Virus record (IMG/VR): IMGVR_UViG_3300050020_000211
Coordinates: 1 to 31,484 of that record
Length of the DNA stretch: 31,484 nt
Source: a virus
Direction: 5' to 3' (one strand)
The notes beneath the pieces were generated by a model, which saw nothing but the letters and a program-made list of their open reading frames with translations, did not search any database and was not told the origin of the DNA. Shown here one piece after another: positions 1 to 31,484 of the stretch; the stretch's first letter is position 1, and each line of letters starts with the position of its first letter. The position numbers and the translations under genes were made by a program.

Positions 1-324
1 GCGACTTTGGCGACGTTCGTCGGGTTCGCGAACCCGAGCAACGCCAACCTGCCCCTGGCAGTGGTCGACAGCAACAACACCTGGAGCATGTATGGCAAGG
101 AAGTCCTCGAGTCGGACTCCGCGCCAGCTCTCGGCGCTGGCCTTTACAGCGTCGGTTTCGGGGACATCAAGCAGGCGTACGCGGTCGGCATCCATCGCCA
201 GACCAGTATCCTCAGAGACCCCTATACTTGCCCTCCCTACATTAGGTTCTACAGTCTGGCTCGCCTCGGCGGCACGGCTTGGAACTACCAGGCCTTCCAG
301 TTGATGCGCTGTGCCACAGTGTGA
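1..324 (+). CDS. Major capsid protein, HK97 fold (C-terminal part)
   Basis: The reading frame is open from the first base, so the gene begins outside the window and only its last 107 residues are seen. The segment has the typical end of an HK97-fold capsid protein: a GFGD motif, then AYAVG, RDPYT, PPYIRFY and a final R-GG-WN-AFQ strand. This is the P-domain and A-domain end that builds the icosahedral shell. No stop or frameshift is visible before the natural TGA at 322-324. A hairpin terminator follows 22 bases later, which agrees with a highly expressed capsid gene at the end of a transcription unit. The family call is confident; the length of the whole protein cannot be judged here. Confidence 0.85.
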   Translation, partial: ATLATFVGFANPSNANLPLAVVDSNNTWSMYGKEVLESDSAPALGAGLYSVGFGDIKQAYAVGIHRQTSILRDPYTCPPYIRFYSLARLGGTAWNYQAFQLMRCATV

Positions 325-346
325 TTGGTAGTTCCACGAAAGGCCC

Positions 347-374
347 AAAGGGGTCGCCTTCGGGCGGCCCCTTT
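347..374 (+). terminator. Intrinsic terminator after the capsid gene
   Basis: The sequence forms a 12-bp stem (aaaggggtcgcc against ggcggccccttt, with one G-U pair) closed by a ttcg tetraloop. It is followed by a short pyrimidine-rich tail (ctgtcccc) rather than a clean run of T. It lies just after the capsid stop, where a terminator or transcript-stabilising hairpin would be expected. Confidence 0.7.
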
Positions 375-388
375 CTGTCCCCCAAACG

Positions 389-397
389 TGATAGTGT
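389..397 (+). promoter_or_regulatory. Putative extended -10 promoter
   Basis: The bases read TGA-TAGTGT, an extended -10 pattern (TGn followed by a TAnnnT hexamer). It lies directly downstream of the capsid terminator and about 70 bases before the HNH start. No convincing -35 box is seen at 16-18 bp upstream. The same TGn-TAGTGT arrangement occurs at 21521-21529, which supports a shared phage promoter type, but the motif is short. Confidence 0.35.
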
Positions 398-467
398 GGA
401 CGAAAGAAAGCGGCCCCGCGACGCGCAAACGCCCGGGGCCATGGCCGAACCTAGATGGAGGTCCGAC

Positions 468-1103
468 GTGTCTGATTCTACACTGTCTCCCGCCACGAAG
501 CGCTGCACGCAGTGTGGACGCGACTTCCCCGTATCGGCCGAGTTCTTCTACCGCCGCGCGGCCATGTCGAATGGTCTTCGATCTGAATGCAAGCGCTGCT
601 CAAACTCCTACGAGCCGGCTTACCGGGTCACGCATCGGGCTGAGGCGAGGGCCAGGTCTGCGGAGTGGTACACAGCTCACCCTGGGAAAGTAGCGGCCAG
701 AGCAGCAGCCTGGAACAAGAAGCACCCCGGCCGAAGGGGCGAAATCACAAGGCTTTACTACCATCGTCACCCTGACCGGGTCGCCGAGACCAACACACAC
801 TGGCGCACCGGGCATCCAGATAATGTGCGTGCATCATGGCAAAGACGGCGCGCTCGCGTCATCGGCGCTGCCGGCACTCACAGCGCTGCCGATATTGCCG
901 CGCAGAGAACAAGACAGCGGGGCCGCTGCTACTGGTGCGGAGAGAAGGTCGGCCGTCACTACCACGTCGACCACGTCTTCCCCGTCAGCAAGGATGGCAG
1001 TGACGGCCCCGAGAACCTCGTGATCGCCTGCGCTGCCTGCAACCTCGCGAAGGGCGACAAACTCCCCCAAGACTGGTCCGGCTCCGGTGGTCGCCTCTGC
1101 TGA
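468..1103 (+). CDS. HNH homing endonuclease with N-terminal zinc finger
   Basis: The predicted product has 211 residues and is likely a free-standing homing endonuclease that cuts phage DNA lacking the gene. The GTG at 468 is chosen because a GGAGG ribosome site sits six bases upstream; an in-frame ATG at 441 lacks one. The N-terminus has a C-x2-C ... C-x2-C zinc finger (CTQC, CKRC). The middle is basic, with repeated short motifs around HP. The C-terminus has the HNH/zinc core: CYWCG, HVDHVFPVSKDG, ENL and CAACN. It interrupts the head module between the capsid and the remaining head genes, a common place for such genes. It sits between a terminator and a small zinc-ribbon gene. The endonuclease family is confident; activity and target are unknown. 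Confidence 0.88.
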   Translation: MSDSTLSPATKRCTQCGRDFPVSAEFFYRRAAMSNGLRSECKRCSNSYEPAYRVTHRAEARARSAEWYTAHPGKVAARAAAWNKKHPGRRGEITRLYYHRHPDRVAETNTHWRTGHPDNVRASWQRRRARVIGAAGTHSAADIAAQRTRQRGRCYWCGEKVGRHYHVDHVFPVSKDGSDGPENLVIACAACNLAKGDKLPQDWSGSGGRLC

Positions 1104-1168
1104 CCCTCTGGTGACCCCTCCGCCAGACTGAGCAGTGGCTTAACGGACTTCACAGAGAGGGAGCAGCC

Positions 1169-1327
1169 ATGAAGGTCACGTTCACCTGCCAGACGTGCGG
1201 AAGCCCAGTGGAATACGACCTTGTCTCCACGGAGACTCACGACCTGCGGCGATATGGCGTCCAGCACTACGTGTGTGTGCAGCTGTGTCCGATGTGTGAC
1301 CCTCCGGTGACGCCATCGCCACGCTAG
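1169..1327 (+). CDS. Small zinc-ribbon protein
   Basis: The predicted product is a 52-residue peptide. It carries two CxxC pairs, C7/C10 near the N-terminus and C40/C43 near the C-terminus, which is the layout of a single zinc ribbon. An AGAGAGG ribosome site lies seven bases before the ATG. It sits between the HNH gene and the glycosyltransferase-like gene, ending four bases before the latter. Such peptides usually bind nucleic acid or protein, but nothing here shows which. The open frame, ribosome site and paired cysteines support a real gene; its role is unknown. Confidence 0.6.
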   Translation: MKVTFTCQTCGSPVEYDLVSTETHDLRRYGVQHYVCVQLCPMCDPPVTPSPR

Positions 1328-1331
1328 CCCC

Positions 1332-1931
1332 ATGACCATCCTCGTCGCCTGTCCGGTCTATCGCGGCAAGTCCTACGCCCTCGAGTCCTACCTGAACGCC
1401 TACTGCGCCTTCAGCCACCCTGCCGACCACCGGCTGTTTATGGTCGACAACACCCGCGGCACGCTCTCCTACACCCACAAGCTCCGCGCCCTCGGCATCG
1501 AGACCGAGCACATCGAGCCCATGCCGGCCTTCTGGAACACCATGGAGATCTGCTGGAAGGCGATCGCCGAGCGCGCTCACGACCTCGCCTGTGAGTACAT
1601 CGCCTCGATCGAGGCCGACGTCATATGCCCGCCCGAGACGCTCGACGTCCTTCTAGCAGGAGACGACGGTCGTGGCCTGGTTGCCGCCGCCGTGCCCCAG
1701 GCCGACCAGTTCCACTTCCCCGGCTGGGGGCCGTGCTGCACGCTGGTGCGCACCAACTTGCTCTACGACACCCGCTACCTCTGGTCGCAGCACATGGAGC
1801 TCGTGATCGACTCCGAGACGGCCGGCGTGCGCCTACCCGCCGGCTTGCTCGCCATCGAACACCTGCACGACCCCGACGAGATCCCCTGGCAGCAATTCGA
1901 GAGCCTGATCTACGTGCCCGACTCTGGGTGA
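1332..1931 (+). CDS. GT-A fold glycosyltransferase-like protein
   Basis: The predicted product has 199 residues. The start resembles GT-A (family 2-like) glycosyltransferases: an ILVACPVYRGK strand and loop, then FMVDN, and an acidic motif SIEADVICPP where the metal-binding DxD equivalent is expected. This fold transfers a sugar from a nucleotide sugar to an acceptor. In a phage it could decorate virion proteins or alter host surface glycans. The C-terminal half (PGWGPCCTLVRT, HDPDEIPWQQ) is consistent with an acceptor-side domain. It follows a zinc-ribbon gene and precedes small structural genes. The fold assignment is by motif only, and the short length leaves room for an inactive or specialised member. 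Confidence 0.6.
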   Translation: MTILVACPVYRGKSYALESYLNAYCAFSHPADHRLFMVDNTRGTLSYTHKLRALGIETEHIEPMPAFWNTMEICWKAIAERAHDLACEYIASIEADVICPPETLDVLLAGDDGRGLVAAAVPQADQFHFPGWGPCCTLVRTNLLYDTRYLWSQHMELVIDSETAGVRLPAGLLAIEHLHDPDEIPWQQFESLIYVPDSG

Positions 1932-1950
1932 CGCCTGCGCCATGATGACC

Positions 1951-1980
1951 CCTAGAAGACCACTGACGTCGTCTAGGAGG
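1951..1980 (+). promoter_or_regulatory. Hairpin overlapping the ribosome site of the next gene
   Basis: The arms cctagaagac (1951-1960) and gtcgtctagg (1968-1977) pair with one internal mismatch around a seven-base loop. The 3' arm covers part of the TAGGAGG ribosome site (1974-1980) that serves the GTG at 1986. In RNA this could limit translation of the downstream structural gene. Confidence 0.35.
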
Positions 1981-1985
1981 CCACC

Positions 1986-2432
1986 GTGGGAATCTTCAAG
2001 TCCATCGACGAGTGCCACTTCGTGTCGGCGCTCGACTACGTCTCAGGGACGGCGACCCGGTACGGCGCCATCCTCGACATGGCCGGCTTCGCCGGTGTGA
2101 TCATGATAGTCAAGTTCGCGGCGATCGCCGCCAGCGCCGTCGTCGGCGTCAAGGCGCAGTCCGACACCGCAGTAGGCGGCGGCACCATGGCGGACCTGTT
2201 GGCCAGCGGCATGGTGCCGGCGGCCGATGACGACAACCAGATCTTCGTGATCGACCTCTACCAGCCGGTCAAGCGCTACGTGCGCGTGGCGGTCACCAAA
2301 GACGCCGCCAACGCCTGCGCAGAGGACGCCATCTATATGCAGTACGGCGCCCAGCAGCGCCCGACGACCGTCACCGTGGCCGATCTGGTCACCTACAAGC
2401 GCCTCATGAGCCCGATCGACGGCACGGCATGA
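1986..2432 (+). CDS. Probable head structural protein, unknown family
   Basis: The predicted product has 148 residues. The GTG at 1986 has an excellent TAGGAGG ribosome site five bases upstream. The protein is rich in short hydrophobic beta-type segments with no catalytic motif. Its middle contains IDLYQPVKRYVRVAVTKDAAN, a pattern I associate with small virion proteins encoded beside capsid genes, possibly capsid decoration or stabilising proteins. It lies downstream of the capsid gene and two genes upstream of the connector, and shares an ATGA overlap with the following gene. The structural role is inferred from position; decoration protein is a guess. Confidence 0.55.
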   Translation: MGIFKSIDECHFVSALDYVSGTATRYGAILDMAGFAGVIMIVKFAAIAASAVVGVKAQSDTAVGGGTMADLLASGMVPAADDDNQIFVIDLYQPVKRYVRVAVTKDAANACAEDAIYMQYGAQQRPTTVTVADLVTYKRLMSPIDGTA

Positions 2433-2737
2433 TGGTCCGGATCCGGTTCACCTCAACGAGCTGCGTGCAGTCCCTGGACGTGGCGGGCGCGGTTGTCTCC
2501 TGGCACGGCGAGACCGGCGAGATCCGGGAAGTGCCCGACGAGATCGCCGTCGCCATGATTGCCGGCGGCTGGGCCGAGGAAGTCATACAGTCTGTTTCGG
2601 AAGCTGCTTCGCGCCTGTCCGAGGAGAAGGCCAACAACGAGGAGGCCTCCGAAGCCGGCCGCGTCCTGGCGGCGGCCCAAAAGAAGGAACCGGCCAAGCC
2701 GGCCGCTCCGGTCCACCGCAGGGCCAAGCGCCGCTAG
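2429..2737 (+). CDS. Small head-region protein, unknown function
   Basis: The predicted product has 102 residues and starts inside the stop of the previous gene (ATGA), so translation is coupled. The N-terminal half (to about residue 55) has beta-strand character. The C-terminal half is charged and helical, then lysine- and arginine-rich, ending in RRAKRR. A basic tail would suit contact with DNA or an acidic head surface. It sits between a putative head protein and the head-tail connector. I do not recognise the family. Confidence 0.55.
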   Translation: MMVRIRFTSTSCVQSLDVAGAVVSWHGETGEIREVPDEIAVAMIAGGWAEEVIQSVSEAASRLSEEKANNEEASEAGRVLAAAQKKEPAKPAAPVHRRAKRR

Positions 2738-2740
2738 GTC

Positions 2741-3607
2741 GTGGACCGCCTGCGTCTCAAGACGGCGGGCACCTACCCGCTCAGCGTCGCCACGATCGAC
2801 GAGGACGGCAACGCCCTGACAGTCACAGACCCGGCGATCGCCATCACGGATGGCGCTGGCACGGCGGTCACTGCCGCCGGCAGCCCCACGGCGACCGCCG
2901 GGGCCATGACCTACGCCCTGGCCGTTGGCACGCTGCCGCTCGACACCTACACGGCCACCTGGACCGGCACCGTCGCGACCGTCGCTCAGAGCTGGAGGAC
3001 CGCCTTCGAACTCTGCGGCGGCTACCTGTTCGAGCTGGCCGATCTGCGCGCCTTCGACCCGGCCTTCGCCGACACCGCCAAGTACCCGGCCACCCTCGTG
3101 CGCTCCGCGCGCACCGCCGCCGAGCAGCGCTTCGAGCGCGCTGCCCAGATTGCCTGCGTACCGCGCGCCAAACGCCTCACGGCCGTGGGCAACGGCACCT
3201 TCCGTTTGAAGACTGGCCTCTCGGCGCTACGTCGTGTTGTCTCCCTCTCGGTGGACGGCACTGCCCTGACCTCTGACGAACTCGCGGACCTGGTGCCGCG
3301 TGAGTGGGGTGCCATTGACTGCTCCCACCACGCATCCTGGGAACGCAACCACTGGCGTCGTCACGCCGCCATCGACGTCTGGTGTGAGCACGGCCTCGAC
3401 TACCCCGACGAGCCGGTCTCGCAGGCCGTCATGCTGCTCTGCCGCGACTTCCTGATCCGCTCGCCGTTGTCCAGCCGCGCCACGGTCGAGCAATCGGACG
3501 TCGGCTTCTTCCGCCTCTCCATCGCCGGCAAGGATCGCCCCACCGGTATCCCCGAGGTCGACGAAGTGATCGCCGAGCTCAACGGCAGACGACCGAAGGT
3601 AGGCTGA
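2741..3607 (+). CDS. Head-tail connector protein with N-terminal Ig-like domain
   Basis: The predicted product has 288 residues. About residues 1-90 form an Ig-like or beta-sandwich domain (TYPLSVATIDEDGN, LDTYTATWTG). The rest resembles gp6-type head-tail connectors: LADLRAFDP, an RSARTAAEQRFERA helix, a beta region around residues 150-180, and a helical C-terminus with QAVMLLCRDFLIRSPL. Connectors of this type bind beneath the portal and prepare the head for tail joining. The GTG start at 2741 lies three bases after the previous stop and has only a weak ribosome site, suggesting translational coupling. The N-terminal extra domain is longer than in typical connectors of about 100-200 residues, so this is probably a fusion. 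Confidence 0.65.
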   Translation: MDRLRLKTAGTYPLSVATIDEDGNALTVTDPAIAITDGAGTAVTAAGSPTATAGAMTYALAVGTLPLDTYTATWTGTVATVAQSWRTAFELCGGYLFELADLRAFDPAFADTAKYPATLVRSARTAAEQRFERAAQIACVPRAKRLTAVGNGTFRLKTGLSALRRVVSLSVDGTALTSDELADLVPREWGAIDCSHHASWERNHWRRHAAIDVWCEHGLDYPDEPVSQAVMLLCRDFLIRSPLSSRATVEQSDVGFFRLSIAGKDRPTGIPEVDEVIAELNGRRPKVG

Positions 3608-3650
3608 TGAACGTCGTCACCGCCATCAGCCCGACGAGAGAGGTGCGGGG

Positions 3651-5492
3651 ATGACCGTCATCCGTACCAATCTGCTGACCGACCCGAGTTGCGAACTCGA
3701 CACCGACCTCGATGGTCTAGCCGACGGTTGGGCGATAAATCAGAATGTCACAGGCACGCCGACCTATTCGCTGGCTCCTGGCCGCCTCAAGGGACTCGCC
3801 CAGCGCGTCCAGTACAGCGGCGTGGCCGATGATTCGTCCAAGCACCTCATCCTCAGCGCCGACACCCTAGCCGCGAGTTCCGCTCCCGATGACCCCTGTG
3901 TGGGCAGCTACTACATCCATGGCTCGGCGGTTGGCGTCGCTGTGATCCTGGTTGTCGGTGCCTATGATAGTTCCGAGAATCTTCTCGGCTACCAAGGCAG
4001 TGACCCGCTGACGGTTACGAGCATTTGGCAGCGCGTTGATGTCAGCTACCCATCCCCCCTTCTGCCAGCCGAAACCGACCACGTACAAGTGTGCCTGCAA
4101 ATCACCGGAATCGACTCAGGAGACACAATCGACCTCACCATCGACGATGCGCTGGCTGAGAAGACAGCAACGTTACTGGACTATTTCGACGGTGATACCA
4201 CGCTACTCACTGACTACGACTGCGCCTGGACTGGCAACCCGGAGGCTTCTCCTTCAACCGCAACCAGTCCACGTTCGGCAGCCGGCATCACCTGGGCCGA
4301 CGGGAAGTGGACGCGGCAAGGCGTCATGGTCTCCTACCCGACCGGCACTGTGTCAGAGATCACCGTTATCGCAGACGACGACGGTGTCTGGAAGATGTGG
4401 TACACACACGACGGCTACATCTGTCTCGCTACGGCTCCCGCACACTCCGGCCCCTGGACGCCATACGCGGGGAACCCCGTGGTCGGCCCCATCGGCGGCT
4501 ACGGCGTCGGGGGCGCCTACGTCAAGAAAGTCGACGCGACCTACCACATGTGGGTGGGCATCCAGACGACTCCTACCAACAAGGCGCATTTCACATCGAC
4601 CAACGGCATCGCCTGGACCTTGGCGGACTCTAACTACCTCCTGCCTGGGGAATCCGGGACATTCGACGATGGCGGCGGAGCGGCTAAAGGCGTCTGGTGG
4701 GACGACAACTACGGCACCTGGTGCATGCTTTACGAGGCTTACCAGCTCGGGACCGACTACTACACGGCCGGTCTGGCCATGGCGTCGGACATCGACGGCC
4801 CCTGGGAGAAGTACGTTGGGAGCCCGGTCCTGGGTGGCCCGACCCTCTGCTGCTCTCCACACGACGTTTTCCAGTTCCATGGGGGCTACTACATGTGGTT
4901 CCACGGAGGCGGCCTCCTGGCTCTGCCGACTGACGCTTGCCGCGCCTACGGCACGTCGCCGTATAACTGGACGGCCGATCCGACACCCGTCCTGGTCCGC
5001 GCCACCACGGACGAGGGAGTGGGGCTTCCGTACGGTCAGATCGCCGATACCTTCACGGTCCTCGACGGTGAGACGCTGTGTCTGTACTACTCTGCGTTCA
5101 CTGATGGCCGGGAGCCCACCTCCTCCGTCATCAAGCTGGCGACGGCGCCGCTACTCGCCACCCTTGCTCGCACCATTCCCCTCACCTCCGGCGACGGCCA
5201 GAACTTCGCCATGACCGCCGGCGAGCACGTTGTATTGCAATACACCACGGCGGTGCCATTCGATGAGGTGGCGTCGGCCGCTCTGCTGTCATTCGGTGGC
5301 CCTGAGCCGCCCGCCATCACACTGACCTCCGGTTCGGCCGGCGTCGTGGTAACCGTCGAACTCGTCGCCGCCGACACGCTCCTGCGCCGCGGCGCCTGCA
5401 CCTACCAGCTGTGGTTCTACGACTCAGCCGGCGACGGCGTCGTGGTGGCCAGCGGCAAGCTCACCATCCTGCCCGCGGCGCCTCAGACCTGA
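3651..5492 (+). CDS. Virion-associated five-bladed beta-propeller glycosidase-like protein
   Basis: The predicted product has 613 residues in three parts. Residues 1 to about 185 form a carbohydrate-binding-like beta sandwich (NLLTDPSCELD start, WQRVDV, linker LDYFDGDTT). About residues 200-515 show the repeated W-Y-G and blade motifs of GH43/GH32-type five-bladed propellers: KMWYTHDGYICLATA, YHMWVG, CMLYEAY, YYMWFHGG and LCLYYSAF. About residues 515-613 form a further beta domain. Such folds bind or cleave polysaccharides. The gene lies between the head-tail connector and the tail terminator, where a neck or head appendage could be encoded, and ends in a TGATG overlap with the terminator gene. 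Catalytic acids cannot be assigned by eye, so it may be a binding-only propeller. Confidence 0.7.
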   Translation: MTVIRTNLLTDPSCELDTDLDGLADGWAINQNVTGTPTYSLAPGRLKGLAQRVQYSGVADDSSKHLILSADTLAASSAPDDPCVGSYYIHGSAVGVAVILVVGAYDSSENLLGYQGSDPLTVTSIWQRVDVSYPSPLLPAETDHVQVCLQITGIDSGDTIDLTIDDALAEKTATLLDYFDGDTTLLTDYDCAWTGNPEASPSTATSPRSAAGITWADGKWTRQGVMVSYPTGTVSEITVIADDDGVWKMWYTHDGYICLATAPAHSGPWTPYAGNPVVGPIGGYGVGGAYVKKVDATYHMWVGIQTTPTNKAHFTSTNGIAWTLADSNYLLPGESGTFDDGGGAAKGVWWDDNYGTWCMLYEAYQLGTDYYTAGLAMASDIDGPWEKYVGSPVLGGPTLCCSPHDVFQFHGGYYMWFHGGGLLALPTDACRAYGTSPYNWTADPTPVLVRATTDEGVGLPYGQIADTFTVLDGETLCLYYSAFTDGREPTSSVIKLATAPLLATLARTIPLTSGDGQNFAMTAGEHVVLQYTTAVPFDEVASAALLSFGGPEPPAITLTSGSAGVVVTVELVAADTLLRRGACTYQLWFYDSAGDGVVVASGKLTILPAAPQT

Positions 5493-5932
5493 TGCCAGAT
5501 TTCCGCGTCATCGCCCCCGCTGTTCAGGCCGCTATCGGACTGGCGGTCGCCGCGGCTCTGCCGGCTGGCGTCGCCTGCTCGGTCGGCTACCCGGTCGGCG
5601 GCCTGGCAGACGAACAGGTCTGGGTCTCCGGCGACTTCGACGCCCAGACGACCTGGGAGGTCTCCGGGCAGCGCATGCGCGGCGAGACGGCACCGCTCGA
5701 AGTCCGCATCTCCGTGACGCAGTCCACAGAGGCCTTCGCCGATCCCCAGGCGCGCTGCCTGGAGCTCGAAGCCTGCGTCGAGGACGCCATCGCCGCCGAC
5801 CCCACCCTGGACGGTCTGGTCGACGAGTGCTCGGTCACGGAGGTCAAGGGCCAGGAGGCCATCCCCTCAGAGACCAGCCGCGCCTACGGCGTCGTCGTGA
5901 CCGTCACATACTCCGGCGCCGTGGCCGGGTGA
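5492..5932 (+). CDS. Tail terminator / tail completion protein
   Basis: The predicted product has 146 residues. The ATG at 5492 shares its A with the stop of the glycosidase-like gene (TGATG). The sequence has the layout of gpU-like tail terminators. It starts with a helix (PAVQAAIGLAVAAAL), then VGYPVGG, EQVWVSGDF, and a beta strand with TAPLEVRISVTQS. A helix follows around residues 85-105 (QARCLELEACVEDAI), and a final strand RAYGVVVTVTYSG. These proteins cap the tail tube and join it to the head. Its position just before the tail tube gene fits this role well. Confidence 0.7.
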   Translation: MPDFRVIAPAVQAAIGLAVAAALPAGVACSVGYPVGGLADEQVWVSGDFDAQTTWEVSGQRMRGETAPLEVRISVTQSTEAFADPQARCLELEACVEDAIAADPTLDGLVDECSVTEVKGQEAIPSETSRAYGVVVTVTYSGAVAG

Positions 5933-5953
5933 CGGCCAACCTACGATGAATCC

Positions 5954-6145
5954 ATGAAGCGCACCTACATCGTCGCGCAACACTGCTGGGGCACCGGACC
6001 TTCCGGCGAGGAGTACGACCTCGACGCCGGCCCGTACGCTGTCTCCGACGAAAAGGAAACCGCGCTGCTCGATTCCCTCGTCCTGATCGACCGCGCTACT
6101 CTGGCGCCGGTCAAGAGCGCCAAGAGTTCCAAGAAGGAGGACTGA
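5954..6145 (+). CDS. Small protein beside the tail tube gene, unknown function
   Basis: The predicted product has 63 residues. It has a short beta region with EEYDLDAGPYAVSDE and a lysine-rich tail (SAKSSKKED). It ends two bases before the tail tube start, and its last bases (aagaaggaggac) carry the ribosome site for that gene. Small proteins at this place are common in siphovirus tail modules, but I cannot assign a family. Position suggests a tail role. Confidence 0.5.
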   Translation: MKRTYIVAQHCWGTGPSGEEYDLDAGPYAVSDEKETALLDSLVLIDRATLAPVKSAKSSKKED

Positions 6146-6147
6146 CC

Positions 6148-7119
6148 ATGGGCCTGCAGATCGGTAAGGACGTCCTGGGCGTCGCCAAGCAAACCGCCCT
6201 GGGCACGATCGCGGTCAACCCGGCCTATGCCCACGGCATGTCGTCCGACAAGTCGGCGGTCGCGCCCTCTGATGCCCCCGATCCCCTGACTAGCGCCTAC
6301 CTGGCAGCGCAGGGCGCCTACCGCGACAAGATCGACACCACAATCGACATCGAGACGCGCATGTGGCAGAAGTCGGTCGGTCTCTATCTGCTGGCCGCAC
6401 TGGGGGCCGACAGTGTCTCCGGTACGGGCACCTTTACCCACATCTTCACGCTGGCCAGTTCGCTCCCGTATCTCTCGTTCTTCGGCAAGAAGGGCGACGG
6501 CTCGATCATCGGTATGCGCGACTCCAAGATCGACGGGATCAACATCAAGTGGACCGGCAACGGCGCGATTGCCTTCTCCGTCAAGGCGATCTGCGGCACC
6601 TTCAGCTTCCCGGCGACCTTCGCGCCGACGGCGACCGACGAGTCTGACACGACCGCCTACTACACGCCGGTCGGTGGCACCTTCAAGTATGACCTTACGA
6701 CCGGGACCCCAGTCCTGGCCTCCATTATCGACGCCGAAGTCGATATCCAACGCAACAGCGCCTCCGTTATGTACTCGGGTGCAATCGAGGCAGGCGACGT
6801 GCAGGAGGGCGGCTGCGACATCACTGTCTCGCTTACCGTTCTGCCCGCGGACCTGACACTGTGGCGCAAGATAGTGACAGGTTCGACTACCGGGACCAGC
6901 CTGCTAACGACACCGCAGTACGGCTCGGCTGAACTGAACTTCAACGCGAGCCCGGACTCGCTCAAGCTGCAGTTCCCCAGGGTCGAGTTCCTCTCCGACA
7001 TGCCCAACGCCGACCCCAAGGGCGGTGCGGCACAGAGCCAGCTCGTCGGGACGGCATACCGCTCGGGCGCCACCTCGCCGATCACGGCCACCCTGGTCAA
7101 CACCGTCGCGACCTACTGA
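6148..7119 (+). CDS. Major tail protein (tail tube)
   Basis: The predicted product has 323 residues. It starts MGLQIGKDVLGVAKQTALGT, the typical opening of a tail tube monomer. Residues 60-115 contain DIETRMWQKSVGLYLLAALG and GTFTHIF, and residues 160-240 are strand-rich (TGTPVLASIIDAEVDIQRN, CDITVSLTVLP). The family forms stacked hexameric rings around the tape measure and makes the DNA channel. A strong GGAGG site lies just upstream. It is followed directly by the assembly chaperone gene, the conserved siphovirus order. The length of about 320 residues is on the long side, possibly because of an added surface domain in the second half. Confidence 0.85.
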   Translation: MGLQIGKDVLGVAKQTALGTIAVNPAYAHGMSSDKSAVAPSDAPDPLTSAYLAAQGAYRDKIDTTIDIETRMWQKSVGLYLLAALGADSVSGTGTFTHIFTLASSLPYLSFFGKKGDGSIIGMRDSKIDGINIKWTGNGAIAFSVKAICGTFSFPATFAPTATDESDTTAYYTPVGGTFKYDLTTGTPVLASIIDAEVDIQRNSASVMYSGAIEAGDVQEGGCDITVSLTVLPADLTLWRKIVTGSTTGTSLLTTPQYGSAELNFNASPDSLKLQFPRVEFLSDMPNADPKGGAAQSQLVGTAYRSGATSPITATLVNTVATY

Positions 7120-7129
7120 GGAGGGGCCG

Positions 7130-7513
7130 ATGCTCCAGAAGGTCTTCGTTCGCTACTTAGACGAAAGCGCCCTTTCGGAGTGGGTGGCCATTCACCCGGG
7201 CGACGACATGCGGGCCACCCGTGCCATCGACAAGGAGCCCGACTCGGTCAAGAACGACCCGAGCGGCGGCGCGCAGCTCTCCTACCGTGCCTTCTTTGCC
7301 TGCCGCCGGCTGGGCCACGTGCCACCCGATACGAACTTCGACGCCTGGAACGACACCGTGGCCGATCTCGAGCCGCTCATCACCGACGACAACGTTGAGG
7401 CTGCGCTGGGCGCCGGCCTCATCGACGAGCGCCAAGCGGACTTCATGCGCGCGACCAAAGCCCAGCAGGAGGCGCGCATGGCCACGGGGGAATCTCCAGC
7501 GCCGCGTTCCTGA
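7130..7513 (+). CDS. Tail assembly chaperone, short form (gpG-like)
   Basis: The predicted product has 127 residues. It starts at an ATG with a GAGGGG ribosome site. The protein is acidic and mostly helical in its second half (WNDTVADLEPLI, RQADFMRATKAQQEARMA), matching small chaperones that coat the tape measure before tube assembly. The gene sits between tail tube and tape measure, the standard place. It ends at 7513 in the normal frame, but a slippery run at 7486-7492 lets some ribosomes move into the -1 frame to make the longer form described in the next entry. Confidence 0.75.
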   Translation: MLQKVFVRYLDESALSEWVAIHPGDDMRATRAIDKEPDSVKNDPSGGAQLSYRAFFACRRLGHVPPDTNFDAWNDTVADLEPLITDDNVEAALGAGLIDERQADFMRATKAQQEARMATGESPAPRS

Positions 7514-7674
7514 TAGCGGACGCGGCGCTCGGGGCTGGGTTTGGACTTGACCTCGAGCACTGCGACGGCGAGGTCTTTGCGGCTGTCGTCGAGCGCCTCA
7601 CGGAGAGAGCTCAAGAGGAAGAGCGGGAGACGCGGCGACAGAAGCTCTGGGACCGCCTGAAGGGACGGACGTGA
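7130..7674 (+). CDS. Tail assembly chaperone, -1 frameshift product (gpGT-like)
   Basis: A shift of -1 at 7486-7492 joins the chaperone to a second open frame running to TGA at 7672-7674. This adds about 60 residues, including AAFLIADAALGAG and a charged helix VVERLTERAQEEERETRRQK. The -1 frame is open from 7399 and contains no ATG, GTG or TTG before its stop, so it cannot be translated alone except from a rare codon. This is strong internal evidence for frameshifting. In lambda and most siphoviruses the long form links the tape measure to tube subunits. The product overlaps the GTG start of the next gene. Confidence 0.75.
7486..7492 (+). promoter_or_regulatory. Putative -1 ribosomal frameshift site
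   Basis: The heptamer GGGGGAA is placed as G-GGG-GAA relative to the zero frame. The P-site tRNA can re-pair on GGG after slipping back one base; the A-site pairing after the slip is imperfect. It lies 19 bases before the zero-frame stop TGA, the usual distance for tail chaperone genes. Confidence 0.65.
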
Positions 7675-8186
7675 CGAATTATTCGGGCAAAGCGACTGGT
7701 GCCGGCGGGCGCGGCTTCTCGGCGGAGATCCGTGTCGAGGGTCTCGCGGAAACCATCGCCGCCCTGCGCCTCGTCGAACCCGAAGCCCTCAAGGTCCTGA
7801 AGTCGACCATGCGCAAGGCCGGCCTACGAGTTGCCGCCAACGCTCACGGACGTTTCGCCGCCACCGGGCATCCCGGCGGCGTCTACAAAGTGGAGCAAAA
7901 GCTTTCGAGCCGCACGAAGCCCGGCCTGCGCGTCTTCGCCACCGACTACAACGCCGCCGTCTTCGAGTTCGCCGGCACCCGGATGGCGGCCAAGGGTGGC
8001 AAAGGCCCGATCACTCCGCAGGGCGCCGCTATGGTGGCCTGGCTGCAACACTTCGCCAAGCCCGGGCGCTTCTTGTGGGGTGCCTGGGATGCGCAGGCAC
8101 CTGTATTTGAAGCCGAGTTGAAGTCCGCCATGGCCACGGCTGAGCAGGGCCTACAGGCCAAACTCGATGCGGTCGGAGGGCTGTAA
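7671..8186 (+). CDS. HK97 gp10-like neck / tail completion protein
   Basis: The predicted product has 171 residues. The GTG at 7671 overlaps the stop of the frameshift product. The sequence has the pattern of HK97 gp10-like proteins: RVEGLAETIAALR, a helix LKVLKSTMRKAGLRVAANAH, a basic loop, a beta region KPGLRVFATDYNAAVFEFAGT, and a C-terminal helix. The family acts at the head-tail joint, and its gene usually lies before the tail terminator. Here it lies between the chaperones and the tape measure. Either the order is rearranged, or the protein is a minor tail component with a similar fold. It ends in a TAATG overlap with the tape measure gene. Confidence 0.5.
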   Translation: MTNYSGKATGAGGRGFSAEIRVEGLAETIAALRLVEPEALKVLKSTMRKAGLRVAANAHGRFAATGHPGGVYKVEQKLSSRTKPGLRVFATDYNAAVFEFAGTRMAAKGGKGPITPQGAAMVAWLQHFAKPGRFLWGAWDAQAPVFEAELKSAMATAEQGLQAKLDAVGGL

Positions 8187-10453
8187 TGGCTGTCGTCGTC
8201 CGTGTCTTCGGCGAGGCGAACATGGCCCAGGTCAACGCGGCCCAGGCGGACCTGAATAAGGTCAAGGCCGGGGTCGCCGGTCAGACCGGCGTCTGGAGCA
8301 AGTTCTCGAACGTCGTTTCGGGCGCCTGGGCGAAACTCGGCTCGGGTTTCGCAGCCCTGGAGGTCATCAAGTGGCTCAAGGGCTCGATCTCGGCGACGCA
8401 GCAGTACCAGTTAGTGCTGCAGCAACTCAAGACTTCCGTGATGGCGACCAACGGCGTGGTGAGCAAACACGCCGCGGCCCTGGCTGCTGTGCGCAAGGCC
8501 GCGATCTCGGTGAGGGCCGCCCAGCTCACCCTGGCGACCGCGACCGAGCGCGCAGCCAAGGCTGAGAAGGACCACGGCAAGGCATCGCTCGAGTACAAGA
8601 CGGCCGCCTTCGCCGTGCAGCAAGCCGAACGCAACCTCTCGGCGGCCCAGAAGACGCACCGCCAAGATCTCGACGCCCTGCGTCACTCGGTCACGACCAC
8701 CACGGTCAGCTGGGACTCCTACAGCAAGAAGATGCAGACCGTCGTGACGGCTGAGGGCAACATCGCGGCCTATACAAAGACCCAGCTCATGACCGCCCTC
8801 GCCACCCTGACACAGACCACCGGCAGTGCTGGCAAGGGCCTCAAGCTGCTGGGACTCTCTGCCGACCTGGCGCGCGCCAAGAACATGGATCTGACCAAGG
8901 CCGCGCAGCTCGTCGGCAAGGTCGCCATGGGCAACACGACGGTCTTGAAGCGTTACGGCATCGTGATGGACAAAGGCACGACCTCCACGCAGGCGCTCGG
9001 CATCCTGCAGAAGAAGTTCGGCGGCCAGGCCAAGATCTACGGAGACTCCTCTGCCGGTGCCACGGCGAAGCTCTCCAACGCCCTCCATGATCTTCAGGTC
9101 GCGGTCGGCAGCGCCCTGTTGCCGACCTTCAACAAGCTCATAAGCTACCTCATCCGTGGCCTCGGAGCATTCCAGAAGCTTCCCGGCCCGGTCAAGACTG
9201 CGGCGGTCGCGTTCGCCGCCCTGACCGTTTCCGGCGCCATCCTTGCCCCGTGGTTCAGGACGATCAGCTCGGTCGTCGGAGGCACGGCTGGACTCTTCGT
9301 CAAGGCCGCCGGCGGCATCTCGAACTTCGCCACCGGCCTCACCAACAGCACCGCCGCGGGAAGCGCCTTCGCCACGCCGATGATGAAACTCGGCGGCTTG
9401 GTGAGCACGGCGGCTTCGGCGATCGCCGGCCTGGTCGTCAGGGTCGTGACCGCAGGCGCCGCCTTCGTCGTCTCGACAGCCCAACTTGTTGCCCACACCG
9501 TGGCGACCGTCGCCTCGGCAGTCGCCACGGGCGCCGTAACCGTCGCCACGACTGCCTGGACAGTCGCTCAGTGGCTTCTCAACGTCGCCCTGGACGCCAA
9601 CCCCATCGGCATCATCATCATCGCCATAGCGGCCTTTGTGGGGGCTCTCATCCTTGCCTGGCAGCACTGCGGGACCTTCCGCGCGATCGTGATCGGCGCC
9701 TGGAACGCCATCAAGGGCGCGACCATCACCGATTTCAACGCCGTGAAGGCCATCATCCTGGCAGTCTGGGGCGCGATCAAGACGGGCGCCTCGGCGGTGC
9801 GCAGTGTCGTGGTCGGCGCTTGGAACGGCATACGCAGCGGCGCTACAGCGGCCTTCGGCGCGGTGCGCAGTTTCGTAGTCGGCGTCTGGAACGGCATCAA
9901 GAACGCCGCCGTGACGGCGTTCAATGCCGTCGTGACCTTCGTCAGGGGCATCCCAAAGAAGATTACGAACGCGATCGGCAATCTCGGCACTATCCTGTAC
10001 AACGCCGGGGTCAGCATCATCAGTGGCCTGCTCAAGGGCATCACGGACAAGTTCGAAGCCGTGAAGAACTTCGTGGGCGGCATAGCCAGTTGGATCAGCT
10101 CCCACAAGGGACCACTCTCCTACGACCTTGTCATGTTGCAGCCGGCTGGCCAAGCGATCATGCAGGGTCTCATCAACGGCATCGAGTCCCAGAAGTCTAG
10201 CCTCGTCAAGACGCTTGGTGGCATCAACGCGAGTATCGCGGTCGGCGGCGGGTACGGGTCGCCGGCCTTCGCGGGCATCGGTGGCGCCTCGTCTGGCGCA
10301 GGTGGTGCCGGCGTCTCAATCACGTTGGTCCAAAACATCGACGCACGTGGCAGTTCACTGTCGACCGCCGATATCAAAGGCGCGGCGAGCGACGGTGCCG
10401 CGCCTGCCCTCGAGCGACTGGCGCGCGAAGTCCGCATGGTCGTGAGGCACTGA
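8186..10453 (+). CDS. Tape measure protein
   Basis: The predicted product has 755 residues and determines tail length. The first 320 residues are helical and alanine-rich, with coiled-coil character at about 100-165. Hydrophobic segments lie at about residues 335-357 (TAAVAFAALTVSGAILA) and 472-493 (IGIIIIAIAAFVGALILAW). These are typical of tape measures, which insert in the host membrane during DNA entry. Residues 500-590 hold repeats built around VVGAWNGI/VIGAWNAIKGA at about 20-24 residue spacing. The C-terminal part is glycine-rich. With about 755 residues the predicted tail is roughly 110 nm, using about 1.5 angstrom per residue. Overlaps couple it to both neighbours. Confidence 0.9.
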   Translation: MAVVVRVFGEANMAQVNAAQADLNKVKAGVAGQTGVWSKFSNVVSGAWAKLGSGFAALEVIKWLKGSISATQQYQLVLQQLKTSVMATNGVVSKHAAALAAVRKAAISVRAAQLTLATATERAAKAEKDHGKASLEYKTAAFAVQQAERNLSAAQKTHRQDLDALRHSVTTTTVSWDSYSKKMQTVVTAEGNIAAYTKTQLMTALATLTQTTGSAGKGLKLLGLSADLARAKNMDLTKAAQLVGKVAMGNTTVLKRYGIVMDKGTTSTQALGILQKKFGGQAKIYGDSSAGATAKLSNALHDLQVAVGSALLPTFNKLISYLIRGLGAFQKLPGPVKTAAVAFAALTVSGAILAPWFRTISSVVGGTAGLFVKAAGGISNFATGLTNSTAAGSAFATPMMKLGGLVSTAASAIAGLVVRVVTAGAAFVVSTAQLVAHTVATVASAVATGAVTVATTAWTVAQWLLNVALDANPIGIIIIAIAAFVGALILAWQHCGTFRAIVIGAWNAIKGATITDFNAVKAIILAVWGAIKTGASAVRSVVVGAWNGIRSGATAAFGAVRSFVVGVWNGIKNAAVTAFNAVVTFVRGIPKKITNAIGNLGTILYNAGVSIISGLLKGITDKFEAVKNFVGGIASWISSHKGPLSYDLVMLQPAGQAIMQGLINGIESQKSSLVKTLGGINASIAVGGGYGSPAFAGIGGASSGAGGAGVSITLVQNIDARGSSLSTADIKGAASDGAAPALERLAREVRMVVRH

Positions 10454-12114
10454 TGCCGCTCTACACCAAGCTCGTCGCCGCCCTGGCGCCGCCTGCGAGT
10501 CGAGGAGTCACCACCCTGATGCCGATCGGCACCAGTTCGATCATCACGGCGCTTTCCGACAGCTCCGACTCCACCTACGGACGCGAGGCCGCGGCCAACC
10601 GGCCGGCCGACTATCAGGTTGCCGCCTGGCCGACGCTGGCCGTCGGCGAGCGCATCGTCTCGATCGTGCCCTACGTGCGCTCGAAGTCGCCGGGCTCGTC
10701 GCTCGTCTCCATCGCGGTCGGCGGCCAACTCAACATCGGGAACCAAGGCGGGCCGACGAACCACTGGGCGCTCTACGAAGGGATATCACTGGCGCTGCCA
10801 GGTAGTTCGTCCACGATCGCCGATCACACGATTGCGCCCCAGATCGGGCAGTTTCTGAACCCTGCTCTGAATGCAGAATGGAGCAGCGTTCAGTACCTGC
10901 CGACGCTCACCTTCCGTGACGCGACCAGCGTCACCAACCGCGCCTACATCTATAAGGCCGGCGTCTACATCTACACCCTCAAGGCCGCCACCATCGCGGC
11001 GCCGAGCGCGCCGTCCGGGACTGTCACGACGACCCAACATCCCACCCTGACTGCTACGGCAAGCGCGATCGTCGAGTCCTGGCAGCTGATCGCCGACGGC
11101 ACCGAGTTCCTCACCGGCGGCAGCGTCGAGATGAGCGTCTACCGCTATGACGACGTTGGCACCGCGACCTCACCGCCGGCGGGCACGAGTCCTGTCTGGT
11201 CGTCGCTGGTGCCGTTCGTGATCGACACCTACATTGACGGCACGACGCCCTCCACGCTGGCCGTCTCGCAGCAGATCACCGACGCCCTTGCGAACGATAC
11301 CTATGTCCTCTACGTGCGCGTCAGCCGCGACCACCCGAGCGGACAGGACTCCTGGAGCGCCTACCAGAGCGCCCAGTGGGTCCAGAGCGTCACCGGGCCG
11401 AACGCGCCGAGCGTCACTCTGGCGCCGGACGACGACAGTCAGTCGATCGGGGTCTTCGTCACCGCCGCCTCACAGAGCGGCTACGACTCCACCACGGCCC
11501 AGGTGGACGTCCAGCGCCTCGTGGGCGGCCTCTGGCGCGAGGTGCGCGGCATGACGGGCGTCGGAGTGACGGTCGATGCGGCTACCTACCTGGGTGACGA
11601 CCTCGAGTGCGATCGCGACGTCGACAACGTCTACCGGGTTCGCCTCACCATGCTCCTCACGGCCGACGGCACGCTGGGCGTCTCGACCTGGGGCCCGGCG
11701 GACGCGGGCGGCCCCGCCACGCAGCCCATCGGCTGGAATCTCAAGGCCGTCAACTTGCCCGCCTCGTCCTGGCTGGAGGTCGGCGTGCTGGTCGAGCCGC
11801 CAGAGTCCTCGCAGATGCAGGCCACCGTACTGGCGCCGCTGGATCGCGTGCTGCCGGTCGTGCTGCGTGGTGTGGCGGCCGGCGCATCCGGCTCGCTGGA
11901 CTTCATCGCATCCGGCCAGGACGACCTGGACGCACTCGCCGCCCTGCTCGTCTACGGCGATCTCGTATACCTCGAGACCGCCTTCGGTGATGCGAAGTGG
12001 CTCGCCATCACCGACTGCTCCTGGAAGCGCCAAGGCACGGCCGACGCTCCGCGACGTACTGGCACCATCACCTACAGCGAGGTCGACTCCGGCCTGGCTA
12101 CCTACCTGGTCTAA
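10453..12114 (+). CDS. Minor tail protein with Ig/Fn3-like domains
   Basis: The predicted product has 553 residues and starts in a TGATG overlap with the tape measure. Residues 1 to about 175 form a beta-sandwich (ERIVSIVPYVRSKSPGSS, FRDATSVTNRAYIYKAGVYIYT). Residues 180-320 form an Fn3- or Ig-like domain (PSAPSGTVTT; TYVLYVRVSRDHPSGQDSWSAY). Residues 325-420 form a second such domain (PNAPSVTLAPDDDSQSI). The C-terminal 130 residues carry a baseplate-type domain with LEVGVLVEPP, VLPVVLRGVAAGASGSLDF and WLAITDCSW. The position just after the tape measure is where distal tail proteins lie. The exact equivalence to Dit is inferred. Confidence 0.6.
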   Translation: MPLYTKLVAALAPPASRGVTTLMPIGTSSIITALSDSSDSTYGREAAANRPADYQVAAWPTLAVGERIVSIVPYVRSKSPGSSLVSIAVGGQLNIGNQGGPTNHWALYEGISLALPGSSSTIADHTIAPQIGQFLNPALNAEWSSVQYLPTLTFRDATSVTNRAYIYKAGVYIYTLKAATIAAPSAPSGTVTTTQHPTLTATASAIVESWQLIADGTEFLTGGSVEMSVYRYDDVGTATSPPAGTSPVWSSLVPFVIDTYIDGTTPSTLAVSQQITDALANDTYVLYVRVSRDHPSGQDSWSAYQSAQWVQSVTGPNAPSVTLAPDDDSQSIGVFVTAASQSGYDSTTAQVDVQRLVGGLWREVRGMTGVGVTVDAATYLGDDLECDRDVDNVYRVRLTMLLTADGTLGVSTWGPADAGGPATQPIGWNLKAVNLPASSWLEVGVLVEPPESSQMQATVLAPLDRVLPVVLRGVAAGASGSLDFIASGQDDLDALAALLVYGDLVYLETAFGDAKWLAITDCSWKRQGTADAPRRTGTITYSEVDSGLATYLV

Positions 12115-12124
12115 AGGAGAAGAA

Positions 12125-12547
12125 ATGGCCAGCAACTGCCTTGTCTACTATGCCGGCCGCCTCGCCGCCGCCAACGCCGACGCGGCTGCGATGATGGCCG
12201 CCTGCAACAACGGCTACATTCGTTGCTACGACGGCGTCCAGCCTGCTTTGGACGGGTCGATCACCACGCAGAACCTGCTCTTGGTCCTGCGGTATGCAGC
12301 TACGGCCGCTGGAACGCCTGCCCTCGGGGTGGCCACCATTAACGCCCTGACCGGGGCAAACTGGACCGCTAACGGCACGCCGACGTTTGCCCTGTCGTTC
12401 AAGAGCGACGGCACGACCGTGGTCTGGTCCGGCACGTTCGGCATCGCCACGGGCGACTTCGATATCACGATCGACACTCTGCCTGGGGTCGCCGGTCAGC
12501 CGGTCGGCTCCGTCGGCGGCACTTACACCTCCAACTGGGCCCTCTGA
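12125..12547 (+). CDS. Small tail-region protein, unknown function
   Basis: The predicted product has 140 residues. The ATG at 12125 has a strong AAAGGAGAA ribosome site, and the end overlaps the tailspike start (TGATG). The N-terminus (NCLVYYAGRLAAANADAAAM) is helical; the remainder is a beta-rich segment ending TYTSNWAL. It lies between the minor tail protein and the tailspike, so a role as a tailspike base or tail-tip accessory is plausible. I do not recognise the family. Confidence 0.55.
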   Translation: MASNCLVYYAGRLAAANADAAAMMAACNNGYIRCYDGVQPALDGSITTQNLLLVLRYAATAAGTPALGVATINALTGANWTANGTPTFALSFKSDGTTVVWSGTFGIATGDFDITIDTLPGVAGQPVGSVGGTYTSNWAL

Positions 12548-13977
12548 TGCCACACATCTCGCTGGCACTGTCGACCGGAATAGCGACGACTACCTTCGAG
12601 GTTGATTCCTACGGTGCCCACGGGGACGGCTCGACCGACGACTCGGCTCATATCCAGGCAGCCTACAACGCCGCCAAGGCAAACTCGGTCAACGGCGCTC
12701 ACTCGACGGTCCACTTCACGTCCGGCAAGAACTATCGAGTCACTGCCGGCTGGAACCTCGACACGATTCGCACGAACGACTGGTACGGTCAGGCTGGCCC
12801 TACTTACCAACGCAAGGGCGTCATCGCCTTCTCAGGTTACGGGGCGACCATCTCCTACCCATCCAGCAATAGCCGCTTTGGGTTTCTCCAAGGACCGAAC
12901 CCGACGGCGCAGTACGCCACCTACGGCAACCTCGTCATTGAGGGCCTGCTGATCGACAACAACAACCGCCAACCCGGGGGGGACTGCGGCAACATCCTGT
13001 GGATTCAGGGCAAGGGCAACGTCGATAACGTCACGGTCAAGGACGTCACGACAACCGACAACGTGGCCGACCGGGCGGCGGTCAACAGCCCGCGGTCCGT
13101 CAACGGCATCTACCTGCTCGGCAGTCAGGTCAGCCGCTCGCAGGCCCACTACGGCTACATCACCAACGTCGCCACGCAAGGCACAAACCTCATCCACGCA
13201 CAGGGCAAAGGCATCATGATCGGCGACGATGCCGATACCTCGCTCGTGCCCTACGGCACCAACATGTACATGCTCGATAATCTAAACATCGACGGCGTCA
13301 CGGTCGACAACCACAAGCACGCGGGCAGCAACATCATGCTGGGCGGCTCGGCGGTCGGCTATCGCTGCCAGGTGACCAACTGCGACGGTAGCCGCTCAGA
13401 CGACGACGGTGTTGAGATCGACGCCTTCAACCAGGCGCTCGTGCAAAATTGCAGCTTCCATCGCGTGCGCCAAGCCATCTGCATTACATGGTTCTCGTAC
13501 CCCTACCTGACCAGCCCGTCCTACTACACCGTCGACAACTGCCACTACTCGGGCGACTGCGGACCCTACTGGGCGCTCGGCACGACGCCGACCGCTGAGC
13601 CCGTCATGCGCTCGCCGATGATGCCCGAGCTCCTCACCGGCGGTAAGACGGCCCTCTACAACCGCCGCTGGGGCAACTTCACCATCTCCAACTGCGACGG
13701 CGTCTTCGGGGTCAGCAACCCCTACTCGAATCACCTGCCGTTCGTGCAACTGAACGGCCCCATGGACTCGGTCAACATCCATGACATCGCCATCACGGAC
13801 GTCGGCGCGGGCGGCACGCTGCTGCACGTCGTACAGATGAGCCAGGCAGGCATCACCCTGCCGCTCAGCATCCACAATGTCACCTACCGCACCGCCAACA
13901 GCGGGGCCTATGCCCCACTGCCGCTCAGCAAGGCGTCTTTCAGCGGTGCCTACGCCCTCTCGACGGACATGGTGTAG
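12547..13977 (+). CDS. Tailspike-like protein, parallel beta-helix (pectate lyase 3 type)
   Basis: The predicted product has 476 residues. The motif FEVDSYGAHGDGSTDDSAHIQAAYNAAK near residue 20 is split here into VDSYGAHGDGSTDD and an amphipathic helix; it is the hallmark start of pectate-lyase-3 type parallel beta-helices. The remainder is a run of short strands with Asn ladders (NGIYLLGSQ, DNLNIDGVTVDN, ISNCDGVFGVSNP). Such proteins bind or depolymerise host surface polysaccharides. The context of minor tail proteins on either side supports a tail location. Catalytic residues cannot be named, and the sugar target is unknown. The C-terminus is followed by a GTG start four bases on. Confidence 0.75.
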   Translation: MPHISLALSTGIATTTFEVDSYGAHGDGSTDDSAHIQAAYNAAKANSVNGAHSTVHFTSGKNYRVTAGWNLDTIRTNDWYGQAGPTYQRKGVIAFSGYGATISYPSSNSRFGFLQGPNPTAQYATYGNLVIEGLLIDNNNRQPGGDCGNILWIQGKGNVDNVTVKDVTTTDNVADRAAVNSPRSVNGIYLLGSQVSRSQAHYGYITNVATQGTNLIHAQGKGIMIGDDADTSLVPYGTNMYMLDNLNIDGVTVDNHKHAGSNIMLGGSAVGYRCQVTNCDGSRSDDDGVEIDAFNQALVQNCSFHRVRQAICITWFSYPYLTSPSYYTVDNCHYSGDCGPYWALGTTPTAEPVMRSPMMPELLTGGKTALYNRRWGNFTISNCDGVFGVSNPYSNHLPFVQLNGPMDSVNIHDIAITDVGAGGTLLHVVQMSQAGITLPLSIHNVTYRTANSGAYAPLPLSKASFSGAYALSTDMV

Positions 13978-13980
13978 GCT

Positions 13981-16092
13981 GTGACCGCCAACCTGCGCGG
14001 CATCGGTGCCCACACGACCGTCGCCAGCGGACCCGTCACGCCGCCGTTGCTGGCCACTCATGCCCTGCACGATCTCCTGTTTGTCCACTGCGCTTGCTAC
14101 GGCGCGCAGACGCTCACGATCGACCAGGGCTACGTGTTGCTCGATAGTTACGTCGTCGGCAACGCCGCCGAGTACCTATTCTGGAAGTTCGACGGCGGAT
14201 CCGAGGTTGCCCCGACCGTCAGTGGATCAGGTGCTGCCATCACGGCTACCGTCTTTGACGTCTACGGGCAGAGTCAAGCAGCGAGCCCGTGGGACGCGGC
14301 GTTCGGCCACCACAACAGCGGCACCGACACGACGGCCGAACTGGGCGCACTGACAACTCTGACCGACGGCGCCCTAGCGCTTGGCGTCATTGCTAGTGCC
14401 GCGGCTAACCACTGGGACCCGGCTGGCTGCTCTTACGGCAACCTGTCGGGTGGCCTGGTCAACAACTACGCCGTCAGCACCGGCACCAACAAGTGCTCGC
14501 AGGCGTTCATCTGCGGCAGGATGCCTACCGCTGGCTCGATCGGCACGCCGTACCACACCGAATCGACGCTGGGGCCGACGCAGTGGGTCAGCCTCGTCGG
14601 CTCCATTCGTCCGTATGCGGCGCCACCCGCAGTCGCAGGCCTCTCGCCAGCGACGGCTTCGACGGCGGGCGGCGATACCGTCGTCATCACCGGAACCGGT
14701 TTCAGCAACGCAAGCGCCGTCGTTTTCGGTGCCACGCCTGCCACCAGTTTCACGGTCGACTCTGCGACTCAGATCACGGCGGTCTCGCCGGCGCATAGTG
14801 CCGCCACCATCGACGTCACGGTGACGACGCCTGAGGGCACCTCAGCCACCGGGGCGGCCGACCACTACACCTTCCAGAGCAGCAGCGCCTACGCTCTTAC
14901 CATCGCCGCCGTGGTGGCAGCCGAGGGCTACATGTCAACCCCGTCGCCCGTCGTTCCGGTTCTCGCTGTGCCAATTCAGCCCGCCCTGGGCCTCGGCGAC
15001 CTGGCCGTCCTGCCGGCGCAGACAGTCGTGGTGGCCTGTTCGGCGTTCCTCGGCGGGGCCTGGCAGGCGGACCTGCACGTCACCACCGGATCCGTCACGG
15101 CCGACTCGCGCCGTACGGCCATGCGCGACGCCTCGATCACCGTGGCGCCGGACGAGGACCTGTCACATGCCGACCTGTATGAATTGCTGGGAACGCCCGG
15201 CCTGCAACTCCAGTTCTCGCGCGGCTTCCAGTTGCCTGACGGCTCGCAGGTGATGGCGCCGCTGGGGACCTTCATCGTCGACCAGCTCACATACAAGCGC
15301 ACGGCGGCCGGGTCAGAACTCTCCGCCACCTGTACCGACCTCTCCGAGATCATCAGCAAGGCGCGCTGGACGCAGCCCTATCAGATCGCTGCCGGTGTCA
15401 ACCTGGCCGACGCCATCAACGCCGCGGCGCTCGACCGCTGGCCCGCCGTCCTGAGCTCAATCTCGACAGATACGATGCCCAACGTGCTGGGGGCCCAGGC
15501 GGTCTTCGACGCCGGCAGCGACTCCGACCCCTGGGCGGACATCTACAATCTGGCTGCAAGCTTCGGCTGGCTTTTGTACTTCTCGCCGGCCGGCATCCTC
15601 ACGGCGATCTCGGCCACCCCTGCCGCCAGCGCCGCGCCGGTCTTCACCTTCGCCGTCGGCGCCACGGCGATCATGACGAGCCAGTCCAAGGTGGTGGCCG
15701 CCGACCAGACCTACAACGGTGTGATCGTCACCGGCCAGGGTTCGAACATCGACAACCCGCCCCGCGGCGAGGCCTGGGATCTCAACCCGAGCTCTCCGAC
15801 ATACCTGGGCGGCCCGTTCGGCGCCGCGCCGATGTTCTACTCCTCGCCCATGATCACGACCGCGGACCAGTGCGAGACGGTCGCGGCGGCCATGCTGGCG
15901 GCCAACCTGGGCAAGACCGAGACGCTCTCCTGGGAGCAGATCGTGCACCCCGGACTGCAGCCGCTCGACGTCGTGGCCGTGCAGTTCCGTGACGGCACGA
16001 CGGTCGGCTACCTACTCGACTCGCTCACCATCCCGCTGTCAGTCGCAGACGTCATGACCGCCAGCGCGCGCTCGACGCTGGGGCCGTTCTGA
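13981..16092 (+). CDS. TIG-domain baseplate / minor tail protein (DUF5047-like C-terminus)
   Basis: The predicted product has 703 residues with a mosaic layout. Residues 1 to about 210 form a beta-rich domain resembling a receptor-binding or jelly-roll module. Residues 212-300 form an IPT/TIG domain, with the typical LSPATASTAGGDTVVITGTGF opening in two parts and a FGATPATSFTVDS strand. About residues 330-703 match the actinophage minor tail domain I recall as DUF5047: DSRRTAMRDASITVAPDE, a SRGF motif, GTFIVDQLTYKR, SATCTDLSEIISKARW. That domain belongs to the tail tip. The protein therefore seems to fuse an adhesion end to a baseplate hub. The GTG start lies three bases after the tailspike stop. 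Confidence 0.7.
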   Translation: MTANLRGIGAHTTVASGPVTPPLLATHALHDLLFVHCACYGAQTLTIDQGYVLLDSYVVGNAAEYLFWKFDGGSEVAPTVSGSGAAITATVFDVYGQSQAASPWDAAFGHHNSGTDTTAELGALTTLTDGALALGVIASAAANHWDPAGCSYGNLSGGLVNNYAVSTGTNKCSQAFICGRMPTAGSIGTPYHTESTLGPTQWVSLVGSIRPYAAPPAVAGLSPATASTAGGDTVVITGTGFSNASAVVFGATPATSFTVDSATQITAVSPAHSAATIDVTVTTPEGTSATGAADHYTFQSSSAYALTIAAVVAAEGYMSTPSPVVPVLAVPIQPALGLGDLAVLPAQTVVVACSAFLGGAWQADLHVTTGSVTADSRRTAMRDASITVAPDEDLSHADLYELLGTPGLQLQFSRGFQLPDGSQVMAPLGTFIVDQLTYKRTAAGSELSATCTDLSEIISKARWTQPYQIAAGVNLADAINAAALDRWPAVLSSISTDTMPNVLGAQAVFDAGSDSDPWADIYNLAASFGWLLYFSPAGILTAISATPAASAAPVFTFAVGATAIMTSQSKVVAADQTYNGVIVTGQGSNIDNPPRGEAWDLNPSSPTYLGGPFGAAPMFYSSPMITTADQCETVAAAMLAANLGKTETLSWEQIVHPGLQPLDVVAVQFRDGTTVGYLLDSLTIPLSVADVMTASARSTLGPF

Positions 16093-16334
16093 TGGATCTC
16101 CACGAGGTCGCCAAGATCATCGCCGGGCCGGCGCCGGGCATCCGCTTGCGCCAGGGCAGTGTGATCTCAGTGCAGGGTGACGGCACCTTCACGGCGACGA
16201 TCGCCGGCTCGACTGTCGCAGTCAGCGGTATCAAGGCGTTCGACTCCGTTACCCCGGTGCCGGACCACGGCATCTGGATGATCAGCGACGGGGTCGATCT
16301 GATCGCCATCGGCACGATCGCGGGGACGCGATGA
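16092..16334 (+). CDS. Small OB-fold-like tail protein
   Basis: The predicted product has 80 residues and starts in a TGATG overlap. After a short helix it is a compact beta domain: SVISVQGDGTFTATIAGS, VAVSGIKAFDSVTPVPDHG, WMISDGVDLIAIGTI. This pattern is like small OB-fold domains in baseplate spikes and tail-associated hubs. It is the last gene of the tail module and is joined by ATGA overlap to a membrane protein gene. The fold is inferred from strand pattern only. Confidence 0.5.
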   Translation: MDLHEVAKIIAGPAPGIRLRQGSVISVQGDGTFTATIAGSTVAVSGIKAFDSVTPVPDHGIWMISDGVDLIAIGTIAGTR

Positions 16335-16768
16335 CCTGGCCCATGATCGGCGTCATCGTCGCCGGACTCAGCGCCATGCTGGCGGCCATCGGCTTCTTCG
16401 TGAAGGAGACGCTCGACCTGGCGCACACGACGGGGCTAATCAGCGAGCGCGTGGCGCGCCTTGAACAGGACAACCGCGTCTTCTGGAGTGTCATGGAGCC
16501 GCACATGGCCCAGGTCATCCACCAAGACATAGCTGCCGAACGCGACGAACTGGTGGACCGCTTCATCGGCAAGCAGACGCTCACGGACCCCGAGCTGGAG
16601 CGCATGCAGACGCTTCTGCGAGAAGTAGCAAACGACGACAAGCTCGAGCCCGGCAAGCGCATGGCGGCGTCCCTACTGATAGCCAAGGCGCGCATCGAGA
16701 TGACGCACACCGACCCGGACGATATCAATGTGGCCTTGAGGCCGAAGAAGCGGTGGTGGCGACGATGA
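16331..16768 (+). CDS. Membrane-anchored helical protein, possible lysis accessory
   Basis: The predicted product has 145 residues. One hydrophobic segment at about residues 5-24 (IGVIVAGLSAMLAAIGFFV) is followed by a long charged helical region with coiled-coil character (ISERVARLEQDNRVF), and a basic end (RPKKRWWRR). A single N-terminal anchor plus a soluble helical domain could be a holin partner, an antiholin, or a membrane component of DNA injection. ATGA overlaps join it to the preceding tail gene and the following membrane gene. No family is recognised. Confidence 0.5.
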   Translation: MTWPMIGVIVAGLSAMLAAIGFFVKETLDLAHTTGLISERVARLEQDNRVFWSVMEPHMAQVIHQDIAAERDELVDRFIGKQTLTDPELERMQTLLREVANDDKLEPGKRMAASLLIAKARIEMTHTDPDDINVALRPKKRWWRR

Positions 16769-17022
16769 TGGCCTGCGTCAACTGGCTTGTCTTGGTTCTC
16801 ATGGTGGGCGTCCTCATCTTCGAGCTCATGCTCTGGCGACTGACCGGCTTCTGGGCGTTTCTCGTCTTCGGCGTGGCCCACCTCTACGTGGCGGCGACGC
16901 GACTCGACCTCATCATCAATCCCCACGCCAACACCGCCGCGTGGGTCTTCTTCTTCTGGCCGATGTTCATGTTCGGCACCATCGGCCTGTACCTGTCCTT
17001 CCGCAAGAACATGAGGCGCTGA
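16765..17022 (+). CDS. Small multi-pass membrane protein, holin candidate
   Basis: The predicted product has 85 residues. The ATG at 16765 overlaps the previous stop; an upstream GTG at 16753 is a weaker choice. Hydrophobic stretches lie at about residues 6-24 (WLVLVLMVGVLIFELMLW), 28-45 (FWAFLVFGVAHLYVAA) and 59-78 (AWVFFFWPMFMFGTIGLYL), and the end is basic (RKNMRR). Size, three membrane segments and position before the endolysin fit a class I holin. A second holin candidate lies at 20713-20922. Confidence 0.5.
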   Translation: MMACVNWLVLVLMVGVLIFELMLWRLTGFWAFLVFGVAHLYVAATRLDLIINPHANTAAWVFFFWPMFMFGTIGLYLSFRKNMRR

Positions 17023-17045
17023 CGCCGTGGTCAAAGTTATGACGA

Positions 17046-17104
17046 CTCAGGCTCAAAAGGACAATCGATATAAATTATAGACGTAAATATTCAGCGAGCC
17101 TGAG
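17046..17104 (+). repeat. AT-rich island framed by a 9-bp inverted repeat
   Basis: CTCAGGCTC (17046-17054) and GAGCCTGAG (17096-17104) are exact inverted copies. Between them are 41 bases of which only 11 are G or C, in a strongly GC-rich genome. The segment includes tcgatataaattatagacg, with TATAAA at 17069-17074 as a possible -10. The right arm reaches into the GAGGGAGG ribosome site of the gene at 17113, so a folded transcript would partly hide it. It could be a promoter/operator, an origin-like element or an RNA switch; no -35 box is clear. Confidence 0.5.
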
Positions 17105-17112
17105 GGAGGCGC

Positions 17113-17586
17113 ATGGAGCGGTCTGAGTGGACCACCGGAGAGGTGCGGATGATGCGCGACAACGCCTGTCTCGGTGCAGCCGCACTAGCGTCCCTACTGG
17201 GTCGCAGCCGTGGGTCAGTGGAACAAGCGGCCCACCGTCACCGCATCTCCCTGCGGCGTTTCGGCTGCCTGCGTGGCCTGGTTCTCGGTCAGCCTCGCGG
17301 CGTTGCCTTGCGAGGCGACATCCGTGCCGACCTGGTCGCCGACCCGCACCTCGCCGAGATCATCGCCCGGCGCCTGGCCGCCGACGCCAATGCCGACCTC
17401 TGCCCACAATGCGCCGCGCGCCCCATCCGGGTGCGCTCCACGGGTTTGTGTCTCGTATGCCACCTCACCGAGCTTGAGACGCATCTGCGTGAAACCGAAG
17501 CTGAGAAGGCGGCGCGGCAGTCCTACGACGCCGTGAAGTCCGGCGCCTATCGCGAGAGGCAGAACGGGGACAGGGTGCCAGCATGA
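17113..17586 (+). CDS. DNA-binding protein with SANT/HTH-like and zinc motifs
   Basis: The predicted product has 157 residues. Residues 4-50 resemble a Myb/SANT or HTH domain (WTTGEVRMMRDN, ALASLLGRSRGSVEQAAHR). A later C-x2-C ... C-x2-C motif at about residues 97-118 (CPQC, CLVCH) suggests a small zinc finger, followed by a charged helix. The family is often found beside HNH genes, and here the next gene is an HNH protein joined by ATGA overlap. It lies directly after the AT-rich inverted-repeat island, so it may bind there. That link is inference. Confidence 0.6.
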   Translation: MERSEWTTGEVRMMRDNACLGAAALASLLGRSRGSVEQAAHRHRISLRRFGCLRGLVLGQPRGVALRGDIRADLVADPHLAEIIARRLAADANADLCPQCAARPIRVRSTGLCLVCHLTELETHLRETEAEKAARQSYDAVKSGAYRERQNGDRVPA

Positions 17587-17942
17587 CCTTCCCGCGCGTG
17601 TGCGTCTGCGGTGCCCGCGCCCTGCCCGGCAAGACGCGCTGCGAGCGCCACCAGATCGTGGTCGACGAGCGCGCCCGCATGGAGCAGCACCCGGAGCGCG
17701 CTGCCTACGGCACCCGCGAGTACCGCCGCAACCGCGTCAAGCGCTACGAGATGGCCGGCGGCCGCTGCGAGAACTGCGGCGACCCGGTCTCTCGCCGGGC
17801 ATTCGAGACGCACCACACCTTGCCGCTGGACCGCCCCGACACCAACAAGATTTCGAACCTGCGCAATTCGTGCAAGAGCTGCAACACCAAGGAGCGCGAC
17901 GCCAGGCGTCGTGCTGCCAAGAAGACGGCCAGAAGCGACTAG
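17583..17942 (+). CDS. Small HNH endonuclease
   Basis: The predicted product has 119 residues. The N-terminus has a C-x-C ... C pattern (CVCGARALPGKTRC). The HNH core is CENCGDP, FETHHTLPLDRPDTN, then SNLRNSCKSCN, with the paired histidines and the four zinc cysteines in place. The start overlaps the previous stop (ATGA). Length and layout are those of small HNH nucleases seen throughout phages, some needed for packaging and others mobile. Being within a lysis region and coupled to a DNA-binding protein, it is more likely a mobile or accessory gene than a terminase partner. Confidence 0.75.
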   Translation: MTFPRVCVCGARALPGKTRCERHQIVVDERARMEQHPERAAYGTREYRRNRVKRYEMAGGRCENCGDPVSRRAFETHHTLPLDRPDTNKISNLRNSCKSCNTKERDARRRAAKKTARSD

Positions 17943-17950
17943 GAGGCACC

Positions 17951-18742
17951 ATGGGCACCATCATTAACCTCAAGAAGGCGGCCGTCGCCGAAGGACTGAG
18001 CCTGCGACTACCAGGCTGGGCTAAGACTCCGCCATTCGGTGTATCCATGACCGAAGAGGCCGGAGGCTACTACCGCCAGCTCCTGCGCGAAATCGCCGCC
18101 TCCAAGGCAAAGGCAACCGCGTCGCGTGACATCACACTCAAACGCCTCGCCGTGGCAGAGGGTAAGGCACTGCGCCTCAAGGGCTACACCGCTTCGCCAC
18201 CCTTCGGCGTGACGCTCACCGCCGGCCGGGGCGACCGGATCGATGCTCTGCTGCTGGCCATCTCAAAAGCGCGCATCGTGCCGCCGAAGGTCTGGACCCG
18301 CACGGCGATCGCGCTGCACGCTCACGCTGTCGGCCGGCCCTACATCTACACACAGGGCGACGTGGCCGGCAGTCCGACCAGGGACCGCATGCAGGGCGTG
18401 CGCAAGCACCTCAGGGCGCCCGACACGCCGACTGAGGGCGACTGCTCGTCGACCTGCATCTGGTTCAGCTACGCGATCGGCGCGCCCGATCCCAACGGCA
18501 CCGGCTACAACTGCACGGGCTACACCGGGAGCCTCATCGGCCGCGGTGTGCGTGTGAGCACGCCTGCGCCCGACGACCTTGTGTTCTACACCGAGGATGG
18601 TCGCACGAGCTGCCACGTCGCCACCTACGTCGGCAACGGCATGGTCGTGAGCCACGGCGTTCCGGGCGGCCCGCAGCTGCTCGCCATGCACAACATGGGC
18701 GGGCTCCGCGTGCTGGAGACCCGCCGCTACCCCAGCCACTAG
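17951..18742 (+). CDS. Endolysin, NlpC/P60-type peptidase with two N-terminal repeats
   Basis: The predicted product has 263 residues. The start is ATG 17951, with an AGGAGG site four bases upstream. The C-terminal half has the papain-like NlpC/P60 layout: C165 in the motif GDCSSTC, H222 in CHVATYVG, and a third polar position near H235. This family cleaves peptide stems in peptidoglycan. The N-terminal 110 residues hold two related copies, about 7-54 and 63-108, sharing LK-x2-AVAEG-x-LRL and PPFGV(S/T)-x-T. These may be wall-binding units. No signal peptide is seen, so release would depend on a holin. The peptidase call is good; the repeats are unassigned. Confidence 0.7.
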   Translation: MGTIINLKKAAVAEGLSLRLPGWAKTPPFGVSMTEEAGGYYRQLLREIAASKAKATASRDITLKRLAVAEGKALRLKGYTASPPFGVTLTAGRGDRIDALLLAISKARIVPPKVWTRTAIALHAHAVGRPYIYTQGDVAGSPTRDRMQGVRKHLRAPDTPTEGDCSSTCIWFSYAIGAPDPNGTGYNCTGYTGSLIGRGVRVSTPAPDDLVFYTEDGRTSCHVATYVGNGMVVSHGVPGGPQLLAMHNMGGLRVLETRRYPSH

Positions 18743-18751
18743 GAGAGTGTG

Positions 18752-19684
18752 ATGCAATACCGTTACGGTGATCGCCACGCCAGTCCGCCTGAGAAGCTCG
18801 AGCGGCGTCTCTGGTTGGCACGCTACCTCGACCTGGCTGGCCTGCCGGCGCGGCCGGACTCTGTCGATCATTCGGTCGTTGGCATGCCGTCCGGCATGCT
18901 CGGCAACGACAGCGTCGGCGATTGTGTCGAGGCCGCCGTCGGACACGCCATCGAGGTCGCCTGGTGGTACGGGCTCGCCAAGGCCGCTGTGCAGGTCACG
19001 ACCAACGCCATCATCTCGTTCTACTCGGCCGTTACGGGCTACGTGCCAGGCGACCCCAGCACCGACCAGGGGTCGAACCTGCTCGACGTCCTGGGCTACT
19101 GGCGCAAGCACCCAACCTGCAACGACGCCCTCGACGCCTTCGTGGCCTTCGATCCCACCAAGCCGGACCACTGGAAGGCCGTCATCGACCTGTTTGGGGT
19201 CGCGTTCTTCGGCGCCTGGCTGCCGCAGGATGTGGTCGACGCCCTCGACAACGGAACCGTGATCGACTGGACCTCGACCAAGTACCCGCTGACGAAGACC
19301 GCCGGCCACGGCATCGACGCCGTGGGTTACGACGCCACCGGCGTGAAGGTGGCCACTTGGGGCGGTTTCATCCACGCCACCTGGGCATGGCTCGCCAAGT
19401 ACTGCGACGAGACCTACGCGCCCCTCATGAAGGACTGGGCCTCCGGCAAGGAGCCTGGCGGCTTCAACGAGGCGCAGCTGCAGGCAGACCTGGCGATCGT
19501 CTCGGGTGGTGGCATCATCCCGGTGGACCCGCCCGTCACGCCGCCAGCCCCGCCGGCGCCTCCCGCTCCGCCAGCGCCGCCGATCACGCCACCCGCGCCC
19601 GTTCCGCCGCCTCCTGCGCCGCCTGTAGGCGCCTGGGCGTGGTTTAAGGCGCTGGTGAAGTGGCTCGACAAGTACTGGTTCTGA
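18752..19684 (+). CDS. Papain-like cysteine peptidase with Pro-rich linker
   Basis: The predicted product has 310 residues. The ATG at 18752 follows an AGGAGAG site. The motif GNDSVGDCVEAAVGH (C58), then GHGIDAVGYD (H186), and WGGFIHATW (W203) give the Cys-His order of C1/papain-like peptidases. About residues 253-292 are almost wholly proline and alanine (PPAPPAPP repeats), ending in an aromatic tail (WAWFKALVKWLDKYWF). The tail looks like an amphipathic membrane- or wall-binding helix. It follows the endolysin directly, so a second lysis enzyme or a virion-borne peptidase is likely. The substrate is unknown, and a signal peptide is absent. Confidence 0.65.
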   Translation: MQYRYGDRHASPPEKLERRLWLARYLDLAGLPARPDSVDHSVVGMPSGMLGNDSVGDCVEAAVGHAIEVAWWYGLAKAAVQVTTNAIISFYSAVTGYVPGDPSTDQGSNLLDVLGYWRKHPTCNDALDAFVAFDPTKPDHWKAVIDLFGVAFFGAWLPQDVVDALDNGTVIDWTSTKYPLTKTAGHGIDAVGYDATGVKVATWGGFIHATWAWLAKYCDETYAPLMKDWASGKEPGGFNEAQLQADLAIVSGGGIIPVDPPVTPPAPPAPPAPPAPPITPPAPVPPPPAPPVGAWAWFKALVKWLDKYWF

Positions 19685-19688
19685 TGAC

Positions 19689-19898
19689 GTGGACGCGCCT
19701 AACTTCGCCCTCTGCGGAAAGTGCGCCCACCGTGACGTGCGCGGGTGTGTCCTCGTTCGCGACGAATTGCGCGAGACCTTCGAGCGCATCGAACACCTGG
19801 CCACGCTCTGTCACATCGCCCTGCCGCCGATCAGCCTGAGCGTGTCGCTGCCCTGCATGAACGCGCTCAACTGGACCATCAAGGTTGATCTGCACTAA
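19689..19898 (+). CDS. Small cysteine-containing protein, unknown function
   Basis: The predicted product has 69 residues, starting at GTG 19689, four bases after the peptidase stop. It has CGKC and further cysteines (GC, LC, PC), suggesting a metal site. The middle is a charged helix (RDELRETFERIEHLATL) and the end is beta-rich. An overlapping frame starting ATG 19684 is also open for 50 codons, but its composition looks like a shadow. The family is not recognised. Confidence 0.45.
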   Translation: MDAPNFALCGKCAHRDVRGCVLVRDELRETFERIEHLATLCHIALPPISLSVSLPCMNALNWTIKVDLH

Positions 19899-19920
19899 GG
19901 CGACTCAGGAAGGAGGGGAC

Positions 19921-20922
19921 GTGGCTTCTAAGCTCACAGGCATGTCTGCGCTAGCGGATATTGCCCGGCGGGGCTGGCACAACGGCCGGATCCCGCGAGC
20001 CACCCAGGGGAGCGTCTCATGCGCCGACCTCGTCTTCGTCTGCCGTCTCTGCTTCTGGTGTGCCTGTGTGGTTCCCTGTGTGGTGTTGCTGCGCTCGCTG
20101 TGGCGGGTGCCCACGCAGACACGTCTTCCCCGTCGCCTGCGGCGTCTTACTCGCCAACTGCAACGCCGACGCCAACTCCTAGTGCCAGTCCCACCGCTGC
20201 GCCGGCCAGTCCCGAACTCGTCGCCTGGTGCACCAAGTGGCATCGCCTGGCCAGCCGACAACGAGTCCGAGTCGATCGCCTGCGATCTTGTCTGGGGCGA
20301 GGACGTCTACGCGCCCTTCCTGGCCGGCCGACCGGCGATGCGGCTTCCGACTGGGCAGCCTACGGCCGAACCTGCAAACGACTCGCTCACCGGTGGTGGG
20401 CCGAACACAAGCGGGACTGGCGACGGATCGTCGATCCGCGACCGCTCGTCTCTGCCGCCCAATGGAAGCCGCTACTACTTTGGGTGGGATGGCCTGCCTC
20501 ACAGCTGGTCAATGCCGTCCGATGCATCCGACGCGAGTCAGGCGGACGACCCTGGGCGACCAACGGCATCTGCGATGGGCTCTTCCAGATCCACCGCTGC
20601 CACCACCTGCGAAACGCCTTCAACGCCCTCGTCAACGCCCGATACGCACTCGTGCTGTGGCGAGCACAGGGCTGGTCACCGTGGGTCACGATGTGAACGA
20701 GGGGAGGTGCACATGAGCCCGAAACTCAAGCAGGCGCTTCTGACGTTGGCGACCGTCGCCGTATCGGCTGCTGTCAACGCTCTGGTCGCGGTGCAGTTCG
20801 ACTACACCGGCCAGTGGAAGTACATCGCCATGACAATCGGCACGGCCGTTCTGACCCTCATCCTCAACTGGATCAACCCCGCCTATCCGCAGTACGGCTG
20901 GAAACTGAAGCCGGCCAAGTAG
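19921..20922 (+). CDS. Possible overlapping membrane protein frame (alternative to two genes below)
   Basis: A GTG at 19921 has the strongest ribosome site in the area (GGAAGGAGGGG, about three bases upstream). Its frame stays open for 334 codons, across the whole lysozyme-like gene in another frame, and reads into the holin gene in phase. The start gives about 33 unremarkable residues, then a Cys-rich hydrophobic stretch (VFVCRLCFWCACVVPCVVLL) that is the alternative frame of the lysozyme signal peptide. It could be a true overlapping gene or a chance open frame in GC-rich DNA whose ribosome site serves a short peptide. I favour chance for the long part. Confidence 0.25.
   Translation: MASKLTGMSALADIARRGWHNGRIPRATQGSVSCADLVFVCRLCFWCACVVPCVVLLRSLWRVPTQTRLPRRLRRLTRQLQRRRQLLVPVPPLRRPVPNSSPGAPSGIAWPADNESESIACDLVWGEDVYAPFLAGRPAMRLPTGQPTAEPANDSLTGGGPNTSGTGDGSSIRDRSSLPPNGSRYYFGWDGLPHSWSMPSDASDASQADDPGRPTASAMGSSRSTAATTCETPSTPSSTPDTHSCCGEHRAGHRGSRCERGEVHMSPKLKQALLTLATVAVSAAVNALVAVQFDYTGQWKYIAMTIGTAVLTLILNWINPAYPQYGWKLKPAK
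20019..20696 (+). CDS. Secreted lysozyme / transglycosylase-like protein
   Basis: The predicted product has 225 residues. A clear signal peptide covers residues 1-33 (basic RRPRLR start, leucine-rich core, AHA cleavage site), followed by a Ser/Thr/Pro-rich linker to about residue 65. The C-terminal domain has the soluble lytic transglycosylase pattern: IRRESGGRPWATNG with a likely catalytic E173, then GLFQIH. The enzyme would cleave glycan strands of peptidoglycan from outside the membrane after export. It adds a third wall-directed enzyme to the lysis block. The ATG has a GGGGAG site. Missing conserved residues cannot be ruled out by eye. Confidence 0.65.
   Translation: MRRPRLRLPSLLLVCLCGSLCGVAALAVAGAHADTSSPSPAASYSPTATPTPTPSASPTAAPASPELVAWCTKWHRLASRQRVRVDRLRSCLGRGRLRALPGRPTGDAASDWAAYGRTCKRLAHRWWAEHKRDWRRIVDPRPLVSAAQWKPLLLWVGWPASQLVNAVRCIRRESGGRPWATNGICDGLFQIHRCHHLRNAFNALVNARYALVLWRAQGWSPWVTM
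20713..20922 (+). CDS. Holin-like protein with two membrane segments
   Basis: The predicted product has 69 residues. A very good GAGGGGAGG ribosome site lies just before the ATG at 20713. Hydrophobic segments are at about residues 7-27 (ALLTLATVAVSAAVNALVAV) and 37-53 (IAMTIGTAVLTLILNWI). The end is basic (YGWKLKPAK). Size, two membrane spans and the place at the end of the lysis cassette fit a class II holin. The terminator at 20938-20972 follows directly. Confidence 0.6.
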   Translation: MSPKLKQALLTLATVAVSAAVNALVAVQFDYTGQWKYIAMTIGTAVLTLILNWINPAYPQYGWKLKPAK

Positions 20923-20937
20923 GGGCCGCCCACCCCA

Positions 20938-20972
20938 GGCCCCACCGCCTCTGACCCCCAGGCGGTGGGGCC
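20938..20972 (+). terminator. Strong intrinsic terminator between convergent genes
   Basis: The arms ggccccaccgcc (20938-20949) and ggcggtggggcc (20961-20972) pair perfectly over 12 bp around an 11-base loop, followed by ccttt. It closes the rightward lysis block and lies four bases past the stop of the leftward lipoprotein gene, so it probably works in both directions. Confidence 0.8.
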
Positions 20973-20976
20973 CCTT

Positions 20977-21459
20977 TCACTGCCTCGGCAGCGACACTCC
21001 AAGATCGTGACTCAGAGCGGCACGGTCCGCCGTCTCGGCGCCTTCGTCGGCAACGATCTGAGCGGCGACAGCGCTAACCACGGTCAGATCCGTTGGCTTG
21101 ATCATCATGGAGCAGTCGCTGGCCAGCTTGCTCAGATCCGCCTCAAGCGCCTTTGCGTCGGCGACGGCAGCGGGTGGGTATGTGAGCCCGCGCAACTGCT
21201 CGGCCCCCCTCGTGAGGACGCGCGCCATGCTGCGAAACGAAGCGTCATTATTGGGGTTGCGCTTGGCGACAGCGAGCGCCGCGTTGCCCTTGCGCAGAAT
21301 GGCGCGCACCTGGCGGCTCGGAGATGGGACCGCAGGCGACGGGCTCGCCTTGACCGCTGGCGCCGCGCTTCCGCTGACTGGCGACGTGCTGACCGTCGTC
21401 GTCCCGCAGCCGGCCAGCAGCAGCAGGCAGGCCGCTCCTGCGAGCAATGCAACCTTCAT
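20977..21459 (-). CDS. Secreted lipoprotein, unknown function (moron candidate)
   Basis: The predicted product has 160 residues. The start is chosen at 21459 because an AAGGGGGAG ribosome site lies just upstream on this strand; a longer frame to 21501 lacks one. The N-terminus is MKVALLAGAACLLLLAGCG, a lipoprotein signal with lipobox LAGC. A Ser/Pro/Ala-rich linker follows to about residue 50, then an all-helical domain (RAILRKGNAALAVAKR, KALEADLSKLASDC). It is one of two leftward genes in this window and lies in a stretch with its own terminator, as expected of an independently expressed cargo gene. Superinfection exclusion is a possible role for phage lipoproteins, but that is inference. 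Confidence 0.7.
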   Translation of the reverse strand: MKVALLAGAACLLLLAGCGTTTVSTSPVSGSAAPAVKASPSPAVPSPSRQVRAILRKGNAALAVAKRNPNNDASFRSMARVLTRGAEQLRGLTYPPAAVADAKALEADLSKLASDCSMMIKPTDLTVVSAVAAQIVADEGAETADRAALSHDLGVSLPRQ

Positions 21460-21500
21460 GACTCCCCCTTCGTTAGGTTCAAGACTTGACACTGGCATCA

Positions 21501-21529
21501 TTGCACGAACGGCGCGTTGGTGCTAGTGT
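21501..21529 (+). promoter_or_regulatory. Putative rightward early promoter
   Basis: TTGCAC (21501-21506), a 17-base spacer and TAGTGT (21524-21529), with TG at 21521-21522, make an extended -10 promoter. It lies in the gap between the leftward lipoprotein gene and the rightward HTH gene. A better -35-like TTGACA at 21486-21491 has no -10 partner at normal distance and may be an operator. Confidence 0.4.
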
Positions 21530-21565
21530 CCGTTGAAAGTTCCGCAGCCGCTCAGGAGGATCACC

Positions 21566-21763
21566 TTGCCCGACAAACGCCGCGTCAAGCCCTACTGGAC
21601 TGGCGAGCTGGCCGAACTACTCGAGGTCTCACAGCGCACCGCGATCCGCATGGTCGACGCAGGGGAATTCGGCGTCGAGGGCCGCGACTGGTGGCGCACC
21701 GCTGGAGGCAAGAGGCGCGTCCGCAGTCGAGTCGTTCAAGAATATATTGAGCGCAGGTCTTGA
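21566..21763 (+). CDS. Small winged-helix / excisionase-like DNA-binding protein
   Basis: The predicted product has 65 residues. The TTG at 21566 is chosen over an ATG at 21533 because AGGAGGA lies six bases before it. The protein has a MerR/excisionase-like helix-turn-helix, YWTGELAELLEVSQRTAIRM, then a wing with WWRTAGGKRRVR and a C-terminal helix. Such proteins act as Xis-like directionality factors or as small repressors. No integrase is seen in the window, so a regulator is equally likely. It is the first gene of the rightward early region. Confidence 0.65.
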   Translation: MPDKRRVKPYWTGELAELLEVSQRTAIRMVDAGEFGVEGRDWWRTAGGKRRVRSRVVQEYIERRS

Positions 21764-21789
21764 CACGACCGGCCACGTTGGATTAACGT
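21760..21789 (+). promoter_or_regulatory. Putative promoter overlapping the end of the HTH gene
   Basis: TTGACA (21760-21765), an 18-base spacer and TAACGT (21784-21789) match a sigma-70-type promoter of the TTGACA/TAnnnT form. The -35 box overlaps the TGA stop of the small HTH gene. It would drive the early operon and leave a leader of more than 100 bases. Confidence 0.45.
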
Positions 21790-21964
21790 AGCCAACACAG
21801 ACACCGTCAGCCCCACCAAGAGAGGAGACTCAGAAGTCCGCATCCGGGCACTATAGAGATAGGGGGTAAAGGTCTTGAGCCTTTACGCACGAAGGACCCC
21901 CCACCCGCAAAGCGAAGGGTCCTCGTACAGCAACCACTCACCAGAGCAAGCCGCTTCGCGCATT
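21790..21964 (+). other. Non-coding leader with hairpins
   Basis: No convincing gene is seen here. GTAAAGG (21866-21872) and CCTTTAC (21880-21886) form a 7-bp stem around a seven-base loop. AGGACCC (21893-21899) and GGGTCCT (21917-21923) form a second stem. A GGGGGT run (21862-21867) can also pair with ACCCCC (21896-21901), so two alternative folds are possible. A -10-like TATAGA lies at 21852-21857 without a -35. This could be an RNA leader controlling the early operon. Confidence 0.35.
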
Positions 21965-22213
21965 GTGGGACCATCAACGGCCGTTGTCAACGGTTGCCTG
22001 CGTCCTAATCGCCGCAGATGGAGCACTAACCGCCATTCCTCGCGCCTATACGGCCTTTCCGTCTTCGCCGTAATCGCAGGCTCGGCCAGCTACCTTCTCG
22101 TCCATGTGCTGGCCGCGAGTTGGGGCTGGCAGGGCGCGGCAGTCGCGATGACGGGAACCGAGTGGCTCACGCTGTGCGCCGCCGCCGCGGGCGTCTTCGG
22201 TGAACGAGCATGA
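21965..22213 (+). CDS. Small membrane protein, uncertain start
   Basis: The frame is open from before 21875, with TTG 21875 or GTG 21965 as possible starts and no good ribosome site for either. From GTG 21965 the product has 82 residues. It contains one hydrophobic segment (LSVFAVIAGSASYLLVHVLAA), then AMTGTEWLTLCAAAAGVFG, which may be a second weak one. The ATGA overlap with the next gene supports that it is translated. No family is recognised. Confidence 0.45.
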   Translation: MGPSTAVVNGCLRPNRRRWSTNRHSSRLYGLSVFAVIAGSASYLLVHVLAASWGWQGAAVAMTGTEWLTLCAAAAGVFGERA

Positions 22214-22596
22214 GCGCCATGCAAACCAAGTTCCTCGAGATCCGCGACGAGTGCACTCGCATCAGCGCCATGGCGATGAAGTTCCCCGCCGACCTGACCG
22301 AAGCTGAGCGCTGGCTAGTGTCCAGCGGAGGGTGGGGCAGATTCCCGGAAGATCACGCCAACTACATCTTCCTCGTCAACATCGACGGCGACTTCACCGG
22401 CCACGCGGACGCCTACGACTGGCCCGCTGGTCGGTCGACCATGCACCTCGCCCACGACGCTCTCATGGGCGGCTGGTGGGACAAGCTCGAGAGCGGTGAC
22501 GTGCTCGACGTCCGCTGTACCCTCGACCCTTGTGACTCCCGGTATCGCCCGGAGCCGGTTCAGTCTGATCGCCTCTACGATCAACCGCAATTATGA
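22210..22596 (+). CDS. Early-region protein, unknown function
   Basis: The predicted product has 128 residues. It starts in an ATGA overlap and ends in another with the next gene. The N-terminal 35 residues are helical, with FPADLTEAERWLVSSGGWG. The remainder mixes strands and an acidic patch (FLVNIDGDF, LESGDVLDVRC). No motif is recognised. Coupling with neighbours places it in the early operon. Confidence 0.55.
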   Translation: MSAMQTKFLEIRDECTRISAMAMKFPADLTEAERWLVSSGGWGRFPEDHANYIFLVNIDGDFTGHADAYDWPAGRSTMHLAHDALMGGWWDKLESGDVLDVRCTLDPCDSRYRPEPVQSDRLYDQPQL

Positions 22597-22823
22597 CCCC
22601 CGCCAAGCGGCAGAGCCGGATCGACCCGGCCGACCTGAGCGACAAACCCGCGGTCCTCGATACGGGCGACCTCATGGACATCCTTCGCATTGGCGAGGAC
22701 CGCGTCCAGGAACTGGTGTCGTCGGGGGCGCTTCATCGTCTGGACTACTCGCGCCACGAGATCAAGGTGTTCAAGGGCGAGGTCGAGCGCTTTCTCGAGG
22801 AACAGAGCGGGTGGGCGTCATGA
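22593..22823 (+). CDS. Small helix-turn-helix protein (excisionase-type)
   Basis: The predicted product has 76 residues. The segment LDTGDLMDILRIGEDRVQEL followed by a short basic turn and HEIKVFKGEVERFLEE matches a helix-turn-helix of the excisionase / MerR-like type (HTH_17-like). It is the second such protein in 1.1 kb, after the one at 21566. It could be an excisionase or an early regulator. It is coupled to both neighbours by ATGA overlaps. Confidence 0.65.
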   Translation: MTPAKRQSRIDPADLSDKPAVLDTGDLMDILRIGEDRVQELVSSGALHRLDYSRHEIKVFKGEVERFLEEQSGWAS

Positions 22824-23143
22824 CCCCCGACAAAGGATTCCTGGCCGCCCCAATGGCTCCCCCCGGCCATGGTCAGGACAGGACACCGCCGGCTCCGGTG
22901 GGACCGGCGGTGTCCGACCCCCGCTTCCGCCGCACAACGCTGGCCAAGGTCAAGGACTATCGCCGACGCCGTCGCTACCTTCAACGCGGCGCCGAGCTCG
23001 TCGAGATCGAACGCATCACGCCGTGGGCGAAGGCGGTGCGGGTCTACCTCAAGGACATCCCCGAGGCATTCTTCGTGTTGGACCCGACGCACTTCGCCTA
23101 CGTGCGGCAGGGGCTGTGCCGGCGCGAGGGGCGGACGTCATGA
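22820..23143 (+). CDS. Basic early-region protein, unknown function
   Basis: The predicted product has 107 residues, starting in an ATGA overlap. The first 30 residues are Pro/Gly-rich and probably disordered. Next come an arginine-rich stretch (VKDYRRRRRYLQRG) and a small mixed domain (ELVEIERITPWAKAVRVYL, FFVLDPTHFAYV). A basic segment suggests nucleic acid contact. The family is not recognised. Confidence 0.5.
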   Translation: MTPDKGFLAAPMAPPGHGQDRTPPAPVGPAVSDPRFRRTTLAKVKDYRRRRRYLQRGAELVEIERITPWAKAVRVYLKDIPEAFFVLDPTHFAYVRQGLCRREGRTS

Positions 23144-23304
23144 GCGAACCCCGAGCAAAGCAAGTCCGACGTATCGAGTACATGGCCCTTACCGGGCGGC
23201 CTTACCAGCACAAGGACCGTCTGCCCCGGCGCACAGCACCAGACGGACTTGCCGGATGGACGCCACCGAAGTGGTCGCGCAAGACACCAAGGCGGGCGCC
23301 ATGA
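23140..23304 (+). CDS. Very small basic protein, unknown function
   Basis: The predicted product has 54 residues, starting in an ATGA overlap with the previous gene and ending in one with the next. It is rich in Arg, Lys and Pro (RAKQVRRIEYM, PKWSRKTPRR) and has no recognised motif. It is accepted because the overlaps on both sides keep the operon pattern. Confidence 0.45.
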   Translation: MSEPRAKQVRRIEYMALTGRPYQHKDRLPRRTAPDGLAGWTPPKWSRKTPRRAP

Positions 23305-23573
23305 GCGTTCCCTGGATTGCCCCCCCGCCCGAACCCGACACCGAGCGCAGCTTCCGCGAGGCCGAGCAGGCCGAAGTCCGCAGGCTCACGGCGCCGCCCG
23401 GCTGGCTGATCATCAAGCGGGCGCTCCAACGCGAGCGCGTCGTCAACGAGGCTCGACTTGCCTCGGCGCTTCGGCGGGGCAATCAGCACCGCATTCACCT
23501 CGCCAGACGTGACCTCGACGCGACAGTTCAGGTGCTAGCCGAACTGGAGCTGTCTTTGAAGGAGATCTCATGA
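23301..23573 (+). CDS. Small helical protein, unknown function
   Basis: The predicted product has 90 residues and is nearly all helical and charged: ERSFREAEQAEVRRLT, RVVNEARLASALRRGNQHR, and an end LDATVQVLAELELSLKEIS. It starts and ends in ATGA overlaps, and its last bases carry the ribosome site (GAAGGAGAT) for the next gene. It may be a partner of the recombination proteins that follow, but no family is recognised. Confidence 0.5.
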   Translation: MSVPWIAPPPEPDTERSFREAEQAEVRRLTAPPGWLIIKRALQRERVVNEARLASALRRGNQHRIHLARRDLDATVQVLAELELSLKEIS

Positions 23574-24256
23574 CACTGACTGCTCTCAAACCGCTGCCCG
23601 TCGTCGACCTCGACGAACTGTCCAAGGTCCGCGAGGTGTCCGAGCAGCTGCTCGTCGATGCCGAGGCATTCGTCGTCACCGACGACCAAACCTACAACGC
23701 CGCGATTGAGATTCACGACGCCGTGAAGTTGCGCGTCAAGACGATCGAGGACCACCGCAAGTCCATCACCGCCCCCATCAATGAGGCGCTGCACCGTATC
23801 AACGACGAGCACAACCAGGCGAAGGGCCCGCTGGAGCGGATCGTCAAGCTGCTCAACGATCGCGCAGGGAAGTTCCTTGACGACCGCGAGGCCAAAAAGG
23901 CTGCCGAGGAACGGCGCCAGGCCGAAGAGAACCGCAAGGCCCAAATGCTGGTGCTGCACCAGGCCCAACAAGCCGAAGCGGCAGCGAAGCGCGGCGAGGA
24001 AGTCGCGCCGGTCGAGGCCGTTCCCGCGCCGGAGCCTGTCGCTGCGATCGTCGTGCCCGACAAGACGAGCCACTCAGACGTCGCCACCGGAACGTGGCGC
24101 GAGGTCGTGGCTTTCGAGGTCAGCGAGGAGCGCCTTATCCCACGCTCCTACCTCATCCCCGACACGGTAAAGATCGGCAAAGCCATCAGGTCTGGCACCA
24201 CGATTCCGGGTGTCAAGCGCATCGTCAACAGGGTTCGCGCCACGAGGGGGGTCTGA
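23570..24256 (+). CDS. Coiled-coil protein of the recombination module
   Basis: The predicted product has 228 residues. Residues 15-130 form long helices with EIHDAVKLRVKTIEDHRKSI, APINEALHRIN and a Lys/Glu/Arg-rich coiled coil (DREAKKAAEERRQAEENRK). Next come a Pro/Ala linker and a C-terminal domain with TGTWREVVAFEVSEERLIP and VKRIVNRVRA. Proteins of this layout are common directly upstream of phage single-strand annealing or Sak4-type genes and probably support recombination. Here a Sak4-like gene follows two bases after the stop. The functional link is inferred from context. Confidence 0.6.
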   Translation: MTLTALKPLPVVDLDELSKVREVSEQLLVDAEAFVVTDDQTYNAAIEIHDAVKLRVKTIEDHRKSITAPINEALHRINDEHNQAKGPLERIVKLLNDRAGKFLDDREAKKAAEERRQAEENRKAQMLVLHQAQQAEAAAKRGEEVAPVEAVPAPEPVAAIVVPDKTSHSDVATGTWREVVAFEVSEERLIPRSYLIPDTVKIGKAIRSGTTIPGVKRIVNRVRATRGV

Positions 24257-24258
24257 CG

Positions 24259-25584
24259 ATGACCGCCGGACTGTTCCGCACCGCACAGCGCCGCAAAGCC
24301 AAGTTGCGCTTGGGCATTGACGGACCCTCGGGTTCGGGCAAGACCTACAGCGCCCTGCTGATTGCCAAGGGCCTGGCCGGCGGTGACCTCTCCAAGGTAG
24401 CCCTAATCGACACTGAGCACGGCTCGGGCGACCTCTACTCCGACATGGGACCGTACGCCATCCTAACGTTCGATCCGCCCTACACCGTGCAGCGCTTCGT
24501 GAAGGCTCACGACGCCGCGGTGGATGAGGGTTTCGAGGTCATCATCATCGACAGCCTGACGCACTTCTGGACCGGCGAGGGCGGCATTCTCGACGCCGTC
24601 GACAAGATCGCCGCGACCAGCACGTCGGGCAACAGCTTCGCCGCCTGGAAGAAAGGCACGCCGCTGCAGAAGCTGTTCCTGGACACGCAGCTGTCGAGCC
24701 CCTGCCACATCATCGCGACCGTGCGCTCCAAGGTCGAGTGGGTGATCGAGGAAAACGAGCGCGGTAAGAAGGTTCCGCGCAAGGTCGGCCTGGCGCCAGA
24801 ACAGCGCAAGGACCTGGAATACGAGTACACCCTCATGCTCGACCTCTCGCGGGAGCACATCGCCGCGGCCGGCAAGGACCGGACGGGCCTATTCGACAAT
24901 CGTCTGGAGATCCCGAGCGAGAAACTCGGCGCCGAGCTGCTCGCCTGGCTTGAGGGCGGCGCCGACGCTCCGGTCCCGAAGGCAGTCATCCCCGAGACGG
25001 TGGCCATCAACGAAGTGCAGGTGCGCGCGCTGAAGGCTATTCGCTCCGTCTTCTCGGACGACGAGTGGCTTGAGGCGCTCGAGCAGTTCGCCGCCAGGAG
25101 TGTGATGGACCTGTCGCACGACGACGCCGAGCTCATGATCATCGCGTTGCAGGCGGCCAAGGATGCCCGTGTGGCGCCCGAAGCGACCGAGGCCGTACCA
25201 GCAGTCGCCGAGGCGCCCGCCGCGCCACAGGCGGCCACAGAGCCGCCACAGCAGGCCGAAGCGCAGGCCGCCGTCGAGACCGCCGGCCTTGACACTGCCG
25301 ACAAGGCATTCCTGCAAGGCTGCGACGACGACAACGAGGCGGCCAAGAAGGCCAACGAGCCCGAGAAGGGCAGCGGCACGATCGCCGCCAAGCAGCTGCA
25401 GCGCCTTGGCATCGTCTGCAAGCACCTCGAGGACAACGGCATCCCCTGGAAGCTGATCGCAGAGAGCTCCGTCAAGCATCCCTTCGCGAGCCGCAAGGAC
25501 CTGAGCTTCGAGGAGGGCCGGGCGGTCATCCTGACGCTAGTCTCGATTGAGAAGACGCTGCCGGCTGAGGCGAAGGTCTCATGA
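24259..25584 (+). CDS. Sak4-like RecA-fold ATPase (recombinase)
   Basis: The predicted product has 441 residues. The Walker A motif GPSGSGKT is at residues 22-29 and the Walker B motif VIIIDS at 94-99. Between them is LIDTEHGSGDLY, matching the reduced RecA core of Sak4-type proteins (AAA_24-like). Residues 130-200 carry LFLDTQLSSPCHIIATVRSK, a sensor-like strand. Residues 300-345 and 380-441 form helical domains around an Ala/Pro/Gln-rich linker; the last has TIAAKQLQRLGIVCKHLE. Sak4 proteins anneal single strands and act with SSB. An SSB gene lies 0.76 kb downstream, which supports the role. Confidence 0.75.
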   Translation: MTAGLFRTAQRRKAKLRLGIDGPSGSGKTYSALLIAKGLAGGDLSKVALIDTEHGSGDLYSDMGPYAILTFDPPYTVQRFVKAHDAAVDEGFEVIIIDSLTHFWTGEGGILDAVDKIAATSTSGNSFAAWKKGTPLQKLFLDTQLSSPCHIIATVRSKVEWVIEENERGKKVPRKVGLAPEQRKDLEYEYTLMLDLSREHIAAAGKDRTGLFDNRLEIPSEKLGAELLAWLEGGADAPVPKAVIPETVAINEVQVRALKAIRSVFSDDEWLEALEQFAARSVMDLSHDDAELMIIALQAAKDARVAPEATEAVPAVAEAPAAPQAATEPPQQAEAQAAVETAGLDTADKAFLQGCDDDNEAAKKANEPEKGSGTIAAKQLQRLGIVCKHLEDNGIPWKLIAESSVKHPFASRKDLSFEEGRAVILTLVSIEKTLPAEAKVS

Positions 25585-25817
25585 GCGCCGACCCGCGCCA
25601 CGTCTTCAAGCCCGAGTGCCCGAGTTGGCCGTCGCCAACCGACGTCATAACCGAGATCCGCGCCGGGCACACGCGCGACCTGACCCGCTACGTCCGGGCA
25701 CTCGACCATGCGGCGGTCCTGCTCTACACGTGCGGGCCGTTCGAGTCGATCGACGCGGCGCGCGAGCACTGTTTTCGGCTCGCCGACCGCCACGCGCGCA
25801 CTGACAAGGAGAACTGA
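25581..25817 (+). CDS. Small early-region protein, unknown function
   Basis: The predicted product has 78 residues. It starts in an ATGA overlap with the Sak4-like gene and ends in a TGATG overlap with an HNH gene. The sequence is helical with RDLTRYVRALDHAAVLLYTCG and AAREHCFRLADRHAR. No motif is recognised. Confidence 0.5.
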   Translation: MSADPRHVFKPECPSWPSPTDVITEIRAGHTRDLTRYVRALDHAAVLLYTCGPFESIDAAREHCFRLADRHARTDKEN

Positions 25818-26347
25818 TGGCCGCGCTCTGTGAGTGCGGCTGCGGCCACGAGACGAGACTAGCGGATCGCGACTGGCGCGCTCGTGGATGGGTTAAGGAC
25901 AAACCACTGCGCTTCATTCATGGTCACAACACGCGCCGATTCTTCCCGGGTTACGAGGCCTCATCCGAGACCGGTTGCTGGATCTGGACGGGGCTTATCG
26001 ACAACCGTGGCTACGGACGCGTCGGCGATAACACCCTCGCACACCGCAAACAATACCGCCTGGTGATCGGCCCGATCCTTGATGGCAAGTCCCTCCATCA
26101 TTTGTGTGGAAACCGCCGTTGCGTGAACCCTGACCACCTTCAGCCGTTAACCCGGAGCGAGCACACCGGCTTGCACCAGCACCCTCTCGACAAGACCCTG
26201 GTCTGCGATTTCTGCGGAGCTGAGTTTCAGGCAAGCAAACGCAATCTCTCTCGAGCTCACAAGGCGAAGTTCAATATTTGCGGCGCTGCCGCTTGCCGGG
26301 TTGAGGCAGGCAAGCGAAGCGCCGCCATCCGATGGAGGAACTCCTGA
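25817..26347 (+). CDS. HNH homing endonuclease (HNH_3 type)
   Basis: The predicted product has 176 residues. Its core is typical of the HNH_3 homing family: GCWIWTGLIDNRGYGRV, AHRKQYRLVIGPI, then LHHLCGNRRCVNPDHLQPL. A C-x2-C ... C zinc motif follows (CDFCGAEF, CGAAAC). The N-terminus has CECGCGHET, another small metal motif, and GHNTR. The gene splits the recombination block between the Sak4-like gene and SSB. It keeps the operon spacing by TGATG overlaps on both sides. Confidence 0.85.
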   Translation: MAALCECGCGHETRLADRDWRARGWVKDKPLRFIHGHNTRRFFPGYEASSETGCWIWTGLIDNRGYGRVGDNTLAHRKQYRLVIGPILDGKSLHHLCGNRRCVNPDHLQPLTRSEHTGLHQHPLDKTLVCDFCGAEFQASKRNLSRAHKAKFNICGAAACRVEAGKRSAAIRWRNS

Positions 26348-26829
26348 TGGCTCGCTCAATGAATGTGGTCTGTCTGTCCGGATACTTGGCGGCCGACCCC
26401 AAGGCGCACGTTTTCGACAATGGCGACAAGGTCGCGACCTTGCGGCTGGCGGTCAACACGTCGAAGAAGGTCGACGGTGAGTTCGTTGACGAGGCCCTTT
26501 TCCTTGACTGCCAGGTCAACGGCGCCCGCGTCGACTCGGTCGTCGAGTATTTGGCGAAAGGGTCGTTTGTCCTAGTCGACGGATCGCTGGGGTCCCCGCG
26601 GTCCTGGCAGGGTGACGACGGCCAGACGCGCTTCACGATGGTGATCAAGCGCGCGAACGTGACCTTCGGGCCCAAGGGCGGCGAGGGTGGCGGCAGCTCG
26701 TCACAGAGCCGCTCCGCCGCGGCGCCGGCGCCCGCCAGCACCGGCGGCAACATGTTCGAGGACAGCGACATTCCGTTCGCCCATCCCGAGTGGCGTAGCC
26801 GTCGTGGCGATCGCTGCCCACAGATCTAG
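26347..26829 (+). CDS. ssb: Single-stranded DNA-binding protein
   Basis: The predicted product has 160 residues. The ATG at 26347 overlaps the HNH stop, with GGAGG about eight bases upstream. The OB fold is clear: MNVVCLSGYLAADPKAHVF, DKVATLRLAVNTSKK, FLDCQVNG, YLAKGSFVLVDGSLGSPRSW, and TRFTMVIKRANVTF to about residue 108. A Gly/Ser/Ala-rich linker leads to an acidic FEDSDIPF motif at about residues 137-144, the usual SSB interaction tip. Unlike most SSBs the chain then continues for 16 basic residues (HPEWRSRRGDR). The tip is therefore not at the extreme C-terminus. Confidence 0.85.
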   Translation: MARSMNVVCLSGYLAADPKAHVFDNGDKVATLRLAVNTSKKVDGEFVDEALFLDCQVNGARVDSVVEYLAKGSFVLVDGSLGSPRSWQGDDGQTRFTMVIKRANVTFGPKGGEGGGSSSQSRSAAAPAPASTGGNMFEDSDIPFAHPEWRSRRGDRCPQI

Positions 26830-26844
26830 ACGAGGAGTTTGGTC

Positions 26845-27594
26845 ATGCCACGCAAGAAGAGCAACACCGCCGAGGCCCCCACGGCCGTCGAGACAGAAGC
26901 CATCACCGACGCCGTCGAGGAGGCTGTCGAGGAACTCGACCCGCTGGACGGTGTTCCCGAGGTCGACGAGGCAGAGCGCGCGGTCACGGAGACCGTCGCC
27001 TGCATCCGAAGCAACTGCCAGCACTTCACGACCGAAGAAGACGAAGAAGGCGAGCAGCGCTACCTTTGCGCCGCCATCCCCGACGAGCCGCCCACCGAGC
27101 TCGACTTCGACCTCCAGCCGCCTGGCTACTCGCAGCCCTGCGTCGCGCCCACCCTGATGGTTCAGGTCGAGGCCTGGGAGAAGCTCGTCGAACACGACAA
27201 CGGCCAGCTCGCCGTCGACGTCGACACAGACGACGACGTGCGCGACCAGGTGCGCGAGCGGCTGTTCAACGACGTGCTGCACGCCCAGGACGCCGTCTCC
27301 AAGGCGGTCGACAAGCTGGGCGATGCCCGGCAGGCACAGCGCGCGGCCGAGACATTCCTGGAGAAGTACGACGTCTGGCAGGCCGACGTGACGGCGACGA
27401 TCGCCGAGCTGAAGGGGGAGCTGCGCGAGCGCGACGACGAGGCCAGCACAGAAGTGCTCGAGGACTTCGCCGAGGACGTCGCAGCGGCTGAGGATGACAT
27501 CCCGTTCGAGGTCTCCGAGACGACCTACCCGGACCCCGAGGGCGATGAACCCGGCGACGAGGCGCTGGCCAACGACGAGCCGGTCGAGTCATGA
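26845..27594 (+). CDS. Acidic helical protein with SSB-tip-like motif
   Basis: The predicted product has 249 residues. An AGGAG site lies six bases before the ATG. Residues 10-75 and 195-249 are extremely acidic. C53, C58, C75 and C99 could bind metal. Residues 130-200 form charged helices (RDQVRERLFNDVLHAQD, AQRAAETFLEKYDVW). At about 216-221 stands EDDIPF, very like the interaction tip of bacterial SSBs and of the SSB gene just upstream. It may recruit or mimic SSB partners; this is inference. The family is not recognised. Confidence 0.5.
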   Translation: MPRKKSNTAEAPTAVETEAITDAVEEAVEELDPLDGVPEVDEAERAVTETVACIRSNCQHFTTEEDEEGEQRYLCAAIPDEPPTELDFDLQPPGYSQPCVAPTLMVQVEAWEKLVEHDNGQLAVDVDTDDDVRDQVRERLFNDVLHAQDAVSKAVDKLGDARQAQRAAETFLEKYDVWQADVTATIAELKGELRERDDEASTEVLEDFAEDVAAAEDDIPFEVSETTYPDPEGDEPGDEALANDEPVES

Positions 27595-27851
27595 GACACG
27601 AAGACGTCCTGCGCAATAACGGCTACGACTTCCCTGAGCATCGGCCCGTCAACAGGGCGACGTTCGTCCGTGGCTACGACAAGGCCAAGCGCAGCGTTGC
27701 CAGCGAGCGAGAGGTGCTCTGTCCGGCAGGACTATGCCGCATCCTAGCCACCGAGGGCTACATCATCATGGGCGAGCTCGACGACAGTTACCTGCCATTC
27801 GAGATGGTCGTCGAGAACCCCTACGGCCGGTACATGGTGGCGCCGAGATGA
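27591..27851 (+). CDS. Small early-region protein, unknown function
   Basis: The predicted product has 86 residues and starts in an ATGA overlap. It has DVLRNNGYDFPEHRPVN, a charged middle and EGYIIMGELDDSYLPF with GRYMVAP at the end, giving a mixed alpha/beta look. No motif is recognised. It is joined by an ATGA overlap to the next gene. Confidence 0.5.
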   Translation: MRHEDVLRNNGYDFPEHRPVNRATFVRGYDKAKRSVASEREVLCPAGLCRILATEGYIIMGELDDSYLPFEMVVENPYGRYMVAPR

Positions 27852-28075
27852 CGCTCTTCGAGGACAATCAAGCGCGTTGGGCGCGCGCAGCCGACCTCGA
27901 CGACGACCGGCTTCATCGTCAGTTCCTCGTCGAGCGCGAATATATCTCGTCGGGGACCAAGTGGACCACTGCCGACCTGCATTGGTACGACTCCCTGGCC
28001 AACGAACTCCGGCGGCGCGGCTGTGATATCGACAACGAGCCGGCGCTCATGCACTGGCTGGCGGTGACACCGTGA
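27848..28075 (+). CDS. Small early-region protein, unknown function
   Basis: The predicted product has 75 residues, starting in an ATGA overlap. It is charged and helical (LDDDRLHRQFLVEREYI, YDSLANELRRRG). It ends in a GTGA overlap with the broken frame at 28072, which shows that a coupled gene once began there. No family is recognised. Confidence 0.5.
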   Translation: MTLFEDNQARWARAADLDDDRLHRQFLVEREYISSGTKWTTADLHWYDSLANELRRRGCDIDNEPALMHWLAVTP

Positions 28076-28101
28076 ACGCCATCGGCTGGTGCGACGAGAC
28101 G
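28072..28101 (+). pseudogene. 5' remnant of a DUF5131-type gene
   Basis: The GTG at 28072 overlaps the previous stop (GTGA) and gives MNAIGWCDET. This is close to the canonical opening of Gp37/Gp68 (DUF5131) proteins, which start with a short peptide, then W-x-D-x-(T/S)-W-N-P. Directly after these ten codons lies the end of an antisense HNH gene. The following DUF5131 gene at 28741 has its own ATG and a similar opening (QWWTDSWNP). The remnant is best explained as the old start, cut off by the HNH insertion. The match is short. Confidence 0.4.
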
Positions 28102-28710
28102 TCAGTGACCCCACGCGGGGCCGATGGCTATGCGGTCCATGAGGTCAGGGCTAGGACTCAGTCCTTTATCGGTCATCCACTCCGCGACATCCCGGTCGTT
28201 CTTGGAGCTGTTGCAGGACGCGCAGGCGGGGACGACGTTGCTCGGAGTCGTCGAGCCGCCCTTGCTCACGGGAACGATGTGGTCCCACGTGGTTGCAGGA
28301 CTACCGCAGTACGCGCAGCGTCCGTCGAAGTCCTCCATGAGCACTTCGCGACCCTCAGCCGGCACGGGTTCGACACCCCTACGCCTAGCCGCAGATCGCT
28401 GGCGCCGGCTGTCGCGGAAGATCTCATTGGCCGCATACCGCGCTCGTGCATAGGCGTTGTGGTGCGGCTGGCACATTCCCGCGTGAACGCGCTCAGCGGG
28501 GTGCCATTGTTCGCAGCCGCGACACCACTTGAGTCCGAGTTCCGCCGCGACAATCCGAGCGCGCTTCGTCGGACCAGGAGCCGTTCGGGCGTAATCGCAC
28601 TCGCGGCATCGTGCCTGCAAGCCGTCCCCTCGGCTCCTGTCTTTGGCGAAACGACTGCGAGGAAGCCACTCCTTGCATTTGGTACACCGCTTGAGGCTGT
28701 CGATGTTCAT
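28102..28710 (-). CDS. HNH endonuclease, antisense, with zinc fingers
   Basis: The predicted product has 202 residues. The N-terminus has CTKCKEWLP and CREC, and a second pair CRGCEQWHP and CQPH, giving two small zinc fingers. The C-terminal HNH core is CAYCGSPATTWDHIVPVSKGG, SNVVPACASCNSSK. It is the only leftward gene in the early region and lies between the remnant at 28072 and the DUF5131 gene. The minus strand carries TAGAAT (28718-28723) seven bases before the ATG, so it probably has its own promoter and a leaderless message. It resembles the HNH gene at 468 in layout. Confidence 0.85.
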   Translation of the reverse strand: MNIDSLKRCTKCKEWLPRSRFAKDRSRGDGLQARCRECDYARTAPGPTKRARIVAAELGLKWCRGCEQWHPAERVHAGMCQPHHNAYARARYAANEIFRDSRRQRSAARRRGVEPVPAEGREVLMEDFDGRCAYCGSPATTWDHIVPVSKGGSTTPSNVVPACASCNSSKNDRDVAEWMTDKGLSPSPDLMDRIAIGPAWGH

Positions 28711-28717
28711 TCACACC

Positions 28718-28723
28718 ATTCTA
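28718..28723 (-). promoter_or_regulatory. -10 box for a leaderless antisense HNH transcript
   Basis: On the minus strand this reads TAGAAT, one base from the consensus TATAAT. The ATG of the HNH gene starts seven bases downstream, so transcription would begin at or next to the start codon. No clear -35 box is seen. Confidence 0.4.
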
Positions 28724-28740
28724 CACGAGAGGGGTGACGG

Positions 28741-30087
28741 ATGCCTGGCAGCCAATGGTGGACCGACTCGTGGAACCCGATGGTCGGCTGTACGTCGGTC
28801 AGCGAAGCGTGCACGCACTGTTACGCCAGAGCGATGAACGCTCGTTTCGGCTGTCCTGGCGGTGACAAGACGTTCCGCCCACACACGCACCCCGAACGCC
28901 TCGACAAGCCGCTGCACTGGCGCAAGCCGCGGCGCATCTTCGTGGACTCGATGAGCGACCTGTTTCATGAGGCGTTCACAGATGGTCAGCGGGATGAGGT
29001 CTTCGCAGTGATGGCGGCGTGCCCGCAGCACTGCTTCTCGGTCTTGACAAAGAGGCCAGAGGAGATGCGCGACTACATCACCAAAGCTATGGAAAGGGTA
29101 GCCGCTTTGCGGTATGATGTAACGTATGAGAGACGAGGAGATAGTAGCCGCACTGCCGGAGCTGGAGATCGACTCGGAGGGTCGGATCTGGCGCATCGCG
29201 ACGCGGCACGGCAGGGGCGTGAAGGATGGCGGCGGGTACCACAAGGGCTCGACGATGAGCCCTTGCGCGAGGCGCAGAACCGAATCGGCGAACGCACAGG
29301 GATACCTACAGGTTCACGTGATGGTGGCCGGCCGGCGAATGTCCCCAATGGCGCATCGCGTCCTGTGGGTCCATCTTCATGGTCCGATTCCCGAGGGGTT
29401 GACGATCAATCACAGGAACGGAAACAAGGCGGACAACCGTCCCGAGAACTTGGAACTGGCGACCTTCTCAGAGCAGAGACGTCATGCACTCGACGTGCTC
29501 CATGCGAGGAAGAACCATCCGACCGGCAGCAAACACCCAAAGACGCATCTGACGGAGAGCGACGTGGTCGAGATTCGTCGGTTGCGATCAGGGGGTCGGA
29601 TGGTCAAAGACATTGCGGAAGCCTACGGCATGAAACCCAAGGCCGTATCGGCAATCTGCTGTCGGAGGACTTGGCTGCACATCTAGAGTGGCCGCTCCCG
29701 AACGTCCATTTGGGCGTCACCGTCGAGAACCAGGCCCGCGCCGACGAGCGCATACCGATCCTGCTCGACACCCCGGCGGCGGTGCGGTTCGTCTGCTGCG
29801 AGCCCTTACTGTCCGGTGTCGACCTGAGCGACTACATGCACGACTCGGTCTGTAACCCGGTGCGCCGTGAGAGCGGCTTGTGCATCTGCTCTGAGCCGCG
29901 AGAGCGTCACGTCGACTGGGTCATCGTCGGCGGCGAGAACGGTCCGGGCGCACGGCCGATGCAGCTGGAGTGGGCGCTCGACCTCTACCGTCAGTGCAGG
30001 GCGGCGGGCGTGCCATTCTGGTGGAAATCCGGCTCACGTGGCCTCTCCTACGACCCCGAGATGATGGCGACGAGGGAACTGCCATGA
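28741..30087 (+). CDS. DUF5131 (phage Gp37/Gp68) protein interrupted by an HNH gene
   Basis: The 448-codon frame starts at ATG 28741. Codons 1-123 and 316-448 match the DUF5131 family: WWTDSWNPMVGC, then C17, C24 and C27 (VSEACTHCYA), HWRKPRRIFVDSMSDLFHE, FSVLTKRPEEMRDYI. After the break come PNVHLGVTVENQ, ADERIPILLDTPAAVRF, CEPLL, VDWVIVGGENGPGARPM and FWWKSG. Codons 124-315 (29110-29685) match nothing in this frame and correspond to an HNH gene in another frame. Without them the protein would have 256 residues, a normal family length. Family members may be radical-SAM-like three-cysteine proteins of unknown reaction. Whether a 448-residue product is made or works is unknown. Confidence 0.7.
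   Translation: MPGSQWWTDSWNPMVGCTSVSEACTHCYARAMNARFGCPGGDKTFRPHTHPERLDKPLHWRKPRRIFVDSMSDLFHEAFTDGQRDEVFAVMAACPQHCFSVLTKRPEEMRDYITKAMERVAALRYDVTYERRGDSSRTAGAGDRLGGSDLAHRDAARQGREGWRRVPQGLDDEPLREAQNRIGERTGIPTGSRDGGRPANVPNGASRPVGPSSWSDSRGVDDQSQERKQGGQPSRELGTGDLLRAETSCTRRAPCEEEPSDRQQTPKDASDGERRGRDSSVAIRGSDGQRHCGSLRHETQGRIGNLLSEDLAAHLEWPLPNVHLGVTVENQARADERIPILLDTPAAVRFVCCEPLLSGVDLSDYMHDSVCNPVRRESGLCICSEPRERHVDWVIVGGENGPGARPMQLEWALDLYRQCRAAGVPFWWKSGSRGLSYDPEMMATRELP
29113..29118 (+). promoter_or_regulatory. -10 box for the nested HNH gene
   Basis: TATGAT stands seven bases before the ATG at 29126. A weak -35 (TGGAAA, 29090-29095) lies 17 bases upstream. The spacing implies a leaderless message, the same arrangement as the antisense HNH gene at 28102-28710. 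Confidence 0.4.
29126..29686 (+). CDS. Nested HNH homing endonuclease with C-terminal HTH
   Basis: The predicted product has 186 residues, in frame +1 relative to the DUF5131 frame that surrounds it. The core is typical HNH_3: MAHRVLWVHLHGPIPEGL, TINHRNGNKADNRPENLEL, then SEQRRHA. The C-terminus has a NUMOD-like helix-turn-helix, KTHLTESDVVEIRRLRSGG and DIAEAYGMKPKAVSAI, typical of homing enzymes for site recognition. Only 16 bases precede and none follow within the inserted segment, so there is no room for a group I intron. A -10 box seven bases before the ATG suggests its own promoter. Confidence 0.85.
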   Translation: MRDEEIVAALPELEIDSEGRIWRIATRHGRGVKDGGGYHKGSTMSPCARRRTESANAQGYLQVHVMVAGRRMSPMAHRVLWVHLHGPIPEGLTINHRNGNKADNRPENLELATFSEQRRHALDVLHARKNHPTGSKHPKTHLTESDVVEIRRLRSGGRMVKDIAEAYGMKPKAVSAICCRRTWLHI

Positions 30088-30521
30088 GAAAGTCCACCTT
30101 CTCCAAAACGACGCACTACAGGCGGCTGCGTCAAGCGAAGCTACTTGGCATCCCTGTCGAGCAACTTCCCGATGGGCGAGGAGGCAGAAGAGAGGAGGCC
30201 TCCGGCGCGCGGCATTACCGATGGAACGAAGGACCGATCATGCGCTCTGATGGTTACCGCCTCCTGCGAGTGGGAGTCGGCCACCCAATGTCAGACCCTA
30301 ATGGGTACGCGCCTGAACATCGGATGATCATGGCCGCCGCCTTGGGGCGCCTGCTCAATCCCTCCGAGGTCGTCCATCACAAGAATGGCATGAAGACCGA
30401 CAACCGCCTAGAGAATCTCGAGTTGACCACGCAAGAAGGGCACGCTCTCATCCACGCCCGCCAGCGCGACGAGGCGGGGCGCTTCGTGGCCGATCGCGAA
30501 CTGCCGGCGGTGGCGTCGTGA
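30084..30521 (+). CDS. HNH homing endonuclease (HNH_3 type)
   Basis: The predicted product has 145 residues. It starts in an ATGA overlap with the DUF5131 stop and ends in a GTGA overlap with the ASCH gene. The N-terminus is basic (FSKTTHYRRLRQAKLLG). The core has GYRLLRVGVGHP, APEHRMIMAAALGRLL, then EVVHHKNGMKTDNRLENLEL, the HNH_3 signature. It is the third HNH gene in contact with the DUF5131 gene. Its host site is probably the junction between DUF5131 and ASCH genes. Confidence 0.8.
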   Translation: MRKSTFSKTTHYRRLRQAKLLGIPVEQLPDGRGGRREEASGARHYRWNEGPIMRSDGYRLLRVGVGHPMSDPNGYAPEHRMIMAAALGRLLNPSEVVHHKNGMKTDNRLENLELTTQEGHALIHARQRDEAGRFVADRELPAVAS

Positions 30522-30865
30522 TCCTCTTCAAGATCGAGCACGGCGCGGCCATCCTTGACGGCCGCAAGACACAAACAAGACGCCTTGGTAAGAAGCGCTG
30601 GAACGTCGGTGCCGTCCACCAGTGCCGCACGCGGATGCTCGACCCAGTCAGCACCTTCGCCCGTGTCGAGATCGTCGACGTGCGCACGGAGTGGCTGTGG
30701 GACATCTCACACGACGACGCGGTGGCCGAGGGCTACACCGGCATCGGGACCTACCTGACGGCATTCTATGCCATCAACAAGATGGCGACGGACGCGAACC
30801 CACTGGTGTGGGTCGTGCGGTTCGCACTGGTGGGCGAAGGGATGTCGGCGCCTATGGCTCCATGA
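30518..30865 (+). CDS. ASCH-domain protein
   Basis: The predicted product has 115 residues from GTG 30518, overlapping the previous stop. The opening FKIEHGAAILDGRKTQTRRL is the ASCH signature for a nucleotide- or RNA-binding PUA-like fold. Later come ARVEIVDVRTEWLWDIS, DDAVAEGYTG and PLVWVVRFALV. In the wider family, some ASCH proteins hydrolyse modified cytidine. Phage copies commonly stand near DUF5131 genes, as I recall. The exact substrate is unknown. It is coupled to the primase gene by an ATGA overlap. Confidence 0.75.
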   Translation: MILFKIEHGAAILDGRKTQTRRLGKKRWNVGAVHQCRTRMLDPVSTFARVEIVDVRTEWLWDISHDDAVAEGYTGIGTYLTAFYAINKMATDANPLVWVVRFALVGEGMSAPMAP

Positions 30866-31484
30866 CGGTCACTCTCGACGAACTGCTCACCCGCCTCGAG
30901 GCCGTCAAGAAGGCCGGCAACGGGTGGATGGCGAAGTGTCCCGCTCACCAGGATCGGCAAAGTTCTCTGAGTGTCGGCGAAGGAGTCGATGGGAAGACCC
31001 TTCTCTTTTGTCACGCCGGATGCCTGACAAGCGACGTCTGCGGGAAGCTCGGGATTGAGGTTTCTGACCTCATGCCCTCCAAGAACGGGAGCAACGGGGA
31101 CAGTCGCCAGTCCCTAGACATCGTGGCGGAATACAATTACACAGACGAGCGCGGGAGCCTGCTCTACCAGGTGGTCCGCCTCTCACCGAAGTCATTCCGT
31201 CAGCGTAAACCAGAGGGTGAGGGTTGGAGCTGGAAGCTCGGCGACGTGCGGCGCGTGCTTTACCGTTTGCGCGAGGTGCTCGACCAGGCCGATCGCGGCG
31301 GTGTCGTCTACGTCGTCGAGGGCGAGAAGGACGTCGCAGCTGTCGAACAGGCGGGCGGGGTGGCGACCTGCAACTCAGGCGGCGCCGGCAAGTGGCGCGA
31401 CGAGTACTCGGCTGCGCTGAAGGGCGCCCAAGTCATCGTGGTCGCCGACAATGACGATCCGGGACGTAAGCACGCCGCCCAGGT
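30862..31484 (+). CDS. DNA primase, CHC2 zinc and TOPRIM domains (partial)
   Basis: The gene starts at ATG 30862 in an ATGA overlap and runs off the right end of the window, giving 207 residues. The N-terminus carries a CHC2-type zinc domain: CPAHQDRQSSLSV and CHAGC. After a linker the TOPRIM fold begins, with VVYVVEGEKDVAAVEQAG (glutamate motif), TCNSGGAGKW, and VIVVADNDDPGRKHA (DxD motif). This is the arrangement of phage primases and primase-helicases, which make RNA primers for replication. Whether a helicase domain follows cannot be seen. Confidence 0.88.
   Translation, partial: MTVTLDELLTRLEAVKKAGNGWMAKCPAHQDRQSSLSVGEGVDGKTLLFCHAGCLTSDVCGKLGIEVSDLMPSKNGSNGDSRQSLDIVAEYNYTDERGSLLYQVVRLSPKSFRQRKPEGEGWSWKLGDVRRVLYRLREVLDQADRGGVVYVVEGEKDVAAVEQAGGVATCNSGGAGKWRDEYSAALKGAQVIVVADNDDPGRKHAAQ

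Follow-up and report, generated by a model that had tools for sequence, protein, structure and literature searches.

What does a protein with the look of a glycosidase do at the head-tail junction of a tailed phage? Glycan tools of phages have mostly been described at the tail tip, and the gene considered here lies between a head-tail connector-like gene and a tail terminator in a 31,484-base record of an uncultured virus (the window, meaning the whole stretch of DNA analysed). With a probability of roughly 0.55, we favour a virion-carried glycan-handling appendage that entered the neck operon as a cassette and probably serves at the neck as a tool for host sugars. The open reading frame at 3651-5492 is real and tri-partite, and it is arranged with its neighbors as follows.

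2741..3607, + strand: head-tail connector-like gene (PHROG 30828, an unnamed family, E 6e-31)
3607..3654, + strand: mini-ORF of 15 codons, read from sequence, bridging the connector stop and the appendage start (possible coupling leader)
3651..5492, + strand: appendage gene, 613 aa, ATG start; CBM-like module, five-bladed propeller and C-terminal module
3651..4262, + strand: CBM_4_9-like N-terminal module, aa 1-204, ending YFDG...WTG...ASPS (tblastn, PHROG and viral scan)
4266..5162, + strand: predicted five-bladed beta-propeller, about aa 206-504, glycosidase fold class (sequence similarity and model)
5163..5489, + strand: C-terminal module, aa 505-613 (~109 aa), proposed docking domain, 49% identical to its counterpart in a second virus (L080)
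5492..5932, + strand: tail terminator (PHROG 4204 'tail terminator', E 0.0014, queried as 5411-5929; also by relatives)
6148..7119, + strand: tail tube protein (Phage_tube_2, E 3e-9)
8186-10453: tape measure, downstream of the tail tube

The position assigned to the gene by the first-pass annotation, between connector and tail terminator, is borne out by the matches of its two neighbors to PHROG 30828 and PHROG 4204. The best PHROG match of the terminator frame is an unnamed family (E 5.5e-5), ahead of PHROG 4204, and we take the gene at 2741-3607 to be a connector from its position in the gene order; the N-terminal part of its product gives the impression, by sequence, of an Ig-like domain. 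The connector stop (TGA, 3605-3607) overlaps the ATG of the 15-codon frame, the end of which overlaps the ATG at 3651, and the appendage stop (5490-5492) shares position 5492 with the ATG of the terminator. As read from these overlaps, the appendage gene is translationally coupled to its neighbors at both ends. Third-position GC content is 0.77 for the appendage frame, 0.82 for its propeller part and 0.68 for its CBM part, the last compared with 0.78-0.91 in eight neighboring genes (1986 to the tape measure). An equal value of 0.68 is seen in the upstream HNH gene. This HNH endonuclease frame (279-1103, Pfam HNH E 8e-10) overlaps the 3' end of the capsid gene, and the corresponding gap in a related contig, L004, holds a different HNH frame.

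In relatives of the window, the junction is closed. Connector and terminator abut in all 19 readable contigs, the terminator starting no more than 8 bases from the connector stop (some starts judged by eye), and an insert is found only in the window. These contigs (L002-L009, L011-L014, L051-L053, L055-L057 and L065) were collected with connector and terminator as probes, and the terminator was identified by similarity in 18 of them and by place only in L003; L051 and L052, of equal size and coordinates, may be one virus, and L052 had no separate readout of its junction bases. Excluded from the count were further loci on contigs already represented (L010, L015, L054, L058-L064) and four loci in which one gene was absent or the terminator unrecognizable (L016, L017, L018, L066). 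The window protein had no match at E<=1e-3 in the relatives' loci searched and, across seven whole virus records (five belong to the 19), none even at E<=10. The absence of the insert from relatives therefore points to a cassette that is recent or specific to the lineage. Other variations are seen around this junction. Directly upstream of the connector, L003 encodes a protein (6286-7065) with an Mtd_N (major tropism determinant) N-terminus (Pfam E 2e-12), apparently a fiber protein. The tail tubes of L004, L006, L008, L009, L013 and L057 carry an extra stretch of ~120 residues, sized from the gaps between tblastn pieces, near residues 73-96 of the window tube; the window tube does not contain this stretch, which is possibly a tail decoration domain. 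In the 36,284-base contig represented by L013 and L018 (IMGVR_UViG_3300021075_000001), the connector gene is split over both ends with overlapping residues, and the contig is therefore probably circularly permuted or a circular genome.

The N-terminal module finds its relatives among tail proteins. It matches the PHROG tail families phrog_14138 (minor tail protein, E 1.1e-5) and phrog_33 (Dit, E 1.4e-4), and tblastn on phages returned 43 records at E<=10, including Microbacterium, Arthrobacter, Brevibacterium and Streptomyces phages. The best of these are a hypothetical protein of phage TunaTartare (E 5e-4) and a minor tail protein of phage Molivia (1e-3), and the annotation, among the matches listed, is mostly 'minor tail protein'. 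The Pfam family CBM_4_9 (PF02018) gave no match to the window protein at E<=1; the part of TunaTartare gp21 aligned with the module resembles CBM_4_9 weakly (E 0.0033, score 18.2 against a Pfam cut-off of 25.9). A motif of the FDG...WTG...ASxS type follows the beta-rich domain on its C-terminal side, as in modules of phage minor tail proteins. A viral scan with the module returned six loci, in which it is found in open frames of 348-1794 aa that are tail-type by eye; it is repeated in L076 and L077, and L073 and L074 encode one identical protein. The plasmid search gave a single weak match, to the CBM part (E 0.5). In the Streptomyces phage TunaTartare (L019:3162-7205), a gene with Amidase and LysM domains and another with CBM and Laminin_G domains lie shortly upstream of the portal gene, and the head block of this phage thus holds cell-wall and glycan-type proteins.

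The central domain is divergent in sequence, with a fold that can nevertheless be assigned. The window protein finds nothing in Pfam or NCBIfam (for Pfam down to E<=1, with both protein and domain), and the sequence cut-off of glycoside hydrolase family 43 (PF04616) is not reached by the protein or the isolated domain. Among cellular proteins, the closest relatives found are propellers of the GH43 type in a KSB1 genome (E 6e-9, the value for this one genome, with 10 genomes or records searched), and all five KSB1 propellers scanned are GH43 by Pfam (E 2.6e-10 to 7.3e-17). An AF2 model of aa 206-508 has a pTM of 0.71 and a mean pLDDT of 64. By ten-residue blocks, pLDDT is about 69-92 in blades 1-3, 56-64 in blade 4 and 30-46 in blade 5, and the first 30 residues are also below 50. 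VIA-align places GH117-, GH130-, GH159- and GH43-type structures at the top, the first 16 rows having Z 16.4-17.5 and rmsd 3.0-4.1 A over 218-237 aligned residues; examples are 3p2n (GH117-type, Z 17.5) and 4qqs (GH43, Z 16.4). Some of these family names are our assignment from the titles of the structures. Because the 11-row alignment behind the model includes GH43-like rows, the model confirms fold compatibility rather than discovering the fold. With that reading, the assignment of aa 206-504 to a five-bladed propeller of the GH43/GH117/GH130 fold class holds in the model. The first-pass annotation had proposed a CBM-like module and a five-bladed propeller for this frame; the tail-protein matches of the N-terminus, the KSB1 similarity and model Z scores of up to 17.5 uphold both, and structure prediction against glycosidase families yielded a propeller rather than another fold. 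A further profile (A8) matched 89 PDB sequences, a result discounted for the window protein, as GH43 rows dominate the profile.

Viral relatives of the propeller were sought separately. By sequence, tblastn on phages gave none, and pattern scans of viral contigs produced 0, 5 and 178 stretches, none of them confirmed. Foldseek on viral models returned 48 matches at E<=0.001 (best E 9e-7), which, among the matches listed, have TM-scores of 0.47 or below and are mostly to proteins without a named function. Phages do have propellers, and no close relative of the window propeller was seen.

The question of location turns on the C-terminal module. From gene order alone, a neck location is weakly indicated: in the TP901-1 record, nps carries the annotation 'neck passage structure, experimental' and is flanked by two holin genes, and the position of a gene is therefore insufficient to place its product. 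A better argument for docking at the neck or head, itself drawn from sequence comparison, comes from a second virus. A viral scan with the C-terminal module alone found one locus:

L080, 2828-4897 of IMGVR_UViG_3300037104_000030: appendage of 689 aa

In this frame, a GDSL/SGNH hydrolase begins, a CBM-like module is inserted, the hydrolase resumes at DDYHPND, and the C-terminal module and a further domain of ~130 residues follow. The middle is Lipase_GDSL_2 (Pfam E 1e-13), with the motifs GDSL, GTND and DYHPND present, the roles of which in L080 we presume. The two appendages thus share their CBM-like modules (32% over window aa 6-204, E 2e-8) and their C-terminal modules (49% over 111 aligned residues, L080 aa 392-502, E 3e-23) and differ in what lies between, GDSL/SGNH hydrolase as opposed to propeller, as well as in the extra domain of L080. 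Alignment scores against shuffled sequences follow the same division: 235 (31 +/- 6) for the C-terminal module, 125 (33 +/- 5) for the CBM-like module and 30 (33 +/- 5) for the middles, which are unrelated. The CBM-like module and propeller named by the first-pass annotation therefore stand as part of the protein, but the C-terminal domain of ~109 aa, a conserved cassette end to judge from L080, had been missed.

The genomic setting of the L080 cassette corresponds to that of the window in part. Upstream of it lies the gene of a major head protein (phrog_1005, E 6e-45) and downstream that of a Neck1 protein (phrog_26, E 1.2e-4), after which come a frame in the place of the terminator and then a weakly tube-like frame. 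The tail tubes of the two viruses score 89 (shuffled 40 +/- 6), the frame in the terminator's place shows no similarity to the window terminator (33, shuffled 32 +/- 5), and the major capsid proteins score 33 (shuffled 35 +/- 5) with the L004 capsid as a stand-in, because the window capsid is cut at the window edge (80% identical to L004 over the 105 residues seen). Immediately before the cassette, a frame of 45 codons, stop included (L080:2697-2831), ends in ...GTPEVDSAIAQFGRQKHVVG and resembles the tail of the window connector, ...TGIPEVDEVIAELNGRRPKVG; it is matched at E 0.004 by tblastn with the L002 connector and may be what is left of a connector. The C-terminal extension of L080 matched no known connector family, gave nothing by hhalign against the connector alignment and scored 13.4 bits against phrog_3063, a family with no function; its identification as Mu gp36-like was dropped, with no match found. 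Given the dissimilar terminators and the unassigned extension, 'corresponding locus' is meant here in terms of gene order, and fusion to a neck protein, the terminal domain having no connector family, is inferred from place. Two members, window and L080, make up the swapped set. That they share end modules around unrelated middles at a corresponding locus suggests, at the sequence level, a swappable cassette, and the strongest reason to regard the C-terminal module as a neck or head dock is that the same end modules accompany different hydrolase-type middles in viruses with unrelated capsids.

Searches of Pfam, PHROGs and PDB sequences gave nothing for the C-terminal module apart from two PDB chains (E 1.2-1.3), which were judged chance. 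A BppU-like identity is unsupported, nothing significant having emerged against BppU or the TP901-1 NPS in what were mostly single-sequence comparisons, and similarity to the N-terminal part of the connector was not detectable by weak, mostly single-sequence methods. A search of 400 genomes from the phylum of genome G001 with the pair of C-terminal modules gave matches in two, both judged chance and appearing by eye to be a HAD/GmhA-type protein and an MFS-type transporter.

Glycan appendages of the neck and head are already known as a class, and the module combination seen here would differ from them. For the published systems, the comparison draws on parts of the cited papers. Neck passage proteins of 936-group lactococcal phages carry CBMs, and the TP901-1 collar is reported to be non-essential (PMC6669499, as excerpted). 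As is proposed for the window protein, the NPS of 936 and P335 phages is a neck accessory protein with carbohydrate-binding or polysaccharide-enzyme-like end domains, variable and absent from some phages. In the excerpted account, it has an N-terminal BppU-like ring domain, sometimes a coiled coil, and then a CBM (PMC6669499), whereas in the window protein the CBM-like module is N-terminal, the propeller central and the candidate dock an unrelated C-terminal domain. The genes also differ in place, TP901-1 nps lying between holin genes and the window gene between connector and terminator. On the head, the archaeal virus HFTV1 bears a protein, gp31, with galactose-binding-like and glycan-modifying-enzyme-like domains on its capsid turrets, proposed in the portion of the paper used here to bind or modify glycans before tail contact; the enzyme-like domain is polysaccharide deacetylase-like and the protein sits on capsid hexamers via a turret base protein, and the two systems are likened by description only (PMC12494034). 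Gp45 of the S. aureus phage phi11 is an adhesion protein with a five-bladed propeller, proposed to bind sugar in a cavity; it is, according to the same partial text, a baseplate trimer with stem, platform and tower, its propeller superimposed there on a cyclotransferase, and is again likened by description (PMC4901313).

The five-bladed glycosidases and phosphorylases of GH43, GH117, GH130 and GH159 resemble the window propeller in fold (Z up to 17.5), and their KSB1 GH43-type members in sequence; the window domain departs from them in lying under every Pfam cut-off, in acids that are not clearly conserved and in a possible one-blade shift. Dpo7 is reportedly an exopolysaccharide depolymerase named after a pre-neck appendage protein. 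In the part of a 2017 review considered here, P22 gp4 is the sole virion-associated lysin reported from the neck by that time, and a depolymerase of staphylococcal origin is said to resemble a pre-neck appendage protein (PMC5380687). P22 gp4 is comparable in bringing enzyme activity to the neck but degrades peptidoglycan and is itself the head-tail connector (PMC5380687), and both gp4 and Dpo7 are likened to the window protein by description. Roseophage R4C, in contrast, has a CBM-like domain at the distal tail or baseplate, as its partial account describes (PMC10276861). By analogy, the window protein may work like the neck and head examples and would differ from them in domain order and docking module. 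Among the matches listed in the open-licence literature, at the level of titles and abstract starts, no GH43-type propeller or GDSL/SGNH hydrolase is described at a siphophage neck.

Whether the propeller would act as an enzyme or only as a binder depends on the register of its blades. The canonical GH43 acids, a triad that we take to be Asp/Asp/Glu, appear from sequence not to be cleanly conserved. A KSB1 propeller profile places window blades 1-3 on profile blades 2-4, and in a tandem copy of the window domain the last window blade aligns to profile blade 1, raising the score from 34 to 37 bits, as a one-blade shift of the domain would predict. The profile additionally puts window blade 3 on profile blade 2 (18 bits), which leaves the register insecure. 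In the sequence-favored register, the GH43 'ID' becomes 'VG' and the catalytic Glu becomes Asp340, or Lys if ungapped by eye. These replacements argue for a pure lectin, a catalytically dead glycosidase-fold propeller that would serve receptor or glycan binding only, with the CBM adding avidity and the location being the same as in the favored reading. The five-bladed propeller of phi11 Gp45, with a cavity modeled for GlcNAc in the part of that study used here (PMC4901313), is a precedent, and we regard a lectin as a serious contender at somewhat less than even odds. On the other side, four blades have acids close to where their first strand begins (E236, D339/D340, H404/D405 and D466, located by sequence and DSSP rather than by coordinates), which leaves room for a non-canonical active site; if the register is collinear, the GH43 triad could be replaced by E236, D339/D340 and D405 (with H404). 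The sister cassette in L080, moreover, carries a predicted enzyme with its motifs present.

Two further readings concern where, or whether, the protein is on the virion. It could be an appendage of the tail tip or tail shaft whose gene moved into the neck operon, a reading that suits an N-terminal module typical of minor tail, Dit and other tail proteins and is helped by the TP901-1 nps example, in which gene and virion positions can differ. Recurrence of the C-terminal module at the corresponding place in L080, despite an unrelated capsid protein, tells against a tail location, as does the continuation of that module in L080 into an extra domain where a neck gene is expected, and we consider such a transfer unlikely. 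Alternatively, the gene could be a non-structural moron encoding a glycan-active protein that is made late and freed at lysis to loosen the matrix for progeny. An extra gene that all 19 readable relatives lack at the junction and whose CBM part differs in base composition is what a moron would look like; the close coupling of its translation to that of the connector and the terminator, on either side, and the presence of the N-terminal module in tail-type proteins elsewhere make it quite improbable.

In the favored reading of a virion-carried neck appendage, the protein would be incorporated into the virion, its C-terminal module (aa 505-613) probably docking on the neck or head at the connector, portal vertex or capsid. 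The CBM-like N-terminus would bind host-surface or matrix glycans reversibly, and the central pocket of the propeller would recognize, and possibly cleave, one specific sugar linkage ahead of irreversible contact by the tail tip. The first-pass annotation had set the protein apart from a tailspike at 12547, a fair distinction, as the protein encoded there has a pectate-lyase-type N-terminus (Pfam E 7e-7). A broader proposal, which we put forward tentatively and would sooner bet against than for, is that tailed phages possess an exchangeable neck 'tool holder', in which CBM-like and C-terminal docking modules bracket a replaceable glycan-active domain (a propeller of glycosidase fold, or a GDSL/SGNH esterase or deacetylase) and dock on or fuse with the head-tail connector, giving the neck its own means of editing surface glycans, separate from the tail tip. 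If true, the docking module would explain how enzymes are swapped without touching tail assembly, and if it brings different enzymes to the neck or head, it would offer a sequence-findable handle on a little-explored region of the virion. Being small, and without a match in the libraries searched, the C-terminal module is directly testable for binding to the neighboring connector.

Other genes of the window are of separate interest. In the head block, the product of 1332-1931 is glycosyltransferase-like by eye, with no library match above cut-off; its 56% relative in L004 (4401-5476) adjoins a hexapeptide acyltransferase (PF00132, E 8e-12), and the window product could modify the virion's own glycans. 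At 28741-30087, the window encodes a DUF5131 protein (Pfam E 3e-71), to which a radical SAM 'mobile pair' model also matched, below its cut-off.
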